Made by a program: the position numbers and the translations under genes
The notes under the pieces: model-generated
Database searches by the model: none
Told to the model about the DNA's origin: nothing
What the model saw: the letters and a program-made list of their open reading frames with translations, nothing else
Origin: Oscillatoria salina IIICB1
GTDB lineage: Bacteria > Cyanobacteriota > Cyanobacteriia > Cyanobacteriales > SIO1D9
Assembly (NCBI RefSeq): GCF_020144665.1
Contig: NZ_JAAHBQ010000019.1
Location: forward strand, 1-64,000
Direction of reading: 5' to 3'
Length of the DNA stretch: 64,000 bases
Part shown: positions 1 through 64,000 of the stretch, piece after piece
Layout of the letters: every line of letters begins with the position of its first letter
Position numbering within the stretch: position 1 is the stretch's first letter

Positions 1-6
1 ACGATC

Positions 7-36
7 GAGAGGGTCGCGAGAGCGACTCTCTTTTTT
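7..36 (+). terminator. Rho-independent terminator at window edge
   Basis: A GC-rich hairpin (GAGAG plus TCGC pairing with GCGA plus CTCTC, two-base bulge, GAGA loop) is followed directly by six T. It would end transcription from a gene lying left of the window on the plus strand. Confidence 0.6.
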
Positions 37-343
37 GATCAAGAACATGGCGCGGGAAAACCTCGCCATTCTAGGGCGGGGATGCGCCTTGCGTCTTAAC
101 TTCCACTTTACCATTCCCAAGATGTTGTGTGAAAATAGGGGTATGTTCCAAACCATGCTGAAATACAAGGCTGAATGGTCTGGAAAGATGTATATTGAAA
201 TTGACCGATTCTTTCCCTCATCGAAAACCTGTCATGTTTGCCTCAATCAAGTTGATAGTTTACCTCTCGATGTTCGGGAGTGGACTTGTGACTGTCAACG
301 ATTATTGCGCGTCGAGATAGAGAAAAGCGAAAAAATGCCGTAA
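35..343 (+). pseudogene. Relic of IS200/IS605-family TnpB (zinc-ribbon end)
   Basis: The middle of this reading frame reads like the C-terminal part of TnpB, the RNA-guided nuclease-like protein of IS200/IS605 elements. It has the block FFPSSKTCHVC and then a second cysteine pair in WTCDC, the zinc ribbon just before the last RuvC motif. The usual continuation (CG-x-HDRD-x-N-A) is missing, and the frame runs into unrelated residues and stops. The first 30 residues do not look like TnpB. A G/C-rich inverted repeat near 72-86 may be a remnant of the element end. Only about 60 of roughly 400 residues survive, so this is a dead fragment. No partner TnpA is seen. Confidence 0.7.
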
Positions 344-370
344 AATGTCCTCTAAATTTGGAGATGACAG

Positions 371-1612
371 ATGGCAGATTGGAAAGAGATTGCAGGTGGA
401 GTAACCGCACCCAGAGGTTATCAAGCGGCGGGAATTACAGCAGGGTTAAAACCTTCAGGAGCACCAGATTTAGCTTTAATTTTCTCAGAAACAGAGGCGA
501 TCGCGGCAGGGGTGTTTACCCAAACAATGGTTAGGGCGGCTTGTGTAGATTATTGTCGCCAGCGTTTGCAAGCTAAAGCGAGTGCGAGAGCAATTTTGTG
601 CAATGCTGGACAAGCAAATGCAGCTACCGGAGAACAAGGTTGGCAAGATGCACTCTTAACTGCCAAGCTTTTAGGGAAACAAATGAATATTTCCCCAGAC
701 TCAATTTTATTAGCATCCACAGGTGTAATCGGACAACGAATAAAGATGGATGCTTTTCGCAGTGGGATACCTAAATTGGTAGCTGCACTTTCTCCAGAGG
801 GAGGTGATGCAGCAGCGAAAGCAATTATTACCACTGATTTAAAAACGAAAGCGATCGCGCTAGAAACAACAATTGGCGATCGCCCCGTTAGAATTGGTGG
901 TATTGCTAAAGGTTCGGGTATGATTCATCCGAATATGGCAACCATGCTATCGTTTGTGACTTGCGATGCCGCAGTTTCGACTCATTTATGGCAAGAAATG
1001 TTAAGCCGCGCCGCCCAAAAAAGCTTTAATCAAATTACCGTCGATGGCGATACTAGCACCAACGATACCTTAATTGCCTTGGCAAATGGTCAATCTCGCA
1101 CTCCCGCAATTACGGAAATGAGTGTAGAGGCTGAGAAACTAGAAGCCATGTTAACCGCAGTTTGCCAACATTTAGCCAAAGCAGTCGCGCGTGATGGTGA
1201 GGGCGCTACTTGTTTAATTGAAGCACAAGTTTCTGGTGCAGAAAACGAATCAGCAGCCCTAAAAGTCGCTAAAACCATCGTCGGTTCATCTTTAGTTAAA
1301 TCTGCCATTTTTGGACGCGATCCTAACTGGGGACGCATTGCCGCCGCCGCCGGACGTGCAGGCGTACAATTTAAACAAGAAGACTTACAAGTCAAGCTAG
1401 GAAACATTTTGTTAATGGAAAATGGTCAACCTTTAGCTTTCGATCGCCAAGCAGCCAGCGAATACTTGAAACAAGCTGCGGCTGGGGCTTATTTACAAGA
1501 CGATACGGTGTTAATTTCCGTTAAAATCGGCGCTGGTGATGGTAGTGGTAAAGCTTGGGGCTGCGACCTCAGTTATGATTATGTAAAGATCAATGCGGAG
1601 TACACCACTTAA
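371..1612 (+). CDS. argJ: Bifunctional ornithine acetyltransferase / N-acetylglutamate synthase
   Basis: ArgJ moves the acetyl group from N-acetylornithine to glutamate, and bifunctional forms also make N-acetylglutamate from acetyl-CoA, in the cyclic arginine pathway in the cytoplasm. The 413-residue length fits the family. The self-cleavage site lies in NMATMLSF (Ala190/Thr191); Thr191 becomes the N-terminal nucleophile of the beta subunit. The GNPNWGR-type block appears as GRDPNWGRIAAAAGRAG. The ATG at 371 is preceded by GGAG with 8-nt spacing. The next gene follows 20 nt downstream. Whether it is mono- or bifunctional cannot be read from the sequence. Confidence 0.97.
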   Translation: MADWKEIAGGVTAPRGYQAAGITAGLKPSGAPDLALIFSETEAIAAGVFTQTMVRAACVDYCRQRLQAKASARAILCNAGQANAATGEQGWQDALLTAKLLGKQMNISPDSILLASTGVIGQRIKMDAFRSGIPKLVAALSPEGGDAAAKAIITTDLKTKAIALETTIGDRPVRIGGIAKGSGMIHPNMATMLSFVTCDAAVSTHLWQEMLSRAAQKSFNQITVDGDTSTNDTLIALANGQSRTPAITEMSVEAEKLEAMLTAVCQHLAKAVARDGEGATCLIEAQVSGAENESAALKVAKTIVGSSLVKSAIFGRDPNWGRIAAAAGRAGVQFKQEDLQVKLGNILLMENGQPLAFDRQAASEYLKQAAAGAYLQDDTVLISVKIGAGDGSGKAWGCDLSYDYVKINAEYTT

Positions 1613-1632
1613 GCGCATCTTTATCTTTACTC

Positions 1633-1995
1633 ATGGTTAGGAAAATTGGTCTAATTTGCCTCACCTTTTGCTTAACAATAGCGATTATTGCAGTTTATTG
1701 GACACCACTACAAGCTTCAAGTGCGTTAGAATCGCGCATCTTTCGTTTGGAAACGGAAAACAATCAACTAAAATCGCGTCTTAACCGCTTAGAAAATCAA
1801 GTTTCTCGACTCGGAGGATTGGATCTTGCTCCTACTACTAGGAGAATTAATCCTCCTCCGAGAGTTCCCCCGGAAGGGATGAGGGGAAATTTATCTTCCG
1901 ATCCCATGTTTGACCAACTTGCTACTTTAGTAATTGAATTGAAAGAAAGAATTCAAACTTTAGAAGCCGAAGTTGCTCAATTAAAGAAAAATTGA
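1633..1995 (+). CDS. Small membrane-anchored coiled-coil protein, unknown function
   Basis: A 120-residue protein with one N-terminal hydrophobic segment (about residues 5-25), which may be an uncleaved signal anchor. A heptad-rich stretch follows (LESRIFRLETENNQLKSRL, about residues 32-60), then a proline-rich linker, and a second short coiled coil ends the protein (about 90-118). This predicts a membrane-anchored, oligomeric protein on the periplasmic side. It follows argJ by only 20 nt in the same direction, so it may be co-transcribed, but nothing links it to arginine synthesis. I do not recognise the family. Confidence 0.75.
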   Translation: MVRKIGLICLTFCLTIAIIAVYWTPLQASSALESRIFRLETENNQLKSRLNRLENQVSRLGGLDLAPTTRRINPPPRVPPEGMRGNLSSDPMFDQLATLVIELKERIQTLEAEVAQLKKN

Positions 1996-2086
1996 TGATT
2001 GGGGATTAAGGACTGGAGATTGGGTATTGCTAACTGATAACTGATAACTGCTAACTGATACCTGTTAACTGTTAACTGTTATCTGA
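1996..2086. repeat. Short tandem repeats of TAACTG/GATAACTG type
   Basis: Imperfect GATTGGG-like units are followed by a run of TAACTGATAACTG-type units. This is the same repeat family as near 16700, 17730, 34215, 51110 and 61745. Such short tandem repeats between genes are typical of filamentous cyanobacteria. The 3' end of the small minus-strand gene at 2072-2248 lies inside the run. Confidence 0.7.
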
Positions 2087-2248
2087 TTTATCTGCATCAC
2101 TAACACTATATTCCTTGGCAGCTTCATAGTCTGATTCTACATCAATTTCTGGTGTTTTTTCTTGACCAGATTGCATATTTTCCGCAGCAAGCTGGGCTTC
2201 ATGACTACTACTTGCTTCTTCTGGTGAAGTTTTTAGTTGTTCTGACAT
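2072..2248 (-). CDS. Small acidic protein, 58 residues, unknown
   Basis: An open frame of 58 codons starts at an ATG (2246-2248) preceded by AAAAGGA about nine bases upstream. The product begins MSEQLKTSPEEASSSH and is rich in Glu, Ser, Asp and Ala, with no hydrophobic segment, so it is probably intrinsically disordered. Its stop falls inside the tandem-repeat run, so the last few codons come from repeat sequence. No family is recognised. The ribosome binding site and biased composition favour a real gene, but this rests on weak evidence. Confidence 0.5.
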   Translation of the reverse strand: MSEQLKTSPEEASSSHEAQLAAENMQSGQEKTPEIDVESDYEAAKEYSVSDADKSDNS

Positions 2249-2475
2249 TTAACAAATCCTTTTGAATTAATATTACTTGGTTGATGATAGTAATCATATC
2301 AATAACCAAAATAACTTTTTAAACCTCCTAAGACATACCTGTAATCTCTGTCTAAAGGAATAAGTTTTTTCTCGATCCCCGAAAAATTAATCAATTCTGT
2401 CTTTTGGCAGGTTACTTAACTTTAGGTATTTTGTTAATCCTAAATAAGAAAGTAAATTGAAGATAATTTTAAATT

Positions 2476-3009
2476 ATGCCTACTCAACAACAACAAGCTA
2501 AAACTAATACTTCTTTATCTCCTGAAACTCAAAAAGTAATAGATGCTTTTAATAAGCTCGGTACCGATGACAAACTCGCATTATTGTACTATGCTTATGA
2601 AGAAATGGGAGAGCAAATAACTCCTGCTGCTCCTAGTGCAGCCGAGCCAGAACTTGCACCTAAGTTATTAGGAGATTACCTGGAATTGTCCGACGACGAA
2701 CAACTGCAAATTATGCGCGATATTGCGGAAAAGAAAGACACTGAATGGTCGCGCTTATATGGCGGATTAAAAGCTAATAATCAGCTCGTAGTTTGGTATT
2801 CTTGGGCGCAAGAAATGGGCAATAAAGTTGTAGATTTCCCTCAAGATTACAAAGCTAATTCAGCAACGAATAAAGCGCTAGAAAATATAGAAAAACTAGA
2901 GTTTGAACAACAAATTTCTTTCTTGCGTCAGGTGGCTAGTGAAATGGGCTATAGTGAAGTTAAACCTACTCCGACACAGCAAGAAACTGGCAAAACTCCA
3001 AGTTTGTAA
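2476..3009 (+). CDS. Helical carotenoid protein (stand-alone OCP N-terminal domain)
   Basis: The 177 residues match the all-helical carotenoid-binding N-terminal domain of orange carotenoid protein, with no NTF2-like C-terminal domain. Two helical subdomains are visible: LALLYYAYEEMG (about 35-45) and LVVWYSWAQEMG (about 104-115). Tyr41 and Trp107 fall where OCP Tyr44 and Trp110 hold the carotenoid rings. The N-terminus is Gln/Thr-rich and the C-terminus is a short flexible tail. Known helical carotenoid proteins bind canthaxanthin-type pigments and quench singlet oxygen; some quench the phycobilisome. No C-terminal-domain partner gene lies in the window. Confidence 0.9.
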   Translation: MPTQQQQAKTNTSLSPETQKVIDAFNKLGTDDKLALLYYAYEEMGEQITPAAPSAAEPELAPKLLGDYLELSDDEQLQIMRDIAEKKDTEWSRLYGGLKANNQLVVWYSWAQEMGNKVVDFPQDYKANSATNKALENIEKLEFEQQISFLRQVASEMGYSEVKPTPTQQETGKTPSL

Positions 3010-3041
3010 AGCCCGAATGAAGAAAGTTTTTTTAAGCTAAG

Positions 3042-3066
3042 GTAGGGTGGTTTTAAGCCACTCTAC
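3042..3066. terminator. Hairpin after the carotenoid protein gene
   Basis: A nine-base-pair stem (GTAGGGTGG with CCACTCTAC, one G.T pair) with a seven-base loop, followed by AAATTTATTT. It lies 32 nt after the stop and before the convergent transporter gene. The T tract is weak, so this could also be a dispersed repeat. Confidence 0.4.
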
Positions 3067-3196
3067 AAATTTATTTGACTAAGAGAACTTTTTTGAAATC
3101 TTCTTGATTATAGTTACAGGCGCAAATTGGATATTTTCCACTCATTACTGTAAATTCTCTTTTTGATAAGACCTTAAATTAATTAATGCCGATCGA

Positions 3197-4180
3197 TTAA
3201 CGCTTTGTAGCGCTTACTCCTAAATAGACTCCCAGCAGAACAATCCCAAAAGCGATCGCATTCCAGAGATTGAGAGTTTCTCGAAAGGCAAACCAAGCAG
3301 CGATCGCCGACAAAACCGGATCTAATAACAATACTAATGCAACCAAGCTCGCTGAGAGTTTGCTAGTGCTATAAGCAAACAGCCCTAACGCCACTAATTG
3401 ACCCACAATCGCCAATGCAGCCACAGCTAGCCAGCCATTAAATGAAACTGGAAAGAGTCGTTCCCCCAAGATCAGAGTCACCACAAAATTAACCGCCACT
3501 CCGGTTAAGGAAGCCCAGAACAAGATCTTCAAGCTGCTTACTCTAGTTCCCAGACGTTCTGTTCCCATCAGTTGCATCGCGAAGAAAACTGCTGAAGCTA
3601 AGGCTAAAAGATCGCCTTGAATTTTGTGAACATCCAATTGAATGTCATTAATACTCAGGGTTACTGTGCCAATTAAAGCAATGCTAGTTCCCAGCAAAAA
3701 TCGGCGCTCAAATCGAGTTTGAAAAACTAACCAACCCCCCAGTGTCGTAAATAAAGGAGTTAAGTTGTGCATCAAAGCCGAATTAGCTACACTGGTTTGA
3801 GTCAGCGACCATGCCCAAACTACAGGCATCGCAGCAAAAGAAATTAAAGTAACTCCCCAAATCAAATATTGGTAACTAGACTCTGCTTCATTTGTCTCAG
3901 CTTCCAAATTCGCCTGCTGCTGAGACACTGATAAATTAGCTTCCGATTTCGGGAATCGAAGTGCCTGGAATCCTTGCCAACTAGCCAAAATCAACGCCGC
4001 AATCCAACAGCGATTAAAAATTGTCGCCTCTGGACTCAGTTCCATCTCACACCAACGAACTAAGAGTGGTACAAAAGCAGCAGCGATCAACCCAACGGCA
4101 AGAGCTGCGATCGCCAGCCAATGACTAGGTTTTTTTTCTTCGACTGCTTCTGCTCTTTCAGTAGCTAGTTGGCTATTCAT
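3197..4180 (-). CDS. EamA/DMT-family transporter
   Basis: A 327-residue membrane protein with about ten hydrophobic segments arranged as two EamA repeats. A Gln/Glu-rich loop (about residues 82-103) follows the second segment. DMT proteins of this type usually export small metabolites or amino acids. It is the last of eight minus-strand genes, 11 nt after the dehydrogenase-like gene, so it is probably in the same transcript. That position suggests export of the cluster product or of an intermediate. The substrate cannot be inferred from sequence. Confidence 0.85.
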   Translation of the reverse strand: MNSQLATERAEAVEEKKPSHWLAIAALAVGLIAAAFVPLLVRWCEMELSPEATIFNRCWIAALILASWQGFQALRFPKSEANLSVSQQQANLEAETNEAESSYQYLIWGVTLISFAAMPVVWAWSLTQTSVANSALMHNLTPLFTTLGGWLVFQTRFERRFLLGTSIALIGTVTLSINDIQLDVHKIQGDLLALASAVFFAMQLMGTERLGTRVSSLKILFWASLTGVAVNFVVTLILGERLFPVSFNGWLAVAALAIVGQLVALGLFAYSTSKLSASLVALVLLLDPVLSAIAAWFAFRETLNLWNAIAFGIVLLGVYLGVSATKR

Positions 4181-4191
4181 ACTAGATTTCT

Positions 4192-5154
4192 CTACTGTGA
4201 ATAATTTTTAATCGGCACAAAATCAAGGTCAGTCAAAGTTTTCTGCTTCTCTCCTGACAAATAATTCCTTAAAGTGTCCTTCCACTGATTAATCCGACGC
4301 AAGAAACACTCTTTCGTATACCAAGCGCGACGGCAACTCAGAACAGTATTGGGCGTTTCCAGAAAAAAGTCTACTACCAGTAAATCCAGCGCCACACCAC
4401 CAATTTCTCCCCGATTTAGGGCATCACGCACCGCCATCATATCCATTACATCATCTGGAGATGTATTAACAATCAAAGCAGTGGATTTCATCCGTTTGAG
4501 GGTATCAGCATTAATCATGTGGTGAGAATCATGATTCAAGGGAGTAGTCAGAAAAATTACGTCAGAGGTTTCCAGGAGTGTATCTAAACTGACACTTTTG
4601 GCAAAGCTACTTTGACGTGGAGAGCGGTTGTAATACTGCAACTCCATGTTGAAACCACTCAACAACCGTGCCACGTAACTACCAATGTTACCAAAGCCAA
4701 TAATTCCTGCTGTTTTACCAGCTAGTTCTGTACCAGGATAATCGAAGCAATCGGTGTTGCCCTGACGCACTTCCCGGTTAAGATCGGGAATTTTACGCAT
4801 AGCAGACATCATCAAGGCTACCGCGTGTTCTGCCACTGACGAGCCAGTATAATTTTCGGTATTGAAAATCTGGATACCGTGTTGGCGACAGTATTCTGAA
4901 TCAATAAAGTGGGTGGAAATAGTCGTAGCAATAATTGCCTCTAGGTTAGGCATTTGCTGCAAATACTCCGCCGTCAGATTCATGTAAGTAGTGATGATGA
5001 TGTGGCTGTCAGCATGAGTTTTAATTGCTTCGCTCAGTGAAAAAGCACTACCAGTTTTCTGATACCAGGCAACCTCCAATTGCTCCCTGAGATCGTCTAA
5101 GTGATTTTCAGGGATTGGTTCGCGATCGTTTAAGATCAAACACTTCTTTTTCAT
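4192..5154 (-). CDS. D-2-hydroxyacid dehydrogenase-like protein lacking catalytic residues
   Basis: This 320-residue protein has the fold signature of NAD-dependent D-isomer 2-hydroxyacid dehydrogenases, including the cofactor-binding GIIGFGNIGSYVA (about 149-162) and an NRS after the second strand. The catalytic positions are changed. Where the family has N-T-x-R-G it reads NTSPDD (Pro233 for Arg). Where it has an E-P it reads VVDFF (Asp262 for Glu). Where it has T-P-H-I it reads SCRRAWYT (Arg275 for His). Normal hydride transfer to a 2-keto acid is therefore unlikely; it may bind NAD(H) as a regulator or do other chemistry. It starts 3 nt after the methyltransferase stop, so the two are probably translationally coupled. 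Confidence 0.8.
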   Translation of the reverse strand: MKKKCLILNDREPIPENHLDDLREQLEVAWYQKTGSAFSLSEAIKTHADSHIIITTYMNLTAEYLQQMPNLEAIIATTISTHFIDSEYCRQHGIQIFNTENYTGSSVAEHAVALMMSAMRKIPDLNREVRQGNTDCFDYPGTELAGKTAGIIGFGNIGSYVARLLSGFNMELQYYNRSPRQSSFAKSVSLDTLLETSDVIFLTTPLNHDSHHMINADTLKRMKSTALIVNTSPDDVMDMMAVRDALNRGEIGGVALDLLVVDFFLETPNTVLSCRRAWYTKECFLRRINQWKDTLRNYLSGEKQKTLTDLDFVPIKNYSQ

Positions 5155-5157
5155 CGG

Positions 5158-5805
5158 TTAATCCTCAGTATCAACTACCTGGTAAATACAATAAATGACT
5201 TTGCGATCGCCATATCCTTCACGCTTGGGCAAATACACTACCGGATCGCTAACACTTTCTCGGCGTAGTTCTCCACGTTGCTCAAACCCAGAAAGGACTT
5301 TACCATAGTTGTACTGCTTAAACAATACTTCTTGCTGAGTAAATACTAGATATCCCTGGGGACGTACTAAGCGGCGAAATTCCTGCAAGACTGGGGTGGG
5401 GTCGGCAATTAGGGAAAAGACTCCAACACAAGCGATCGCTGCAAAACTGTTTTCCGCAAAAGGGTATGGTGTTTTACTCAAATCCTGCAAACTCAGAAAA
5501 TTATAGTGACCTGTGGCTTCTGCTTGAGCTAGCATCTCTGGTGAAATATCAATCCCAGTAATGTTTTGATAGCCTAAATCTACTAACGCCTGTCCTACTA
5601 ATCCAGTACCACAACCTGCATCGAGAATAGGTTGGTCTGTGGGTATGTAATGATGCAAAGCCTCTGCTGCGGTGCGATAACACTGATATCCCCAATCATC
5701 AACTGATTGGTTATAAACGGGCGCAAAGTTAGTATAGCGTTCTACTACATCCAAGTTCTTTAAGTCAGTTTGGGAAAGGTCAGAAAGTTTTAATTTCTTG
5801 TTCAT
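5158..5805 (-). CDS. Class I SAM-dependent methyltransferase
   Basis: A 215-residue Rossmann-fold methyltransferase. Motif I is LDAGCGTG (61-68), the acidic end of strand 2 is GIDIS (84-88), and CVGVFSLI lies where motif IV is expected. The ATG at 5803-5805 is preferred over an in-frame start 29 codons upstream. The 44-bp duplicate at 7041-7084 preserves exactly this leader and start (MNKKLKL) right behind the PhyH gene, where an operon start is expected. It probably methylates O, N or C of the cluster intermediate; the substrate is unknown. The adjacent dehydrogenase-like gene is 3 nt downstream. Confidence 0.85.
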   Translation of the reverse strand: MNKKLKLSDLSQTDLKNLDVVERYTNFAPVYNQSVDDWGYQCYRTAAEALHHYIPTDQPILDAGCGTGLVGQALVDLGYQNITGIDISPEMLAQAEATGHYNFLSLQDLSKTPYPFAENSFAAIACVGVFSLIADPTPVLQEFRRLVRPQGYLVFTQQEVLFKQYNYGKVLSGFEQRGELRRESVSDPVVYLPKREGYGDRKVIYCIYQVVDTED

Positions 5806-5827
5806 AGTTTTAGTCTTCTCAAGATTA
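5784..5827. repeat. 44-bp direct repeat, copy 1
   Basis: This matches 7041-7084 in 42 of 44 positions and in the same orientation. It covers the leader and the first seven codons of the methyltransferase gene. The two copies bracket the plus-strand PhyH gene, as expected after an insertion or segmental duplication. Confidence 0.9.
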
Positions 5828-6120
5828 AAGATACAATTAACTTTTGATCGCCAAAACGGGGTTATGTCCTTAAGACTTTTGTCTCTACTCAAGCGACCCG
5901 AAATAAGTATACTATCTGAGCATTTGAGTCTTGCAATTGCATCAATACTTTTTTTATAGACATTCCCGAAAAATTGTTAACCCCCCAAACCTAAATAGTT
6001 ACTGTACTATTAAATCATAATTTACCATTTAACATCCTTGACATAAAGTAAAAATAATGATATTTATATATTATTTGCTGCTTTATTCTTCTTCAAAAAT
6101 TTATTTTACTGAGGTAGTTA

Positions 6121-7014
6121 ATGATTACTTCTCAAAGTCAATTCGTTAATGAAATTGAGATATCTAGTTCAGATATTCACTCTTTTAGTAAGCAAGGATT
6201 TCTCAAACTAAAAAAGTTGTTTACTCCTCAAGCAATAGAGTATTTTAAAGAGTTGACACTCGCTCAAATAGCAGCACCTGCTGGATTTTATCCCAATTCT
6301 GAGATGTCAAAACTAAAATATGGAATCAATAACTCTGTAATCAAAGAAATGTACTCATCCAGAGAGTTTGATGTCTTCAATAAACTTACTCAGAAAAAGC
6401 TCTTATTTTTGCAAGGTGTTGGCTTCCAAATGGATACAGAAAAAAAAGGTTTTGACTGGCACGTAGGAGTGTTCAGCTTTAATTTTTTGATGCCAGAAGA
6501 TTTTGCTTGTTCTTTGTGGATACCATTAGATCCTATTAACACTAGACAGCAACATGGTGGAATGGCTTATGTTCCCAAAAATGTTGTTTCCGCAGACACA
6601 TATTTCTTTCTTGTAGACAGACTAATTAGAGAAGATGATTTCCTGGAAGCTCTTAGTTTAGGTCAATTTAACAATTTTTATCATGCTCCTGAAATGGAAG
6701 CTTTTTTACTAGAAAAAGACAAGATAGAAGATGATTTTGAAATTGGTGATGCTCTACTTTTTGACAAATTTGTTTGGCATAGAAGTTGCCCTCTTAAACC
6801 AGGAAATTTAAAATCTAGAACTGCATTTGTGATGCGATTTTCTGGCGACAAATCGCGCTACTCGAAAACATTGCTAAATCGGCTTGATTTAGCAATGGAA
6901 AGACTAAACTATAATACTCAAACCAAACTGGGTTCTAAATTTTCGGAACTTAGTGATGGTGATTTAATCTTAGAGATGAACAAAAATTATGTTGGGGCAA
7001 AAGCTAGTGTTTAA
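6121..7014 (+). CDS. PhyH-fold Fe/2-oxoglutarate enzyme with H-x-G motif (candidate halogenase)
   Basis: A 297-residue protein of the phytanoyl-CoA dioxygenase (PhyH) fold. The family layout is clear: WHVGVFSF (metal His114), then SLWIPLDPIN, then GGMAYVPKN, then FVWHRSC (distal His220) and SRTAFVMRF (Arg233 for 2-oxoglutarate). At the Asp of the usual HxD triad the protein has Gly116. In Fe/2-oxoglutarate halogenases the same loss of the carboxylate opens a site for chloride or bromide. The start ATG has TGAGG six bases upstream. It is the only plus-strand gene in the block, is AT-richer than its neighbours, and is flanked by 44-bp direct repeats. Alternatives are an altered oxygenase or a dead enzyme. 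Confidence 0.75.
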   Translation: MITSQSQFVNEIEISSSDIHSFSKQGFLKLKKLFTPQAIEYFKELTLAQIAAPAGFYPNSEMSKLKYGINNSVIKEMYSSREFDVFNKLTQKKLLFLQGVGFQMDTEKKGFDWHVGVFSFNFLMPEDFACSLWIPLDPINTRQQHGGMAYVPKNVVSADTYFFLVDRLIREDDFLEALSLGQFNNFYHAPEMEAFLLEKDKIEDDFEIGDALLFDKFVWHRSCPLKPGNLKSRTAFVMRFSGDKSRYSKTLLNRLDLAMERLNYNTQTKLGSKFSELSDGDLILEMNKNYVGAKASV

Positions 7015-7040
7015 TTTACGTATATTTAGCTACTTTTGAA

Positions 7041-7084
7041 AAAGTTTTAATTTTTTGTTCATCGTTTTAGTCTTCTCAAGATTA
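7041..7084. repeat. 44-bp direct repeat, copy 2
   Basis: It starts right at the stop codon of the downstream PhyH gene (minus strand) and carries a copy of the methyltransferase leader and first seven codons. It differs from 5784-5827 at two positions. Confidence 0.9.
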
Positions 7085-7969
7085 GACATTAGCGATACTT
7101 TTCTTCGTGCGCCCATGTCGAATACTGACACCTGTTTTGGGGTCGTCAGCAGTTTCTACTTCAAAGAACTTTTGTGTTTCAAAAATGCCGTTATATTGCT
7201 TTTCACGCAGGGCAGAATCAGGAACTTTCTCTAAGGGAATGTAGCGGTGATGTTGTTGATTGTCCAGGTTATAAGGCTCGTTACTCACCACATTGTAAGT
7301 ACAAAATAACGCTACGCGAATGTCATTTGTTTCATTGAGATCGGAACCATGTAAGGTGTTGGCATGGAAGAACACAGCATCACCCTGTTGCAACTCGCAG
7401 TAAACAATTTCCAAACGATCCAGCACAATTTTTAAGCGTTCTGGATCTGCACAACTAGAGTTAGAATTAGGCAGCATCACATTTTCTATCCTTCCCAGAT
7501 GGTGAGAACCCTTAGCAATCTGTAAACAGCCGTTCTTGCGGGTATTTTCATTAATAGCAATACAACAGCTAACAAGTTTAGGATATAAACAATAATCCTC
7601 GTACCAGGTACCAAAACCTTGATGCCAAGCAACCGAACCCTCTGTTGGCTTTTTCAAGACTATTTTCGAGTGCCAATGATAGCATTCCTCGCCTTCGAGT
7701 GCTTCTGCTGCATCCACTACGCGAGCCATACGAGGTATAACACCGAGCATACTATCTCCTAGCTCACTCCAAACGGAAAGCTTAAAGCCAATTCCACCAT
7801 AATCAACTTCCGATTGGGTATTATTTAAGCTACGATCGCGATCGCAAGCTTGTCGTAGGGGTTCGATTTCCTCTGGAGCAAAAAAGTTACGGACAATAAC
7901 ATAGCCATGCTCGTGGTAGTGAGCAATTTGTGCTTGGGTCAAGGGAAATTCGGTTTTGATTTTATTCAT
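7082..7969 (-). CDS. PhyH-family Fe/2-oxoglutarate enzyme with H-Q-G motif (candidate halogenase)
   Basis: A 295-residue PhyH-family protein, closely following the family block WHQ[D]-x-G-x-WYxxxCLYP. Here it reads AWHQGFGTWY: Gly118 sits in the place of the iron-binding Asp (codon GGT, one base from GAT). His116, the distal His207 (TLHGSDLN) and the 2-oxoglutarate Arg218 (DIRVAL) are kept, as is the jelly-roll block NGCLQIAKGSH. A kept cofactor Arg with a lost carboxylate is the known pattern of Fe/2-oxoglutarate halogenases. The ATG at 7967-7969 is preferred; a TTG five codons upstream is possible. It is the fifth gene of the minus-strand cluster. A hydroxylase with altered ligation, or an inactive protein, cannot be excluded. 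Confidence 0.82.
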   Translation of the reverse strand: MNKIKTEFPLTQAQIAHYHEHGYVIVRNFFAPEEIEPLRQACDRDRSLNNTQSEVDYGGIGFKLSVWSELGDSMLGVIPRMARVVDAAEALEGEECYHWHSKIVLKKPTEGSVAWHQGFGTWYEDYCLYPKLVSCCIAINENTRKNGCLQIAKGSHHLGRIENVMLPNSNSSCADPERLKIVLDRLEIVYCELQQGDAVFFHANTLHGSDLNETNDIRVALFCTYNVVSNEPYNLDNQQHHRYIPLEKVPDSALREKQYNGIFETQKFFEVETADDPKTGVSIRHGRTKKSIANV

Positions 7970-8035
7970 GAAAGTCAATCTCAATGTTTTTGGACTAATT
8001 TGTGCTGAATGTTGAATGAAGAAAGCTCACATAGC

Positions 8036-9448
8036 TTAGGTTAATCTTGCCTCAAGCTTCTGTTTTGCTGCCTCTTGACCAGCAATACGCCCAAATACCA
8101 GACATTCAGTTATAGAAGTGGTACTCAAACGTGACACACCGTGAACGCCACCAGTTACCTCACCCGCAGCATATAAACCCTCAATAACTTTGCCCTCAGT
8201 ATTAAGAACCTGAGCCTGGGAATTAATCCGCAAACCGCCCGTAGTATAGTGAACTTTGGGCCACAAGCGGACAGCGTAATAGGGAGGCTTTAGGGGTTGG
8301 GAAACTGGTGGAATGGGTTTACCAAAATCATCATCGTGACCTTGGATAACAAAGTGATTGTACCGTTCCAACGTATCTAGTAAAACTGAGTAGGGTAGGC
8401 TGTAATGAGCAGCTAAATCCTCCAAATTATCAAAAGCATATACTACTTGACGCCGTAAACATTTATCAATAGGCTGTCCAGATAAAGCGACACCTTGAGC
8501 ATCAGCAATACCTATACAAGGGGATGCGATCGCCAACATCGCATCTACGTGAGTTTTTCGGTCTGCTAACTCGTTAACAAAGCGCTTCCCCGTTTCAGGA
8601 TGAATTAAAACCCCGTAAGGAAACACTGTATAGCTAGCTAGCAAAGCTGCGACTCCGTAACCTTTTTCATCTGGTGAGGTAAATGGAGCTAGTTGAATAT
8701 GTTCTAAATCCACCGTGTCAGCACCAATACGCATTGCCTCTTCCAGAGCTTCGGCAGTAGCATGGGGCATATTTGTACAACCAATCTCCCCCCCTAATTT
8801 GGCATCGAATTGTTGACGAAATTGAACGTCAGCAGAGAAACCACCAGTAGCTAATATTACTGCTTTTCGAGCATGAATCCATTGTGCATCTTGCTTTCTG
8901 TTCAAGAAAGGAACCACCTGAACGCCGTTAACTCGCCCACGGTCATCCAAAGACAACTTAGTCATTTGCCAACCATTTCGAGGTATCACTCCCAGACTTT
9001 TCAGCTTCTGCAACATAGGCTTGATAATCGTAGTTCCGATCGCTTTTTTGGGTGTCAAACTACGAGCTACTCTATGTCCAGCAAATTGATTTGGGCTTTG
9101 TCGAAAAGCAATACCTAAATCCTCTATTAACCAGTTACAGATATCTGGTGTATGCTCTGCAAGAGTTTTTACCAGAGACAATTGGTTGGTATTCCGCCCA
9201 GCTTTGAGCATATCCTCCAATAAATATTCAGGACTATCTTCAATCTGAGCTTGTTGCTGTAGAGAACAGCCTGTTGCCACTAGCACTCCATCGCTGATAA
9301 TCGAATTACCACCGCAACTCGCACGCTTTTCCAAAAGGATCGCCGCAGCCCCCAGGTTAGCTACTTGAATAGCCGCCATCAAGCCAGCAAAGCCACTGCC
9401 AACTACGATTACATCGGTTGTTTCATTCCAAGGAAGCTGATAATTCAT
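8036..9448 (-). CDS. FAD-dependent oxidoreductase, fumarate reductase/flavocytochrome c type (second of pair)
   Basis: A 470-residue flavoprotein. The dinucleotide motif GSGFAG is at 17-22, and the C-terminal FAD block AAGEVTGGVHGVSRL is at about 427-441. Candidate substrate-site residues of the fumarate reductase family are kept: Arg297 in NELADRK, His400 in KVHYTTGG and Arg440. The first family His (in HPT) is replaced by an LAPFTS segment, so the substrate probably differs from fumarate. Such enzymes reduce or introduce a C=C bond next to a carbonyl. There is no heme domain or signal peptide, so it is cytoplasmic. It is a paralog of the next gene upstream. Confidence 0.85.
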   Translation of the reverse strand: MNYQLPWNETTDVIVVGSGFAGLMAAIQVANLGAAAILLEKRASCGGNSIISDGVLVATGCSLQQQAQIEDSPEYLLEDMLKAGRNTNQLSLVKTLAEHTPDICNWLIEDLGIAFRQSPNQFAGHRVARSLTPKKAIGTTIIKPMLQKLKSLGVIPRNGWQMTKLSLDDRGRVNGVQVVPFLNRKQDAQWIHARKAVILATGGFSADVQFRQQFDAKLGGEIGCTNMPHATAEALEEAMRIGADTVDLEHIQLAPFTSPDEKGYGVAALLASYTVFPYGVLIHPETGKRFVNELADRKTHVDAMLAIASPCIGIADAQGVALSGQPIDKCLRRQVVYAFDNLEDLAAHYSLPYSVLLDTLERYNHFVIQGHDDDFGKPIPPVSQPLKPPYYAVRLWPKVHYTTGGLRINSQAQVLNTEGKVIEGLYAAGEVTGGVHGVSRLSTTSITECLVFGRIAGQEAAKQKLEARLT

Positions 9449-9516
9449 TTTTTCTACTTAACATAACCAGCTATCAAGACACTTCATTGTTTTTCTGCCT
9501 AGATATCAATCCCAAG

Positions 9517-10962
9517 TTATCCTGGTGGAAGTGTTTCAACTGCCTGAAATTTAATTTCCTGATGAGAGCTTATTTGCTCATCCCATTCTTCGTGAATGTC
9601 GTCTTCTATGGCAGCTTGCCGTCCAGCAATACGACCAAAGACAAGACACTCAGTAATCGCGCAGCATCCCAGGCGGCAAACACCATGAATACCACCAGTA
9701 ACCTCACCAGCAGCATAAAATCTGGGGATAACTTTTCCGGCTTTGTCCAACACTGCCGCTTGGGGGTTAATCCGGACTCCGCCCATAGTGGAATGTGCCT
9801 TGGGCCACAAACGAACGCTATAGAAAGGTGGGTTTAAAGGCTTGGCTTTTGCGGGAATGGGTTTACCAAACTCTTCATCTAAGTGCTTCTCGACATAGCT
9901 ATTGTAGGTTTGGAGTGTTTCTTCCAGCGCCTTCTCTGGAAGTTGATGATAGTCTGCTAGAGCAGCCAGAGAATCAAAACGCCGGGTCACAGTGTCATCC
10001 ATGTGTTCGTGAATCATCTCACCAACATTTTCCAAGCCCTGTTGGTCAACAATTCCAACGGGAAAGTTTTCCAAAGCCATCATCGCCTCAGCACGAGTTT
10101 TGCGGTCTGTCCATTCGTTGACGAAACGCTTTCCTGTAGCTGGGTTGACCATAAATCCGTAGGGAAAGATTGCATAACTAGCAAATACGGCGGCAACTCC
10201 TCTACCCTGCTCATCTGGGGAAGCACAGGGCAACATTTGCAAATGCTCCATGTCAATTAAGGCTGCACCAGCACGTTCAGCAATCCGGAGAGTTTCGCCA
10301 GTGGAATCGCTGAGACTGGTTCGCAGAGCATCTTTACCTGCTGCTTCACCACTGAAACCGCCACTAGCCAGGATTATTGCCTTTTTAGCTTCGATTGTGA
10401 GACTTTCTGCCCGATCTGGAGTAGAAACTAGAGAGGCTCTAACTGCGATCGCTGTGCCTTGGGAGGTTTGGTAAATCTCTTCCAGGCAAGTGTTAAGACG
10501 GATATCCACCTTCAGGCTTGCAGCCCGCTCTAACATGGGATTGATAATGTTTCTTCCTTGGATTTCTTCGACACTGTGGCATCGTGGTACGGAATGACCG
10601 CCAAGTTGTTCTAGCCTGTCCATAAACTCGATCCCAAAGTCTTGACGCAGCCACTGTAGCACCTCAAAGGAATGGATACAAACAAGACGCACAAGTTCTG
10701 GGTCATTCGTACGTCCTGCCCGCATCATGTCTTCAAACATCAGACGAGTAGAATCTACAACACCGTGGCGGCTCTGCATAACTACATCTACTGCTGCTAA
10801 TGCACCGCCACTAATCCAGGAGTTACCTCCGTAAGAATCCCGCTTTTCTAAGACAATTACTGAACAGCCTGCTTGGGCAGCTTCGATCGCTGCTGCTAGA
10901 CCTGCAAAACCACTACCAATTACAATTACGTCAGTGCTTTCATCCCAAGAAGTCTTAGACAT
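9517..10962 (-). CDS. FAD-dependent oxidoreductase, fumarate reductase/flavocytochrome c type (first of pair)
   Basis: A 481-residue paralog of the neighbouring flavoprotein. It starts MSKTSWDESTDVIVIGSGFAG, has NEWTDRKTRAEAM (active-site Arg region), KAHSTMGGVRIN, and ends with AAGEVTGGIHGVCRL and ECLVFGRIAG. The start at 10960-10962 is chosen because GGAGGTGG lies six bases upstream; a longer frame starting at 11049 would lie inside the preceding gene. The ATG overlaps the stop of the aldolase gene by eight bases, which indicates translational coupling. As in its paralog, the HPT His is absent (MLPCAS). Two different but related flavoproteins in one operon suggest two steps or a heterodimer. 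Confidence 0.85.
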   Translation of the reverse strand: MSKTSWDESTDVIVIGSGFAGLAAAIEAAQAGCSVIVLEKRDSYGGNSWISGGALAAVDVVMQSRHGVVDSTRLMFEDMMRAGRTNDPELVRLVCIHSFEVLQWLRQDFGIEFMDRLEQLGGHSVPRCHSVEEIQGRNIINPMLERAASLKVDIRLNTCLEEIYQTSQGTAIAVRASLVSTPDRAESLTIEAKKAIILASGGFSGEAAGKDALRTSLSDSTGETLRIAERAGAALIDMEHLQMLPCASPDEQGRGVAAVFASYAIFPYGFMVNPATGKRFVNEWTDRKTRAEAMMALENFPVGIVDQQGLENVGEMIHEHMDDTVTRRFDSLAALADYHQLPEKALEETLQTYNSYVEKHLDEEFGKPIPAKAKPLNPPFYSVRLWPKAHSTMGGVRINPQAAVLDKAGKVIPRFYAAGEVTGGIHGVCRLGCCAITECLVFGRIAGRQAAIEDDIHEEWDEQISSHQEIKFQAVETLPPG

Positions 10963-11950
10963 AAGCTTCCACCTCCCCGAACACCTGTTCAATTTTCGTG
11001 TAAGGTTGGCGGGGAATTTGTTGCAGATAATGGGCTGTTTTCTCCCCATATCTTTCCATCAGTGGCTCTACCCAAAGCTGTGCCAAATTTTTAGCACCAA
11101 CTAAGTAGTAAAGATAACTCTTTTCTGCTGGCATGGGTACGTCAAAACGGCTCAGTCGCTCCAGAGGCTCGTAACGATAGGGCTTGTTGGGTTCCTTTTG
11201 CTGCACAAGTGCGATCGCATATTGCAACTTAGTATTGCCGCTACCTAAGCCTAGTCCATTGACTGTACCATCAATTACTTGACAGCCTGCTTCCAAAGCC
11301 ATCAACGCATTGACGGTAGCAAATCCGGTGTTGTCATGAGCATGAAAACCAAACAATCCTTGCCAATTTTCCCGCACGATTTCCACTATCCTACTGATAT
11401 CTTCTGGTCGGCAAGCTCCCCGTGAATCGGCGAGGTAAAATACATCTACTACACCCGATTGTTGGACTTTTTGAGCAGTAGCCGCGAACTGTTGCGGTAG
11501 CAAAGTGGAAATATTGACCAAGTTTAAGCTAGTCGCAATGCCGTACTCACTAGCTGCTGCTGCAACTCGCAAAGCGTCGTCTACTTCTTCGACGGTACAG
11601 GGAATTCTGACTAAATCTAAGACTTCTTGGCGACTGGCAAATAAGGTTTTTGGCTCTTTTTCACTTAAACTAATCATTACCGCCAGGTTGATTTTGCCTT
11701 TGGTATGTTCGCGCAGTTCGCTAAGTAAATCAGCGTCACAACGTGCAGCTAAGGGTTTGTCTGGCTTATCGCTGATGTAACCTACCTCAATAGCTTCGAT
11801 GCCAGTTTCTGCCACACCTCCTACTACGGCAAAAATTTCCTCGCGAGAAAATGACCAGCCATTCAAGTAACCAGCATCTCGCAAAGTGGCATCCAGTACA
11901 CTATGAGCATCTAGGAAAAAACTTGTCTGCTTGATAGTTTGTTTTCTCAC
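10955..11950 (-). CDS. DRE-TIM metallolyase (HMGL-like / 4-hydroxy-2-oxovalerate-aldolase-like)
   Basis: A 331-residue TIM-barrel protein of the HMG-CoA lyase/isopropylmalate synthase superfamily. The N-terminal motif is DATLRDAGYLNGW (Asp20, Arg24, Asp25) and the metal-binding pair is GFHAHDNTG (His203, His205). The DxTLRDxGYxNxW form is closest to the aldolase-catalytic-domain group rather than to LeuA. The family makes or breaks C-C bonds next to a 2-oxo acid or acyl-CoA. The usual Gly after Arg-Asp is Ala26. The start is GTG. It is the second gene of the cluster, 22 nt after the HpcH/HpaI gene. Confidence 0.85.
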   Translation of the reverse strand: MRKQTIKQTSFFLDAHSVLDATLRDAGYLNGWSFSREEIFAVVGGVAETGIEAIEVGYISDKPDKPLAARCDADLLSELREHTKGKINLAVMISLSEKEPKTLFASRQEVLDLVRIPCTVEEVDDALRVAAAASEYGIATSLNLVNISTLLPQQFAATAQKVQQSGVVDVFYLADSRGACRPEDISRIVEIVRENWQGLFGFHAHDNTGFATVNALMALEAGCQVIDGTVNGLGLGSGNTKLQYAIALVQQKEPNKPYRYEPLERLSRFDVPMPAEKSYLYYLVGAKNLAQLWVEPLMERYGEKTAHYLQQIPRQPYTKIEQVFGEVEAYV

Positions 11951-11972
11951 GATCGTTTGTAGTAGTTCAGAT

Positions 11973-12761
11973 TTATACTCTAACGAACTGCTCGGAGGTT
12001 TGCACTAAAGTGCTAGCTTTATCCAGTTTGGCTTGGCTGGTAGCAATCCGTGACTGATAAAATTCCTGGCGGTTGGGATTAATCTCTATCAAAGACTGAT
12101 AATAGGCAATCTCAAATTCGATTCCTTTCCAGATAGAAGCGGTTACATCTGTTACTCGATTAAGGTCAAACATGGTGTGGATAGTGCTGAGACGGTCAAT
12201 ATTAAATTTTTGAAGAGAGACTGCACTATTAGGATTAACAAAGCCTCCTACAGAAACATGTTTACCCAGACGACGTACTTGATTAGCTAAATCTTGAGTG
12301 ATTTGGACAACTTCAGGATTATCCACATTGTTCATCTGCATCGAAAGGGATAAATCTAAACGCCCGATAACCACTGTATCAATTTCCTTAAAGTAAGGAC
12401 TGTTGAGGATTTCATCCAACTTGTGATATCCCTGAATTGTCTCAATATTGATGGCTAAAGTTGGATTAATTTCACTTTCTTCGTAAGCTTTTTGAGTTGT
12501 AATGACAAATTTTTCTAGGGCATATTCAGACTCGACCATCGGACAAAGAATTCCATTGACACCTATTGCCCGTAAGTGACGCAAATCTGTTCTAGCTTCT
12601 GAACCAGCAATTTTAACGAAAATAGGAATCTCTTTTTGACCTATTCTATAAAGATAATCAATCTCTGAATAGTTCATATCTTCCCACTCGGTTCCAGCTT
12701 TGAGTGCATATAAACCATACTGAGAATTCATGAGCTTGAGCATAGCTGTTAAATTGCTCAC
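11973..12761 (-). CDS. HpcH/HpaI aldolase / citrate-lyase-beta-like protein
   Basis: A 262-residue TIM-barrel enzyme of the PEP/pyruvate lyase group. The metal ligands are visible as Glu107 (AINIET) and Asp136 (IGRLDLS), with the conserved MVES block at 75-78. Family members cleave or form 2-oxo-3-hydroxy acids (pyruvate plus aldehyde) or split citramalyl-type CoA esters. It starts with GTG, with GGAG ten bases upstream. It is the first gene of the minus-strand cluster, so the cluster promoter should lie in 12762-13167. The C-terminal 40 residues (helical, rich in Gln and Ser) go beyond the barrel and may contact a partner. Confidence 0.8.
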   Translation of the reverse strand: MSNLTAMLKLMNSQYGLYALKAGTEWEDMNYSEIDYLYRIGQKEIPIFVKIAGSEARTDLRHLRAIGVNGILCPMVESEYALEKFVITTQKAYEESEINPTLAINIETIQGYHKLDEILNSPYFKEIDTVVIGRLDLSLSMQMNNVDNPEVVQITQDLANQVRRLGKHVSVGGFVNPNSAVSLQKFNIDRLSTIHTMFDLNRVTDVTASIWKGIEFEIAYYQSLIEINPNRQEFYQSRIATSQAKLDKASTLVQTSEQFVRV

Positions 12762-13167
12762 AAGTAAAATACTCCATTAGTTAGATTGATTAATTAGAGT
12801 GAAACAGGGTAAGCTTATCTAATTTAGTGATTATAATCGCAAAAATTTAAAATGCAAATAATTAGTCGGAAATTTGGGTAAAAGTTGCTTATTTATCAGT
12901 ACATTTATTCTATTAAAGTCTCAAGTTTAACTGGCTTCGAGTAAAAGAAAAAAGCTTTGCTTAGTTTGTTTTGGTTATAGCTGAAGAGTTTTGTTCGAGC
13001 GAGTAAAGGTGCTGATGTATAAAGCTTAAAAATACTTATTGGATCGCGCGTTTTGAGATCGACTCAAATAAGGCTTGTTAATAAGATTTGTTACAATTTT
13101 AGTTGTTGCCCTATTGCGTAATTAAGTTTAAAAGCTGAGGATTATTATATTGGAGAGGGAATTATTA
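12762..13167. promoter_or_regulatory. AT-rich divergent intergenic region, cluster promoter region
   Basis: About 400 bases separate the first gene of the minus-strand cluster from the plus-strand gene at 13168. Both must be transcribed from here. The sequence is AT-rich with no open frame that looks coding. I see no clear -35/-10 pair that I would commit to, nor a recognised operator. Confidence 0.4.
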
Positions 13168-13701
13168 ATGAATGCTAAATTCCACGTACCTAGATCGGTT
13201 AAGTTTCCCGAAGCGATCGATCTCGCTCAGTCTTTACTAGCACGCATGGAAGCAGGTAAAATAAGTGAAGAGAAAATTAAAATGGCGATCGCGTCTTTGG
13301 TTTCTACGGAAGAGGGTGCAAGAGGTTTCTTTGTCACTTATCTTACCGATGAGAGAAGTTTAGCAGATCGTCCTTCACCTGCAACGATCGCTGCTTTGGA
13401 AACTTCTCCAGAAATCGTCGCTGAGTTATTAGTGAAAAACATCGCGATGTCAGCAGCAATGGTTGTTTCCCATCGTCGCAATCATAATGAAAAAATGGCA
13501 CAGGATTCCGAGCGCGTGTGTCGGCGAACTGCTAATCTAATTAAAGAGGTAAACTTAGTTTCTTTACCTAAGAAATTACAGCAATTACAAGAAAGCGCAG
13601 CGACAGGAGAAGGAAGTTATCAAGAGTTTCTCCAGCGTTGGAATTACGATCGCGAACAAAGAGAAGTTATCCTACAAGCTATAGGAGAAATTAATTATTA
13701 G
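13168..13701 (+). CDS. Conserved-looking cytoplasmic protein, unknown function
   Basis: A 177-residue, mostly helical soluble protein with no hydrophobic segment. The ATG at 13168 is chosen because GGAGAGGGA lies just upstream; a TTG 18 bases earlier overlaps this ribosome binding site. The middle (VKNIAMSAAMVVSHRRNHN) is basic and the second half is charged and helix-forming. It overlaps the end of the convergent membrane protein gene by 11 bases. No family is recognised. Confidence 0.75.
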   Translation: MNAKFHVPRSVKFPEAIDLAQSLLARMEAGKISEEKIKMAIASLVSTEEGARGFFVTYLTDERSLADRPSPATIAALETSPEIVAELLVKNIAMSAAMVVSHRRNHNEKMAQDSERVCRRTANLIKEVNLVSLPKKLQQLQESAATGEGSYQEFLQRWNYDREQREVILQAIGEINY

Positions 13702-13936
13702 ATTCGTATAGTTGAGAAACTTTACTTACCACCCAACTTAAAATTGCTCCCAGCATGAGAATGCCGATCGCGGGAGTAAAAATAGGCTCCCAAAGTTTAT
13801 ACCATAAATCCAGACCAAAGGGAAGATCCAGAGTACGACCCAAAACGGCGATCGCTAACCAGATAAAACTTAGAATAACTAAAAATACATCGAACACTAA
13901 CAAACGATTCAGCCAAATCAGAAATTGCTCTTTCAT
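13691..13936 (-). CDS. Small two-helix membrane protein
   Basis: An 81-residue protein with two hydrophobic segments (about residues 10-32 and 52-70) and short charged ends, so an integral inner or thylakoid membrane protein. The ATG at 13934-13936 is preferred over a TTG ten codons upstream. It is convergent with the gene at 13168, sharing 11 bases at the 3' ends. No family is recognised. Confidence 0.65.
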   Translation of the reverse strand: MKEQFLIWLNRLLVFDVFLVILSFIWLAIAVLGRTLDLPFGLDLWYKLWEPIFTPAIGILMLGAILSWVVSKVSQLYESNN

Positions 13937-14029
13937 GCTGTTTTCTGTCAACTCGCGACCCCACAAATATCATAAGCCAATTTTGTCCACTTCTCGCAGC
14001 AAATTAGCTTTGATTTCTAGAAAACAAAT

Positions 14030-14686
14030 TTAAAGACGAGAATCTAACAACTCCCAAAGTGATTCATCCGTAAAATCATTAACCACCAACGACGCACCCA
14101 AAGCTTGTAAAAATTGGCGATCGTGAGTAGTAGCCACACCAATAGTATAAATCCCCGCCGCCACAGCCGCACGAATGCCCGAAGGAGAATCTTCAAAAGC
14201 AACTACCGTATCTGGGGTAAGATTGAGAAGTGCGATCGCGCGATCGTAAGGCATGGGATCGGGTTTGCCTGCGGGTAAATCATCTCCTAAAATTACTATA
14301 GGGAAAACTTCCTTTAACGCCAAAGCTGTTAACATAAATTCTGCATTTTCACGCGGTGCATTCGTTACTACAGCTTTTTTTAATCCAGAAACATCGATCC
14401 AATTTAACAACTTATCTAAACCTGCTAAACGTTGTAATTGTGACGAAGCTAATTCTCGAAAACGCCTTTCTTTTTCAAGAGCAAACTCTCTCCCCGCTTC
14501 AACTGAAAGTTGCGGTAAAATATCTTTAATAATTTCTTGATTTTGCCTTCCACTAATATTCTTCTTATAGAAAACAGAATCTATTTCCAAATCGTATTCC
14601 CGCAACATATTTTGCCAAATATTAAAGTGTAGCGGATCTGTATTTGCTAAAGTCCCATCTAAATCTAGAAGTATACCAGCTAACAT
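14030..14686 (-). CDS. HAD-superfamily phosphatase / phosphoglucomutase-like
   Basis: A 218-residue HAD hydrolase, subfamily IA with a helical cap. Motif I is LDLDGTLAN (nucleophile Asp8, acid/base Asp10), motif II is VVTNAPR, motif III is the Lys in GKPDPMPY, and motif IV is AFEDSPSG. The organisation fits beta-phosphoglucomutase, phosphoglycolate phosphatase or related sugar-phosphate phosphatases; the substrate cannot be fixed. The ATG at 14684-14686 is preferred over a TTG eight codons upstream because the protein then begins right at the first strand. Confidence 0.88.
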   Translation of the reverse strand: MLAGILLDLDGTLANTDPLHFNIWQNMLREYDLEIDSVFYKKNISGRQNQEIIKDILPQLSVEAGREFALEKERRFRELASSQLQRLAGLDKLLNWIDVSGLKKAVVTNAPRENAEFMLTALALKEVFPIVILGDDLPAGKPDPMPYDRAIALLNLTPDTVVAFEDSPSGIRAAVAAGIYTIGVATTHDRQFLQALGASLVVNDFTDESLWELLDSRL

Positions 14687-14959
14687 TATCGATTGTTTTT
14701 TAACTACCAAATTATTATATCAAATATCAAAAATCTAATCTGGTTTTTTAAAGCTAAGTTTGCCAATTCTTTTTAGCAAAAATCAATGTTTATAACTAAA
14801 AAAATGCCTGTATTTACTCGAGCTTTTTAATGATTATCAAAAAATAGCCCGAAAATTTATGCGTTAAGCTGGGATTTTTGACTAAGTAATTGCGTATATA
14901 ATGAGCGTTTAAACATCGAGCTTATCTCAACATTTAAACGCTCATTAATTCCTTAACTT

Positions 14960-16558
14960 TTATCTAATTTTGAGGCAAGGCGCAACTAAAGCAGGAGGAT
15001 TAACGATTAAACTTGCTGGTAACTTATCTGCTTTTTGGGCAATAATAGGCAAAGCATTACGCATTTTTGCGGCAACTTGAACCGTTTTTAAGTCGTAGGT
15101 AGTCGTTGCTAGTTTGGGATATAAACCAATTCCAACAATTGGGATTAACAAACAAAGGGCGATAAAAACTTCTCTTGGTTTAGCGTCGGCGGAAAAACTA
15201 GGTATTTCTAAACCAGATTTATTCTCACCGAAGAATACTTCACGTAACATCGATAGTAGATAAATCGGTGTCAAAATTAAACCTACAGAAGCGAGAAAGA
15301 CTACTACAACCTTGAAATTTGAACTGTAAACATCGCTATTAGTAACACCGAGGAAAACTGTCAATTCGCTGACGAAACCACTCATTCCCGGTAGGGCTAA
15401 AGAAGCCATTGATGCGGCGGTGAAAAGGGCAAAAATTTTCGGCATTTGTTTGCCAATACCACCCATTGTATCCATCATTAAAGTGTGAGTGCGATCGTAG
15501 GTTGCACCGGAAAGAAAGAATAATGCTGCGGCAATTAAGCCGTGGGAAACCATTTGCAATACTGCGCCATTTAAACCTAATTCGGTAAAGGAAGCAATAC
15601 CGATTAAAACAAAGCCCATGTGGGAAATAGATGAACAAGCTAAACGCCGTTTTAAGTTAACTTGTCCAAAAGCTGTTAAGGCACCATAAACGATATTAAC
15701 TACTCCGAGAATTACTAAAACTGGCGCAAATTTAATGTGGGCGGAGGGTAACATTTCAATGTTCATCCGAATTAATCCGTAGCCACCCATTTTTAACAGT
15801 ACGCCTGCTAAAATCATCGAAACTGGTGCGGATGCTTGGGAATGTGCGTCGGGAAGCCAAGTGTGAAGTGGAAATATTGGTAATTTGACTCCAAAAGCAA
15901 TTAAGAAACCGACGTAAGCAAACATTTCTATTGCTAAGGGATAATGCTTCATTCCTAATTCGGCGATGTCAAAGGTGATGGTATCGCCAGAGAATGCCAT
16001 TAATAAGGCTGCGACGAGAATGAAGATAGAAGCAGCAGCAGTATAAAGAATAAATTTAGTTGCAGCGTAGAGACGTTTTTCTCCGCCCCAGATGGAAATT
16101 AAAAGGTAAACCGGGACTAACTCTAATTCCCACATAATGAAGAAGAGAAGTAAGTCTTTGGCTGCAAAAACGCCAATTTGGGCGCTGTATAAAATTAGGA
16201 TTAAGAAGTAATAAAGTTTGGGTTTGCGTTGTACGCCAAAGGAGGCTAAAAGTGCGAGTGTGGTTACTAAGCTAGATAAGACTATTAATGGCATTGATAA
16301 GCCATCAACACCGACAGCCCAGTTTAAGCCTAGCTGGGGTATCCAAGTATAAGTTTCTGTAAGTTGGAATTGGGTGTTGTTGAGGTTGTAGTGATGCCAA
16401 AAAGTATAAATAGTCAGGGCGAAGTTGGCTAAACCTATACTCAGGGCGTACCAACGTACTGTTTTGCCTTCTTTGTCGGGAATGATGGGGATGAGGAGGG
16501 CAGCGATCGCTGGAAGTGTTATTATCGCTGTCAGCCAGGGAAATTGTAAATCTACCAT
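14960..16558 (-). CDS. ndhD: NAD(P)H-quinone oxidoreductase subunit 4 (NdhD, NDH-1)
   Basis: A 532-residue membrane protein with about 14 transmembrane helices, homologous to the antiporter-like ND4/NuoM subunit. The conserved blocks [16 protein letters not shown] and [18 protein letters not shown] are present, the second including the proton-channel region. In cyanobacteria NdhD joins NDH-1, which does respiration and cyclic electron flow. The sequence looks like the NdhD1 type rather than the CO2-uptake NdhD3/D4 type, but this is by general resemblance. The ATG at 16556-16558 is preferred to a TTG two codons upstream. It is a monocistronic unit here. Confidence 0.95.
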
Positions 16559-16689
16559 TGTCAATAGGAAAATATGCCTAGCGCTTCTTCCCTATTCTAT
16601 TAACTTTTATTAACAACTGTAAAGAGGTATTGAGAAAAAAGTTGGAGACAAGGAAGAGAGGGAAGACAAGGAGGAAGCGGATAGCAAAC

Positions 16690-16795
16690 TGTTCACTGTT
16701 CACTGATAACTGAATTCCCAATTCCCAATCCCCTCCTCCCCAATCCCCTCCTCCCCAATCCCCAATCCCCAATCCCCTCCTCCCCAATCCCTAAC
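16690..16795. repeat. Short tandem repeats (CCCCAATC/CCCCTCCTC and TGTTCAC units)
   Basis: Two to three units of TGTTCACTG are followed by a mosaic of CCCCAATC and CCCCTCCTC units up to the thrB stop. The repeats lie between thrB and ndhD. An open frame with Gly-Asp-Trp repeats seen here on the minus strand is only a translation of the repeats. Confidence 0.8.
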
Positions 16796-17711
16796 TGCTA
16801 ACAGCCCCTTGGGTATCGAGGGAAAGACACATACCTTCGGCAGTTACTCCTTGGGTTTGCCAAGCTGCTATCATTGCCTCAGCGACTGCTTCTTGGCGTT
16901 TGGGGCTGGTTAAAGCGAGTAAAGTGGGTCCCGCCCCACTAATAACCATTCCGTATGCGCCAGCAGATATGGCAGCAGAATGTAGTGTTTCGTAACCTTT
17001 AATTAATCCTTGACGATATGGCTGATGTATGGTATCGTTCAGAGCAACTTCTAGCCAATCTGGTTGATTGATTTCGAGGGCGCGTAAAAGTAAGCCGAGA
17101 CGGGAAACATTGAAAATTGCATCGACACGGCTGATTTGTTGCGGTAATACCGATCGCGCTTCTTCTGTAGATAATTCAAAGTCGGGAATGGCGACAACGG
17201 GAATAATCTCTTGATGCCAGGGAATTTGGCAAATTGACCAGTTATCAAGGCTTTGAACGGCGAGGCGACAACCGCCAATTAATGCAGGAACGACGTTATC
17301 GGGATGACCTTCGATCGCGATCGCTAATTTAACGATCTCTGATTGGTTTAAAGGTTTTCCGGCTAATTCGTTTGCACCCATTAAACCCCCAGCGATCGCG
17401 GTTGCAGAACTTCCTAAACCTCTAGCTAAAGCTATGCCTAAATTAATCTCGATCTCTACTGCGGGTGGAGTTTTGCCCAAATATTGGTAAAATTCAACAA
17501 AAGATTTATAAACTAAATTACTCGCATCAGTAGTAACTCGTTCGGCTTCTTTTCCAGTAACTTGAATTTGTAATGCTGGACTAGATTGGTTTGCCAAAGT
17601 AAATTTAAATTCGTTATATAGCGTCAACGCCGCCCCCAGACAGTCGAAACCGGGACCGAGATTTGCAGTTGTCGCAGGAACTTTAACCGTAACAGTAGAA
17701 ACAACAGCCAT
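16791..17711 (-). CDS. thrB: Homoserine kinase
   Basis: ThrB phosphorylates homoserine on the way to threonine, in the cytoplasm. The 306-residue protein has the GHMP-kinase layout: N-terminal VPATTANLGPGFDCLG, the ATP loop LARGLGSSATAIAGG, and the C-terminal GAYGMVISGAGPTLLAL. The length is normal and the ATG at 17709-17711 fits the family. The stop codon lies at the edge of the tandem repeats. Confidence 0.96.
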   Translation of the reverse strand: MAVVSTVTVKVPATTANLGPGFDCLGAALTLYNEFKFTLANQSSPALQIQVTGKEAERVTTDASNLVYKSFVEFYQYLGKTPPAVEIEINLGIALARGLGSSATAIAGGLMGANELAGKPLNQSEIVKLAIAIEGHPDNVVPALIGGCRLAVQSLDNWSICQIPWHQEIIPVVAIPDFELSTEEARSVLPQQISRVDAIFNVSRLGLLLRALEINQPDWLEVALNDTIHQPYRQGLIKGYETLHSAAISAGAYGMVISGAGPTLLALTSPKRQEAVAEAMIAAWQTQGVTAEGMCLSLDTQGAVSS

Positions 17712-18070
17712 AGTTTTAGATTAAGTGATTGGGGACTGGTGATTGGGGATTGGGAGTTCAATTATCAGTAAACAGTGAACAGTTTATTCGCTAATTGCTT
17801 CTTGTCTCCAATCTCTACTGATAACTGATAACTGATAAATGTTTGCTGACTAATTTTTCCCGATGCAAATAAAAAGCTTGCGAAGAGTGTCTTAACAGGA
17901 AGAACTTCTGCTGCTATTTAGCTTAAACAGTTCCCGTGCGGGAAACAATTTGACTTAATTTTTCTTCAATAAGCTTGACAAAATATTTATTCTATGTATC
18001 TGAGGTTGCGTTGGTGAGTATACCGAAGCAACCAACAGAGAAATTTATATAGATAGTCAGAGGTAAAAAA
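17712..18070. repeat. Gene-free region with short tandem repeats and a likely leader
   Basis: The part next to thrB (about 17725-17840) contains GATTGGGGA, AACAGTGAACAG and ACTGATAACTGATAA repeat units. The rest (17841-18070) is unique sequence upstream of the Cys-rich small gene, with TTGACA near 17976 that might be a -35 element and AGAGG just before the ATG. No other gene is seen. Confidence 0.5.
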
Positions 18071-18283
18071 ATGGCAAATGGATCTAGCGATCGCCACCAA
18101 AACCAATGTTGTTGTTGCTGTGGTTGCAATCGTTGTCGAGGATCTCGCGACAGTGAAGGTCAACCTTGGTTAATTTTTCTTGCTTTTGCAATTTTGATGG
18201 CATTATTAACTACAAATGGCTCGCTTCAACAGTTACTTTCCAATCAAGAATACCCGAATCTACCTGCGGTAGAAGTTCCTTAA
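18071..18283 (+). CDS. Small Cys-rich single-pass membrane protein
   Basis: A 70-residue protein. The N-terminal soluble part has seven Cys in ten residues ([10 protein letters not shown], residues 14-23), which could bind a metal or be lipid-modified. A hydrophobic segment follows at about 33-48, then a short acidic tail. AGAGG lies six bases before the ATG. Its stop overlaps the minE stop by four bases (convergent). No family is recognised. Confidence 0.65.
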
Positions 18284-18573
18284 TCCGACAGAGAAGGAAT
18301 TTGTTCAGTGGGTTTCACTCGCCGAATCGGAAGATTAGCGATTAATGCTGTCATTTGTCGATCGCTTTCGAGGGCAAATTCTGACTCTTCGGTGTCAATA
18401 TCCACATAGCGGCTAACCACCTCTAAAATTTCTTTGCGCATTGATTCTATCGCCTCCGGACTCAAACCAGCCCGATCGTGGGCAATGACCAACTTTAGGC
18501 GGCGCTTGGCTTCCATGCTGCTACTGGCAGCACTTTTCCACTTGAAAATTTTTTCGATCAGTTCGCTAATCAT
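18280..18573 (-). CDS. minE: Cell division topological specificity factor MinE
   Basis: MinE stimulates MinD ATPase and keeps the MinCD inhibitor away from midcell. The 97-residue protein has an N-terminal membrane-binding/anti-MinCD helix and the [20 protein letters not shown] block of MinE. The C-terminal topological domain ends in a charged tail. The ATG at 18571-18573 gives the usual N-terminus ([10 protein letters not shown]); a GTG seven codons upstream is possible. It is the third gene of the minC-minD-minE operon. Confidence 0.93.
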
Positions 18574-18696
18574 GGGCTGGTAGGTTTGCTTCACATTTAT
18601 TTTTGGTCAGGCGGATGGCAATATAGAGGTAGGTTTGGTAACTTCGATGACGAAGAGAGAGTTAATTTTGAAAGCAGCGAGAACAACTGAAATATT

Positions 18697-19494
18697 TTAA
18701 CTGCGGAAAAAACGTCGAATGCGGTTTAAAAGGTTATCGTGGGCTGCCATGAAATCCAGGAAAGGAACTTTTTCACCTTCTAAACGACGAGCGATATTAT
18801 TAAAGGCGATCGCTGGCAAACTCGAATCATTAGTTAACACCAGAGGTTCGCCTCGATTACTAGAGACAATTACCCTTTCGTCGTCAGGAATAATTCCTAA
18901 TAAAGGAACGGCAAGAATTTCTAGCACATCTTCTACACTCATCATATCGTTAAGCTGAACCATTTCTGGCTTCAAACGGTTAATGATGAGATGAATCCGT
19001 TTGATGCCGTGAGCTTCGAGTAAACCCACAACGCGATCGGCATCTCTAACTGCGGCTACTTCGGGAGTAGTAACAATAATAGCTTCTGAGGCAGCAGCGA
19101 TCGCATTCCGGAAGCCCATTTCAATACCTGCCGGACAATCAACGATCGCATATTCATAACGTTTGGTTAAGGCATTAACCAGCAATTTCATTTGTTCGGG
19201 AGTGATTGATTCTTTGTTACGATTTTGTGCCGCAGGTAGCAAAACTAAACCATTTAAGCGTTTATCTTTAACCAATGCCTGTTCCAATCTGCATTCGCGC
19301 GCCATCACTTCCACCGCCGTGTAGACAATCCGATTTTCTAGCCCCAGCAGCAGATCCAGATTCCGCAAACCAAAATCCGCGTCTACAAGTGCAACTTTTC
19401 GTCCCCGTTGGGCGATCGCCGCGCCTAAGTTTGCCGTAACAGTTGTTTTACCCACTCCTCCTTTACCGGAGGTAACTACGATAATGCGACTCAT
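18697..19494 (-). CDS. minD: Septum site-determining protein MinD
   Basis: MinD is a membrane-associated ParA-type ATPase that recruits MinC and oscillates or polarises with MinE. The deviant Walker A motif SGKGGVGKTT is at residues 9-18, and the switch motifs VDADFGLRN and VDCPAG are present. The C-terminus NLLNRIRRFFRS is the amphipathic membrane-targeting helix. The 265-residue length is standard. It lies between minC and minE with gaps of 21 and 123 bases. Confidence 0.97.
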   Translation of the reverse strand: MSRIIVVTSGKGGVGKTTVTANLGAAIAQRGRKVALVDADFGLRNLDLLLGLENRIVYTAVEVMARECRLEQALVKDKRLNGLVLLPAAQNRNKESITPEQMKLLVNALTKRYEYAIVDCPAGIEMGFRNAIAAASEAIIVTTPEVAAVRDADRVVGLLEAHGIKRIHLIINRLKPEMVQLNDMMSVEDVLEILAVPLLGIIPDDERVIVSSNRGEPLVLTNDSSLPAIAFNNIARRLEGEKVPFLDFMAAHDNLLNRIRRFFRS

Positions 19495-19515
19495 AACTGA
19501 TTGCTTGGTGATTAA

Positions 19516-20391
19516 TTATTTGGAGAAAGAATAACTTTTCATAGCATCCATTGCTGGCTTAATCCTAATTCCTTCGGCGGTGACATAAGCTATTTCCGGA
19601 TCGAATCGATCTGGTGATTTTGCTGGCGCTCTGGCAACCGCATCGGCAATTCGTAGCTGCGTTGGCTCCATTTGCAATGCCATAATTTGACATTCTCGAT
19701 TGCCCGATGCTCCTGCATGGGTAATTCCTCGCAGACGACCCCAGACTATGATATCGCCTGTGGCGATAATTGTACCTCCAGGATTGAGATCGCCCATCAC
19801 GATTACTGTACCTGGATGGCGTACTTCCACACCCGATCGCACTGTAGTTTTCAGATACAAAGGTTCGCTAGTTGCTTCAGGATTTGTTTCTGGTTGTGCT
19901 GTTAGCGGAGCGGCAGGAATTACTTGTTCCACTGAATAACCAGCCGTTGCACCTGCTACTGCGGTTTGACGGCGAGAGGTTTCTACTCTTTTCAATCGTA
20001 GTTGAAATTCATCTAAGGCATCAGCGATCGCTTGCAGTTGTCTAGCATCTACTAACCGATCTTGGGCGATCAAAATTACTTCTGTTTCTGGTTGCCAAAA
20101 AGGTTCTTGTCCATTTAAACGCTGTTTTAACTCTAACCAAACTTCTGACCAATCTGTACCTACAGGCGTTTGAGCTTCAGTGGGTAAAATTAATTTCATC
20201 CGCGAGCCTTCTTGCTTCAAACGTAATTGCGAAAACGGATTTAGTTTTCTCGGTGTTTCTGTTTCCAAGAGTTCATCTGTTAATTCTGTCAGTGAAATTG
20301 ATTCTTCGTTTGTCTTTTCACTTTCCTTGGTATCACTTTCTGTAGTTTGATTAACAGAGATTGAATTTTCACTAGATTGTTCGTTGTTCAT
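19516..20391 (-). CDS. minC: Septum site-determining protein MinC
   Basis: MinC inhibits FtsZ assembly away from midcell when carried by MinD. The 291-residue protein has a long Ser/Thr/Glu-rich N-terminal extension typical of cyanobacteria, an N-terminal FtsZ-binding domain (about 70-155), and the C-terminal beta-helix. That helix carries VIVMGDLNPGGTIIATGD and GRLRGITHAGASGN, used for dimerisation and MinD binding. The ATG at 20389-20391 is preferred over a TTG 12 codons upstream. First gene of the min operon. Confidence 0.95.
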   Translation of the reverse strand: MNNEQSSENSISVNQTTESDTKESEKTNEESISLTELTDELLETETPRKLNPFSQLRLKQEGSRMKLILPTEAQTPVGTDWSEVWLELKQRLNGQEPFWQPETEVILIAQDRLVDARQLQAIADALDEFQLRLKRVETSRRQTAVAGATAGYSVEQVIPAAPLTAQPETNPEATSEPLYLKTTVRSGVEVRHPGTVIVMGDLNPGGTIIATGDIIVWGRLRGITHAGASGNRECQIMALQMEPTQLRIADAVARAPAKSPDRFDPEIAYVTAEGIRIKPAMDAMKSYSFSK

Positions 20392-20521
20392 CGATGGTTG
20401 ATAGTTAATAACGGCGAGTATGTCCAAAATTGACGTTGGGCAACAATTTTGTCAAAACCCGTGGTACTGTAGTTGGAATTGGCAAGTGCTAACTTAAATT
20501 TCTTTTCTCAGTTAACAATCT

Positions 20522-21844
20522 CTAATTACTGTTGTTTAAGCGCTGATAAACCGTAACTAACCCTTCAGTATTTCCGACATTGCCTGGAAATAATACCACA
20601 GGTAAATTCGGAAATTGCGGATGTTCGGCTGGAGTCCGAACAAGCGAACATCCCGGTAAAATTTGACCAAGAAGTCTTGCCAATCTCAAGTTTAAACCTT
20701 TACTCAAAACGTCGTTGGAAGTAATTCCACCTTTACTAATTAAAAAGCTAATTTCTTCAGGTAATCCTTTGACGACATCCATTAATAATGCAGAAACTTT
20801 TGCCCCAAATTCTAAACGTTCTTGGGCGTTAATAAAGGTGATTTCTTGACGACTGGTGTAAACTACTGGAGTTTTTCCTTCGTCAAAACTTACTTTGACC
20901 TTTTCTAGAGTTTCTGCCAAGATTTTAGCTCGCTCGGATGACAAATTTCGCAAACGAATTACTTTAACTTCAATTCCTTCTACATCTGATTCTTCGAGCA
21001 ATTGTTTTAGTTGTTGTGTAGTCTTCTTCACGTGAGAACCCACTAAAACAACTCCCGGTTTTGCAGTTCTTTTATACTGGGACATATCTGTAGCAGCAAC
21101 AGGTTGTTTGTCTAAGTTGGCTAAAGAAGTTAACAAACTGGCAGCACTGCGAAATAAAAAGCGTTTTCCTGCGGCTGTGGCTGCGAGAACGTCGGCTGCA
21201 AAAATATCGAAATCTCCTTGATTTGTAGCATCGACAGCGCAGCATTGATTCCCCCTTAAACTCATTAATCGCTCTCGGCTACCTTTGCGAATGTCTCCTA
21301 ATAAAAATTGTTGTACTTTTTCGGTTGGTACTCTTCCTTTGGTCTTTTCTTCTACATAGGCTGGAAGGTAACTATTTTTGTAGCCAAAAACCGAGTCGCG
21401 AGCAAATTCGGTTTCGTGTACTGGTGTCTCGATACCATTAATTAAGAGGTAATGAATGTTGTCGCGAGTTATTCGTCCTCCTTCAAAAAAGGCAGGAGTT
21501 AGAAAATGAGCGTCAAATTCGCCTAGTTCTTCGGCGATTATGTCAGTTTCAATTGGATAATGTCCTCGTAAGGTAGAATCGGAACGGCTGACAATGAGAA
21601 ATTCTTCGATTCCTTCTGCTTCGAGGGCAAGTTTCAAGTTGTGGCATACTTCTCTGGTAACGTCTGCTGCTTGCTCTGGTGTCAGCGCTCTGGTATTCGT
21701 GAGAATGAAGAATATCGGTGAGTCGTCTGCTAGCCCCAGACGCAATGTTTCTACGTCCCAACGCATCAGTAATAAGCAGCTATGTACGGTTTGAGAACCT
21801 GTTGGATCGTCATCTAATACGATTATTTTTGTTTGATTTGACAT
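20522..21844 (-). CDS. DUF1537 / four-carbon acid sugar kinase family protein
   Basis: A 440-residue two-domain kinase-like protein. The N-terminal substrate domain starts with the family motif LDDDPTGSQTV, and the C-terminal nucleotide-binding domain has FLISKGGITSNDVL and FPGNVGN. Known members phosphorylate four-carbon sugar acids such as D-threonate and D-erythronate; others of the family are uncharacterised. No dehydrogenase or aldolase partner of the known catabolic pathways is nearby, so the substrate is open. It is transcribed alone, 130 bases before minC on the same strand. Confidence 0.85.
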   Translation of the reverse strand: MSNQTKIIVLDDDPTGSQTVHSCLLLMRWDVETLRLGLADDSPIFFILTNTRALTPEQAADVTREVCHNLKLALEAEGIEEFLIVSRSDSTLRGHYPIETDIIAEELGEFDAHFLTPAFFEGGRITRDNIHYLLINGIETPVHETEFARDSVFGYKNSYLPAYVEEKTKGRVPTEKVQQFLLGDIRKGSRERLMSLRGNQCCAVDATNQGDFDIFAADVLAATAAGKRFLFRSAASLLTSLANLDKQPVAATDMSQYKRTAKPGVVLVGSHVKKTTQQLKQLLEESDVEGIEVKVIRLRNLSSERAKILAETLEKVKVSFDEGKTPVVYTSRQEITFINAQERLEFGAKVSALLMDVVKGLPEEISFLISKGGITSNDVLSKGLNLRLARLLGQILPGCSLVRTPAEHPQFPNLPVVLFPGNVGNTEGLVTVYQRLNNSN

Positions 21845-22140
21845 TGTGCATTCCCCACGATCGCCAGACTCTCTATTTTACCTCCCTTGGTTGGGCTTGG
21901 GAAGTCACTATTTTTTCTCGATGGCTGGAAAGTTTGTTCCTCTCCTTGCACTATTTTTTCTTTTTTGCTATACTTTTTTGTATAATATCAGTGGGTTTTG
22001 TGTTAAATAAATAAGAATATTTCCATTATACAAAAATAATAGCAGAAAAAATCTTTTCTAGCAAGCGATCGCCGAAAAATTATCTCCAAAACGATAGCGA
22101 TCGCGAGCAAAAACACCAAAACTAAAGTAACAAACTATAC
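21845..22140. other. AT-rich gene-free stretch
   Basis: No coding frame is supported. Both neighbours are on the minus strand, so the part next to 21845 must hold the promoter of the DUF1537 gene. A TATAAT-like box is near 21981 on the plus strand and TATACA-like sequences are on the minus strand, but I cannot choose a promoter. Near 22066-22105 there are two GCGATCGC octamers. Confidence 0.35.
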
Positions 22141-22803
22141 TCAATAAGAATAGCGATCGCGCGTCGCTGGAGCATTAAAATCAAGATTAGATTTTATCGA
22201 ACTAGTAATGAGACTATAATCGGCAGAAATATTTTTTCCCAGGGCATTTTGGACGATATAAGCATAAACAGCATCTTTATTAGCATCAGAAACGCGATCG
22301 ACAACGTGCAAAGATGTAAGTAGCTTATGATTTTCCTGTAAACTTTTGTGGAAACTATTAAGCTGTTCTAAAGATTTACCGTAAACCACAAACAAAATAC
22401 CTGCAACCACTTCCACAATCGCGCCAGAAACCGTAGAATAAATCAAAGTTTTAGAGCTACCTTGAGAATAAGAAACAATAATTCCCGTAGCAAAAATAAT
22501 AAAACCAAGACAGCAAACAAATAAACCAGTAGAAAAGATATTTCTCACTTGTTGCTTGCTAATCACATAAGCTTCCTTCAACTCATTAACATTGCGACGC
22601 ATCAAAGCCAAAATATCGGCAGTATCGCTATTCAGAAGACCTAAATAATCGCCAATTTCCTCCTTAATTTCCTTTTTCTCTTTGATTAACTTCTTCTGCT
22701 CATAAATACTCAACAAACCAGCAAGTCCAGCCGTAAAAGCCAAGATAATTACCATAAAAATTAGACTTGCACCTACCAGCGTCGTCAAAGAAACAGGTTC
22801 CAT
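22141..22803 (-). CDS. Membrane protein resembling the cyanobacterial TRADD-N-associated TM domain
   Basis: A 220-residue protein with an N-terminal transmembrane segment (about 8-30), a charged coiled-coil-like stretch (KKLIKEKKEIKEEIGDY), and then two closely spaced membrane helices (about 88-110 and 122-142). The sequence VSGAIVEVVAGILFVVYGKS and the following region resemble the two-helix domain found next to TRADD-N domains in cyanobacterial conflict and signalling proteins. I recall that family by pattern only. No nuclease, NACHT or protease gene is adjacent. Confidence 0.5.
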   Translation of the reverse strand: MEPVSLTTLVGASLIFMVIILAFTAGLAGLLSIYEQKKLIKEKKEIKEEIGDYLGLLNSDTADILALMRRNVNELKEAYVISKQQVRNIFSTGLFVCCLGFIIFATGIIVSYSQGSSKTLIYSTVSGAIVEVVAGILFVVYGKSLEQLNSFHKSLQENHKLLTSLHVVDRVSDANKDAVYAYIVQNALGKNISADYSLITSSIKSNLDFNAPATRDRYSY

Positions 22804-22965
22804 AAGCTTGTAATTCTGTTGGAGAAATTACAGAGCTAGTGTATCAGATAGCGTCTCATTAGCAACCTAACCAAGGGAGAGAATAATGAGAATTTTTGCT
22901 TAGAAAACTCCTAGATTGGCGAAATTTTGACATTACAAGACAATTACCTAATTTAACACTTGTTC

Positions 22966-24036
22966 TTAAACAGCGATCGCCTGCTTCGACATTTTCTCAC
23001 ACCACTGTAAAACCCGATTCCAAGCCCACCAACAATCAGGATCTTTTGTACTATGTTGACAAGCTTTGCTACTAATATAACCTACGTGACCCCCACGAGC
23101 AGTTAAAATCAAATCTAAAGCTGAATTTCGAGTACAAATCTTCTCTAATTCAGGTATAATTGTCGGATCGAATAAAGGATCGTCAGCAGCATAAATAATT
23201 AAAGTTTGCTTAGTAAATTGAGGTAAAATTTGCATCGGGCTACTAGCATGGTAATAATTTTCAGTAGAAGCAAAACCGAGTGGTTTAATCGCCAACTCGC
23301 GATCGAAACCACGAATACTATTAACCCGTTTTATCGCAGTCAAATCTATTTTATCGGGATAATTTTGAGCAAATTGCCAAGCAATTTTGCGGAGATTGCG
23401 TGCAATTGACTTTTCTAAATACTTACCCCACTGATGATTTTCCAAATAAGTTAAAGAACGATTAGAATCGAGACTAGGACAAATTACCGCACCACCTTGA
23501 ATCTCCGACTCAACTAAATTTAAATCCTTTCCCCAACTAGCAAGATTCGCTGCGGCTTTTACACCCCACAGTGCTAATTGTCCACCTAAAGAATAACCAG
23601 TAAACCAAAAAGGTGCAGGACAACCTATTGCTTTTGCTGCTGCGGCAATGCGAACAAAATCTTCTCCTTCATAGATACCATCAGAAGTAAGTGTTGGCGA
23701 TAACTCAGCAGTTTTACCATGCGCTCGCCAATCGAACAAAACCACGGCATAATTATTAGCATAAGCTTTCCGTCCCCAAATTCTCAGAAACCATTGATTA
23801 TCGAGATTTCCCGTAATTCCATAAGTACCAATAATTGTCCCGCGAGGCTTTTTGGGAATAGCAACAATACCGTAAATCGGGACATTTTCTGCACCGATAA
23901 ATATATGTTCGCTATAATCTGGTTCGGGAAGCTTAATCTTCTTTTCCCAGTTACGGGAAGCGTATTTAGAGGTATAAATGGTCATCAGTAAACCATTTTT
24001 TAAACTTTTGGGTGGTTCGTATTCCGGATAAATCAT
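22966..24036 (-). CDS. Alpha/beta hydrolase (YheT-like)
   Basis: A 356-residue alpha/beta-hydrolase. The nucleophile elbow is GYSLGG, the acid is in AADDPLFDP, and the catalytic His is in ARGGHVGYIS. The long N-terminal part before the core and the order of blocks resemble the YheT/UPF0017 group of esterases, whose natural substrates are unclear. The ATG at 24034-24036 is preferred over a TTG 11 codons upstream. There is no signal peptide. Transcribed divergently from the gene at 24223. Confidence 0.8.
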   Translation of the reverse strand: MIYPEYEPPKSLKNGLLMTIYTSKYASRNWEKKIKLPEPDYSEHIFIGAENVPIYGIVAIPKKPRGTIIGTYGITGNLDNQWFLRIWGRKAYANNYAVVLFDWRAHGKTAELSPTLTSDGIYEGEDFVRIAAAAKAIGCPAPFWFTGYSLGGQLALWGVKAAANLASWGKDLNLVESEIQGGAVICPSLDSNRSLTYLENHQWGKYLEKSIARNLRKIAWQFAQNYPDKIDLTAIKRVNSIRGFDRELAIKPLGFASTENYYHASSPMQILPQFTKQTLIIYAADDPLFDPTIIPELEKICTRNSALDLILTARGGHVGYISSKACQHSTKDPDCWWAWNRVLQWCEKMSKQAIAV

Positions 24037-24222
24037 TTTTGTAGCTGTTAGAGGTTGGCGATCGCGCAAACGAATTTACCCGATCCGATAGCGATTATCT
24101 TACTAAATACTTGCTCTCCAATTCAAGTTGTGATAGTTTAAATAAAACTATGGTAAGATTTTTGAGATAATCGAGCAAGTTTATTTGAGAATATTATCTA
24201 CCGCTCGATATAATTTTTGCTA

Positions 24223-24825
24223 ATGAAACGCTATTCGCAATTAAATGAACTACTTGCTCATATTTGGGAACAAGTAGAATTAGGTGCAACTCAAGCCGAT
24301 CATCCTTATCATGTGTCTAGTTTTGCTACAGTAGGAAGTAAGGAAGTTAACTTACGAACGGTAATTTTACGATTTGCTGAACGAGAATCTCGTAGTTTAT
24401 TGTTTCATTCCGATCGCCGCGCTGGTAAAATAGAAGATCTTGGCGATCGTTCTCGGATAGGTTGGTTATTTTGGGATCGAAGTAGTAAACAACAAGTGCG
24501 TTTTTGGGGTGAAGCTAAACTGCATTTTGATGATGAATTAGCTAACTGGGTTTGGGAAAATAGTAATCCTCAAAGTTTGAAAATTTATCTGAAGCCAGTT
24601 GCACCAAATACTGTAGTAGAAAAACCTAGTTCGGGATTAATCAAGAAAGTTGAAACAGCAAATTTAACCAATCTCGAACAAGTGGCGGCGGGAAGAAAAA
24701 ATTTTGCGGTTATTCAAACTGTAATTGATAAAATTGATTTTCTCCATCTTCATTCAGAAGGTAATTATCGCGCTTGCTTTCAGTGGAAGAAGTCAGAATT
24801 TCAAGGTAGTTGGTTGATTCCTTAA
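24223..24825 (+). CDS. Pyridoxamine 5'-phosphate oxidase-family protein
   Basis: A 200-residue split-barrel FMN-binding protein of the PNPOx-like group. Blocks NLRTVILRFAERES and SDRRAGKIEDL with VRFWGEAKL match the N-terminal FMN/PLP-binding core. The C-terminal dimerisation domain of true PdxH is not obvious, so the substrate may differ (other FMN or F420 users share this fold). The ATG is at 24223, with a TTG two codons earlier. Confidence 0.75.
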   Translation: MKRYSQLNELLAHIWEQVELGATQADHPYHVSSFATVGSKEVNLRTVILRFAERESRSLLFHSDRRAGKIEDLGDRSRIGWLFWDRSSKQQVRFWGEAKLHFDDELANWVWENSNPQSLKIYLKPVAPNTVVEKPSSGLIKKVETANLTNLEQVAAGRKNFAVIQTVIDKIDFLHLHSEGNYRACFQWKKSEFQGSWLIP

Positions 24826-24900
24826 AACTTGGCTTATCCTCATTCAGTTTGCGAGATTGAATACACAAATATTAGCGGTCAATTTTATTTCAGATGCCAT

Positions 24901-25647
24901 CTATAAACTAGGTTTTGAGTCCAAAACTTGGTTGATAAATTTTTGCATTTTCTCGTAATGAGAACCTTTCCAATAAATCTGGTGGCAGTCTTGACAGCGA
25001 TGGAATTCTTCGATTTCCAATCTAACTGTCGGTGGGATTTCTGCGCTAATTGCTTGTTTTTCCACTGCTTGTAATTGACCATTGCAGCGAATGCAACGTT
25101 GAAATGGTTTGACTAATTGAAACAAGTCGAAACGTTGCATTACTTCAGTTAATTGTTGTTCGGGTTTAGTTGAACGAACGTAATAACCATAGGTGACGAT
25201 ACTCCGCATTAATAAACCTTTATCGCGAGTGAGAAGAATGCGATTTTTGTCAGCAGAAATTGTGGCTAATTCTTCATCGTCGTAGTCGTTGCGGTAGAGA
25301 GTATCGAAGCCTAACATCCGTAAGGATGAACATAGTTTACCAAGATGAACGTCTAAGACAAAAGTAGGGTGTTCGGCTAAAGGAGGTCGAAGAGAGACGG
25401 TTGAATTATTTTGAGTCGAAATAGGATAAACTTGGATGCGATCGCCATCCGCAATCAAGTAGGAAAAATCTACTGACTCACCATTGACGACGATGGAGTC
25501 AACTTCGGGATGGGGAACGCCAAGACTCTCGATGGTATCTTTAATTGAACCCCTTTCTTTGAAATAATGGGAAAACTTGACACCTTTTTGCGACGGCGCT
25601 AAAAAGTAGTTGAGTTCGGCGAAGAATTGAAACTCGGCTGTACCCAT
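24901..25647 (-). CDS. Mut7-C RNase domain protein with N-terminal ubiquitin-like domain
   Basis: A 248-residue protein. Residues about 1-80 form a ubiquitin/ThiS-like fold (VNGESVDFSYLIADGDRIQVYP). Residues about 90-170 are a PIN-like Mut7-C RNase domain with acidic residues FVLDVHLGKL, YDDEEL and LTRDKGLL. Near the C-terminus is a zinc ribbon (CIRCNG and CQDC). Family members are predicted RNases; none of this exact type has a proven substrate that I know. Confidence 0.82.
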   Translation of the reverse strand: MGTAEFQFFAELNYFLAPSQKGVKFSHYFKERGSIKDTIESLGVPHPEVDSIVVNGESVDFSYLIADGDRIQVYPISTQNNSTVSLRPPLAEHPTFVLDVHLGKLCSSLRMLGFDTLYRNDYDDEELATISADKNRILLTRDKGLLMRSIVTYGYYVRSTKPEQQLTEVMQRFDLFQLVKPFQRCIRCNGQLQAVEKQAISAEIPPTVRLEIEEFHRCQDCHQIYWKGSHYEKMQKFINQVLDSKPSL

Positions 25648-25791
25648 AGCGAAAAACTGCTAAAATTGATTTGCTTGCCTGTAGTTTAGCCCTCTTCTCG
25701 TCGAAAAGCTGGTGTAGCTAGTTGTGGCTCTTCAGCACTCATGAAAAAGAAGAGTAAGTTTGATTCCTAAATAACTTTTTGTGTTAAAATT

Positions 25792-26577
25792 ATGTTGCAT
25801 TCGCGCCAACCAGACGGTTTGATTTGCATTACCCAAAACCATCACGCTTGGATTTCTGGTCAGTTAGCGCGAGTTTGGGGAAATGAAACGTTTGGCGAGT
25901 TTGCCCCTGCTACAGAGGTTTGTTTAGCTGCCGAACAACATGATATTGGTTGGTTACATTGGGAACAAAATCCGACTTTGAACCCGCAAACAGGTTATCC
26001 TTATCGCTTTTCACAACTTCCTACTTCCGTACATTTGGAAATTTGGACGAGTGCAAAACACCTCGCAGCACAATTTGGGAGATACGTCGCATTACTGGTT
26101 TCACTTCATGGTACGCGACTTTACGATCGCTATCGCAGTTGGGAAAATTCTCCTCAAGCTTCTCGTCTCGTGGAAGGTTTTTTGCAGCAAGAATCTATTT
26201 TTCAAGCAAAAATCTTGGCGAGCTTGACAAATGATGAGTTTTATGCTAAGGATTCAAAACCAGAAAGGATTAAGCGCAACCAAAAATTAATTGGGGTATG
26301 GGATGGACTCTCAATTATGTTTTGCGAAGGATTTGTCGGCGAGCAAGAAATTAGTGGAGTTCCGACTTCTAGAGGCGAAACTAGCTTAAAATTAACAAGG
26401 ACAGAAGATAAGCCCAAGCAAATAAAAATCTCGCCTTGGTGTTTTCAGCAAAGCGAGATTGACTTGGTCATAGAAGGAAAACTACTGCAAGAAAAGTTTA
26501 CTGACGAGACAGCAATGCGAGAAGCTTTGAGGAGTGCGAGATCGGTTACTCGTCAGCTTACTTTGAAACCAAATTAA
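25792..26577 (+). CDS. DUF3891 family protein
   Basis: A 261-residue soluble protein. It has the DUF3891 pattern with conserved His and Asp in EQHDIGWLHWE and SLHGTRLYDR, which suggests an HD-like metal-binding helical fold. The function of the family is unknown. The stop overlaps the convergent stop of the small exported protein gene by three bases. Confidence 0.8.
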   Translation: MLHSRQPDGLICITQNHHAWISGQLARVWGNETFGEFAPATEVCLAAEQHDIGWLHWEQNPTLNPQTGYPYRFSQLPTSVHLEIWTSAKHLAAQFGRYVALLVSLHGTRLYDRYRSWENSPQASRLVEGFLQQESIFQAKILASLTNDEFYAKDSKPERIKRNQKLIGVWDGLSIMFCEGFVGEQEISGVPTSRGETSLKLTRTEDKPKQIKISPWCFQQSEIDLVIEGKLLQEKFTDETAMREALRSARSVTRQLTLKPN

Positions 26578-26855
26578 TTATAATTGTCTAATTGGGGTTT
26601 AGTAAGATCGGCGCAATAACTGGGAGAGACAACCGAAGTGCGAATAGTTACCGCTTGTTTATCTGAATTAGGTAAAGTTTGGTTTTTGGGACGAACAACT
26701 ATTTGTTGACAAACTAAATGACTGCTACCTATACGGGCAAAGTCCCAGGTATAAGTAGTTATATCGGTATTTGTAGCTTGAGCCGAAGTTGTGGTTAAAG
26801 TAAGCAGTAAAGCTAAATTTAGTCCAACCAGCGCGAAAATTATTTTTCTCAACAT
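26574..26855 (-). CDS. Small exported protein, unknown function
   Basis: A 93-residue protein with a clear signal peptide (MLRKIIFALVGLNLALLLTL) and a likely cleavage after TSAQA. The mature part has two Cys (VCQQ and YCAD) that could form a disulphide in the periplasm. No family is recognised. Confidence 0.6.
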   Translation of the reverse strand: MLRKIIFALVGLNLALLLTLTTTSAQATNTDITTYTWDFARIGSSHLVCQQIVVRPKNQTLPNSDKQAVTIRTSVVSPSYCADLTKPQLDNYN

Positions 26856-27174
26856 AGCAGTAGATTAAGTTTAAAATTTGGTTTATGAGGTATTTGCCTT
26901 CATTCTCGCTAAGAAATCGAGTTTTGGCGATCCGGGAAATTACTAAAATTTAAGGAACCATTTCCCTACATATCTCTACATCAGCGATCGCCCGAATTTC
27001 GGTAATTGAGGTAACAATCAGTCTCCAGCATAGCCTCTCCTACTGACACGCTACTCTTATAGGCTACTTCACACAGCCCCGAACTTGGTGAAAACAGCAA
27101 GCCGAAAATACTGGACTAGACTAGATCCGAAAATCCCACGACTTAGCGCGGTATACTCTTTTCCAGTGTTAAGG
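26856..27174. other. Gene-free region, unexplained
   Basis: About 320 bases with no supported open frame. The part 27040-27170 has a less AT-rich composition than neighbouring intergenic DNA and contains several partial inverted repeats (for example around CTAGTCTAG near 27115). It could hold a non-coding RNA on the minus strand, but I could not match it to 6S RNA, tmRNA, RNase P RNA or SRP RNA. Confidence 0.3.
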
Positions 27175-29133
27175 CTAACCTTCATCCTCAGCTAAAGTAA
27201 TCAAAGCATCATCGAGAGAAAGAAACAAACGTCGGTCTAACTTCGGTAATAAATTAATCCCGTAATTTTTTTCTCTAATCCCAATTTCTGAATTAATTCT
27301 CACACCAAGACAAATTTCATCTCGCGATTGAGCCGCAAGTACGCAATCAGCAAAAGTCACTTGTCTGACCACTTCTTCTGGAAAATACAGAGAAATTGGC
27401 TTAATATAAAGTTCGCTTCCATCCGCCGAAAATAAATCGAGATAGATTGACATAACATCAGGTTCTTGTGAAACCTGAGCTAAAATTTTAGAAACAAACT
27501 GATTCGACAACAGAAAATCTTTAACACCTGCCTTCACAACCAAGTCAGTATCTTCGGTATTAATAATTTCGGCAATCAAGTCCGTCATTACTTTGTTGGC
27601 AGTTTGAGCTGTATATTCTCGGAAGATTTGCCGTAATTCTAACAAAATTGTTAGAGTTTTGGCATCTATTTCTTCGGCTTTTTTACCGCTTCCCGCCAAA
27701 ATTGCGATACTATCAAACTCATAGGGACAGAGAGTTTTTAATTGTTCAATAGAATCAACATTTACTTCTTTTACCTGTAAATTAACATCCGGATAAGCTT
27801 TAGCAATTTGGTCAAATTTAGCTTTGATTTCGTCAGTTAAATCTCTGACTACCAGATTAACTTGAGAACCTGGAATTACATACTTAGCATATTCTCCTAA
27901 AGCAATTGCAGTTTTGTTATTCCAACCAATTAAAAGATACTTTTCCATCTTTCTCTCGGCAACTTTTAACTCATCTTGATAACCAATTTCTCTTGGTTGT
28001 ACTGTAGGTTCGGGATAAAATTCAATTGCGGAGTCATCTTCTGCTAAAACAATCGCTTCGTCATTATTAGCTAAGACATAATCTTTGGGGGGGTTTAGCA
28101 TTAAACTTCCATCTATTTGACGTACTCCCAATGGTATAGTACCTGGTAAATGAAACTGTAATTTACTAAAAGATATATTTTTCCAACCCAAGGTTGGACG
28201 ATAAAAATAAAACTCGTTTCCTTCAAAACCTACTAAGTTTAAATAAACTGTTGCTAATCCGACATTGCGTGAAGTTTGGACTAAAATACGAGCTAAAATA
28301 TCAGCTTCATTAAGAGTAGTGACCACTCCGGGAGCTATCGTTTCGGCGAGACGGCGATATTGTTCTGAATGTATTTCTACAACAATTGATGGCAATTTTA
28401 CTTCTTCATTAGCGGCGACGACTGCTAAGATTGCTTTAACTACTCTCGAATCCGATAAACTTTTAAAATCTTCCAAATCTGCACCTTTAGCTTCATTCAA
28501 AATGATTACTGATTTGGCATCATTTACTCCTACTTTTTTGAGATTTTTTAAGTTAGTAACTGAACCATTACGAGTAACTAAACGAGTTGTTTTAAAGTCA
28601 GCTATATTGTTCCGAAAAAAATCATCCATTACTTCTTTATCTTCTTCAGCTAGGATAACAATTACCGCATCTTCTTCTGATTCATTAGCAACTATTAACT
28701 CTTCGATAATATCGCTAATTCTGTCAGTAAACCCAAGGATTAAAGTATGGTCTTTTTCGACAACAATACTCTTGCCTTTACGCAACATTAATAGTTGTTC
28801 TTCAAAAGTTTGGGTGACAAAAGCAACCAGGCTGGAAAAGAAAATTAAACCAATAAAAATGGCGAATACTCCGACAATTTTAGCTGCAAAATTAGCGTCA
28901 TCTCCTACATCTCTTAAGCCAATAAGTTGCACAAATACTTCCCAAAGAATATCGGGAGAACCTTCATTGGGGAATATTAGTTCGACCATATAGCGAACTA
29001 AAGTCATGAGGACAAAAGCGGCGAAAAATGCTGATAATAATGCTAAGAAAACAGCAAAGCCTCCTTGGGACATAAAATTATCAAATTGGTAGCGGAGGCG
29101 CTTTTTCAAGGATAAGTTGTCTTGGGAATCCAT
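27175..29133 (-). CDS. CASTOR/POLLUX-like ion channel with RCK-type domains
   Basis: A 652-residue protein. Two or more membrane helices lie in the first 130 residues (including FAVFLALLSAFFAAFVLM and FAIFIGLIFFSSLVAFV), followed by two NAD-binding regulator-of-conductance-like domains. The first starts at about 140 (HTLILGFTDRISDIIEELI) and the second at about 390 (KYLLIGWNNKTAIALGEYA). The layout is that of the CASTOR/POLLUX/DMI1 group of Ca2+/K+ channels, with bacterial homologues in cyanobacteria. The ion and ligand are unknown. The ATG at 29131-29133 is preferred over a TTG seven codons upstream. Confidence 0.82.
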   Translation of the reverse strand: MDSQDNLSLKKRLRYQFDNFMSQGGFAVFLALLSAFFAAFVLMTLVRYMVELIFPNEGSPDILWEVFVQLIGLRDVGDDANFAAKIVGVFAIFIGLIFFSSLVAFVTQTFEEQLLMLRKGKSIVVEKDHTLILGFTDRISDIIEELIVANESEEDAVIVILAEEDKEVMDDFFRNNIADFKTTRLVTRNGSVTNLKNLKKVGVNDAKSVIILNEAKGADLEDFKSLSDSRVVKAILAVVAANEEVKLPSIVVEIHSEQYRRLAETIAPGVVTTLNEADILARILVQTSRNVGLATVYLNLVGFEGNEFYFYRPTLGWKNISFSKLQFHLPGTIPLGVRQIDGSLMLNPPKDYVLANNDEAIVLAEDDSAIEFYPEPTVQPREIGYQDELKVAERKMEKYLLIGWNNKTAIALGEYAKYVIPGSQVNLVVRDLTDEIKAKFDQIAKAYPDVNLQVKEVNVDSIEQLKTLCPYEFDSIAILAGSGKKAEEIDAKTLTILLELRQIFREYTAQTANKVMTDLIAEIINTEDTDLVVKAGVKDFLLSNQFVSKILAQVSQEPDVMSIYLDLFSADGSELYIKPISLYFPEEVVRQVTFADCVLAAQSRDEICLGVRINSEIGIREKNYGINLLPKLDRRLFLSLDDALITLAEDEG

Positions 29134-29384
29134 AAGCGAGTAATTTTTTTTCAAAACACAAGTTTAGTTTCGATCTTTATATTTTATCGTGAAACAAGAA
29201 ATCAGGAAAGTGTTTTTTCTCTAATTAATTTTTTCAAAGACAAAATTCAATTTTTGATGACATTTATAGCTAAAAATAGTTAAGTTTAGGGGCAAAAGCT
29301 AGAAGCTGTTTTAGCTTAGTTAGGAAAAAGCGAGCTTGGCGATCGCTGCTAATTTCTATGTAGTCGAAAATCTCTCGTCCAAAG

Positions 29385-30998
29385 TTATTTGCCAAATTTT
29401 TGTTTTACCCTAGCAACTAAAATGTCTACTTCGGGTAATCTTAACTGCGTCACAAACAAGATAAAAATTCCTAAACCGACAATCGTACCAATTCCCAATT
29501 GTAACAATTGCAGCAGAAAAGTATCCGTACCAAAAGCAGAAGCAAAACTCCAACTAGCACTAAAACTCGCTAAGCCAGCAACTAAACTACCTCCAGTTAA
29601 AGCTAATAAAATCAAACTCCACTCTAGTAAAGGTAAACCATTTAAGCGACGGTGTAAAATTGCTAACATCACAATAATTGAAGTAACATTTACCCCAATA
29701 GTTGCTAGCACTAAACCAGGTGTAGCAAAAGCTTGAACTAAAAAATAATCTAAAACAGCATTAAGCAAAATATTTGCCATACTGATTTGAAAAGGAGTTT
29801 TGCCATCTCCTAAAGCATAAAAGACTCTCACCAAAACATCTCTACCCAGATAAAAGAACATCCCTAAACCATAAACAATTAATACGGGTGCGACGATCGC
29901 CGATGCCTCCTCGCCAAAGGCAAATCTTTGGTAAACTACTCGCACAATGGGAAATCCGAGGGCAACAAATAAAGCAGTTAAAGGTAACATTGTCAAGGCA
30001 GTCAGCAATAAACCTTGACGAATGCGGATTTTGAGTTGCTGCCAATTTTCCGGGGCGGCAAGTCGAGAAAAAATCGGCAGCATCGGCACTAAAATCATGT
30101 TAGAAATAATGCCTAGGGGTGTGAGGACGATAAAGTTGGCATAGCGTAGCGCTGCCGCCGCATTTTCGATGTAGGAAGCGAAAAATAAGTCCGTATAAAC
30201 ATTAACGTGAAGCATTCCGGAGGAAAAAGTGGCGGGAATCATCACTTTCATCACCTCTTTGACTCCAGAATTACCCAAGTTAAAGCGCAAGCGTAATGTC
30301 CCCAAACCCGATCGCCATTGGGCGATTAATTGAGCAAACCATTGCCAAACTCCGCCAGCTAAAGTTGCTCCGGCGAGTAAAATTGCCCCAAATTTAAGAT
30401 ACTGAGGAGCGTTAATATCTACACCGAGGAAAAAGACTAACCAACCAATCCCAAGCAAAATTGCCAAACTGGAAAATACGGGGCTGAGACTAGGTAGCCA
30501 ATATCGATCTGAGGCGTTGAGAGTGCCGAAACCAATGCCAATTAATCCTGCTAAAACTGCTAAAGGAGCCATAATTTGTAATTGCAGGATAGCAAGATTC
30601 CTTACTTCTAAGCCCTCAGCCGTAGCGCTTAAACCAGGGGCGACAAGATCGATACAAGTCGGGGCAAAAACATACAGCGCGATCGCCACTAACAACAAAG
30701 TTCCACCGACTATTGTCGTTACTGTCTCGACAATTGGTGCTGTTTCTGATTGGTTGCGTCTAGCTAAGACGCTGACTAAAGCACTATGAAACGGACCGTT
30801 AATCCCGCCCAACAAAACCAGTAAAAAGCCGGGGATCACGTAAGCAAAAGCATAAGCATTAACCACCGGACCGACACCAAAAGCCGCCGCGATCGCTTGT
30901 TCGCGAAATAAGCCAAATACTTTACTAATTAGCGTCGCTGCTGCCACAATCGAGGCAATGCTAGCTAGAGAACGAGTTGGTTTCTTGTTTACAGCCAC
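29385..30998 (-). CDS. murJ: Lipid II flippase MurJ
   Basis: MurJ moves lipid II across the inner membrane for peptidoglycan synthesis. The 537-residue MOP-superfamily protein has about 14 membrane helices. It starts SIASIVAAATLISKVFGLFREQ, the typical N-terminus with the conserved Arg, and has the REQAIAAAFG and DVLVRVFYALGDGKTPF blocks. The start is GTG; no in-frame ATG exists near the N-terminus. Confidence 0.95.
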   Translation of the reverse strand: MAVNKKPTRSLASIASIVAAATLISKVFGLFREQAIAAAFGVGPVVNAYAFAYVIPGFLLVLLGGINGPFHSALVSVLARRNQSETAPIVETVTTIVGGTLLLVAIALYVFAPTCIDLVAPGLSATAEGLEVRNLAILQLQIMAPLAVLAGLIGIGFGTLNASDRYWLPSLSPVFSSLAILLGIGWLVFFLGVDINAPQYLKFGAILLAGATLAGGVWQWFAQLIAQWRSGLGTLRLRFNLGNSGVKEVMKVMIPATFSSGMLHVNVYTDLFFASYIENAAAALRYANFIVLTPLGIISNMILVPMLPIFSRLAAPENWQQLKIRIRQGLLLTALTMLPLTALFVALGFPIVRVVYQRFAFGEEASAIVAPVLIVYGLGMFFYLGRDVLVRVFYALGDGKTPFQISMANILLNAVLDYFLVQAFATPGLVLATIGVNVTSIIVMLAILHRRLNGLPLLEWSLILLALTGGSLVAGLASFSASWSFASAFGTDTFLLQLLQLGIGTIVGLGIFILFVTQLRLPEVDILVARVKQKFGK

Positions 30999-31196
30999 AA
31001 GCAGTTACAATAGGATCTCACTAAAGTCCTTCAATACATTACATTTAATCGCGTTAAAGTCAACGATCGCTACTGAAGATTTTTTTAGCTTTGGTTTAGT
31101 GGTGGCGATCGCTGACTACTCACTCCTGAAAAAATACCGCTTAACCCGATCTAGCCCTAATCTTCAAGTTAAATTAACTAAAATTTATCTTCCATA

Positions 31197-31964
31197 ATGA
31201 CTTCTCAGCTAATTTATCAATATCCCCCTCTAATGAGTGGAATTTTGCTCAAACGTTATCAGCGCTTTTTCGCCGATATCGAACTAACTTCCGGAGAAAT
31301 TATTACTGCTCATTGTCCAAATACAGGTCCAATGACTGATGTGTGTATTCCTGGGAGTTTAGTACAGGTATCAAAAAGCGATAATCCTAAACGTAAGTTA
31401 GCTTATACCTGGGAAATGATTAAACTGGAGCGAACTTGGGTAGGAGTTAATACAAATTTGCCGAATCGAGTTGTGAAACTGGCTTTAGAAAGGCAATTAT
31501 TTCCTGAATTAGCTGACAGTTATACTCAAATACTTCCCGAAGTTATTTATGGAAAAAACAAAAAAAGTCGTGTCGATTTCTTTCTTCCTAGCAGTCAAAA
31601 AAATATTTATTTAGAAGTAAAAAATGTCACTTGGGCGCAAGGCAAACTAGCTTTATTTCCCGATACAGTAACGACGAGAGGACAAAAACATTTGCAAGAG
31701 TTAGTCGAATTACTACCCGAATTTCGTTCAGTAATGCTTTATTTTATCAATCGCAGCGATTGTACCAGCTTTGCTCCGGGAGAAATTGCCGATCCTGTTT
31801 ACGGAGAATTATTGCGTCAGGCGATCGCGCGAGGGTTAGAAGTTTTACCTCTACGCTTTGAAGTTACGCCCAAAGCAATCTCCTATTTAGGAAAAGCAGA
31901 TTTGTTGCTCCAACAACCCGATCCCCAACCAAAGAAAATTAAACAGGAGAGAGAATTAAGTTAG
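31197..31964 (+). CDS. sfsA: DNA/RNA nuclease SfsA
   Basis: A 255-residue SfsA protein. The N-terminal OB-like part has AHCPNTGPMTDVCIPGS, and the C-terminal PD-(D/E)XK-like nuclease core has SRVDFFLP, YLEVKNVTWA (catalytic Glu and Lys) and DTVTTRGQKHLQEL. SfsA was named for sugar fermentation stimulation; nuclease activity is reported for the E. coli protein. Length and order fit well. Confidence 0.93.
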   Translation: MTSQLIYQYPPLMSGILLKRYQRFFADIELTSGEIITAHCPNTGPMTDVCIPGSLVQVSKSDNPKRKLAYTWEMIKLERTWVGVNTNLPNRVVKLALERQLFPELADSYTQILPEVIYGKNKKSRVDFFLPSSQKNIYLEVKNVTWAQGKLALFPDTVTTRGQKHLQELVELLPEFRSVMLYFINRSDCTSFAPGEIADPVYGELLRQAIARGLEVLPLRFEVTPKAISYLGKADLLLQQPDPQPKKIKQERELS

Positions 31965-32142
31965 ACAATAGTAAAATAAAATAATTAGCGTTCAATAGCT
32001 GAGATCGTGTCCGGTAAAATACCAAGAAAATCTTGATTATGCCCCGAAAAGTAAAATCGCGGGAGAAATAAACTTTCCCAACGCGGGTTAACTTTTGGGA
32101 CAGGAAATTTGTCGGAAATGATTTTCTACATCGGGAGCATTA

Positions 32143-32787
32143 ATGACACAAAAAATTAACAACCTACTTATTTATCTACTATTGCTACTGACAGGGATAG
32201 CAGGGTGCAATTCCGTTGTCCCTCAAGCCCAAGAAACTAAAGCCCAGATAGAAATTCCTCAAGCAAGTTGGCACGAAATCTCCGGTAACGGAGTTGTTTT
32301 AGAATTACCTCAAGATTATTTTGGTGGGAATCCTCGCACAGAAATCGACGAAATTACTAGCCAACTGAAAACGATCGCTCCCATTTACGAAGAAAAAATT
32401 ACCGAAATCAAACAAAACTCTCACGCGATCGCGCTTTTAGCTTTCGATCGTACCAGTGGAAAAGCCCAAATCCCCACAAATGTCAATATCACTACAGATC
32501 GCTCTGCTCCAGAGGAGACAATAGAAGATTATTTGGATCGGCTAACTACTCAACTATCCTCGCTGTATCGTATTCAGGATCAAAAGTTGCTCTCTCTAGA
32601 AGATTATCAAGCCGGACGTATTGTCGCGGAAGCGGAAATCAATCAAACTAGGATCAAACAACTTTTCTATACTATTAAAAATGACGATACTTTTTGGATC
32701 GTTACCTATACGACCACAGCAGAGCAATTTGAGCGACGCTTGCCAGATTTCGAGAAAAGCATGAGGACTTTGAAAATTACCTCTTGA
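32143..32787 (+). CDS. Lipoprotein, unknown function (PsbP-like size)
   Basis: A 214-residue protein with a lipoprotein signal peptide ending in LTGIAGC (lipobox). The mature part has an alternating strand pattern and ends with WIVTYTTTAEQFERRLPDF, a phrase also common in PsbP-like and related cyanobacterial lipoproteins that capture stress- or photosystem-related roles. I cannot assign it firmly. It is 61 nt upstream of nadK on the same strand and may be co-transcribed. Confidence 0.65.
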   Translation: MTQKINNLLIYLLLLLTGIAGCNSVVPQAQETKAQIEIPQASWHEISGNGVVLELPQDYFGGNPRTEIDEITSQLKTIAPIYEEKITEIKQNSHAIALLAFDRTSGKAQIPTNVNITTDRSAPEETIEDYLDRLTTQLSSLYRIQDQKLLSLEDYQAGRIVAEAEINQTRIKQLFYTIKNDDTFWIVTYTTTAEQFERRLPDFEKSMRTLKITS

Positions 32788-32848
32788 ATAACTATGGTTC
32801 GATTGCTAATTGCTCGATGACCAAGAAAGAATAAGAAGGACAGCGATC

Positions 32849-33778
32849 GTGCAGCTTAAGCAAGTCATTATCGTACACAAAGCAGGAAGTTCCCAAGGTA
32901 AAGCTTGGGCGGAAAAATGTGCCGCTTTTCTAGAAGCACGTTCTTGTCAAGTATTGATGGGACCGAGTGGTTTTAAGGATAATCCTTATCCGGTGTTTCT
33001 CGCTTCTAGCCATTCGCAAATCGATTTAGGAATAGTCTTAGGTGGTGATGGGAGTGCGCTAGCCGCCGCGAGGCATTTAGCCCCCGAAGGAATTCCCATT
33101 TTGGCAGTTAACGTCGGCGGACATCTTGGTTTTCTTACCGAACCTTTTGAGGAGTTTAAGGATTTCGAGCAAGTTTTGGATCGTTTGCAAGAAGATCGCT
33201 ATGCAGTTCAAAGGCGAATGATGTTGCAAGCACGTTTATTATCAGGCGATCGCCTCGAACCTGAATTTGAAAGCGATCGCTTTCTCTGTCTTAATGAAAT
33301 GTGTATTAAACCTGCTAGCATCGACCGAATGCCCACGTCAATCTTAGAAATGGAGGTTGATGGGGAGGTAGTCGATCAATATCACGGTGATGGCTTATTG
33401 GTAGCGACTCCTACAGGTTCGACTTGTTATACTGCTTCGGCTAATGGTTCGATTATGCACCCAGGAATGGAGGCGATCGCCATTACTCCAATTTGTCCTC
33501 TAAGTCTTTCTAGTCGCTCTTTGATTCTACCTTCGGGTTCGGTAGTTAATGTTTGGCCTCTCGGAGACTACGAACTGAATACTAAACTTTGGACTGACGG
33601 CGTTTTAGCTACCAGTATTTGGCCCGGACAGCGTGTTTCTGTCCGCATGGCTGATTGTCAAGCTAAATTTATTATTCTTCGCGAAAATCACTCTTTTTAC
33701 CAAACTCTACGCGAAAAATTACAATGGGCGGGAGCGAGAGTCCCCTACACTGAAAGTTACCGCATTAATGGGAAATGA
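32849..33778 (+). CDS. nadK: NAD kinase
   Basis: NadK makes NADP from NAD and ATP or polyphosphate in the cytoplasm. The GGDG motif is at residues 65-68 (GIVLGGDGSALAAARH), and the block GDGLLVATPTGSTCYTASANG is complete. The GTG at 32849 is chosen: AAGAAGGA lies just upstream and the protein then begins MQLKQVIIVHKAGSSQ, the usual N-terminus of one of the two cyanobacterial NAD kinases. A longer TTG-started frame from 32810 has no support. Confidence 0.93.
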   Translation: MQLKQVIIVHKAGSSQGKAWAEKCAAFLEARSCQVLMGPSGFKDNPYPVFLASSHSQIDLGIVLGGDGSALAAARHLAPEGIPILAVNVGGHLGFLTEPFEEFKDFEQVLDRLQEDRYAVQRRMMLQARLLSGDRLEPEFESDRFLCLNEMCIKPASIDRMPTSILEMEVDGEVVDQYHGDGLLVATPTGSTCYTASANGSIMHPGMEAIAITPICPLSLSSRSLILPSGSVVNVWPLGDYELNTKLWTDGVLATSIWPGQRVSVRMADCQAKFIILRENHSFYQTLREKLQWAGARVPYTESYRINGK

Positions 33779-33885
33779 GGGGACTGGGGACTGGGGACTG
33801 GGGACTGGGGACTGGGGACAGGGGACTGGGGACTGGGGACAGGGGACTGGGGATTGGGGACTGGGGACTGGGGATTGGGAGACAA
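33779..33885. repeat. G-rich heptamer array (GGGGACT)
   Basis: About 14-15 tandem units of GGGGACT with a few GGGGACA and GGGGATT variants begin right after the nadK stop codon. The regular runs of four G with three-base spacers could form G-quadruplexes on the plus strand. Open frames in this stretch are translations of the repeat. Confidence 0.95.
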
Positions 33886-33913
33886 GACAAACTGATGCGG
33901 CTACGTGATAACT

Positions 33914-33953
33914 AAAAAAGCCTGCCACCCCTAATTGGTGACAGGCTTTTTTT
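33914..33953 (-). terminator. Terminator of tRNA-fMet copy 1 (bidirectional)
   Basis: A ten-base stem (GCCTGTCACC with GGTGGCAGGC, seen on the minus strand) is flanked by A and T runs on both sides. It begins seven bases after the tRNA end. A diverged copy sits at 34288-34324. Confidence 0.88.
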
Positions 33954-33959
33954 GCTTAG

Positions 33960-34033
<74 letters not shown>

Positions 34034-34044
34034 TCGCCTTTCTT

Positions 34045-34073
34045 ACTATAACAAACAGTAAGCTAGATGACAA
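34045..34073 (-). promoter_or_regulatory. Sigma-70-type promoter of tRNA-fMet copy 1
   Basis: On the minus strand, TTGTCA (34068-34073) and TATAGT (34045-34050) are separated by exactly 17 bases and lie just before the tRNA start at 34033. This is a near-consensus promoter. Confidence 0.75.
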
Positions 34074-34111
34074 CTTTTATACCAAATTAATTTGTATCGG
34101 TCAGAAATCTT

Positions 34112-34200
34112 GGGGATTGGGGATTGGGGATTGGGGATTGGGGATTGGGGATTGGGGATTGGGGATTGGGGATTGGGGATTGGGGATTGGGGATTGGGGG
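34112..34200. repeat. G-rich heptamer array (GGGGATT)
   Basis: Twelve to thirteen nearly perfect tandem units of GGGGATT lie between the two initiator tRNA copies, with G-quadruplex potential on the plus strand. Confidence 0.95.
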
Positions 34201-34212
34201 GACAACGGGGAT

Positions 34213-34287
34213 AAACTTGTAACTGATAACTGTTCCCTGCTAACTGATAACTGTTCCCTGATAACTGATAACTGTTCCCTGTTCACT
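34213..34287. repeat. Tandem repeats of TAACTGATAACTGTTCCCTG type
   Basis: About three to four imperfect units of a 20-base motif made of TAACTGATAACTG and TTCCCTG fill the space up to the terminator of tRNA copy 2. Confidence 0.85.
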
Positions 34288-34324
34288 GAAAAAGCCTGCC
34301 ACCTTGAACCAGTGACAGGCTTTT
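34288..34324 (-). terminator. Terminator of tRNA-fMet copy 2
   Basis: The hairpin (GCCTGTCAC paired with GTGGCAGGC on the minus strand) has flanking A/T runs, ten bases after the tRNA end. It is homologous to 33914-33953 but the loop differs. Confidence 0.85.
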
Positions 34325-34333
34325 CCTGATGAG

Positions 34334-34407
<74 letters not shown>

Positions 34408-34418
34408 TCGTTTTTCTT

Positions 34419-34448
34419 AGTATAACAAACAAGTAAGCTAAATAACAA
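34419..34448 (-). promoter_or_regulatory. Sigma-70-type promoter of tRNA-fMet copy 2
   Basis: On the minus strand, TTGTTA (34443-34448) and TATACT (34419-34424) are 18 bases apart, in the same position as the promoter of copy 1 but with a weaker -35 box and longer spacer. Confidence 0.65.
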
Positions 34449-34484
34449 CTTTTATCCCAAATTAGTTTGCATCGGACAGAAATC

Positions 34485-35438
34485 TTAAAGCATCGAGAGT
34501 TCGCCCATCACTTCCAAACGCTTATACTTACCCAGATTCATAAACATTTCTGCTAGCTCTTCGGATACAGAAGGACTAATCCAGCCAACTTGCCTGAGTA
34601 AATGAATTGCGACAGCATATTTAGCTCGTTTTGCACCGTCAGCCACTTTAATAGCTAAACCCATACCCTCGCCAACTCGCCCAATACATTGAATACCTTC
34701 TGCGCCCGACTTACTCACCAATTCACCTTCAGTTAAACGCATTAACTCAGTATCAAAAGCACCGTCTCCAGCTACCATCCTTGGATGATAAGTCATCGCC
34801 CGGACAATTCGTTCGAGATCTAAACTATTTCCCGACGCTAGTTGAGCATATAGTCCCGCCATTTGTCCTAGCTCCAGAAAATAAGTTGGCGCACCGCAGT
34901 CATCGTGGGCGCTAATAAACTCTTCTCCGGGCATCCGGAGTAACTCAGCTATTTTGCTCAAAATTAACTTTTGCACTGGGCGATCGCGCTGTAAATAGTC
35001 TTCGAGAGACCATTGACGTTGTTTGCAGACAGCTAACATTCCCGCGTGTTTTCCCGAACAATTATGTTGCAGTGGGCTTTGAGCATTAGCTGGAATCGGA
35101 CACTGAAGGGCGCTAGGATCGAGATCGCAACGCCAAAGAATATTAAATACCTGTCGAGCTTGTTCTACCGTACCTTGGTGAGAACTACAGATAATCGCTA
35201 AATCTTTGTCAGTGAGATTGTAACGTTCTGGGATACCAGAAGTAACCACTGCCAAAGCCTGGAAAGGTTTCAATGCCGAACGGACGAAGGAAGCAGTTGC
35301 GGCATTACCTGCTACTGATAAGACACGCCCTCGCTCGTCACAAACTGCGGCAGTAACGCGATGGGTGGATTCAACAATTCCTTCCCGCAGTAAATGAACT
35401 TCTAGTTCTGGTGCTTGAGTTCTTTTTCCCCTTGTCAT
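34485..35438 (-). CDS. Asparaginase (L-asparaginase II / Rhizobium-type family)
   Basis: A 317-residue protein of the asparaginase II family (related to the R. etli inducible enzyme, not the E. coli AnsB type). Conserved blocks include RSALKPFQALAVV, AIICSSHQGT (Ser-His), QHNCSGKHAGMLAVC and HDDCGAPTYFL, where Ser, Lys and Cys form the family's active site. It would hydrolyse asparagine to aspartate and ammonia. It ends exactly where the duplicated tRNA upstream sequence begins. Confidence 0.9.
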   Translation of the reverse strand: MTRGKRTQAPELEVHLLREGIVESTHRVTAAVCDERGRVLSVAGNAATASFVRSALKPFQALAVVTSGIPERYNLTDKDLAIICSSHQGTVEQARQVFNILWRCDLDPSALQCPIPANAQSPLQHNCSGKHAGMLAVCKQRQWSLEDYLQRDRPVQKLILSKIAELLRMPGEEFISAHDDCGAPTYFLELGQMAGLYAQLASGNSLDLERIVRAMTYHPRMVAGDGAFDTELMRLTEGELVSKSGAEGIQCIGRVGEGMGLAIKVADGAKRAKYAVAIHLLRQVGWISPSVSEELAEMFMNLGKYKRLEVMGELSML

Positions 35439-35501
35439 GCGTTCGTTTTTAACATTTTTGATCTGATGAAATCGAAGTCTTTGTTACAATTTTTAACTTG
35501 C

Positions 35502-35999
35502 CTACAGTAACCAAAGTAAACTACCACTAACGATGAGCAAGGTAAAAATAGCGAAAGTTTGCTCTAAGCGAAGCAAAACTGGCTGAACTTGGTAAGAAAC
35601 AATCAGGCGATCGCGTTCTAAGACTTCAGTTGGTTTTTGCCAGCTTTGACCATCGTACCAGCCGGACTCTTCATAAAATACCGTTTCTGTTTGAAGGCGA
35701 TCGCGAATGTAGCGCCAGCCTAAGTATAGCCGCAGGACAATCAGTGTCACCAATGCCCCTGCACCAGCCGCACCGCAAAGGGCAAATTTAAGCGGATCTT
35801 TTTCTGGTGTAAAACTAGCCGCCGCGATCGGTCCAGCGACAATCCAGCCCCACAGCCAAACCCAAGCTAATTTCCGCCAATAAGCTAATAAATCAAGTTT
35901 TGCCCAACTATAAAACCAAGAATCTTTTAATTGTTCGTACTCATTCAGTGGTTGTTGTTCGCTGGGAACCGGACAAACAGAAACAAAAGATTGCTTCAT
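35502..35999 (-). CDS. CGLD27-family membrane protein
   Basis: A 165-residue membrane protein with about three hydrophobic segments (around 43-62, 73-94 and 148-165). The N-terminal CPVPSEQQPLNEYEQLKDSWFYSW is the signature of the CGLD27/DUF1230 family conserved in cyanobacteria and plastids; the plant homologue affects thylakoid iron or chlorophyll homeostasis. Its ATG overlaps the rsfS stop by four bases, showing coupling. Confidence 0.9.
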   Translation of the reverse strand: MKQSFVSVCPVPSEQQPLNEYEQLKDSWFYSWAKLDLLAYWRKLAWVWLWGWIVAGPIAAASFTPEKDPLKFALCGAAGAGALVTLIVLRLYLGWRYIRDRLQTETVFYEESGWYDGQSWQKPTEVLERDRLIVSYQVQPVLLRLEQTFAIFTLLIVSGSLLWLL

Positions 36000-36442
36000 T
36001 GATTATTGCTCCCACTACCTTCGAGACTAGAAAATTCTAGTTTTTCAGCGTGTCCCCAAAAAGCTTCCAGGTTGTAATATTCCCTTTCTTTAGGCAGCAT
36101 AATGTGAACGATGACTTCACCGTAATCTAGTAACACCCAACTTCCTTCAGTTTGTCCTTCGATTCGCAGGGGACGACGCTGCCAATTTTCTGCGACCTTT
36201 TCTTGAATCAAGTCAGAAATAGCGCGTACCTGCGCCTTAGAATAACCCGTTACAAGGGTGAAGTAATCAGCGATATAGGAAACTTCTTCAACACCCAGGA
36301 TAACTATATCCCCTGCTTTGCGGTCATCTGCGGCGGCTGCAATAGTCATCGCTAGGTTTTTGCTGGTATCCTGTTCTCTTGCCTCACGGGCGATCGCGGT
36401 AGGCGAATATTTATTGAGATTGTGTTGATGATTTTCTGACAT
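35996..36442 (-). CDS. rsfS: Ribosomal silencing factor RsfS
   Basis: RsfS binds ribosomal protein uL14 and blocks subunit joining during starvation. The 148-residue protein has the RsfS core: DIVILGVEEVSYIADYFTLVTG, then VRAISDLIQEKV, then WVLLDYGEVIVHIMLPKEREYYNLE. A polar N-terminal extension of about 30 residues precedes it. It sits between yqeK and the CGLD27 gene on the same strand, a common cyanobacterial order. Confidence 0.94.
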   Translation of the reverse strand: MSENHQHNLNKYSPTAIAREAREQDTSKNLAMTIAAAADDRKAGDIVILGVEEVSYIADYFTLVTGYSKAQVRAISDLIQEKVAENWQRRPLRIEGQTEGSWVLLDYGEVIVHIMLPKEREYYNLEAFWGHAEKLEFSSLEGSGSNNQ

Positions 36443-36538
36443 TCAATCTTTAAATTACTAAACTTTTTCAGCTTCAAGGAAAGTCTCTTAAGCGATCGGT
36501 TGCTGATGCTTTCTATGATAGTAGCGATCGCTTGTTTG

Positions 36539-37147
36539 TTAGTCAGCTTGAAGCAGATTTTTATTTTTGGCTAGTTTTATCTTAGCTAAAGCCCAATTAC
36601 GAGTAAAAATCGTACGCGGATGAATCGCTCGTTTCTTCGCGAGTAAATGACGTAGACAGAGATCGCTGGTTTGCCAAACAGCTTGATACAAATTTTTCCG
36701 ACTGACTTGACGGATTGCCTCTAGTTCTGCACTTTCGCCTCTACTTGGCTCTAAGGCATCAGCTACATAAAGAATACAACTTAGGTCACTCATCTCAGCA
36801 TTTCCCAAAGTATGATTGCGGATTGCGGCTAAAACTTCTTCATCCTCAACACCAAATTTATCTCTGGCGATAATCGCACTCACATCGGCGTGCAATAAGT
36901 GAGGATTAGCCTCGCAGATCGAATCTATGGCTATTTTTTCTGCACGAGCAATTTCTAATAAGCGAGTAGGCGGAAAATATTTTGCCAAATCATGTAGCAA
37001 ACCTGCTTTGGCTGCTTTTTGCTCGTCCAACTGGTAACATCGAGCTAAATCTGAAGCCATATTTTCTACGCCCTGGATATGGATTATTCTTGAAGCAGGT
37101 ACATTGTCTGCTAACCAGGCTAATACCTGTTCGCGCTGACAAGCCAT
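36539..37147 (-). CDS. yqeK: YqeK-type symmetrical Ap4A hydrolase (HD domain)
   Basis: A 202-residue HD-superfamily protein. The metal-binding motif is AKAGLLHDLAKYFPP with further His in HLLHADVSA and IRNHTLG. YqeK proteins split diadenosine tetraphosphate and are often found next to rsfS, as here. The ATG at 37145-37147 is preferred to a TTG six codons upstream. Confidence 0.92.
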   Translation of the reverse strand: MACQREQVLAWLADNVPASRIIHIQGVENMASDLARCYQLDEQKAAKAGLLHDLAKYFPPTRLLEIARAEKIAIDSICEANPHLLHADVSAIIARDKFGVEDEEVLAAIRNHTLGNAEMSDLSCILYVADALEPSRGESAELEAIRQVSRKNLYQAVWQTSDLCLRHLLAKKRAIHPRTIFTRNWALAKIKLAKNKNLLQAD

Positions 37148-37183
37148 AAAATTTTTTCGCTGCAAAATTGTTTTTATTGTAGA

Positions 37184-38413
37184 TCAACCTTGAGTAACAG
37201 CTAGAAAAAGTTGCTCATAGCGTTCTAAAGCCGACTCAAACGAATAATTAGCGATCGCGTGTTCTCGGCTTTGCTTACCCAATTGAGCTACTTTCTCTGG
37301 ATTGAAATATAATTCTTTAATTGCATTGGCAAGTGCCTGGGGATCTTCGGGCGGAACCACAATCCCCCCTCCACTAGCTTTAATTGCCTTAGCAGCAGTC
37401 CCCGTGGCTGGAACAGAAGCGATAATTGCTCGACCACTAGCTAACAACACTTGGATTTTAGAAGGCATATTAAAAGCAATTACGTTGCGCTTTTGCACCA
37501 CTAAACCAATATCCGCCGCCGCTAACATTTCTGGTAGTCGAGGGCGGGGTTGAAAAGGTAAAAGTAAGACATTATCCGCACCACATCGCTTACACCGTCG
37601 TTCCAGTCTGGCTAAAGCTTTTTCCTCGCCAACAATCACAAATTCGATCTTTTCGAGATCTCGTAACTGACTAGCTGCTTCAATAACAGTTTCTAAACCT
37701 TGAGTCAGGGCAATATTTCCTGAATACATAATGACAAACTTACCTTCTAGGTAATGTTCTTGACGAAAGGTATTGTTTTCCTCCGGTAAGGGTTTAATAA
37801 AGTTAACATTTACCCAGTTAGGAATCAGCGTAATTTTCTCTGCGGGAACTTTTTTCATCAGGAGATTATCCACAAAACCTTCAGAAATCACGCTGATTTT
37901 TGTAGCAATGCGATAGGCAAATTTTTCTAAACCTTCAAAAATGCGAATTAGTTTTTTGTTTGTCAGTAGTCCCACATGAACAGCAGCATCGGGAAGAATA
38001 TCCTGAAGATTTAAAACTACTGGAACCTGATACAACCATCCCAACACTGCCGCAGGTACGCCCACTGGTAGTCCCGGTACTGTCAGCAGAATTACATCTG
38101 GACGAGGACCAAAGAGTGCTTGGATAAAGCTAAGAATCACAAAACTAATTTCAAATAAGGCTCGATTGCGAAAATTTCTTTGCGGACTAGCCCTCACGTA
38201 ACAGCGCTGTACTTTAACGCCATTAAGTTGTTCGGTGAGATACAATTTGCCTTTGTATTCATCATAAATTTCGCTGTTTGGATACCAAGGCATAGCGGTG
38301 ACTACTCGCACTTGATGACCCCGTTTGACTAAACCTTCTGCTAGTTCCGTCATTAACGGGGCAATACCGATTGGTTCTGGGTAGTAGTTGTAGGAATAAA
38401 TGAGGATGCGCAT
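37184..38413 (-). CDS. Glycosyltransferase family 4 (WcaI-like)
   Basis: A 409-residue GT-B glycosyltransferase. It begins MRILIYSYNYYPEPIGIAPL, as in the WcaI/colanic-acid type, and has the GT4 donor-site region VIMYSGNIALTQGLETVIEA and the E-x7-E-type region near VVPPEDPQALANAI. It probably adds a sugar to an exopolysaccharide or lipid-linked glycan. The ATG at 38411-38413 is preferred; an upstream TTG frame adds 13 residues without support. A sugar transferase gene lies 2.3 kb away. Confidence 0.88.
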   Translation of the reverse strand: MRILIYSYNYYPEPIGIAPLMTELAEGLVKRGHQVRVVTAMPWYPNSEIYDEYKGKLYLTEQLNGVKVQRCYVRASPQRNFRNRALFEISFVILSFIQALFGPRPDVILLTVPGLPVGVPAAVLGWLYQVPVVLNLQDILPDAAVHVGLLTNKKLIRIFEGLEKFAYRIATKISVISEGFVDNLLMKKVPAEKITLIPNWVNVNFIKPLPEENNTFRQEHYLEGKFVIMYSGNIALTQGLETVIEAASQLRDLEKIEFVIVGEEKALARLERRCKRCGADNVLLLPFQPRPRLPEMLAAADIGLVVQKRNVIAFNMPSKIQVLLASGRAIIASVPATGTAAKAIKASGGGIVVPPEDPQALANAIKELYFNPEKVAQLGKQSREHAIANYSFESALERYEQLFLAVTQG

Positions 38414-38693
38414 ACTACAGTCTAGGTCGATTTGTTGATTTTTGGTCAGCAAGAATAGTCACCCGATTACAGGGTACCCACACTGTTGCAAGACGATCGC
38501 ATTGGTGAAAGTAAAATTTGGCATTCTTTAACAACTTATAAAGATTAGTTAGATTTTTGGGTTTTAGCTTTCTGTTGACTTATACTTGCCCCAGAACTAG
38601 AGATCGGGTAATTTATTCTCCCTAACAATAAAAAACCTGTCTGTTGGGATAGGGAACTTTTCTGGTTACAAGTCAAAATTAAAAGCATTGGTG

Positions 38694-39224
38694 ATGACAA
38701 TTAGTATGTTTATGAAGTTCTTTAAACGTTTGCCAAAAATTTTTGCTCCTTTATTGCTAGCTGCCTTGCTATTATTTACTGCTTGTGCTAGCGAACCTCC
38801 TTCTCGTTTCGATCGAGCTCAACAAGAAAGCACTCAACGGGGTGCTAGTTCTGTTTCTCAAGAATCGGTAGCTGGCGGTCAATTTAACAAGTTTTTCCCG
38901 AAAGCTGCGGGAGGTTACGATCTGGTTTACACCCAAGAGAAAAAAGGTTTTGCCGAAGCGAAACTGAAACGCGATGGTCAGGAAGTGGCAGTGTTATCAA
39001 TTTCTGATACTGTTAATAATCCTAGTGCTACCAACAAGTTTGAGAATAGCAATCAGACAATCGCTGGCTATCCAGCAGCTAGTCAAGGAAGTACGGGTAC
39101 TGCGATTTTAGTATCCAATCGCTACCAAGTGAAAGTACAAAGCCGCGATCCAGCTTTTAGCGCTAGCGATCGCCTTGATTGGTTAACTAAATTTGACCTG
39201 AGCAGTTTGGCTCGATTGCAATAA
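38694..39224 (+). CDS. Lipoprotein, unknown function
   Basis: A protein of about 176 residues with a lipoprotein signal (LLLAALLLFTAC, Cys then ASE) after a basic N-terminus. In-frame ATGs at 38694, 38706 and 38712 all keep the signal; the last gives the most usual length. The mature part has a low-complexity Ser/Gln/Arg linker, then a strand-rich domain (about residues 60-175) with QVKVQSRDPAFSASDRLDWL. Cyanobacterial membrane-anchored unknown. Its neighbour 39295 may share the transcript. Confidence 0.75.
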   Translation: MTISMFMKFFKRLPKIFAPLLLAALLLFTACASEPPSRFDRAQQESTQRGASSVSQESVAGGQFNKFFPKAAGGYDLVYTQEKKGFAEAKLKRDGQEVAVLSISDTVNNPSATNKFENSNQTIAGYPAASQGSTGTAILVSNRYQVKVQSRDPAFSASDRLDWLTKFDLSSLARLQ

Positions 39225-39294
39225 CTAACTGCTTTCATTAAAACAACCTCTTCTCAAAAAAATCATTACATACTGCGTTTAAGGAGTAATTCAA

Positions 39295-40185
39295 GTGAGC
39301 GAAGCAATTTTTCGCTTGGTTGACGATCTACCAACCAATAATTTAACAGTTCGTGCTTTAAGAGCGCTCGATTTTATCGTTCCCGGTCATTGGGATAATA
39401 CGGTTGGTTTTGAAAATACGATCCGTAAAGTCACGGGCGAAACTGATGAAGAACTAATTCAGCAAATCGGCGATCGCGCGATCTGGCTTTATAATGACAA
39501 ATCTCAAGGTTATCAGCGAGCAATGTGGCTCTATCGCACTGTCGATCGTACTGATAAAGCTTTGGCAACTGCTGCTTTGGCTAATAAAGTTGGAGACAAA
39601 ATTCCTTTAATTGGTGGGCTTCTCAATCGCGTTACGCCGAAGGCTGATAAAGCTCAATCAATCGACCTTGCTCTTAAGTTAGTGGTTGAGTTAGTTGCTT
39701 TCTGTCAAATCAATGGCATTCCTGGAGACAGTATTGGCGATTTTGTCAAGTCCTTGGGCGAATATAGTGGCGAATCTTTGATGCGAATGGCGGCTTTAGT
39801 TTGTTTTGATGGTTTAATTCCTCTCGGACCTGATTTCATTAAGCAAACACAAGCGACGATCGACCGCATTAGTCCGCGAGATTTAGAAGAGAATGCTACT
39901 TTTTCCCAAGTTAGTGATTCGATTCCTGGAGAAAATAGCTCAGGGAAATTAAACTTTATCGGTCGTAGCTTCGACTCGGTAAAAGGCTGGATGGGTGGTT
40001 TCGTAAATAATCATAATTTGACTCCGCAAAAAGTTGCCAACCAACTACAAAATTTTGTCGAATTTTCCGACGATAAGTTAGACTATTTGGCTGCTTTCCT
40101 CGACTTAAGTACCAACTACTACGAACATACAGGAACCCAAACTTTGGCTCGTCGGTTAATTGAAAGAGCGGCGGCAGAAATTTAA
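39295..40185 (+). CDS. Conserved cyanobacterial protein, unknown function
   Basis: A 296-residue, helix-rich soluble protein with no signal peptide. The start is GTG with AAGGAG ten bases before it. Repeated helical pairs occur (IGDRAIWLYNDKSQGYQRAMWLY; LDLSTNYYEHTGTQ). A possible membrane-interacting stretch is KIPLIGGLLNRV. I recognise it only as a kind of protein seen in cyanobacterial genomes and cannot name a function. It is 70 nt downstream of the lipoprotein gene. Confidence 0.75.
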   Translation: MSEAIFRLVDDLPTNNLTVRALRALDFIVPGHWDNTVGFENTIRKVTGETDEELIQQIGDRAIWLYNDKSQGYQRAMWLYRTVDRTDKALATAALANKVGDKIPLIGGLLNRVTPKADKAQSIDLALKLVVELVAFCQINGIPGDSIGDFVKSLGEYSGESLMRMAALVCFDGLIPLGPDFIKQTQATIDRISPRDLEENATFSQVSDSIPGENSSGKLNFIGRSFDSVKGWMGGFVNNHNLTPQKVANQLQNFVEFSDDKLDYLAAFLDLSTNYYEHTGTQTLARRLIERAAAEI

Positions 40186-40247
40186 AGCAAAATTTTTCTA
40201 GTAGTGGGCTAAACAATTCACCCACTACTAAGTTGTTAACGGTTTGA

Positions 40248-40727
40248 TTAACCAAGATTTTTCCGCAAAATTAGACAATTACGTCGGTTAGGCATTCGGA
40301 TGTATTTAACTTTGTCCATTACTTCGTGCATAAAAATAAGTCCTCTGCCTCCCTCTTTCATCAAGGGTTCGCTATTGTCTAATTTTTGAGTGTGAAGTTG
40401 GGCTTTCAAATTGAAAGGTTTTCCCCAATCGTAAATACGGATTTCGAGATAGTTAGTCAGAATAGTTACTTCCAAATCGATCGCCGTAGTTGGAGGTAGA
40501 TCGGAATGAGCGTGGAGAACCGCATTGGTAAAACCCTCAGTGAGAGCCAACTTGCACTGCCACAAACATTCTTCAGGTAAAAATGGTGCAGTAGTTTCTT
40601 CAAACCAAGATAAAACTCGGTTTAATTCCGTTATTTCAGTCTGCACCTGGAAGTGTAAATTTTGCCTCGGTTGACGATTAAGCAATAGTTGAAACCGTTG
40701 CTCGGGAATTGATTTAATAAGCACCAC
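40248..40727 (-). CDS. RsbW-like anti-sigma/serine kinase (HATPase)
   Basis: A 159-residue GHKL ATPase of the RsbW/SpoIIAB group. The N box is EGFTNAVLHAHSD, and the G1/G2 region is RIYDWGKPFNL with GGRGLIFMHEVMDKV. Such proteins phosphorylate a Ser on a STAS-domain partner in partner switching. It starts with GTG and overlaps the 3' end of the STAS-sugar transferase gene by 14 bases, so the two are translationally coupled and the fused STAS domain is the likely target. Confidence 0.88.
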   Translation of the reverse strand: MVLIKSIPEQRFQLLLNRQPRQNLHFQVQTEITELNRVLSWFEETTAPFLPEECLWQCKLALTEGFTNAVLHAHSDLPPTTAIDLEVTILTNYLEIRIYDWGKPFNLKAQLHTQKLDNSEPLMKEGGRGLIFMHEVMDKVKYIRMPNRRNCLILRKNLG

Positions 40728-41715
40728 TATTTTTCCGAAACAAGATCAAAATTGTTTTCGCAATCAGTTTAAAGTCGTACATTAGGCTCCAATTTTGCTG
40801 ATAACGGAGGTCGAGTTCGATCACATCTTCAAAATTTTTTACTTGCGATCGCCCGTTGACTTGCCACTCACCTGTCATTCCTGGCTTAACATCTAAACGT
40901 TGCCATGCGGGAACTTCATAGATATCAACTTCGTTGGGAGTTGGTGGTCTGGTACCGACCAAACTCATTTCTCCTTTAAGAACGTTCCAGAATTGAGGCA
41001 GTTCGTCGAGACTGGTACGTCTTAAGAAGCGCCCAACACGAGTAACGCGGGGATCGTTTTCGTTTTTGAAAATTGCACCACTGGCTTGATTCTTGACTTT
41101 AGCTTTCATCGCTTCGGCGTTGACGCACATCGAGCGAAATTTCCAAATTTTAAATCGCTTACCCATCCAACCGCAGCGAGTTTGTCCAAAAAAAAGTGGT
41201 CCTGGACTATCGATCTCGATGGCGATCGCGATCGGGATTAATAACACCCCGGTAATTGCTAAACCGATGATACTGCCAACAATATCTATACTTCGTTTTA
41301 CCCAGGAACGTACCGAAGGATGAGTAGTGGGTAGATGCTTCTCTGATAATTTTTTGGGACTTGCGCTGGGATCTTGGACGGGGGATTTGATGGTTAAAGT
41401 CCGATCCAGTCCGGTGATCGATAAAACTGCCATCATTGGCGGATGCACGTTCTGAAGTATTAATTTTATCTCTTTTTCCCGAGCAAGTTTAAGATTACTT
41501 ACTAAGGCACCAATCCCACTGCTGTCTATGAATGTGGTTTTGTTACAATCAAGAACAATTTGTTCTGGAAGTGCATCTTTCAAAAGCAGTAAATGTTGAA
41601 AGGCTTTCTTAAAGGCAACTGCTTCTAGTACCGCAATTCTGTGTGGCAGTTCCATGACCGCAGTGTCCTCAAAGAAAGTAATGGGGAAATCTACTTCTGG
41701 AGTTTGACTAATCAT
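40714..41715 (-). CDS. STAS domain fused to a polyprenyl-phosphate sugar transferase
   Basis: A 333-residue fusion. Residues 1-110 are an anti-anti-sigma STAS domain that keeps the phosphorylation motif DSSGIGAL (Asp64, Ser65, Ser66). A basic linker and one membrane helix (about 141-165) follow. Residues 166-333 are a bacterial sugar transferase domain (KRFKIWKFRSM, DELPQFWNVLKGEMSLVGTRPP), which starts exopolysaccharide units on undecaprenyl phosphate. The ATG is at 41713-41715. The neighbouring RsbW-like gene suggests that polysaccharide start is switched by Ser phosphorylation. Confidence 0.9.
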   Translation of the reverse strand: MISQTPEVDFPITFFEDTAVMELPHRIAVLEAVAFKKAFQHLLLLKDALPEQIVLDCNKTTFIDSSGIGALVSNLKLAREKEIKLILQNVHPPMMAVLSITGLDRTLTIKSPVQDPSASPKKLSEKHLPTTHPSVRSWVKRSIDIVGSIIGLAITGVLLIPIAIAIEIDSPGPLFFGQTRCGWMGKRFKIWKFRSMCVNAEAMKAKVKNQASGAIFKNENDPRVTRVGRFLRRTSLDELPQFWNVLKGEMSLVGTRPPTPNEVDIYEVPAWQRLDVKPGMTGEWQVNGRSQVKNFEDVIELDLRYQQNWSLMYDFKLIAKTILILFRKNSGAY

Positions 41716-41834
41716 CAGCAACCCGCTACTTACTCTGGCTCATTTCCTATCCTGACCTATATTTGGTCTCAATCTCACCTACTTCATCAAAACTTTTCAC
41801 TAATTTACTAATTTAAAGGTACTTTATTTTACCT

Positions 41835-42620
41835 ATGACTGAGTTAACTGAGCAAAAGGCTCGACTGGTAGAACTTTTCAGTGCAATTCAAGGTGAAGGA
41901 TTCAATGTTGGTTCGCGGCAAATTTTTATCCGTTTTGCTGTCTGCGACTTGCGCTGTCACTTTTGTGATAGTGCTAATACTTGGAGCGTTCCTTCTACTT
42001 GTCGGATTGAGAAAACCCCTGGACTGCGCGATTTTGAAATTCACTCTAACCCAGTGAAGCTACTAACGTTACTCAATTGGGTCGAAAGACAAAATTTACC
42101 TCGATTGCATGACAGTGTTAGTCTTACTGGGGGCGAACCGCTTTTACACGCTCGCTTTTTGCAGGAGTTTCTGCCGAAGCTCAAAGATGTTACTCAACTA
42201 TCAGTTTATTTGGAAACTGGCGGTCATCGCTCACAAGAGTTATCTTTAGTTTTGCCCTACTTAAATTCCGTGGGTATGGATATTAAACTACCAAGTGTGA
42301 GTGGAGAAGAACATTGGCAAAGTCACCGCTTGTTTTTGCAACGGTGTTTTGATGCTTCGGTGCAGGTTTTTGTGAAGTTAATTATTTCCGATCGCACTAA
42401 TCCGGATGAGTTAATTCAGGCGGCAGAACTAGTGGCTGCGGTTAGTCCGGAAATTCCGGTGTTTTTGCAGCCAGTAACTTCTTTGCAAGTACCTTTGGCA
42501 GCCGGGGCGGTACTTCCTCCTTCTCCAGAGCAAGTTCTGGCTTGGCAAAAGTTAATGAAAAACTTGCTCTTGTCGGTACGGGTAGTGCCACAAACCCATA
42601 AATATCTGGCTCAACTTTGA
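41835..42620 (+). CDS. queE: 7-carboxy-7-deazaguanine synthase
   Basis: QueE converts 6-carboxy-tetrahydropterin to 7-carboxy-7-deazaguanine, a step of queuosine synthesis, by radical SAM chemistry. The cluster motif is CDLRCHFC (Cys37, Cys41, Cys44), preceded by FSAIQGEGFNVGSRQIFIRF, and followed by SLTGGEPLLH. The 261-residue length is somewhat above the usual 210-250. Its stop overlaps the convergent DUF3318 gene by 10 bases. Confidence 0.93.
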   Translation: MTELTEQKARLVELFSAIQGEGFNVGSRQIFIRFAVCDLRCHFCDSANTWSVPSTCRIEKTPGLRDFEIHSNPVKLLTLLNWVERQNLPRLHDSVSLTGGEPLLHARFLQEFLPKLKDVTQLSVYLETGGHRSQELSLVLPYLNSVGMDIKLPSVSGEEHWQSHRLFLQRCFDASVQVFVKLIISDRTNPDELIQAAELVAAVSPEIPVFLQPVTSLQVPLAAGAVLPPSPEQVLAWQKLMKNLLLSVRVVPQTHKYLAQL

Positions 42621-43261
42621 GTTCTGCCTTCTTTTTGTGCTTTCATTTGGGCTTTGGCTTTGGCGGCGCTACGTCGCAAGGCTTGCAGTCTGGCTTCGTA
42701 TTTTTTCCGTTGCCGACGACCGGGGGTTTGCTCGATTAGGGTTTTTAAGGCGCTGCCAAGGCTCTTATAGGCGTTAGGGAGAGTGTAATTAAAGCGGGTT
42801 GCTAGGGCGATCGCTTTTTCGTCTGCTTCGATGGCTTCTTGTAAGGTTCTCTCTCCGTTATTTTTCTGCCAGAGTCGGTAGCCGGAAATGCCGCATAAGG
42901 CTAGGGCTAACAAGAGTAACAGTCCGTCTTGTACCCAGAGTTCGCCGACTGCGCCGCCTAATCCGATGGCTAAGGCTGCCATCTCCCATCCTTCTCTGGG
43001 AATCGTATCGTTTTGAATCCGGGCAACTTCGTGCCAAAATACGAGGTTGCGCTGGTCAATGGCAAGGTTTTCCCATTTGGCAAGGTCGATTTGGATTTCC
43101 ACCTCGTCTCTGCCGATTTCTTCACAGCGAATTAAGGGTGGGTTGATTTCTGTGGTTGCTTCTACCATGACCCAACTTTGCAATTCCGGCGGTAATAAGG
43201 TTTTTAAGCGCCGGAGTTCGCTCATTTCGGCTCTAGCAGAATAGGTTGCATAAGATGTCAT
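42611..43261 (-). CDS. DUF3318 family membrane protein
   Basis: A 216-residue cyanobacterial protein. After an N-terminal soluble part (ELRRLKTLLPPELQSWV) there is a zinc-protease-like LVFWHEVARIQ segment (HE only; no full HExxH). One membrane segment follows (LLLLLALALCGISGY, about 114-128), and the C-terminus is basic and helical. The family function is unknown. The ATG at 43259-43261 is preferred over a TTG nine codons upstream. Confidence 0.82.
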   Translation of the reverse strand: MTSYATYSARAEMSELRRLKTLLPPELQSWVMVEATTEINPPLIRCEEIGRDEVEIQIDLAKWENLAIDQRNLVFWHEVARIQNDTIPREGWEMAALAIGLGGAVGELWVQDGLLLLLALALCGISGYRLWQKNNGERTLQEAIEADEKAIALATRFNYTLPNAYKSLGSALKTLIEQTPGRRQRKKYEARLQALRRSAAKAKAQMKAQKEGRTQS

Positions 43262-43570
43262 AAATCTGTCTTGTACTTCCTCAAACAAACATGAATATTA
43301 TTTAGTATCTTAGCGGTCTGGATCGACACAGACACGCCTTTTCTTGACTTTAGCAATGATTTGTGGTTTTGAGGTGGTCTGCTTTTCCCTACCTGGTTTT
43401 CTTGTTTGGTGAAATTAGGTTATTTTGGCTGAATAGGTTGAATATTTAAGAGCATTTCCAGTTTATCGGCTCGATTGACTCTTTTTCAACTTTTCCTGCT
43501 TGGATTTAGTCGAGATTGGCAAATCAAAGTTATTGGCAACCTTGACAATTTTCTAAAAATATGTGAATGC

Positions 43571-46345
43571 TTAGTTCAATTTTTCTAAGTGACTGAGAGC
43601 GAGTTGATAGTTAGCAAGATCTCCTTGCTGACGGAAAAGTTGTGCAGCTTTTTCTAAATCGTCGATCGCTTGGGGATTTTGTTGTAGCTCGAAGCGGACA
43701 TTCGCGCGATTGTAGTAAGCAAAAGCGTCGTTAGGCTGAAGTTCGATCGCTTGAGTGTAGTCAGCGATCGCGCCAATTCGATCGCCAATCGCGCGACGGG
43801 CGTTGCCTCGGTTGTTATAAGCTTCGATATAATCGGGGATGAGTTGAAGCGCGGCGGTATAGTCAGCGATCGCGGCTCGAGTCTCTCCCATTTCGTAACG
43901 GGTAACGCCACGGTTATAATAAGCTTTAGCTAAGTCAGACTTACTGGGTTTGAGTTCGATAACTTTGGTATAGTCAGCGATCGCACCTTGATAATCTTTT
44001 CTTTCTGTCAAAGCAGCACCGCGACTCAGATAAGCTAACGCGAGATTCGGTGCTAACTCGATCGCCTTGGTATAATCATCGATGGCGCTTTGATAATTTT
44101 CTAAATTAAAATAGGCATTACCGCGATTGTAGTAAGCCGCCGTATAATTAGATTCGACACGAATGGCTTGAGTGTAATCGGCGATCGCCGCACGCTCATC
44201 GCCCATTTCAAAACGAGCATTACCCCGATTATTGTAAGCCGCCGCATAATCAGGTTTCAACTCCAAAGCTCGAGCGAAATCCGCGATCGCTGCTTGATTA
44301 TCGCCTTGGCTAGAATAAACAGTACCTCGGTTATAGTAAACCCAAGGATGAGGTTTAATTTTAATTGCCTGAGTATAAGCAGAAATTGCTTCCTGGTTTC
44401 GCTTTAACTCTTGAAGTACCTCTCCGCGCAAAGCATGAAGTGCAAAGTCACCAGGACTAATCGCGATCGCTGCTTGAAAAGATTTTAAAGCTTCTTGATC
44501 GGCATTTAAACCAATTAAAGCCTGACCTTTACCACGCCAAGCAGGAGCAAACTCCTGTTTACTTTGAGCAATTGCTTGCTCAAAAGCAATTACTGCTTCT
44601 CGATAGCGTTTTTGAAACCTCAGAGTTAATCCCTTGGCATACCAAGCTTGATAAAGTTGAGGATTAAGAGCGATCGCGCGATCGAAAGCCAAAATTGCTT
44701 CATCATATTGTTCCAAGCGCCAAAGCTTATTACCATAATTCAACCAGGCGATCGCGTCTTGACTATCTTGCGGAACTTGCAGTTTATCTAACAAAGATTC
44801 ATTAAGTCGGGTAATTTCCTGTCCTGTCAAGGTTGGTGGAAGTGAATTTTCTACTTCTAACCACTCTGAGTGAATTTCGATCTCATCTAACGAACTTAAA
44901 AAACTGCTCACGGGCACGCCGAGACTATAACCTAATTGAATTTGTCGTCCCCATCCAGCTTCGTTATTTCCAACTTCTCCTTCTGCTCGTCCGTGAATAC
45001 CAATTACCCTTCCCAGAGTATCTAACACCGGACCGCCACTCATTCCCGGCTCGGTAATATTGCTATAAAGTAATTCGTAACCATAAGTAAGAGAAAAAGA
45101 ATCCTGCGCTCGAATCGCTCCCCACTCATCACTAAAAAGCAAACCCGCCGTAAACAAACGATTTGGTTGGTTATTTTTTAACTTGGATGCGGGCCATCCA
45201 GAAAGATAAACAAAACTTGATTCCTCTTGGCGATCGTAGTTGGCGAGAGTAGCAACTTGATAAGGTTGTTCGCTCACAAACTCTAACACTGCTAAATCCA
45301 ATCCTGGCAACCTTTTTAGCCGATCTTTTTTCACTGGATAGCACCTGCCATCAGGAGTCATAACTTGGTATTTTGAACCCGAGCGAACAACGTGTTCGGC
45401 AGTAAGAATATAGTAAGAGTTATTTTGGCGAGCAACAATTACACCCGATCCATTACTTTTATTACCTGAAATTAAGACAGTAATTTCTTGAGCAATATCA
45501 TCAACTTTATCGGTAAGATGAGCAGGGGCAAATTCGGGAAGTAAAGGAGGAAGATCGTTTTCTGCTCGAGAAGCATTTTCCATTGCCTCAACTACAGTTT
45601 TAATCGGCAATCCCCAACTGAGGCGAATCATCTCCTCTCTTTGGTTTATTGAAGGTAACTCACCATTGGCAAATACATAAGGATTGCCCCAAAGTGGATA
45701 AGCCAGAATACCATTAAGCCCAATAACTTTGCCTTGACTATTAAGTATTGGTCCACCACTCATTCCTTTTTGGATTTCATTGCTATAGCCAATTTCATAG
45801 CCTCCTTGTAGAGCTTGCTCTGACAACCAAGATATTTTCCCGGTTGTCAAAACTAATTCCTGGCTATCGAAAGAAAAACCCGCCGCAACAATTGTTTGAT
45901 TTGCTCCTATGGGCGAGGCTTGTCCCAGTTTTGCTATTGAATAATCTTCTTCGGCTTTAAATGTCAATAAACCAAAATCTTTGTCAGGAAAAGCGATCTC
46001 CTCCATCACTGTTGCTTGATGAAGTTTACCATCGGGTGTTTGAATGCGATAGTTTTGTCCTACTGCTAAGACATGAGCCGTAGTAATTACGGTGTAGACT
46101 CGATCGACTCGATTAACTATCAAACCCGAACCACCACTGCTTCCCGCGATTACTTTCACCGTAATTGCTCTAGCTAGCTCCCTTAACTCACTCAAAGACA
46201 GTTGGCTAGAAAATTCGAGCTGTTCGCATTGAGAAGTCAATATCTGCCGATTCAGTCTAATATTGTTGATTAGACTAATAACACCAATATAGGCAACGGC
46301 GATCGCTGCACCAGAGGCAAACAATACTATTCGGCTACGCTTCAT
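43571..46345 (-). CDS. Double trypsin-like protease with C-terminal TPR array
   Basis: A 924-residue exported protein. An N-terminal membrane anchor (about 8-27) is followed by two trypsin-like domains. In the first, His is in ITTAHVL, Asp in DKDFGLLTF and Ser in GMSGGPIL (about 200). In the second, His is in LTAEHVV, Asp in GLDLAVLEF and Ser in GMSGGPVL (about 438). From about 530 to 915 come eleven or so TPR units with the AYYNRGN/AIADYTQAI pattern. Both triads look complete. It probably binds protein partners via the TPRs in the periplasm. Confidence 0.9.
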   Translation of the reverse strand: MKRSRIVLFASGAAIAVAYIGVISLINNIRLNRQILTSQCEQLEFSSQLSLSELRELARAITVKVIAGSSGGSGLIVNRVDRVYTVITTAHVLAVGQNYRIQTPDGKLHQATVMEEIAFPDKDFGLLTFKAEEDYSIAKLGQASPIGANQTIVAAGFSFDSQELVLTTGKISWLSEQALQGGYEIGYSNEIQKGMSGGPILNSQGKVIGLNGILAYPLWGNPYVFANGELPSINQREEMIRLSWGLPIKTVVEAMENASRAENDLPPLLPEFAPAHLTDKVDDIAQEITVLISGNKSNGSGVIVARQNNSYYILTAEHVVRSGSKYQVMTPDGRCYPVKKDRLKRLPGLDLAVLEFVSEQPYQVATLANYDRQEESSFVYLSGWPASKLKNNQPNRLFTAGLLFSDEWGAIRAQDSFSLTYGYELLYSNITEPGMSGGPVLDTLGRVIGIHGRAEGEVGNNEAGWGRQIQLGYSLGVPVSSFLSSLDEIEIHSEWLEVENSLPPTLTGQEITRLNESLLDKLQVPQDSQDAIAWLNYGNKLWRLEQYDEAILAFDRAIALNPQLYQAWYAKGLTLRFQKRYREAVIAFEQAIAQSKQEFAPAWRGKGQALIGLNADQEALKSFQAAIAISPGDFALHALRGEVLQELKRNQEAISAYTQAIKIKPHPWVYYNRGTVYSSQGDNQAAIADFARALELKPDYAAAYNNRGNARFEMGDERAAIADYTQAIRVESNYTAAYYNRGNAYFNLENYQSAIDDYTKAIELAPNLALAYLSRGAALTERKDYQGAIADYTKVIELKPSKSDLAKAYYNRGVTRYEMGETRAAIADYTAALQLIPDYIEAYNNRGNARRAIGDRIGAIADYTQAIELQPNDAFAYYNRANVRFELQQNPQAIDDLEKAAQLFRQQGDLANYQLALSHLEKLN

Positions 46346-46658
46346 CTTCGTCGTGCTAAAAAGTTTTAGGTAAGAGCGATCGCTACTACCATTTTGCTCA
46401 TCATGAACAGATACATTCCTGTCTTCTTAACCGCGCCCTTTTGTCCGGAACTATTTCTCTGTTTCAAACATCTTCAGTGTTTACACCTAGTTATTGTTTG
46501 ACAGCGATTCAGAGTATCTATCTTTCTCTACAAAATGATTAACAAGTTTTTGGCTAACTAGCGCTTTACTTGCTCGCCATTTTGAATCAGAAAATTTCCT
46601 CCCCAGAGAATTTTAACACTTTCTAGGCGGTCTCAAAAACCTCAATCGGTAGTTTTAC
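46346..46658. other. Gene-free stretch between COP23 and protease genes
   Basis: No coding frame is supported. Both neighbours are on the minus strand, so the part close to 46346 should hold the promoter of the protease gene. I see no clear promoter, hairpin or repeat. Confidence 0.35.
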
Positions 46659-47171
46659 CTAATTCGTTTCTTTGGGAGCAGTTTCGAGGAATTTGTGAAA
46701 ATCGATATAAATTTGGCTTTCTCCGGAACTTTGTTTGAGGGGGTTTAAGCCAAATTTACCAATGTCAAACAGTCCTTGAATCACGCGGCTGGCACTTTCT
46801 CCTGGTTGTAGCGTAAATAATACCCCGTCACAAGGCCCACCATAGGCACTGGAGACGCAAATTACTTCTTGACGTTCGATAATTCCTGTGGTGATGTAAT
46901 TAAGGATACCTAATTGGTAATACTTTTGGAAACGTTGAGAAACTTGATTGCATCTTTTCTGCGGATGATAACCTGAGGAACTAAAATATTCAGAAACCCA
47001 GCGAATTACTGCTGTTTTTCCCTGAGACGTACTAGCTAATGTTGTTGGTACACCGTCGCTCGAAGCACCACAAAAAAATGCAATATTTCTAGTTGGTTCA
47101 GTTTGACACCCAGTAACACTAAGTTCAAGAGCTGTTAATGTTAAAAACGCGATCGCGGATCTAAGCTTCAT
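46659..47171 (-). CDS. COP23 domain protein, lipoprotein
   Basis: A 170-residue protein with a lipoprotein signal (LTALELSVTGC). The mature part has the COP23 pattern: FFCGASSDGVPTTLA, then AVIRWVSEYF, then RCNQVSQRFQKYYQ, then GGPCDGVLFTL, with four Cys likely in disulphides. The domain is cyanobacterial and of unknown function. Confidence 0.88.
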   Translation of the reverse strand: MKLRSAIAFLTLTALELSVTGCQTEPTRNIAFFCGASSDGVPTTLASTSQGKTAVIRWVSEYFSSSGYHPQKRCNQVSQRFQKYYQLGILNYITTGIIERQEVICVSSAYGGPCDGVLFTLQPGESASRVIQGLFDIGKFGLNPLKQSSGESQIYIDFHKFLETAPKETN

Positions 47172-47304
47172 TGCGATGCCAACCTATCATCAAGCAATTG
47201 GATTTATTCTAGTTATAACATGACTCTAGAGCCTGTCCAGTAAGGATTGCTGTTAATTTATTTTCCTAGCGATCGCGAAATTATACTTATTTAATTTAAA
47301 TAAA

Positions 47305-47334
47305 AGTAGGATAAGTCGTTTAACTTATCCTACT
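47305..47334 (-). terminator. Terminator of the chlL-chlN operon
   Basis: A perfect 12-base stem (AGTAGGATAAGT) with a six-base loop is followed by TTTTATTT on the minus strand. It lies 26 bases after the chlN stop. Confidence 0.88.
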
Positions 47335-47359
47335 CAAGGAGATTAGCGCGGAGAAACTT

Positions 47360-49140
<1,781 letters not shown>

Positions 49141-49212
49141 AGTGTTCTCTCAGTGAAAATTTCCAGCGAACAGATACTATTTTTAACTATTCGCTGAAAA
49201 CTGCTAACTCGC

Positions 49213-50079
49213 TTACACCATCATTAAATCGAGTTCTTCTTCTGCTTTAGCGGGTTGACCTTGTGGCGGATTGAGGTAAAAATCAGATAGCAATGAGAAC
49301 AATTCGCGATCGGGTGCATCATTAGGTACAACACCTTCTGGTAAGGCTAAAATTTGGTCAGCAATGTTGAGATAATACTGACAAACAGGTTCTAAAGTAG
49401 GATCTGTTTCTGCCATCTCAAAGATAGTTTTACCTTTGACGCGGGAAACGCGAATGTCTTCAATTAAAGGCAGAATTTCTAAAACTGGCATTGGTACTGC
49501 TTCGATGTATTTGTCGATTAAATCGCGCTTTGAGGTACGATTGCCAATCAAACCTGCTAAACGTAAGGGGTGAGTGCGTGCTTTTTCGCGAATTGAGGCG
49601 GCGATACGATTCGCAGCAAATAAAGCGTCAAAACCATTATCGGTGACGATCGTGCAGTAGTCGGAATAGTTGAGGGGTGCTGCAAAACCGCCGCAAACTA
49701 CGTCACCGAGTACGTCAAACAAAATTACGTCGTATTCGTCAAAGGCGTTCAGTTCTTTGAGCAATTTTACTGTTTCGCCGACGACGTAACCGCCGCAACC
49801 TGCTCCTGCGGGCGGTCCACCTGCTTCGACGCAATCGACTCCTCCATAACCTTTATAAATTACGTCTTCGGGCCAAATGTCTTCGTAGTGGAAGTCTTTT
49901 TCTTGCAGGGTGTCAATAATTGTGGGAATGAGAAATCCTGTCAAGGTAAAGGTGCTGTCGTGTTTGGGGTCGCAACCGATTTGTAGCACTTTTTTGCCGC
50001 GCCTGGCGAGAGCAACTGAAATGTTGCAGCTTGTTGTTGATTTGCCGATTCCGCCTTTTCCGTATACTGATAGTTTCAC
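49213..50079 (-). CDS. chlL: Light-independent protochlorophyllide reductase iron protein ChlL
   Basis: ChlL is the ATP-dependent electron donor, homologous to nitrogenase iron protein. The P loop [14 protein letters not shown] starts at residue 6, and the two cluster Cys are Cys95 (GAGCGGYV) and Cys129 ([11 protein letters not shown]). The dimer binds one [4Fe-4S] cluster. Length 288 is normal. It is the first gene of the operon; the C-terminal Ala/Glu-rich tail is typical of cyanobacteria. Confidence 0.98.
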
Positions 50080-50674
50080 GTTTGGTGTTCTCCTAGATTG
50101 CGACGATCGAAGTTTGTTTGTTTATTGCCGTTAGTCGCTTTCCGACTCTGGTTAATGGGTTTTTGTTTATCTCGTTATTGGCATTATTGTCTAAGTTTCT
50201 CGGAAAGGAAAGGGGATGCTGATTTATTTTTGGGTTTAATTGAGCTTATGGTAAACCATGAAAGATTATTTTTCTGATAAATTAGCTTTATTAACTTTTA
50301 GTCTTTTAAAACGATTTTTTGATTACTTTGTTTACTTATTTATAAAAATGTGGTACAATAAACAAATAATGACTATCCTGGAAAATTTTCCCTGAAAAAC
50401 AGTAGTAAAAATGAAGTTATGATTAGGATTAACTTGATTGACGAAAGTGACAGGCTGGTCAAAAAAATGCTCAAAACTGAGTTAGGGTAGTTAATTTGTC
50501 GCTTAAATAGATCGTGCGGGCAATCCTGTGGAGCGATCGCTCCTGAGATTTTGGCAGTTTATAAAGAATGGTTAATTTTTCTCGTTCAGTGATCCAAAAG
50601 CGGTTTCAGTAGAGTTGGAATAGACTAAGCGCGATCGCGCTACTCTACGAAGAAAATTCTCTGAAAAAACTGAT
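50080..50674. promoter_or_regulatory. Long divergent regulatory region
   Basis: About 600 bases between chlL (minus) and the small membrane protein gene (plus). It is AT-rich and must hold both promoters. I could not pick a single -35/-10 pair for chlL. A short open frame of 24 codons near 50420 has no support. No riboswitch or other RNA was recognised. Confidence 0.4.
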
Positions 50675-50869
50675 ATGAGCAGATCCCCAAACTCTGGAAC
50701 GACTATCTTGCTATACATTTTAGGCATTGGTTTAGTCATCACTGCCATTTTGGTAGTCTTGAAAGGAACAGGCATTCTTGAGTGGATTCCCCCTTATGCA
50801 ATCTGGGCTACAGCTTTATTTTCCATCGGTGCAGGCATTCTCTACGGAATTAATAGCTATCGTCGATGA
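50675..50869 (+). CDS. Tiny two-helix membrane protein A
   Basis: A 64-residue protein starting MSRSPNSGTTILLYILGIG, with two membrane helices and a WIPP turn between them, ending in a basic NSYRR. It is a paralog of the next gene, which matches in length, the MSxSP start and the helix layout. Function unknown. Its stop is 37 nt before the start of the paralog. Confidence 0.65.
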   Translation: MSRSPNSGTTILLYILGIGLVITAILVVLKGTGILEWIPPYAIWATALFSIGAGILYGINSYRR

Positions 50870-50905
50870 AAAGAAATTTGTTTGACTACTATTGAGGTTA
50901 AATTT

Positions 50906-51103
50906 GTGAGTTCATCTCCCCGTCGCGACTCAGAATTGATTGCTTACGTCTTTTGGACTGTACTAACGATTACAATCCTTGTCTATATTCTCAGAGGATT
51001 TGGCGTTCTCACTTTCATCCCTGGAGGAATTATCTACTTCCTAATTTTGCTGTCCCTAATTACTGGAATCTGGTTTGGAGTAGAGAAAACCAAGCGTTTT
51101 TAA
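50906..51103 (+). CDS. Tiny two-helix membrane protein B
   Basis: A 65-residue paralog of protein A, starting MSSSPRRDSELIAYVFWTVL with FIPGG between the helices and a basic end (KTKRF). The GTG at 50906 is chosen because TGAGG lies nine bases upstream and it gives the same length as the paralog; a TTG eight codons upstream is less likely. Tandem duplication is inferred. Confidence 0.65.
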   Translation: MSSSPRRDSELIAYVFWTVLTITILVYILRGFGVLTFIPGGIIYFLILLSLITGIWFGVEKTKRF

Positions 51104-51235
51104 ACAGTGAACAGTTACCAGTGAACAGTGAAAACCCCAATTCCTAATTCCCTCTTAGGGGCGATTAAAGGTCAGGTTAAGATTTATTACCGTTCTAGAG
51201 GCAGAGAAAAAATGCCTACGGAGGGTAAATTAAAT

Positions 51236-52003
51236 ATGGCTGAAGATTATCGCGCAGAAAGAACAGTATCTGCGGTATTTAAAGAAGAAAAACAGATAGA
51301 TAATGTTGTTCGTCGCTTGCTAGATCGCAACATTCCCCAAGACCACATTTCCGTAATGGGGAAAAACTTTACTTCAAAAACGCGGATTTCCGGTTTTATC
51401 TCCAAGAAAGACGTAATTTTAGGCGGATTGCGAACGGGAGGGCTGTTTGGTTCCTTATTCGGTTCCGTACTGGCATTATTAACAGGAGTAGGAGCCTTGT
51501 GGATTCCCTTTGTGGGTTGGGTTGTTGCAGGAGGTCCAATTGGTGCAGTATTATTAGGGGCGGCTGGTGGCGCGATCGCTGGTGGTGCTGGGGCTGGTTT
51601 AGCTTCTGCTTTAGCAACTTTGGGAATGTCTAAGGACAAGGCAGCAGTTTATCAAACCCGTCTCGAAGCTGGAGAATTTCTCGTCATGGCAGAAGTTCCG
51701 GCTGGTAAATCAGGGGAAATTACTATGCTGATGGAAAGTGCTGGTGGGGAAGAAGTGTATACCAGTGAAATGACTTTACCACGTCCTTGTCCGGGAACTT
51801 GTAACTCTCCAGAAGACTTATCGCCCGAAGTGCGATCGCATCTCTCTTCCGAAGCACAACAAACCTTTATTGAACGCTATAACCAAGTTTTCCAGCAATC
51901 TCAAGACTCAATGGAAGCCGAACAAGCTGCATGGGAAACAATTTACCAGCAGTATGCAGAAGATGAAAATGGCATTTGGTCGAAGCAAAAAGTCACTGCT
52001 TAA
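51236..52003 (+). CDS. General-stress-type protein with Gly zipper and ChaB-like C-terminus
   Basis: A 255-residue protein. Residues about 1-70 have the YflT/heat-induced-stress layout ([20 protein letters not shown]). A long Gly/Ala-rich hydrophobic stretch follows (about 68-130), typical of membrane-inserted stress proteins. The C-terminal 60 residues ([20 protein letters not shown] and [10 protein letters not shown]) resemble ChaB. The ATG at 51236 has GGAGGG ten bases upstream; longer starts at 51212 or 51128 are possible. Confidence 0.8.
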
Positions 52004-52024
52004 AGACAAGGAACAATTTTGAGT

Positions 52025-52052
52025 AAAGAGACGTGAGATTTCACGTCTCTTT
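52025..52052. terminator. Bidirectional terminator
   Basis: A 12-base perfect stem (AAAGAGACGTGA) with a four-base loop and T-rich sequence on the plus strand (TTTGTTTTTTTT). It lies 22 bases after the stress protein stop, and convergent genes flank it. Confidence 0.88.
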
Positions 52053-52096
52053 TGTTTTTTTTAGAGAAAAATTAGTATTGCCAAGGCAAAATCAGC

Positions 52097-54463
52097 TTAC
52101 TTTCTACTAGCAGTTGACTGTCCTGGAGAGCCTTTGACAACCTGTTGATTTACCTGCGGTTCGTATAACTGCAAATAATTCCAGTAATTACCAAAAACTT
52201 GTTTAACGTAGTTTTTCGTCTCATAAAAAGGGATGCTTTCCACAAATTCGTCAAAATCTATTTCATCTTGATTGTCAAGCCATCTTCCCAGATTACCCTG
52301 ACCAGCATTGTAACTGGCAACAGCGAGTAAAGAGTTATTTTGATAAGGACGATGAATTTCTTTCAAAAACCAAGTTCCCAGCTTGATACTATCTTGAGGA
52401 TTTGTCAGAGAATATTTTTCTACCTGCAAATTTTTAGCTGCCCAATCCGCCGTACTAGGAAGCATTTGCATTAAACCCACTGCCCCAGCAGTAGATTTGA
52501 TATCCTCTTCAAAGCGAGATTCTTGTCTCATAATCGAAATGACAAGTAAAGGATTAATATTACGTTGTTGAGCGAAACTGGTAATTTCTTCTTGATAGGG
52601 AAAGGGATAAAGAGCTTGCCAGTAAACAAGTTGTCTGCTTAACTTTTCATATTCAGCTTTTTCTTCTGGTTTCTCACGATCTTCTAAAGAAGCTATTTCC
52701 GAAATACCGTCTAAGTAATTATCTTGGTCGATTAACAACAAACCATTAGTAAACTGTTCGGCAACAGTTGGTTCAAGCTTGTTAGTAAATTCTCCTTGCC
52801 AAAGCACCCAAGCATACTCAGTTTGAGCTAGTTGATACAATTCTTTTAACGTCGGAGATCCCGCAGGTAACATGGGTCGTTCTTGAGGTATTTCTAAAGT
52901 AGGATTCAATTTAGCGATCGTCTTAAAATCTCCTACATCCCAACCCAACATCACTGCCGATCGCCAAGCATAATAAGATTGAGGATGATCGGCAATTACC
53001 TGCTCAAAAGCAGTGGTTGCGTCTGCGGTACGTCCTAGTTTGCTTGCCCATTTTCCTTCCCAAAAGCCAGCAATCCTCGCCCATTGACTATGAGGATTTT
53101 TGTCTGTCACTGGCTTAATCCATTCCCAGGCAGCTTGAATATCTCCTTGGGCAGATTTTCCTTGGGCTACTTGTAAACGATACTCAGCCGCAGCATCAGA
53201 ATCGTCATATTTGGTAATTAATAATTGACGAGCTTCTGCTGCAGCTTTGGTACTATTGAGACGATCGAGAATTTTAGCTTTGGCTAAAAGTGCTTCACCT
53301 GCGCGATCGGGGAAGTTGGCAATTACCCGATCCAGGTAAGGTACTGCGTCTAAGTCGGGGACAATATCGGCAAGACGCAACAGGGCGGAGGCAGTTTCTT
53401 CGGCGTGAGGAAAATCTTTGCTCATTTGTTCGTAAGCTTGTTTAGCTTCTCTGAGTTTTTCGGCATATTCAAGTCCGAGAGCTTCCAAATAAGCATTCTT
53501 AGGCTTAGAATTGGCTTGGGCGTAAGCTGCGCTAGCTTGTCCATATTTGCGGTCTTTCCAATATCCCAGCCCAATTACTTCCCAATCTTCTAAACTGATA
53601 ATCGGACGGTTGCCTTTACCTGTAGCCGTACTGTAATAAGCGACTAAGGTATCTAAGATTGAGATGGTTTCTGGGTCGTCAAAGGCATAGCGAGCTATTA
53701 ATAATAAGAGTTCGGGGCGATCGCCATCTTCGGCAAGTTTTTCTCGCACTAGGGCTAAAACGCGAGGATGAGAAGGATATTTTTTCAGGGCTGTTTGCCA
53801 ATATTTCCGGTGATCGGCGCTGAAGGCGTAGCTATGCTCTAGTCTCTCGCGCAGGGTAGGATTTTCCGGTAGTTTGGGGATAGCTAAATCTTTGTATTTC
53901 GAGTCTTTAGATAAGAGAACATAAAGAGCTTCTGCGGCTATGGGATGATTGTAATGATGCTGGAGTAAAGTTCTCCACGCTGAAAATGCTCCGGCTTTGT
54001 CATCAAGCAGTTCGTAAGCCTCGGCTCGTTTGTAGAGAATTTGGGGGGCTAAAACTCGATAATCCCATTCTAATTCTTCTAGCCAACGGATTGCTTCTTC
54101 TGGTTTATTTTGCTCAATTAAGTCTGACGCTAACAGATAACGGGCGCGATCGCGATCGAGAGATTGTTCGGCTTCAGACGCGATCGCCTTTAGCTGTGTG
54201 GCTCGTTCTGCGGGCGCTAGTTCAACCAGTTGTAACACTGGTGTGTGAACCCTTTTTCCCTGTAAAACTGGGCTTTGTTCTTGGAATGGAAGCCAATTTG
54301 TGAAAAGCCTTAGTTCTCGACTATATCTGCTAGCTAGTACAACTGAGGTAATTACTAGCACGCAAATTCCAGCACCAGTAGCCCACCGTAGTCGTCTTTG
54401 CCTCTGTTTATTTTTATATGGATTATAGCGGGAGAAAACTAGACGTGAATTTTTTCTGTTCAT
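52097..54463 (-). CDS. Soluble lytic transglycosylase, Slt70-like
   Basis: A 788-residue periplasmic enzyme that would cleave peptidoglycan between MurNAc and GlcNAc by forming the 1,6-anhydro ring. It has an N-terminal anchor (about 31-46), a long helical TPR-like superhelix (about 70-600) and a C-terminal SLT domain. The catalytic Glu is in SIMRQESRFEE, followed by GAVGLMQMLPSTA and ASYNAGQGNL. The architecture matches Slt70 but is longer. Confidence 0.92.
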   Translation of the reverse strand: MNRKNSRLVFSRYNPYKNKQRQRRLRWATGAGICVLVITSVVLASRYSRELRLFTNWLPFQEQSPVLQGKRVHTPVLQLVELAPAERATQLKAIASEAEQSLDRDRARYLLASDLIEQNKPEEAIRWLEELEWDYRVLAPQILYKRAEAYELLDDKAGAFSAWRTLLQHHYNHPIAAEALYVLLSKDSKYKDLAIPKLPENPTLRERLEHSYAFSADHRKYWQTALKKYPSHPRVLALVREKLAEDGDRPELLLLIARYAFDDPETISILDTLVAYYSTATGKGNRPIISLEDWEVIGLGYWKDRKYGQASAAYAQANSKPKNAYLEALGLEYAEKLREAKQAYEQMSKDFPHAEETASALLRLADIVPDLDAVPYLDRVIANFPDRAGEALLAKAKILDRLNSTKAAAEARQLLITKYDDSDAAAEYRLQVAQGKSAQGDIQAAWEWIKPVTDKNPHSQWARIAGFWEGKWASKLGRTADATTAFEQVIADHPQSYYAWRSAVMLGWDVGDFKTIAKLNPTLEIPQERPMLPAGSPTLKELYQLAQTEYAWVLWQGEFTNKLEPTVAEQFTNGLLLIDQDNYLDGISEIASLEDREKPEEKAEYEKLSRQLVYWQALYPFPYQEEITSFAQQRNINPLLVISIMRQESRFEEDIKSTAGAVGLMQMLPSTADWAAKNLQVEKYSLTNPQDSIKLGTWFLKEIHRPYQNNSLLAVASYNAGQGNLGRWLDNQDEIDFDEFVESIPFYETKNYVKQVFGNYWNYLQLYEPQVNQQVVKGSPGQSTASRK

Positions 54464-54978
54464 AGTACCTCGTGCGTGATTGACATCCCTTTTTGGTTTG
54501 AGTCAGGATGGCTAGGACGGGTGTGGCAATACTTGATTTTCAATTTGGACATCAAAGTCTTAATTTACCTATCTGGTTACCCCTAACTTCCGGAGATTAT
54601 CAATCTTCTTGGGGGAAAACTAGAGGAGATTGTCAAACGATCGCTGTTCAGGTAGCGATCGCTAAGCGATCCTTGCGGTCAGCCCCTTCGGGCGCTGGGC
54701 TTTGCCCCCTTGCTACTCGCTCTTTAAGATTTTGGGAATTATCGTCCTGCCGAAATCCCCCTAAAATTTGTTTGAGTATTGACATTTTTTCTTTAATATG
54801 TATTACTACCAAGAACTGCACCAAAGTCACTAAGGCGAGCTTTATTGCTCTGAAAGCGGCGACATTGCCAGAAGATTTCCTACTTCTATTGTGCAACAGG
54901 ACAACTTTTTCTCCTGAGCAATTTAAAAATATCGAACTACAACTTGTAAAATCGATCCCAGAGATGGAGCAAGCAAAT
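54464..54978. repeat. Gene-free region with a GC-rich palindromic repeat
   Basis: At about 54650-54725 there is a GCGATCGC-linked, GC-rich element (with GCCCCTTCGGGCGC and GGCTTTGCCCCC) that resembles dispersed palindromic repeats of filamentous cyanobacteria. The rest is leader of the rubredoxin gene. An open frame runs through it into rubredoxin, but its N-terminal 157 residues have no protein character and lack a start signal. Confidence 0.55.
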
Positions 54979-55137
54979 ATGTCAAAGTATGAGTGTAACG
55001 TTTGTGGATACGTTTACGATCCCGAAGTAGGCGATCGAGATAATGATATCGAACCGGGAACGACTTTTGAAAATTTACCTGACGATTGGGTTTGTCCTGT
55101 TTGTGGTGCAGGTAAAGAAGAATTTGAATCAGAATAG
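54979..55137 (+). CDS. Rubredoxin
   Basis: A 52-residue iron protein that carries single electrons. The iron ligands are Cys6, Cys9, Cys39 and Cys42 (CNVCGY and CPVCG). It begins [19 protein letters not shown]. The ATG at 54979 has GGAG nine bases upstream. It lacks the C-terminal membrane helix of the photosystem-linked RubA, so it is a soluble type. The flavoprotein gene starts 20 nt later and may use it as donor, but this is only inferred from position. Confidence 0.93.
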
Positions 55138-55157
55138 AAAATTTTTCAGGTAATTGC

Positions 55158-56390
55158 GTGAACGAACAACCTTTAAAGGTAATAGTTATTGGTGGTGGTG
55201 CAGCAGGATTTTTTGGCGCAATTACCTATGCTACTACCTATCCTGACGCTCAAGTTACTTTACTAGAAGCTGGACGCATCCCTTTAGCTAAGGTACGCAT
55301 TTCTGGTGGTGGTAGGTGTAATGTTACTCATCATTGTTTCGATCCCGTCCAGTTAGTGCAAAATTACCCTAGAGGTGGAAAAGCACTTCGAGGTGCTTTT
55401 ACTCGTTTTCAGCCCCAGGATACAGTTGCTTGGTTTGAAAACCACGGTGTAGAGTTAAAAACTGAGGCTGATGGGCGAATGTTTCCGGTTACGGATAATT
55501 CGGAATCTATTGTCAATTGTCTGCTAAAAGTAGCCAGAGAGGCAAAAGTTCAACTTCGTACTGGTGCAAAAGTAGAGTCAGTAGCAAAGCTTGACTCTGA
55601 TTTTGAGATTGGGTTGAAAACAGGAGAAAAGTTAATATGTGAAATTGTTTTACTCGCTACGGGTAGCAATCCTACAGGTTATCGTTTTGCTCAATCTCTC
55701 GGTCATACTCTTGCTTCTCCAGTACCTTCTTTATTTACTTTTAATATTGTTGACCCTCGTTTGCAAGATTTAGCGGGAATTACTGTGGAAAAAGTAGATT
55801 TGCGATTAACTACAGGCAAAAAAAAGTTATCCCAAACAGGTGCTTTACTTATTACCCACTGGGGAATTAGCGGACCTGCTGTCTTAAAACTTTCTGCTTG
55901 GGGAGCAAGAATTTTACACGAACATAAATATCAAATGCTCTTGCAAATTAACTGGTTGCCTCAGTATAATTGGGAAAGCTTACGCGATTATTTATTAGCA
56001 ACTAAAACTCAATATCCTCGCCGTCAAGTGACAACAATTTCCCCAGTTCCGTTACCGAAAAGACTTTGGCAGAGTTTGGTTATGCAATCTGGTATTTCCG
56101 AACAACAACGTTGGACAGAATTATCAAAAAAATCTTTAAATAATTTAGTCCGAGAATTAATTCAGGGAAGTTATCAAATTCAAGGAAAAGGTGTTTTTAA
56201 AGAAGAATTTGTTACCTGTGGGGGAGTTAATTTGCAAGAAATTAATTTTCAAACAATGGCTAGTAAACTTTGTCCGGGACTTTATTTTGCTGGCGAAATT
56301 CTCGATATTGATGGTGTTACTGGTGGCTTTAACTTTCAAAGTGCGTGGACTACAGGTTGGTTAGCAGGTCAAGCAATGGGAAAAAGATAA
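55158..56390 (+). CDS. HI0933/YhiN-family flavoprotein
   Basis: A 410-residue FAD protein. The dinucleotide motif is VIVIGGGAAGFFGAI, and the family block AKVRISGGGRCNVTH is complete. The C-terminal FAD block is LYFAGEILDIDGVTGGFNFQ. The function of the family is not settled. It begins with GTG. It follows rubredoxin by 20 nt. Confidence 0.9.
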   Translation: MNEQPLKVIVIGGGAAGFFGAITYATTYPDAQVTLLEAGRIPLAKVRISGGGRCNVTHHCFDPVQLVQNYPRGGKALRGAFTRFQPQDTVAWFENHGVELKTEADGRMFPVTDNSESIVNCLLKVAREAKVQLRTGAKVESVAKLDSDFEIGLKTGEKLICEIVLLATGSNPTGYRFAQSLGHTLASPVPSLFTFNIVDPRLQDLAGITVEKVDLRLTTGKKKLSQTGALLITHWGISGPAVLKLSAWGARILHEHKYQMLLQINWLPQYNWESLRDYLLATKTQYPRRQVTTISPVPLPKRLWQSLVMQSGISEQQRWTELSKKSLNNLVRELIQGSYQIQGKGVFKEEFVTCGGVNLQEINFQTMASKLCPGLYFAGEILDIDGVTGGFNFQSAWTTGWLAGQAMGKR

Positions 56391-56411
56391 TTATAAGAAT
56401 AATTTAATTAG

Positions 56412-56464
56412 CTAGGGTGTGTTTAGATTTCCTGGTAATTATTTGACCAAAAAACACACCCTAG
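56412..56464. terminator. Inverted repeat between convergent genes
   Basis: Perfect 13-base arms (CTAGGGTGTGTTT and its complement) around a 27-base loop, between the flavoprotein stop and the TerD stop. Probably a two-way terminator, although the loop is large and no clear T tract follows. Confidence 0.5.
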
Positions 56465-56476
56465 GAAAATTATTAA

Positions 56477-57052
56477 CTATGAGGAATAATATTGGTCTAC
56501 AAATTTTTGTAGTCCTGCATTATAACCTTGTCCAACAGCTTGAAATCGCCAAGAACCATCTTTTTTATATAAACGTCCAAATTCTACGGCTGTTTCTAAA
56601 GAAAAATCTTCTTCTAGTTGGTATTTAGCAACTTCTTTTTCGGTAGATAAGTCATAAATTCGGATATAAGAATTTCTGACTTGTCCAAAATTTTGTTTTC
56701 GTGATTCAGCTTCGTGAATAGTAACGACAAAGACTATTTCTGTAATTGAAGGATCTACTTTGGGTAGTTCAACTTCAATAGTTTCGTCATCACCACCACC
56801 TTCACCAGTGCGGTTATCTCCTTCAGATTTTACCGCACCATCGGGCGATTGTAAATTGTTGTAGAAAACAAAGTATTTTTCGCTAGGAATTTTTCCATTT
56901 GCTCCTAGCATAAATACAGAAACATCTAAGTCAAAATCTGCTCCTGTGTCGCTGACGTTGATATCCCATCCTAAACCAATTCCAGCATACTGTAAGCTAG
57001 GTGCCTCTTTGGATAAATCTACTCGCTGTCCTTTACTGAGGTTAATAGACAT
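56477..57052 (-). CDS. TerD-family calcium-binding stress protein (second)
   Basis: A 191-residue TerD protein. The metal-binding pattern appears in DFDLDVSVFML, NNLQSPDGAVKSEGDNRTG and EGGGDDETIEVELP. The family is tied to tellurite and other stress resistance, and members bind Ca2+. No terZABCE or toxic-anion genes are nearby. A paralog lies 219 nt upstream. Confidence 0.93.
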   Translation of the reverse strand: MSINLSKGQRVDLSKEAPSLQYAGIGLGWDINVSDTGADFDLDVSVFMLGANGKIPSEKYFVFYNNLQSPDGAVKSEGDNRTGEGGGDDETIEVELPKVDPSITEIVFVVTIHEAESRKQNFGQVRNSYIRIYDLSTEKEVAKYQLEEDFSLETAVEFGRLYKKDGSWRFQAVGQGYNAGLQKFVDQYYSS

Positions 57053-57271
57053 AATTCCTCTTGGGTTCTACAAGATAAATTTTAGCGAATTTGAGCGACA
57101 ATTTAATTGTCTGTAAAATAAGTTGATAAGTTATTTAAGTAAATCTTAAGAATTTACCAGATTAAGGGTGAGTTAAGAAAAATTTTAATTTAATTGCTGG
57201 TAGAGTTTTTTGCTTGTATTTTATAACTTACCCACCCTAGACAAATCCGAGCTAGTTTTTGTTAACAGTTT

Positions 57272-57874
57272 TTAAGAATAAGAGTAGACTAAATCTTGTA
57301 AACTATTTACTCGGATACCTTCACCGATCGCTGTAACTTGCCAATCGTCATTTTGTCGGGAAACTTCTGCTAAAATCATGCCAGTTTTATCGGTGTAAGA
57401 TTGTCCAGAAAGATTATAACGGGCAATTTCTCGATTGGTAATTGAATTGACGAGACGAACAAAAGCGTTATTTACTTGTCCAAAATTTTGCTCTCGTTCG
57501 AGACATTTATAAATATTAACGGTAAAGACAAGTTTAGTAATTTCTGGAGGAACTAAGGGTAAATTAACGATTACTTGTTCGTCGTCTCCTTCTCCTTCAC
57601 CTGTGAGATTATCTCCTAAATGAGTAATTGCGCCGGAGGAGTGTTGAAGATTACCATAATAAATGACATTGCTGCGATCGCGTACTTTCCCTTGAGCATT
57701 TAAACATAACACAGAAGCATCAAGGTCAAAGTCAGCAGTGTTACTAAAAGCACCGAAAAGTCCCCCACGCTTCTGTTTAACTAAGTCCCAACCTAGTCCA
57801 CACATTAATTGGGTTAAATCTGGTTCTTCTTTCTTGAGAGAGATCTGTTGTCCTTTCTGAAGATTAATAGTCAT
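57272..57874 (-). CDS. TerD-family calcium-binding stress protein (first)
   Basis: A 200-residue TerD protein, paralogous to the next one downstream. A short insertion KQKRGGLFGAFSNT (about 33-46) precedes the metal-binding DFDLDASVLCL. The family block GEGEGDDEQVIVNLP is present. Divergent from lpxD with a 100-nt gap. Confidence 0.93.
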   Translation of the reverse strand: MTINLQKGQQISLKKEEPDLTQLMCGLGWDLVKQKRGGLFGAFSNTADFDLDASVLCLNAQGKVRDRSNVIYYGNLQHSSGAITHLGDNLTGEGEGDDEQVIVNLPLVPPEITKLVFTVNIYKCLEREQNFGQVNNAFVRLVNSITNREIARYNLSGQSYTDKTGMILAEVSRQNDDWQVTAIGEGIRVNSLQDLVYSYS

Positions 57875-57974
57875 CGGAATTTAATGTATAGTTGGCAATG
57901 TTTTTATGCTACCTTTGCAAAAGAAAAATTGCTAACTAGAAATTTAGCGATCGCACCAAACGACAAACCTAACA

Positions 57975-59018
57975 ATGAAATTTAGCGAACTGATCGAACA
58001 ACTCGGAGATTTAGCGACTGAGTGCAATAGCCTTGGTGTTATGCCCGATTGTAACCCGAAAATTGTCGGAGTTACACCGGTGGATGCAGCTACACCTGAT
58101 ACCCTCAGCTACATTGAAGGGGGAAAATTTGCCGCAATGGTCAAGAAAACTGCTGCAACTGCTTTAATTGTGCCACAGGATGAGCAAATTCAGGCAGAAG
58201 CGACTCAAAGAGGTATTGCTTGGATTGCGACATCTCAGCCTAGATTACTTTTTGCAATGGCGATCGCACTTTTTTATCAGCCTTATCAACCAAGTCCTGG
58301 AATTCATCCTACCGCAGCGATCGCTCCTGGGGTGATTTTAGGGGAAAATGTTTATATTGGTGCTGGTGTGGTTATCGAAACTAAGGTCAAAATTGGTAAT
58401 GGTGTTTCGATTCATCCGAATGTGGTGATTTATCCCGATGTGGAAATTGGATCTCGCACTACGTTACACGCTAATTGTACAATTCAAGAACGAACTCGCA
58501 TCGGCAACCATTGTGTCATCCAAAATGGTGCAGTTATCGGTGCAGAAGGTTTTGGTTTTGTTCCAACTCCTCAAGGTTGGTACAAAATGGAACAATCGGG
58601 TTATGTCGTCTTAGAAGATAATGTCGAAGTTGGTTGTAATAGTACCATCGATCGTCCCGCCGTGGGCGAAACGAGAATTAAACGTAACACGAAACTAGAC
58701 AATCTCGTGCATATCGGTCATGGTTGTACTGTGGGACAAAATTGTGCTTTTGCTGCTCAAGTTGGTTTGGCAGGTGGAGTTACAATTGGCAATGGTGTAT
58801 TATTAGGCGGACAAACAGGAGTTGCTAATCAAGCGAAAGTTGGCGATCGCGCGATCGCTACCGCCAGAGCAGGTATTCATAGTAATATTGAACCTGGAGC
58901 AGTAGTTTCTGGCTATCCTGCTATTCCTCATCAAGTTTGGTTGAAAGCTTCTCTTCTCTTCAGTCGTCTCCCAGAAATTTATCAATTCTTTCGTAAATTT
59001 AAACGCGAAAAGTCGTAA
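57975..59018 (+). CDS. lpxD: UDP-3-O-acyl-glucosamine N-acyltransferase
   Basis: LpxD adds the second 3-hydroxyacyl chain in lipid A synthesis. The 347-residue protein has the uridine-binding N-terminal domain (about 1-100) and a left-handed beta-helix of hexapeptide repeats (about 108-315). Catalytic His is in NLVHIGHGCTVGQN, and the acyl-site GAEGFGFVP is present. Other lpx genes nearby: lpxA at 60010. Confidence 0.96.
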   Translation: MKFSELIEQLGDLATECNSLGVMPDCNPKIVGVTPVDAATPDTLSYIEGGKFAAMVKKTAATALIVPQDEQIQAEATQRGIAWIATSQPRLLFAMAIALFYQPYQPSPGIHPTAAIAPGVILGENVYIGAGVVIETKVKIGNGVSIHPNVVIYPDVEIGSRTTLHANCTIQERTRIGNHCVIQNGAVIGAEGFGFVPTPQGWYKMEQSGYVVLEDNVEVGCNSTIDRPAVGETRIKRNTKLDNLVHIGHGCTVGQNCAFAAQVGLAGGVTIGNGVLLGGQTGVANQAKVGDRAIATARAGIHSNIEPGAVVSGYPAIPHQVWLKASLLFSRLPEIYQFFRKFKREKS

Positions 59019-59094
59019 TTACTTAGCAATTATCAGCTAACATTTTCTCAGTTTTCAGGTAATTATAATTTCAGATTATACCGGAGAAGAGAAA

Positions 59095-59292
59095 TTGCCT
59101 ACAGAAAAACAAGCACTTGCTTCTGTCTTTATCTGTCAACTACTATCTAACTTGTTACAATCTATACATTTATTTCGTTATGACTCATTTCTGAAACAAG
59201 TGTATATAATAGCAGGTAAACAAGAAAGCATAGAAATAATTATTTTTGCAGATGGAAATTGGGAGTTTAACAATGACAACACCGAATTTTAA
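59095..59292 (+). CDS. DUF6888-type small protein
   Basis: A 65-residue protein with the pattern PTEKQALASVFICQLLSNLL, then LFRYDSFLKQVYIIAG and IIIFADGNWEF, which I recall as DUF6888. The TTG start at 59095 has GGAGAAG a few bases upstream. It overlaps the next gene by 20 bases. The two families occur as a pair in cyanobacteria. A toxin-antitoxin role is only a guess from size and pairing. Confidence 0.7.
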   Translation: MPTEKQALASVFICQLLSNLLQSIHLFRYDSFLKQVYIIAGKQESIEIIIFADGNWEFNNDNTEF

Positions 59293-59473
59293 ACAAATGA
59301 GTCGTTCTGAATTAAAGAAATATATTAGAAATAATCCTACAGATGAGCAAGCAATTCGAGAATTATTTGTCAACCGTCGCAACCCTAACGCTAAACGTTA
59401 TCCTTACCCTTATGAGATGTCATTTGAAAAAGTAGAGACAATTTTTAAGGATAAAATTAACTCTATAGACTAG
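59273..59473 (+). CDS. DUF6887-type small protein
   Basis: A 66-residue protein beginning MTTPNFKQMSRSELKKYI, the pattern I recall for DUF6887. The start ATG lies 20 bases before the stop of the DUF6888 gene, so translation is coupled. It is highly charged and helical. Confidence 0.72.
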   Translation: MTTPNFKQMSRSELKKYIRNNPTDEQAIRELFVNRRNPNAKRYPYPYEMSFEKVETIFKDKINSID

Positions 59474-59517
59474 GTTTTTTGACAAGGAACTAAGATAAAA
59501 TTAATCTAACTTTCAAC

Positions 59518-59721
59518 ATGAAACTCAAAGTAATTGTTAATCAAGCAGAAGAAGGAGGATATTGGGCTAAAGTACCTGCTTTACCTGGTTGTATCACTGA
59601 AGGTGACTCTTGGGAAGAATTAATGGTTAATCTCAAAGATGCAATTGAAGGCTGGTTAGAAGTTGCTAACACTATTCAAGAAACGGAAGCAGGAGAAAAA
59701 ATTATTGAAATTGCTTTATGA
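59518..59721 (+). CDS. hicB: HicB-family antitoxin
   Basis: A 67-residue HicB protein (GGYWAKVPALPGCITEGDS, then the helix EELMVNLKDAIEGWLE), which lacks a DNA-binding C-terminal domain. HicB blocks the HicA mRNase. Its stop TGA overlaps the ATG of the broken hicA by four bases. Confidence 0.88.
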   Translation: MKLKVIVNQAEEGGYWAKVPALPGCITEGDSWEELMVNLKDAIEGWLEVANTIQETEAGEKIIEIAL

Positions 59722-59926
59722 CATCTATTTCTGGTAAAAAATTATGTAAAATTTTAGAGAAAAAGGTTAACTTTTGAAACGAATTACAGTAAGTCATCAC
59801 ATTTATCAAAATTCTGGTACTAATCAAATCATTTCTGTTCCAGTTCACAGAAATCAAGATTTAAAAATTGGAACTTTGAAATCTTTGATGAAAGTGGCTG
59901 AGTTAACTGAAGAAGATTTAGAATAA
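59718..59926 (+). pseudogene. hicA: Frameshifted hicA toxin
   Basis: It begins MTSISGKKLCKILEKK, a normal HicA N-terminus. One base is missing around 59758-59764, and in the correct frame a TAA also follows. The rest (LKRITVSHHIYQNSGTNQI to the stop at 59924-59926) is intact. The toxin cannot be made as one protein. The Gly before the active Ser-His-His (usual G-S-H-H) is Val. So HicB is left without a working partner. Confidence 0.85.
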
Positions 59927-60009
59927 ATTTCACAAACTAAGAAAAAATAGTAATTCAATTACCATTAAATTTAATGTTATCAAATTTCACTTTGGCTCTC
60001 GCTGCAAAA

Positions 60010-60792
60010 TTACTTGATAAACTTACAAATTCCTCGCTCAGAAGTCTTGACAAAATCGCAAAATTCTTGTACTAATTCTTCATCAGGAAAATCTGCTTCT
60101 AATTTCGCTACTGCGTCAGAAATATTCAAATTAGACTGATACAATATTTTCAATACTCGCTTTAAAGTTAACCTTTGTTCAGAAGTAAAGCCAGCCCGTC
60201 GTAATCCGACGATATTTAAACCCATAATCGTATTACCAGCCAATCCCGGAGTCATGCAAAATGGAGGTATATCGCGTCCCACCGCAGAACCACCGGACAT
60301 CATTACTAACCTCCCAACTCTGGTAAACTGATGTAGCAAGCAGTTACCGCTAATAAAAGTTTTGTCTCCTACCTCAACATATCCTGCTAATAACGCTCCA
60401 TTGGCAATAATTACATTATTCCCAACTTTGACGTTATGTCCGAGGTGAGAATTAGCCATCAGTAAGCAATCATTACCTACTTCGGTTGCTGTACCCAGTT
60501 TCGTCCCACGATGAATGGTTACTCCCTCGCGAATTGTACAGCGAGATCCAATTTTCACGTAAGTTTCTTCATTCGTAAATTTTAAATCTTGGGGTACATC
60601 TCCTAAAACTGCGCCGGAATGTACTTGACAATTCTCTCCTAATGTGGTATTGCGTAAAATAGCCACATGAGAATTGATTACACAACCAGAACCAATGACA
60701 ACGCGATCGTCAATAAAAGTAAAAGGTCCAATTGTTACATCTTGACCTAACTGAGCGCTCGATGCAACTACTGCGGTTGGGTGAATTGTCAC
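60010..60792 (-). CDS. lpxA: UDP-N-acetylglucosamine acyltransferase
   Basis: LpxA adds the first 3-hydroxyacyl chain to UDP-GlcNAc, the first step of lipid A synthesis. The 260-residue protein is a left-handed beta-helix. The catalytic His is in NSHLGHNVKVG, and HQFTRVGRLVMMSGGSAV is typical. The C-terminal helical domain is complete. The start is GTG. It is alone here rather than in an lpxC-fabZ-lpxA operon. Confidence 0.95.
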   Translation of the reverse strand: MTIHPTAVVASSAQLGQDVTIGPFTFIDDRVVIGSGCVINSHVAILRNTTLGENCQVHSGAVLGDVPQDLKFTNEETYVKIGSRCTIREGVTIHRGTKLGTATEVGNDCLLMANSHLGHNVKVGNNVIIANGALLAGYVEVGDKTFISGNCLLHQFTRVGRLVMMSGGSAVGRDIPPFCMTPGLAGNTIMGLNIVGLRRAGFTSEQRLTLKRVLKILYQSNLNISDAVAKLEADFPDEELVQEFCDFVKTSERGICKFIK

Positions 60793-60875
60793 AGGAGTTT
60801 ACCCAAGAATAAATAACGAATTGGATTGTACCAGTAAAGGCGGGCATTGCCCACCTCAATTACAAATGTAGTTTA

Positions 60876-61439
60876 CTACGTCTGGGCAGTAATTTCTGAC
60901 TGTAACTCATCTAAACGAGCTAAAACTTCCTGAGAGTGAATTACAGGTTTAACACCGAGGAAGATTTCGCGTAGGATACCCTCTGGATCGATGATATAAG
61001 TATGGCGTAACGAGAAAAAGCCTAACCACGAACCATAAGCTTTACTCACCGAACCGTCAGTATCCGCTAATAAAGGAAATTTTAAACCCTCAGAGTCACA
61101 AAATTCCCGATGGGAGTCTACATCATTAACACTAACACCAAGAATTTGAGCATTGCGGGTGACGTATTTCGGTAAGTCTTGTTGGAAACGACGCGCTTCT
61201 AAAGTACAACCAGAGGTAAAATCAGCAGGATAGAAGTACAAAACTACCCATTTACCTTGATAATCAGAAAGAGAGATTTCTCCGTCTCCGGTGTTAGTAG
61301 GAAGTGTAAATTCGGGGGCTGGCTGATTAAGTTCCGGCTGAGTTCCGCCTAAAGCCCACACCGTAGGAGTAAAATTAAACCAAGTGGCGATCGCTAAACT
61401 AATCGCTAAAACAATTTTCAGTAGATTACGACGAGACAT
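60876..61439 (-). CDS. Peroxiredoxin of BCP/PrxQ type, exported or membrane-anchored
   Basis: A 187-residue peroxiredoxin with an N-terminal signal or anchor (about 5-29). The peroxidatic Cys is Cys78 (FTSGCTLEA). The second Cys of PrxQ, five residues on, is replaced by Arg83; only Cys114 (REFCDSEG) remains as another Cys. It would reduce peroxides, probably in the lumen or periplasm, either as a 1-Cys form or using Cys114. Confidence 0.88.
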   Translation of the reverse strand: MSRRNLLKIVLAISLAIATWFNFTPTVWALGGTQPELNQPAPEFTLPTNTGDGEISLSDYQGKWVVLYFYPADFTSGCTLEARRFQQDLPKYVTRNAQILGVSVNDVDSHREFCDSEGLKFPLLADTDGSVSKAYGSWLGFFSLRHTYIIDPEGILREIFLGVKPVIHSQEVLARLDELQSEITAQT

Positions 61440-61773
61440 AAGCTAAGAGAATGATAACTCGTTTAACATAAGTTTACATTCTTCTGGTTCCAAGCTACAG
61501 ATGTTATACCAATTTGCTTTATCTACATAAAATTGTGTAGAGACGTTGCATGCAACGTCTCTACAAAGTCTGTATCTGTAAGAAAACGGTATTATCTAGA
61601 CAAATTACTTTCAAATTTCTACAAATCTAGATATTATCTTACTTAAATTATCAGCAACAATTAAGCTAATTAATATAGCAGAGAACGAGTTCTTAGAAGC
61701 TCCTAATTTTCGGAAAAGTTTGCTAGAATAAGCTGCGATGGTTGTTCACTGTTCACTGTTCACTGTTCACTGT
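61440..61773. other. Gene-free region with palindrome and tandem repeats
   Basis: It holds a perfect palindrome (61537-61564) and, at the right end, a heptamer array. Elsewhere the sequence is AT-rich without coding frames. Confidence 0.55.
61537..61564. repeat. Perfect 28-bp palindrome
   Basis: Two 14-base arms (GTAGAGACGTTGCA with its complement) without a loop, centred on TGCATGCA. This resembles a dispersed palindrome common in filamentous cyanobacteria. Its role is unknown. Confidence 0.9.
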
Positions 61774-61795
61774 TCACTGTTTACTGTTTACTGTT
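61744..61795. repeat. Heptamer array TGTTCAC/TGTTTAC
   Basis: About seven tandem units of GTTCACT, the last ones GTTTACT. It runs into the 3' end of the glycosyl-hydrolase-like gene, whose last codons come from it. Confidence 0.9.
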
Positions 61796-64000
61796 ATAAC
61801 TACTCTTTCGCCATAATTCAGTAACCTTTCTAAACTCGCTAAACGATTTGACCAAACTTGAACTTGATAAGGTTTTTCCCTTGCTTGTGACTCCATCCAA
61901 CCAGAAAAATTACCTCGAAAAGCAGCTAAAGCAACCTTAGCTGCTGATAAATTTTCCGCCGAAGGTTCCGCCGCCAATTTATCTAAAGTTACGGCTAATT
62001 TATCCACTTCTTGACTCCATTCTCTCATCACTGATTTAGACATCGCTAAATTATTATTTAACAACAAAAATATCCATTCTTGTTGTAACGCTTGATAGCG
62101 AGAAGCCGCCGCCGCAAAAGGTTCTCGATGAGGTAAAGGTTGCTGTTGTTTCGGACTACTTCTAAACTGAGATTCGAGATTATTATTCAGATTTTCCGCC
62201 GCAAATAAAGCATAACCTCCCGTAGGCGAATTTCGTAATAATTGCATTTGGTCAATTGCTACTACATCGGGAAGATTTAATAAACGTATTCCTGGTAAAA
62301 GAAGTGTTGATTTTAACAAAGCAGGATTGTAAAGTGGTTCAGTCATTTCCTCCAATTTTTCTGTATTTTCAGCATAAGTCATCGGCACCATAATGTCGAT
62401 ATTGCCGCGATTTGCCCATTCTTCCCAGTTTTGTTGAATTTTATTTAAACGTTCTTGTTTGGGAATAGGAAATACCGCCGCCGAAATAATTAAATCTGGG
62501 CGTTTTTGGCGCAATCTTTGGAAAGCAGTCGCGACAAAACTATCAACTTGCTGAATGCGAAATTCAGTCCATTTTTGCCAGAGAGAATGACGTGGAGAAA
62601 GACTTTTTGGGTCAACTCCACTTAGTTCTTTAAATAAGGTATTTGCTGCTTGACTATAACCGTGACTTTGGTTATTATTTGGGTCTTGAAAAGGATAACG
62701 AATATAATCAAATTGAATGCCATCTACATCATATTTAGTGGCAATTTCTTCGAGTAAAGATAATAAATAACTGCGAGCTTCTGAATTAGCTGGATCGAGA
62801 AAAGCCTTTTTGCTGTTAGGATGAAATAAATTGCCTCGGTTATCGCGAATTGCCCAATCTGGACGAGCAGCTAAAACGGGTCCAGGATAATTAATTGGCT
62901 GACCAATAATAGGATTATGACGTTGATTAGCAGTAGCAAAAATCCACACCCAAGCGTGTAATTCCATCCCACGAGATCGCGCTAATTTAATTGCTGCTGC
63001 TAAGGGGTCCCAACCTTTAGTTAAAGGATTTTGTTCGGGTGCAACTTGACTCGGATAAATTGGATAACCCGCATTAACAGTTTCAAAGAAAACAGTATTA
63101 ATACCTGCTGCTGCCATGCGATCGAAAATGCGTGCTAAATCCTGTTCAGATTTAGCTTGAACAATCGTACCGCGATCGAGCCACATCGCCCTAATTTCTG
63201 CCCCATGTGCTGCTACCGGATAATTATCGAGTAAACTACGTCGTGCTTGCTGCCACTCACTACGGGCGCGATCGTAGTTTTGTGTTTCAATAGATTGGAC
63301 GAAATTTTGCAATCCCGATCGCGCCTGTTCTAAAGCTTGATTCGTGCTAGGATTTTTAACTTGAGGCGATTTCTCAGATTGTTCCACCGCTTCAGTAGTT
63401 GACAAATTCAGCTTTTTGTGAGTGAGATCCGCAGCCAAAATTGCACTTTCATACCTACCGATTAAACTTGTCAACTCTTCGCGCATAGCGACAACTTGAC
63501 GAGCCGCAATTGGCGTTCCTCGACTTGTAGGAGGACTCGGTTGAGGTTGAGAGTTGCGAGGAGGTAAAGCCGCCCTAGGGGTACTAGGAGGGGAATTATT
63601 TACCGTAGGATTCGAGTTAGGACGATTTTGTCGAGGAGGGAGAGAAGCAGTATCGATGACATTTATCGCACTTGGTTCACTCGCAGCCACACTACCACCA
63701 TTACAAGCACCCAAACTTTTTCCCGAAGCCGCCGTAAAACTGCCGTAGCGCCCCACAGCCGCTTCCAACCAAGCCGCATCAATTTCCGCAGTGGAAGCCG
63801 TATCAACACCCCAACGCCAACCCAAAAACGTCGAATTTTCCGTTGTAATCACCGCCGGAGGAGTCCCATCAGATTGCCAAACCGCCGCCGTAGAGGAATT
63901 CAAACCAGCCGGAATAACTACACCACCACGCAGAGTACCAGAAAGATTCTTTTTGCGTACCCAAATTTGCTGTCTGGTGCGTAAAGGATCGAGGGTTGCG
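61774..64000 (-). CDS. Family-10-like glycosyl hydrolase (GHL10), 5' end outside the window
   Basis: The frame is open to the window edge, so the start is missing; at least 741 codons are seen. The N-terminal part (LDPLRTRQQIWVRKKNLSG then WRWGVDTASTAEIDA) is followed by a Pro/Ser/Asn-rich linker, then a coiled helix region. The GHL10 TIM barrel (about 61% into the protein) has EIRAMWLDRGT, ELHAWVWIFA and DGIQFDYIRYPF, the last with an acidic pair. Family members are thought to act on glycans of the envelope; the substrate is unknown. It is probably exported, but the signal is not in the window. Confidence 0.88.
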   Translation of the reverse strand, partial: ATLDPLRTRQQIWVRKKNLSGTLRGGVVIPAGLNSSTAAVWQSDGTPPAVITTENSTFLGWRWGVDTASTAEIDAAWLEAAVGRYGSFTAASGKSLGACNGGSVAASEPSAINVIDTASLPPRQNRPNSNPTVNNSPPSTPRAALPPRNSQPQPSPPTSRGTPIAARQVVAMREELTSLIGRYESAILAADLTHKKLNLSTTEAVEQSEKSPQVKNPSTNQALEQARSGLQNFVQSIETQNYDRARSEWQQARRSLLDNYPVAAHGAEIRAMWLDRGTIVQAKSEQDLARIFDRMAAAGINTVFFETVNAGYPIYPSQVAPEQNPLTKGWDPLAAAIKLARSRGMELHAWVWIFATANQRHNPIIGQPINYPGPVLAARPDWAIRDNRGNLFHPNSKKAFLDPANSEARSYLLSLLEEIATKYDVDGIQFDYIRYPFQDPNNNQSHGYSQAANTLFKELSGVDPKSLSPRHSLWQKWTEFRIQQVDSFVATAFQRLRQKRPDLIISAAVFPIPKQERLNKIQQNWEEWANRGNIDIMVPMTYAENTEKLEEMTEPLYNPALLKSTLLLPGIRLLNLPDVVAIDQMQLLRNSPTGGYALFAAENLNNNLESQFRSSPKQQQPLPHREPFAAAASRYQALQQEWIFLLLNNNLAMSKSVMREWSQEVDKLAVTLDKLAAEPSAENLSAAKVALAAFRGNFSGWMESQAREKPYQVQVWSNRLASLERLLNYGERVVITVNSKQ

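Follow-up and report, generated by a model that had tools for sequence, protein, structure and literature searches.

A conserved carrier-free gene cluster of Oscillatoria salina IIICB1 with two HxG Fe/2OG proteins: a possible route to a small halogenated acid

The window analysed was a stretch of 64,000 nucleotides of Oscillatoria salina IIICB1 (assembly GCF_020144665.1, contig NZ_JAAHBQ010000019.1, positions 1-64,000, forward strand); positions 3197-12761 contain eight minus-strand genes and one plus-strand gene (6121-7014), with the following features:

3197..4180, minus strand: DMT, predicted EamA-family exporter; PF00892, 96 bits
4192..5154, minus strand: HADH, 2-hydroxyacid-dehydrogenase fold; PF02826, 147 bits
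5158..5805, minus strand: MT, class I SAM methyltransferase, likely start ATG 5805 (longest open reading frame from TTG 5892); PF08241, 70.7 bits
5784..5832: 49-nt direct repeat, copy at the start of MT
6121..7014, plus strand: HalCur, stand-alone homologue of the BtnX/CurA halogenase domain, WHVG
7041..7089: 49-nt direct repeat, copy immediately beyond PhyH that duplicates the 5' end of MT; 92% identical to 5784-5832
7082..7969, minus strand: PhyH, Fe/2OG enzyme, WHQG replacing HxD; likely start ATG 7969, first possible start 7984; PF05721, 104 bits
8036..9448, minus strand: FAD2, second Fcc3-like flavoprotein; TIGR01813, 424 bits
9517..10962, minus strand: FAD1, Fcc3/urocanate-reductase-like flavoprotein without cytochrome domain, start ATG 10962; TIGR01813, 393 bits
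10955..11950, minus strand: DRE, DRE-TIM aldolase/synthase (HMGL-like), 331 aa, GTG start; PF00682, 93.5 bits
11973..12761, minus strand: HpcH, HpcH/HpaI aldolase/citrate-lyase-like, 262 aa, GTG start; PF03328, 39 bits

The eight minus-strand genes were assigned by Pfam to EamA, 2-Hacid_dh, Methyltransf_11, PhyH, FAD_binding_2 (two genes), HMGL-like and HpcH_HpaI, the same families as had been named in the first-pass annotation; its statement that the cluster is without NRPS or PKS was likewise borne out, no carrier protein, NRPS or PKS/megasynthase family being found by Pfam among the nine genes. An aminotransferase was not found in the window. Spacing is mostly close (HpcH-DRE, 22 nt; DRE/FAD1, overlap of 8 nt; FAD1-FAD2, 68 nt; FAD2-PhyH, 66 nt; MT-HADH, 3 nt; HADH-DMT, 11 nt), the sole large gap being that of 1276 nt between PhyH and MT. 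The earlier description of eight co-directional, closely spaced genes holds for the strand and for the small gaps, but HalCur lies on the plus strand inside the PhyH-MT gap, and the gene set is therefore not one unbroken co-directional run.

Occurrence in other genomes: HADH as bait gave 14 loci; DRE adjoins HADH in 10, and nine of these 10 have a methyltransferase and nine a flavoprotein. L062, L064, L065 and L066, judged by their equal lengths, appear to be the contigs of L045, L047, L046 and L044, respectively, and were counted once; L069, L070 and L071, lacking DRE, FAD, MT and HpcH, were counted as misses; L068, a 3.8-kb fragment, carries MT and HADH only. Three gammaproteobacterial MAGs have HpcH-FAD1-DRE-MT-HADH (55-79% identity), with no PhyH match within the loci examined and no HalCur-type match in the genomes. 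Okeania has HpcH, DRE, MT, HADH, one FAD2-like flavoprotein and PhyH at 33-59% identity, and FAD2 and PhyH are neighbours there too. DRE, searched across 243 genomes of the order, gave five non-self matches at E ≤ 4e-47, each having homologues of FAD and HADH no more than 10 kb away (at least four of the five are contigs already included among the 10 HADH-bait loci); the next three matches (E 4e-30 to 3e-27) had neither FAD nor HADH within the 16-20 kb examined. The co-occurrence is more than chance, and the cluster is a conserved gene set, partly common to sulfur bacteria and other cyanobacteria. A search for the set in other genomes had been proposed earlier, with genes never found together as the result that would speak against a cluster; they were found together in the 10 loci and in the five genomes of the order.

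L063 has an intact FAD gene, whereas in L061 it is divided between two open reading frames. Elsewhere in the family, clusters also contain an aminotransferase and an arginase-like gene; L058 (Thiotrichaceae) has MR/MLE, TauD and arylmalonate-decarboxylase-like genes in addition, with no exporter seen in the operon. For the MR/MLE partner of Okeania no match was obtained in the own genome, an empty answer that alone shows little. The window cluster seems to combine a five-gene core, like that of the three gammaproteobacterial MAGs, with the FAD2-PhyH pair and HalCur.

HpcH, DRE and MT: HpcH is 45-71% identical to the copies in L058-L061 and L063; DRE and MT are 64-73% and 65-79% identical, respectively, to those in L058-L060. 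The best PDB match of DRE is 3dxi, a putative aldolase (7.8e-27). HpcH was dropped as a cluster bait, 56 of the 57 matching genomes showing only 27-34% identity; among seven such low-identity loci (flanks up to 10 kb) a DRE homologue was present only in L053, and tblastn of HpcH against plasmids gave three records of 24-27% identity.

Flavoproteins: FAD1 matches Fcc3 with E 4e-64 and forms one clade with the copies of L058-L060 (support 100/100); it is 46% identical to FAD2, which joins the Okeania copy (support 81/84) and was flagged as a long branch. Fcc3 fumarate reductase and urocanate reductase belong to the same flavoprotein family, and both Arg of the Fcc3 active site align in FAD1 (alignments with 1e39 and 1kss); unlike Fcc3, FAD1 has no cytochrome domain and carries Leu and Ser at the places of the two active-site His of Fcc3. 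Since both His are replaced, the substrate of FAD1 probably differs from that of Fcc3. Viral contigs were scanned with FAD2; three stretches fitted the pattern and none of them was confirmed.

HADH: The positions of the catalytic Arg and His of D-2-hydroxyacid dehydrogenases are occupied by Pro (alignment with phosphoglycerate dehydrogenase) and by Arg, within RRAWYT (compared by eye with TPHIA in the L080 enzyme), so that both catalytic residues are missing; both changes are invariant (SPD and RR) in 11 of 11 aligned rows. Foldseek placed glyoxylate and phosphoglycerate reductases in the first ranks and Bsp5, with similar E-values, at rank 2 among many close ranks; in the PDB sequence comparison McyI and formate dehydrogenase chains also match into the C-terminus. 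Bsp5, an acyclic imino-acid reductase (PDB 6p2i), shares with HADH the fold, the loss of the family His and a C-terminal AWY motif; it keeps the Arg, unlike HADH, and an oxidase partner was not found in the window. The comparison points weakly to HADH as an imine reductase. With Arg and His lost and an acyclic imino-acid reductase among the nearest solved relatives, the pathway compound may as well be an amino or imino acid as an oxo acid.

PhyH: WHQG lines up with WHQD of leucine hydroxylase, confirming the HxG reported before, and with WHAD of the Okeania cluster PhyH. Leucine hydroxylase is the best solved match; ectoine hydroxylase EctD is third. In 18 related proteins the residue at the HxD position is D in nine, G in eight and A in one; the tree shows at least four changes of this site, and two sister pairs with good support differ at it. 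Of the two D/G pairs with genes in common, one is not a sister pair and does not have the same gene order. The columns of H (TLHGSD) and R (DIRVALF), the second iron His and the 2OG-binding Arg, are conserved in 18 of 18 rows. On the tree the window protein stands neither beside that of Okeania nor inside any well-supported group; one column, numbered by an earlier alignment and maybe off by a few, was dropped, and no effect of this is expected. An AlphaFold model built from three sequences had a mean pLDDT of 30 and was not used.

HalCur: phmmer against PDB gave BtnX (9pv1; 3.8e-38; aligned over residues 6-284 of 297) and the CurA halogenase domain (3nnf; 2e-27), with WHVG at the same place in all three; no Pfam or NCBIfam match was found at E ≤ 0.001. 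The CurA domain is a halogenase, and the BtnX entry carries the name halogenase; no paper on BtnX or a biotin halogenase was found in the literature searched. HalCur keeps HxG, the second His and the 2OG Arg; unlike BtnX and CurA, it is a stand-alone gene within a carrier-free cluster. The closest relatives found come from Okeania and G229 and are of the HxD type (L080, HLD; L074, HHD), and homology alone thus does not settle halogenase activity. HalCur is absent from the gene list of the first-pass annotation.

Among 386 genomes of the phylum HalCur is present in two, its own included (E ≤ 1e-8). At E ≤ 1e-5, eight of 11 bait genomes, including all three whose core is nearest, gave no match; a copy beside the cluster occurs in just one of the remaining three, Moorena, as an intact HxG homologue next to a cluster-type MT at the contig end. 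In the sister Moorena locus the genes run FAD-Hal-MT, with the Hal gene broken; the L043 relative from Moorena is broken and has HAD at the motif; the match in Okeania hirsuta is away from the cluster and reads HLD; that in Okeania SIO2F4 is a short broken piece. The L077 match has 60 residues and contains a stop. HalCur sits between the two copies of the 49-nt repeat and looks like a later insertion into the cluster; it is on the opposite strand and may have a separate substrate of its own.

Proposed pathway: With a probability of about one half, the cluster encodes a carrier-free pathway whose exported product is a small non-proteinogenic amino or oxo acid, both methylated and halogenated. 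From the genes we infer that HpcH and DRE would use aldol-type chemistry on pyruvate-like units to form a short 2-oxo acid; one of the Fcc3-like flavoproteins, or both, would reduce or introduce a C=C bond beside a carboxylate; HADH would reduce C=N of an imino acid rather than a 2-oxo acid; MT would methylate; PhyH and HalCur might halogenate an unactivated C-H of the free molecule, the HxG site leaving room for halide on iron; and the EamA protein would export the product. Of the model given in the first-pass annotation, the conserved carrier-free cluster with C-C enzymes, flavoproteins, HxG Fe/2OG enzyme, methyltransferase and exporter is retained, whereas the composite make-up and the altered "dehydrogenase" depart from it. 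It had recognised no described pathway with this set, and our literature searches found none; nor was a paper on HxG enzymes with cyanobacteria found in the literature searched. Few halogenases act on unactivated carbon of free small molecules, and such enzymes are in demand; cluster finders built on NRPS/PKS logic are expected to miss such a gene set.

Evidence for halogenation: PhyH and HalCur share the HxG iron site, second His and 2OG Arg with the Fe/2OG radical halogenases SyrB2, BesD, SecA and AdaV; unlike these, PhyH has a hydroxylase as nearest solved relative and misses the cut-off of the NCBIfam chlorinating-enzyme model TIGR01762 (33.7 vs 226.3 bits), a model that covers one subfamily. 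A second halogenase homologue, HalCur, adds to the idea. HXG/A is the mark used for Fe/2OG halogenation in a preprint (PMC12871659), and SecA, an HXG/A protein inside an HXD/E clade, was shown to chlorinate (PMC12171316). HxG can also be read as lost activity, and the same genes would then make a small acid without halogenation, PhyH being degenerate or catalysing another reaction and HalCur an unrelated passenger. The Okeania cluster PhyH is of the HxD, hydroxylase type, so that the pathway can run without halogenation; the eight of 11 cluster genomes without a HalCur match, the opposite strand and flanking repeats of HalCur, its broken HAD relative in L043 and its HLD and HHD nearest relatives fit as well. 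Nine of 18 clade members, however, have G or A at the site while all 18 keep the other ligands, and Asp is also missing there in the two known solved relatives of HalCur, which is not the pattern of simple decay; we consider this non-halogenating reading rather unlikely.

Breakdown of an acid, in which HpcH and DRE would run retro-aldol reactions and the EamA protein would handle an overflow product, is less probable still. Both families include catabolic aldolases, and the additional genes and exporter-free operon of L058 would suit such a role; DRE and HpcH, though of the same superfamilies as 4-hydroxy-2-oxovalerate aldolase and HpaI, fall far below the NCBIfam cut-offs (DRE, 109 vs 229 and 99 vs 286 bits for 4-hydroxy-2-oxovalerate aldolase; HpcH, 23 vs 369 bits for HpaI and 23 vs 407 bits for GarL), by which a known meta-cleavage operon was excluded. 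Catabolic partners are missing as well, no ring-cleavage or acetaldehyde-dehydrogenase Pfam family being present among the nine genes, and methyltransferase, exporter and HxG enzymes are a poor fit. An unusual acid or sugar decorating a cell-surface glycan is very improbable: HpcH relatives (ca. 30%) are present in another class of the phylum, in members with small genomes, that of L053 lying ca. 4 kb from the DRE homologue and an acylneuraminate-cytidylyltransferase-like frame, and the Thioploca cluster (L067) is adjoined by a mannose-1-phosphate-guanylyltransferase-like frame (13526-14941; both named by eye), yet glycosyltransferase and nucleotidyltransferase Pfam families are absent from the nine window genes (other loci judged by eye).

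Beyond the halogenated acid proposed for the window, a wider reading is offered tentatively and is rather doubtful: modular carrier-free pathways to small (amino) acids may exist in cyanobacteria and sulfur bacteria, in which the tailoring Fe/2OG enzyme switched repeatedly between hydroxylase (HxD) and halogenase (HxG/HxA) with the genes around it remaining in place. Depending on the strain, related clusters would then give either hydroxylated or halogenated products. In the PhyH clade of 18 proteins HxD, HxG and HxA stand side by side, and sister proteins differ at that single ligand; if the HxG members halogenate, these would be matched natural pairs for what turns a hydroxylase into a halogenase.

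The window comes from a genome of 5.96 Mb in 163 contigs, and its eight minus-strand cluster genes are transcribed in the order HpcH (HpcH/HpaI family), DRE (DRE-TIM aldolase/synthase), FAD1 and FAD2 (Fcc3-like flavoproteins), PhyH (Fe/2OG enzyme), MT (methyltransferase), HADH (2-hydroxyacid-dehydrogenase-like) and DMT (EamA exporter). The first-pass annotation had described eight co-directional genes; all eight do lie on the minus strand, but a plus-strand gene absent from its list, HalCur, interrupts them between PhyH and MT.

Features around the interruption
6121–7014, plus strand: HalCur, homologue of BtnX and the CurA halogenase, between PhyH and MT
7082–7969, minus strand: PhyH
5784–5832 and 7041–7089: 49-nt direct repeat, copies 92% identical, one each side of HalCur

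HalCur has the same WHVG as BtnX and CurA. The repeat spans the start of MT, and a second copy of the MT start is now found 3' of PhyH; the simplest reading, we infer, is that HalCur was put in between PhyH and MT of an operon already formed. A stand-alone N-terminal domain of orange carotenoid protein was found at 2476–3006 (PF09150, 203 bits); upstream of the cluster, on the opposite strand, a 183-aa ORF (13150–13701) gave no match in Pfam and NCBIfam; two tRNA-Met genes (33959–34033 and 34333–34407) lie on the same strand, 299 nt apart.

The search of other genomes suggested by the first-pass annotation did return a conserved set: a collection of genome contigs (one genome per species) was scanned with the HADH alignment as bait, and 14 loci were obtained, DRE adjoining HADH in 10. 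Of these 10, 9 carry a methyltransferase of the cluster's family (exception: the short contig L062), 9 a FAD homologue (exception: Thioploca L067, none within the 20.9 kb covered), 5 HpcH and 2 PhyH. Of the other four loci, one is a 3.8-kb fragment that carries MT and HADH; the remaining three have a remote HADH and lack a core partner. With DRE as query, five matches outside the source genome were found in the order (243 genomes, the source genome being the sole member of its family there) at E ≤ 4e-47, and each has FAD and HADH no more than 10 kb away; four of the five apparently lie on contigs that also supplied four of the HADH-bait loci, and the fifth is a second Moorena (L043). The next three matches were without FAD and HADH; one, L049, has an EamA homologue. 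At L053 (9816–15638; G220, a small genome from another class of the phylum) HpcH and DRE homologues lie ~4 kb apart, adjoining an ORF that is cytidylyltransferase-like by eye. Neither the gene set nor the cyanobacterial PhyH clade is described among the literature matches listed, most subscription journals lying outside the search; the first-pass annotation had likewise recognised no described pathway.

Three types of related cluster
Type A: L058 and L060 (Thiotrichaceae MAGs), L059 (Candidatus Thiobius, Gammaproteobacteria); HpcH-FAD1-DRE-MT-HADH
Type B: Okeania L061 and L063; MR/MLE-MT-HADH-HpcH-DRE-PrpD-FAD-PhyH; 33–59%
Type C: Moorena, Roseofilum, Oscillatoria, Thioploca; DRE (30–32%), HADH, usually FAD and MT

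Type A proteins, from gammaproteobacterial sulfur bacteria, are 55–79% identical to those of the window; MR/MLE-like genes come after the core, and two of the three loci also have a TauD gene there. Type B has a single flavoprotein, whose gene is broken into two ORFs in Okeania hirsuta (L061:14516–16037) and intact in Okeania SIO2C9 (L063). Added in type C are genes for an aminotransferase, a class II dehydroquinase-like protein and an arginase-like protein; at least two also have an FrhB-like gene. Window FAD1 and HADH group with type A in trees (100/100); FAD2, a flagged long branch, joins the Okeania flavoprotein with no more than 81/84 support. The window is read as a type A core with a FAD2-PhyH pair joined on, which rests on adjacency (FAD2 and PhyH are neighbours in the window and in Okeania), since the PhyH tree places the window protein neither beside Okeania's nor inside any well-supported group.

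FAD1 keeps both active-site Arg of Fcc3 and lacks both His; its substrate is therefore, by sequence, probably a carboxylate other than fumarate. The nearest relative of DRE was 3dxi, a putative aldolase. Two MR/MLE partners tested scored best against cis-3-hydroxyproline dehydratase, under its cut-off. HADH has a 2-hydroxyacid-dehydrogenase fold (predicted model, pLDDT 79), in which the catalytic Arg is Pro and the catalytic His is Arg, both invariant in 11/11 members. Foldseek ranked Bsp5, an acyclic imino-acid reductase, second, with glyoxylate and phosphoglycerate reductases around it at similar E-values. Among the four best sequence matches, to which the comparison was confined, Bsp5 is the only one whose alignment runs through the C-terminal AWY motif; further chains, e.g. 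McyI, also extend to the HADH C-terminus. Acyclic imino-acid reductases are treated in PMC11876095.

HXG/A is given as the mark of Fe/2OG halogenation in a preprint (PMC12871659), and SecA as an HXG/A chlorinase inside an HXD/E clade in PMC12171316. Alignments confirmed the HxG noted earlier in PhyH: WHQG stands against WHQD of leucine hydroxylase and WHAD of Okeania. PhyH relatives (E ≤ 1e-25) occur in 15 of the 243 genomes of the order, source genome included, at 16 places. In 18 proteins (two from Okeania taken in, the window protein counted once) this column reads G in 8, A in 1 and D in 9, first His, second His and Arg being retained in all; several rows are near-identical (L086/L087, L088/L089, L094/L095, L061/L063), hence fewer independent cases than rows. 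The tree requires at least four changes, with strongly supported sister pairs of different letter: L083 G/L085 D (100/99) and L091 G/L092 D (100/100). The loci of the first pair (L098, G; L105, D) share neighbouring FcoT-like, methyltransferase and PhyH genes (54–63%), those of the second (L100, L107) PhyH alone within the DNA compared; five genes are common to L099 (G) and L107 (D), at 47–75% identity and in different order, their PhyH proteins not being sisters. At L104 (8633–11681; G354) an arylmalonate-decarboxylase-like gene lies between PhyH-clade genes reading HQG and HQA, both halogenase letters thus within one locus. PhyH-clade genes (HQD) lie near EamA homologues at L108 and L109; further ORFs of L108 look, by eye, PKS-like (2431 aa), radical-SAM-like and Rieske-like.

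The pathway is taken to be carrier-free: HpcH and DRE would perform aldol assembly, the flavoproteins a redox step, HADH imine reduction, MT methylation and the Fe/2OG enzymes halogenation, followed by export. The reading leans towards an amino acid because of the best-matching solved relatives of PhyH and HADH, together with the aminotransferase and arginase-like genes found in type C; no aminotransferase occurs in the window. Against this pathway count the HxD of Okeania PhyH, the low score of PhyH on the chlorinating-enzyme model and the lack of a HalCur match in most cluster genomes; in some members, HxG may also mark a dead site. A less probable alternative is a role in glycan decoration, for which nucleotidyltransferase-like ORFs (by eye) near L053 and L067 would speak.

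HalCur matches at E ≤ 1e-8 were found in 2 of 386 genomes of the phylum, source genome included. At E ≤ 1e-5, 3 of 11 HADH-bait genomes had a match and 8 had none, all three type A genomes among the latter. In Moorena SIO3I8 (L081) an intact homologue (WHVG) adjoins a cluster-type methyltransferase at the contig end; in Okeania hirsuta two HLD genes occupy a separate locus (L080), and there is also one CurA-like stretch inside a longer reading frame; the Okeania SIO2F4 match is a short broken piece. In the second Moorena (L043) the matching gene is broken and reads HAD. The HLD genes of L080, on a second contig, stand in tandem within a small cluster of their own; nearby are an aminotransferase homologue, an HADH with TPHIA and, judged by eye, a PLP-decarboxylase-like ORF. 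At L074 (G229) a HalCur relative reading HHD adjoins MR/MLE and HIBADH-like genes, with sulfotransferase-, short EamA- and methyltransferase-like ORFs (all by eye).

Follow-up and report, generated by a model that had tools for sequence, protein, structure and literature searches.

HAL1, the protein encoded at positions 6121–7014 on the forward strand of the analyzed window (the 64,000-nucleotide stretch at positions 1 to 64,000 of Oscillatoria salina IIICB1 contig NZ_JAAHBQ010000019.1), is probably a free-standing Fe(II)/2-oxoglutarate (2OG) radical halogenase of the CurA-Hal/BtnX family. To our knowledge, few free-standing radical halogenases are known. By its sequence HAL1 belongs to an already known halogenase family, and the best reading is that its gene was recruited, probably beside the methyltransferase gene MT, into a gene cluster in which the second oxygenase, PhyH2, likewise has a halogenase-state site. 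In the proposed mechanism, iron would be held by His114 and His220, Gly116 would leave the third protein site free for chloride or bromide and 2OG would be anchored by Arg233. O2 and 2OG decarboxylation would generate a haloferryl species, which would abstract hydrogen from an aliphatic C–H bond, with subsequent halogen rebound. HAL1 is predicted to act on a small acid in free form (carboxylic, oxo or amino) that the surrounding cluster produces.

Residues 113–120 of HAL1 read WHVGVFSF, and His114, Gly116, His220 and Arg233 align with the HxG motif, second His and 2OG-binding Arg of BtnX and the CurA-type domains. The HxD...H signature of 2OG hydroxylases is absent from HAL1, which has Gly116 in place of the carboxylate, and no displaced Asp/Glu ligand was found in the family alignment, a carboxylate, where present, always occupying the Gly116 column. 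HAL1 retains every residue that is invariant in the family, among them His114, His220, Arg233 and Arg239. Replacement of the first-shell Asp/Glu by Gly/Ala is an accepted hallmark of Fe/2OG halogenases (PMC8407142; PMC13244439). Among solved structures, phmmer returned two real matches to HAL1, BtnX being the better (9pv1; E = 3.8e-38, HAL1 residues 6–284) and the CurA halogenase domain the other (3nnf; E = 2e-27). The function of BtnX is taken from its PDB molecule name, ‘biotin halogenase’, with which the BioY/EcfT neighbors of a Dinoroseobacter shibae relative agree. An earlier note on this DNA had described an HxG protein with His220 and Arg233 kept, and these points were borne out, as was a halogenase type for the protein, Gly116 falling exactly on the Gly of BtnX and the CurA-type domains and the nearest solved relatives being BtnX and CurA-Hal. 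It had also raised the prospects of a metal-binding Asp located elsewhere and of close relatives that are non-iron proteins; the alignment revealed no such Asp, and the nearest relatives of solved structure proved to be iron halogenases.

Comparison of an AlphaFold2 model of HAL1 (pLDDT 88.8, pTM 0.88) by Foldseek and VIA-align placed CurA-Hal first. CurA-Hal with Fe, chloride and 2OG was among the top matches (Z = 30.0, rmsd 2.8, 279 residues); the next family had a Z of 21.2, and BesD and HalA gave Z values of 17.4 and 17.2, respectively. BtnX entries were absent from these results, probably being newer than that library (entries to April 2026). Because the Pfam PhyH profile (PF05721) scored HAL1 at 16.3 bits, below the gathering cut-off of 22, the PhyH fold claimed in the earlier note holds by the structure model and by CurA/BtnX homology but not by Pfam. 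No NCBIfam model matched HAL1, including TIGR01762 for chlorinating enzymes of the SyrB2/CytC3 type. With neither profile recognizing it, routine annotation would name HAL1 a hypothetical protein or, loosely, a phytanoyl-CoA dioxygenase; related plasmid genes are annotated in these two ways.

A search of genome contigs with HAL1 alone as the query returned no relatives. A five-sequence alignment was needed as the query, and the scan, covering 84,980 species, then gave 57 loci with HAL1 relatives. The 65 usable family sequences comprised 52 with HxG (one without the His), nine with HxD and four with HxE. HxG is the default state in these sequences, and HxD and HxE arose several times, as judged from a tree built with the motif columns left out. 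The sister of HAL1 in this tree is a cyanobacterial clade in which all members are HxD (support 99/83; 100/98 for that clade itself), consisting of tandem pairs from Moorena, Okeania and related contigs, a single gene in a Symploca metagenome-assembled genome and the single gene L064; an L064-like HxD homolog is also present in G590. HAL1 is 42–45% identical to its closest relatives, the HxD proteins of Moorena, Okeania and Symploca (40–45% with L064/L151 included). The clade of BtnX does not include HAL1, which falls in a separate cyanobacterial clade with supports of 98/93 and 99/83. HxE arose two or three times elsewhere in the tree. Parsimony on this tree would make Gly locally ancestral, with Asp as a reversal. 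The best tree places HAL1 outside the HxD clade, but an AU test did not reject a nested placement (p = 0.118), so a regained Gly in HAL1 is possible.

Several other members of the family were also recorded. The HxE proteins (WHIE or WHVE; L012, L022, L023 and L050), from Pseudomonas, Pseudomonadales, Glomeribacter and Acidimicrobiaceae, are possible hydroxylases derived from halogenases. From position 11191 onward, L044 encodes a tandem second BtnX-like copy that is HxD and has Cys for the 2OG-binding Arg. The HxD tandem pairs are found at L006–L009 and L143 in Moorena, Okeania and related cyanobacteria, and in L009 the cluster that contains the pair also encodes a class II aldolase, a further PhyH protein and PLP enzymes resembling Orn/Lys/Arg decarboxylases. 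Mostly unannotated members occur on Klebsiella, Pantoea and Acinetobacter plasmids (for example, NZ_CP044049.1), that of Klebsiella variicola adjoining an iron-containing redox enzyme family protein and a LysE exporter.

The HxD state of the closest relatives, the positions that HAL1 has in common with HxD relatives (Ala129, His145 and Ala189) and its placement outside the BtnX clade count against the halogenase assignment and temper it. In a BesD-like hydroxylase, one Asp-to-Gly substitution by itself did not suffice (PMC13244439), so Gly alone would be no guarantee of efficient halogenation. HAL1 might instead be active without halogenating, catalyzing desaturation, cyclization, epoxidation, transfer of a different anion (azide or nitrite, for example), or hydroxylation at a water-filled site; its nearest relatives are HxD, switching of the family among Gly, Asp and Glu means that other outcomes are compatible with the substrate pocket, and redox chemistry is abundant in the cluster. 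We regard this as unlikely, as both characterized relatives, CurA-Hal and BtnX, are named halogenases and have the HxG site in common with HAL1. The metal-side residues also favor halogenation, since Trp113 and Phe214 of HAL1 are the residues fixed in 50 of 50 HxG homologs, whereas HxD relatives have Phe at position 113 in seven of eight cases (the exception being L064) and Leu at position 214 in all eight.

The cluster around HAL1 is ordered HpcH–HMGL–FlvC2–FlvC1–PhyH2 (all on the reverse strand), HAL1 (forward) and MT–DHDH–EamA (all reverse). FlvC1 (8036–9448) is a flavocytochrome c/fumarate-reductase-like flavoprotein and FlvC2 (9517–11049) a second flavocytochrome-c-like flavoprotein, both matching TIGR01813 (5.9e-127 and 1.9e-117, respectively). 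Pfam and NCBIfam profiles identified HMGL (10955–11950) as an HMGL-like aldolase/synthase, kin of 4-hydroxy-2-oxovalerate aldolase, and HpcH (11973–12761) is an HpcH/HpaI-type aldolase, 45–47% identical in the sister clusters described below. MT (5158–5892) is a class I SAM methyltransferase whose gene adjoins a halogenase-family gene both here and in Moorena. DHDH (4192–5154) is D-2-hydroxyacid dehydrogenase-like and 46–47% identical in sister clusters, and an EamA-family exporter (3197–4180), through which a product might leave the cell, lies 11 bp from it; EamA genes also stand beside several PhyH2 homologs. Canonical dehydrogenases carry an INTARG-type motif with the catalytic Arg and a TPH motif with the His. 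In DHDH and its orthologs (L066 and L113–L119), the Arg seems lost, with NTSPDD or ISPDD for the INTARG-type motif, and so does the His, with TPRRAWYT or similar for TPH, each in nine of nine sequences; DHDH of this cluster family seems not to be a normal dehydrogenase, or to have been repurposed. Near the cluster, window positions 35–343 (forward strand) contain a partial zinc-ribbon transposase-like open reading frame that resembles, by eye, the C terminus of IS605 OrfB/TnpB.

Prediction of the substrate from Pfam and NCBIfam assignments in the cluster fits small-carboxylate chemistry and yielded no specific compound. Such chemistry is suggested by the aldolases and fumarate-reductase-like flavoproteins, and by the fact that both oxygenases are free-standing. 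Neither the cluster nor the remainder of the window showed a gene for a carrier protein (ACP or PCP), a ligase or a PKS/NRPS, and this lack of carrier proteins and NRPS/PKS genes is why the HAL1 substrate is predicted to be small and free. Since CurA-Hal is the closest fold match, action on a carrier-bound substrate, as for CurA-Hal, with the carrier encoded elsewhere, was also weighed; it is very unlikely for a single-domain, free-standing protein in a window where none of these genes was seen, and the cyanobacterial HAL1 relatives outside the CurA clade are free-standing too. That HAL1 is a biotin halogenase like BtnX, the top sequence match among solved structures, is scarcely credible because the two are only 33% identical, HAL1 falls in its separate, supported cyanobacterial clade and the window lacks biotin-uptake genes of the BioY/EcfT type, with no counterpart of the operon on the D. 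shibae plasmid. In that operon (L140, plasmid pDSHI01, 5995–9775), the BtnX relative, annotated as a hypothetical protein, is followed by BioY, ABC ATPase and EcfT genes.

The HAL1 gene is an uninterrupted frame of 297 amino acids from ATG to stop, with many stops on the opposite strand across 6121–7014. The divergent intergenic region between MT and HAL1 (5893–6120, unstranded; 228 bp) holds a ribosome-binding candidate, GAGG (6111–6114), 6 nt before the ATG, and a promoter-like site (6029–6058, forward strand), promoter-like and terminator-like sites near HAL1 being no commoner than in shuffled sequences. HAL1 has a G+C content of 34%, the lowest in the cluster (neighbors, 38–48%), and a GC3 of 26%, the fourth lowest among 52 open reading frames in the window; the low GC3 is a suggestive, not decisive, signal of transfer. 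The low G+C and the broken related copies in two other cyanobacteria (three internal stops in G083 and a fragment in G043) might mark HAL1 as a decaying or non-catalytic remnant, which is highly improbable given its open frame with a ribosome-binding site, full retention of the family-invariant residues and high-confidence predicted fold.

Related clusters were found in other cyanobacteria. The core of HpcH, HMGL, DHDH and MT is present in G602, G596 and G654, accompanied by FlvC and PhyH2 in G602 and G596, and in G598 HMGL lies on a different contig from FlvC and PhyH2, which occur together. These sister clusters add an MmgE/PrpD protein, and those of G602 and G596 also add an enolase-family protein, kin of cis-3-hydroxyproline dehydratase. 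Where seen, PhyH2 of the sister clusters is HxD (WHAD; three of three). None of the four (G602, G596, G654 and G598) has HAL1 within the cluster; elsewhere in these genomes, G596 carries a CurA-like domain as well as the HxD tandem pair, G598 carries a fragment, and G602 and G654 carry no family member. A second, Moorena-type cluster, with HMGL, aminotransferase, FlvC, MT, DHDH and other genes, has its own HAL1-family member. In both G505 and Moorena sp. SIO3I8, whose contigs stop short of FlvC, an intact HxG homolog (WHVG) stands beside MT. In G083, the copy between FlvC and MT is broken, and HMGL, aminotransferase and DHDH are found upstream of it; this copy (WHAD) was considered as a functional hydroxylase and rejected for its three internal stops. 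As the HxG homolog of the Moorena-type cluster is 34% identical to HAL1 and outside the HAL1 clade, halogenase-type genes of this family either entered related core pathways on more than one occasion or have diverged strongly.

The neighbor PhyH2 (7082–7969, reverse strand, with a possible TTG start at 7984) is a second HxG protein (WHQGFGTWY) from a PhyH-fold family other than that of HAL1. Its nearest solved relatives are GriE, the proline hydroxylase H11 and EctD, which are free-substrate proline/ectoine/leucine hydroxylases. In 28 cyanobacterial members of this family the ligand is Asp in 14, Gly in 11, Leu in two and Ala in one, with at least five changes on the family tree; the closest relatives, 49–53% identical to PhyH2, include both HxD and HxG proteins. 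As its sequences read, the PhyH2 family is a natural hydroxylase/halogenase series. Across many small clusters (L077–L081 and L113–L139), often with EamA exporters, its ligand switches repeatedly.

The earlier note had presented HAL1 as a second, separate HxG protein inserted beside PhyH2, and both aspects agree with the data: the neighbor (WHQG) belongs to another family, and HAL1 is the sole forward-strand gene of the cluster, has its lowest G+C and is absent from the sister clusters. The low G+C and opposite orientation are consistent with later insertion. Of its further claim, that two independent HxG proteins side by side are hard to explain by chance, the independence stands, since the two enzymes come from different families, and the improbability is weakened: HxG is usual in the HAL1 family (52/65) and common in the PhyH2 family (11/28), so the pair needs no two rare mutations. 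It is a tentative and somewhat doubtful possibility that one NRPS/PKS-free small acid is halogenated by these two unrelated, side-by-side radical halogenases; its product would be the natural halogenated analog of what the sister clusters make in hydroxylated form, hydroxylation having been swapped for halogenation in an otherwise conserved pathway.

Unusually, a free-standing CurA/BtnX-like enzyme is paired here with an HxG enzyme to which it is unrelated, and the sister clusters have that second enzyme in its HxD form. The natural ligand series (Gly/Asp/Glu in the HAL1 family and Gly/Asp/Ala/Leu in the PhyH2 family) offer ready tests of halogenation versus hydroxylation. The cluster predicts an unrecognized class of small halogenated cyanobacterial acids, which searches tied to NRPS/PKS genes could miss. 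In a 2021 survey of cyanobacterial halogenases, the non-heme iron queries were CurA, BarB1, HctB, WelO5 and AmbO5, and several orphan clusters were reported (PMC8406957).

Among known systems, CurA-Hal (Cur Hal, PDB 3nnf/3nnl) of the curacin A pathway resembles HAL1 in homologous sequence, fold, HxG motif, second His and Arg pair. However, CurA-Hal is a PKS domain acting on an ACP-bound substrate (PMC8407142), whereas HAL1 is a free-standing protein whose cluster has no carrier proteins. BtnX (PDB 9pv1 and 9q04) is a full-length, free-standing HxG homolog but falls in another clade, and the biotin-uptake context of its relatives is missing here. The HxD homologs of Moorena, Okeania and Symploca (L006–L009) and L064/L151 are, like HAL1, free-standing and located in cyanobacterial clusters with a methyltransferase; unlike HAL1, they carry the carboxylate ligand and are therefore predicted hydroxylases. 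The PhyH2 family (P0002) parallels HAL1 in fold class and in the HxG motif of the window copy, but is closest to H11, EctD and GriE and mixes HxD with HxG. BesD/HalA-type amino-acid halogenases, SyrB2 and WelO5 belong to other families without a sequence match to HAL1, yet are alike in mechanism class, in Gly/Ala for Asp and in the 2OG-Fe fold.

Follow-up and report, generated by a model that had tools for sequence, protein, structure and literature searches.

In the window (the whole stretch of 64,000 nucleotides analyzed here, from Oscillatoria salina IIICB1), we identified a gene of the PhyH family whose product is probably a free-standing Fe/2-oxoglutarate (Fe/2OG) halogenase, evolved from a PhyH hydroxylase. 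Comparison of sequences suggests a broader picture, which we put forward tentatively and with somewhat less than even confidence: this PhyH subfamily, found in cyanobacterial biosynthetic-type clusters, would have alternated several times between HxD hydroxylases and HxG/HxA halogenases; the cluster would pair it with a CurA/BtnX-type halogenase, leading to a halogenated small carboxylic acid; and the PhyH gene and most of the pathway genes would be common to a gammaproteobacterial MAG. What is new here is the subfamily and its apparent repeated switching at the ligand position. The features are listed in the table.

Table. Genes of the cluster and the ligand motif of the PhyH-type protein (coordinates in the window)
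Feature	Coordinates	Strand	Basis or remark
EamA-family exporter, likely cluster end	3197..4180	-	profile match
D-isomer 2-hydroxyacid dehydrogenase	4192..5154	-	profile match; L176 relative 77% identical
SAM-dependent methyltransferase (Methyltransf_11)	5158..5892	-	profile match; L176 relative 71% identical
CurA-Hal/BtnX-type Fe/2OG enzyme, second candidate halogenase	6121..7014	+	motif DWHVGVFSF (HxG)
PhyH-fold Fe/2-oxoglutarate enzyme, candidate free-standing halogenase	7082..7969	-	H116-Q-G118...H207...R218
Motif AWHQGFGTWY	7630-7601	-	coding sequence GCTTGGCATCAAGGTTTTGGTACCTGGTAC
FAD_binding_2 / flavocytochrome c-type flavoprotein 1, fumarate reductase-like	8036..9448	-	neighbour of PhyH in L029 65% identical
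FAD_binding_2 / flavocytochrome c-type flavoprotein 2	9517..11049, start likely nearer 10968	-	L176 relative 70% identical
HMGL-like TIM barrel, nearest 4-hydroxy-2-oxovalerate aldolase (below cut-off)	10955..11950	-	L176 relative 73% identical
HpcH/HpaI-type aldolase, first in minus-strand run	11973..12761	-	profile match; L176 relative 71% identical

The PhyH open reading frame is intact, running from an ATG at 7969 to a stop at 7082-7084 (coding 7085-7969, 295 aa). A profile search matched the protein to PhyH (PF05721; E 1.5e-29, 104.2 bits against a cut-off of 22) along positions 1-212 of the 213 in the profile. In place of the HxD...H iron-binding triad of PF05721, the protein has H116-Q-G118...H207, with Gly for Asp, the Gly codon being GGT (7618-7616, minus strand). 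With the distal His207 and the 2-oxoglutarate-binding Arg218, this corresponds to the HxG/HxA signature of Fe/2OG halogenases. The sequence-only reading of this DNA had pointed out the motif, its codon, and the remaining His and Arg, and all of these were confirmed. Across the alignments of relatives H116, H207 and R218 are invariant, and W115, Q117, W122 and Y123 are nearly or fully so; all 11 HQG sequences aligned for the clade keep the equivalents of H207 and R218. A promoter and terminator scan of 5800-8100 gave counts close to those in shuffled sequence, and a scan for viral relatives of the protein confirmed none.

The closest relative that we found belongs to a very different bacterium, a Thiotrichaceae MAG (locus L029), and is 70% identical over 291 residues. 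It also has HQG, with the Gly encoded by GGG as opposed to GGT in the window. The presence of Gly in this ortholog through a different codon rules out sequencing error or decay as its source, in agreement with the earlier view that the protein is whole and not generally decayed. The two genes differ with a dN of 0.22, against saturation at synonymous sites; since L029 keeps the Gly, this points to its maintenance under selection. The orthologs of the cluster nevertheless gave a divided answer as to whether the Gly is kept: the Thiotrichaceae relatives (65-77% identity) retain it, whereas Okeania clusters of the same type (L036 and L038, met a second time as L134 and L133) have a PhyH with HAD, at about 45% identity. 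These Okeania clusters include genes for a methyltransferase, a hydroxyacid dehydrogenase, HpcH, HMGL, a flavoprotein and a PrpD-type protein. Because the Asp comes from distant relatives and the near one keeps Gly, we regard it as weakening the halogenase interpretation without refuting it.

Other carriers of HQG are Moorena (L042, L046), Spirulina (L043), Amycolatopsis kentuckyensis (L047) and, on a plasmid, Planktothrix (L025), where a second PhyH copy nearby has HQA. Searching the order further brought in four HQG loci (L141, L143, L157, L158) and one HQL locus (L151). The tree built from 84 proteins places all nine non-Asp members (seven HQG, one HQA and one HQL) in a clade of 22 that is mostly cyanobacterial; the 60 proteins of the sister group, drawn from planctomycetes, verrucomicrobia, acidobacteria and other bacteria, all have Asp. 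When 30 proteins were placed in a tree with the ligand residue masked, at least four changes, in either direction, were required on the best topology to explain the non-Asp state, and the well supported branches on their own force two. A single shared loss of Asp, with all non-Asp members as one clade, was rejected (AU test, p = 7e-7). The Moorena L041 protein (HQD, DWHQDYGTWYH) and the Spirulina L043 protein (HQG, DWHQGYGTWYH) are sisters with full support; their motifs differ in the ligand residue and are otherwise identical. No column of the clade alignment cleanly separated HQG from HQD members as a second-shell residue; position 141 leans to E in the former and P in the latter, and is not fixed.

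The HQG and HQA relatives recur in biosynthetic-type surroundings. On the Planktothrix agardhii plasmid (L025, 9290-12900) the two PhyH genes, one with HQG and one with HQA, have an arylmalonate-decarboxylase-like gene between them and a polyketide synthase gene upstream of the pair. The Amycolatopsis gene (L047, 3111-4058) sits on a long branch. PhyH relatives with HQL were seen in Okeania and a relative (L045, 5741-6592, and L151; WHQLFGGVYT and WHQLYGGVYT), so some losses of the Asp may not signify halogenation.

The structure of the PhyH protein was predicted with AlphaFold2 (mean pLDDT 91.8, pTM 0.91), and the model is a confident double-stranded beta-helix Fe/2OG fold. The enzyme had been compared earlier with WelO5 and BesD, but its nearest folds (VIA-align) are GriE (L-leucine 5-hydroxylase; Z 26.9), proline hydroxylase H11 (26.7) and ectoine hydroxylase EctD (24.9). 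This group is also the nearest in sequence (phmmer E 3e-19 to 4e-14) and acts on free small molecules; however, its members have WHQD or WHSD, as opposed to WHQG in the window, and hydroxylate. According to the structure titles, GriE and H11 were solved with free leucine and proline, for which reason a free small substrate would be expected here. SyrB2 and CytC3 share the PhyH-superfamily fold (SyrB2 Z 20.0) and the loss of the carboxylate ligand, but the window protein is only 17% identical to them and falls outside the SyrB2-type chlorinating family TIGR01762 (33.8 bits against a cut-off of 226.3). Enzymes of the SyrB2/CytC3 type act on carrier-protein-bound amino acids (PMC8407142), while no carrier-protein or NRPS gene, nor any PKS gene, was seen among the cluster genes at 3197-12761. 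BesD, WelO5, AdaV, DAH and SecA, all HxG halogenases with free substrates, lie outside the PDB sequence matches of the protein and apparently represent separate lineages, so that halogenation here would have an independent origin; for WelO5, BesD and AdaV no family member appeared among the phmmer hits to PDB up to E 1, and absence from such a list is no proof of separateness. There are precedents for HxG halogenases close to carboxylate-bearing relatives: SecA (PMC12171316) and DAH (PMC12346261) both arose among HxD/E relatives, and BesD is more than 46% identical to predicted hydroxylases (PMC8407142).

A second halogenase-type gene, absent from the sequence-only reading, lies 67 bp from the PhyH gene on the opposite strand (6121-7014). 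Its product is homologous to the biotin halogenase BtnX (9pv1; E 3.8e-38) and to the halogenase domain of CurA (E 2e-27) and has the same HVG motif, which places it in the CurA-Hal/BtnX family. In the tree it falls on the HxG side of a 99/97 branch, together with CurA and BtnX, and its sister group consists of ten cyanobacterial HLD or HHD enzymes. A single-sequence structure model was too poor to use (pLDDT 34.2). The kilobase containing the gene has a GC content of 32.5%, where most of the cluster lies at about 41-49%, and no BtnX-like match to it was found in the Thiotrichaceae genome; from both we infer a late insertion, and from the latter that the two enzymes need not act together. Elsewhere, two cyanobacterial genomes carry tandem BtnX-like genes (L136, 8428-10220; L137, 8268-10110) with HLD in both copies, that is, halogenase relatives with Asp at the ligand position.

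The cluster comprises nine genes, a minus-strand run interrupted by this one plus-strand gene. A pathway building a small carboxylic acid would be the best explanation of its gene content. An EamA gene adjoins PhyH also at L023, L024 and L162. Most cluster genes have relatives in the Thiotrichaceae MAG (65-77% identity), spread over two contigs binned together. One locus (L029, 1-7619) carries flavoprotein 1 and PhyH, and the other (L176, contig C21, 7074-16580) the HpcH, flavoprotein 2, HMGL, methyltransferase and hydroxyacid dehydrogenase genes, at the identities given in the table. Also at L176 are TauD, two mandelate-racemase-type genes and an arylmalonate-decarboxylase-like gene; the window's own genome has no match to the mandelate-racemase-like copy at E 1e-8. 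L029 includes a short gene in which HpcH is fused to hydroxyacid dehydrogenase, apparently left over from a deletion.

The earlier proposal that the PhyH protein is a halogenase is strengthened by the Gly of the closest ortholog, by the recurrence of HQG and HQA, and by the HxG neighbour of CurA-Hal/BtnX type. As a mechanism, we propose that the enzyme would have arisen from a PhyH/GriE/EctD-like hydroxylase through loss of the carboxylate ligand. Iron would be held by H116 and H207 and chelated by 2-oxoglutarate, itself anchored by R218, and the site vacated at G118 would be taken by chloride or bromide. Reaction with O2 and 2-oxoglutarate would yield a halo-ferryl species that abstracts hydrogen from an sp3 carbon, followed by rebound of the halogen. 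The substrate, probably a free small amino or carboxylic acid, would be made by the aldolases, flavoproteins, hydroxyacid dehydrogenase and methyltransferase of the cluster; the PhyH enzyme would thus probably add chlorine or bromine to a small acid. The neighbouring enzyme of CurA-Hal/BtnX type may introduce a second halogen or use a different intermediate as its substrate.

Three other explanations deserve consideration. The protein could be an active oxygenase that holds iron with two His and water, as AspH does, and catalyses the hydroxylation, desaturation or cyclisation of its substrate. AspH, set beside the window protein by description only, shares the HxG motif and the two His ligands but hydroxylates proteins; it is a natural counter-example, which is why HxG is no proof of a halogenase, and FIH with a D-to-G change also retains some activity (PMC10947486). 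The nearest folds are hydroxylases, and clusters of the same type in Okeania use an Asp version. Yet HxG hydroxylases are rare among characterised enzymes, even "highly unusual" (PMC10947486), HxG/A serves as a mining motif for Fe/2OG halogenases, and a halogenase-type gene stands within the same cluster, so that we consider an oxygenase unlikely. Rather less likely still, only the enzyme encoded at 6121-7014 would halogenate, and the PhyH protein would carry out another oxidative step on the chlorinated intermediate. The former is indeed clearly homologous to two characterised halogenases, with HVG and a place on the halogenase side of the tree, but the Thiotrichaceae MAG keeps HQG in a genome with no BtnX-like match, and the Gly of PhyH is therefore left unexplained by the neighbour.

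A pseudo-enzyme, unable to turn over without the carboxylate and kept for a binding or scaffold role, appears very improbable. It would fit the HQL proteins, as Leu cannot bind iron and would crowd the site; against it, cyanobacteria, Thiotrichaceae and Amycolatopsis all retain the two His, the Arg and the motif around them, with purifying selection, and the non-Asp residue is mostly Gly and once Ala, the residues of known halogenases. Halogenation by the PhyH protein remains our preferred interpretation, with AspH, the HAD of Okeania, the HQL members, the low TIGR01762 score and the lack of a second-shell signature counting against it. So does the case of a hydroxylase related to BesD, in which putting Gly in place of the carboxylate was not enough by itself for efficient halogenation (PMC13244439). 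Since the ligand change was insufficient in that engineered case, the conversion of hydroxylases into halogenases is an active question, and natural pairs such as Moorena L041 and Spirulina L043 could allow the other relevant changes to be read from nature.

Our results point to an uncharacterised type of gene cluster with two HxG enzymes. To our knowledge, few Fe/2OG halogenase families act on free small molecules. Near the start of the window, an open reading frame at 35-343, reading FFPSSKTCHVCLNQVDSLPLDVREWTC, resembles, by eye, part of a TnpB-type transposon protein.
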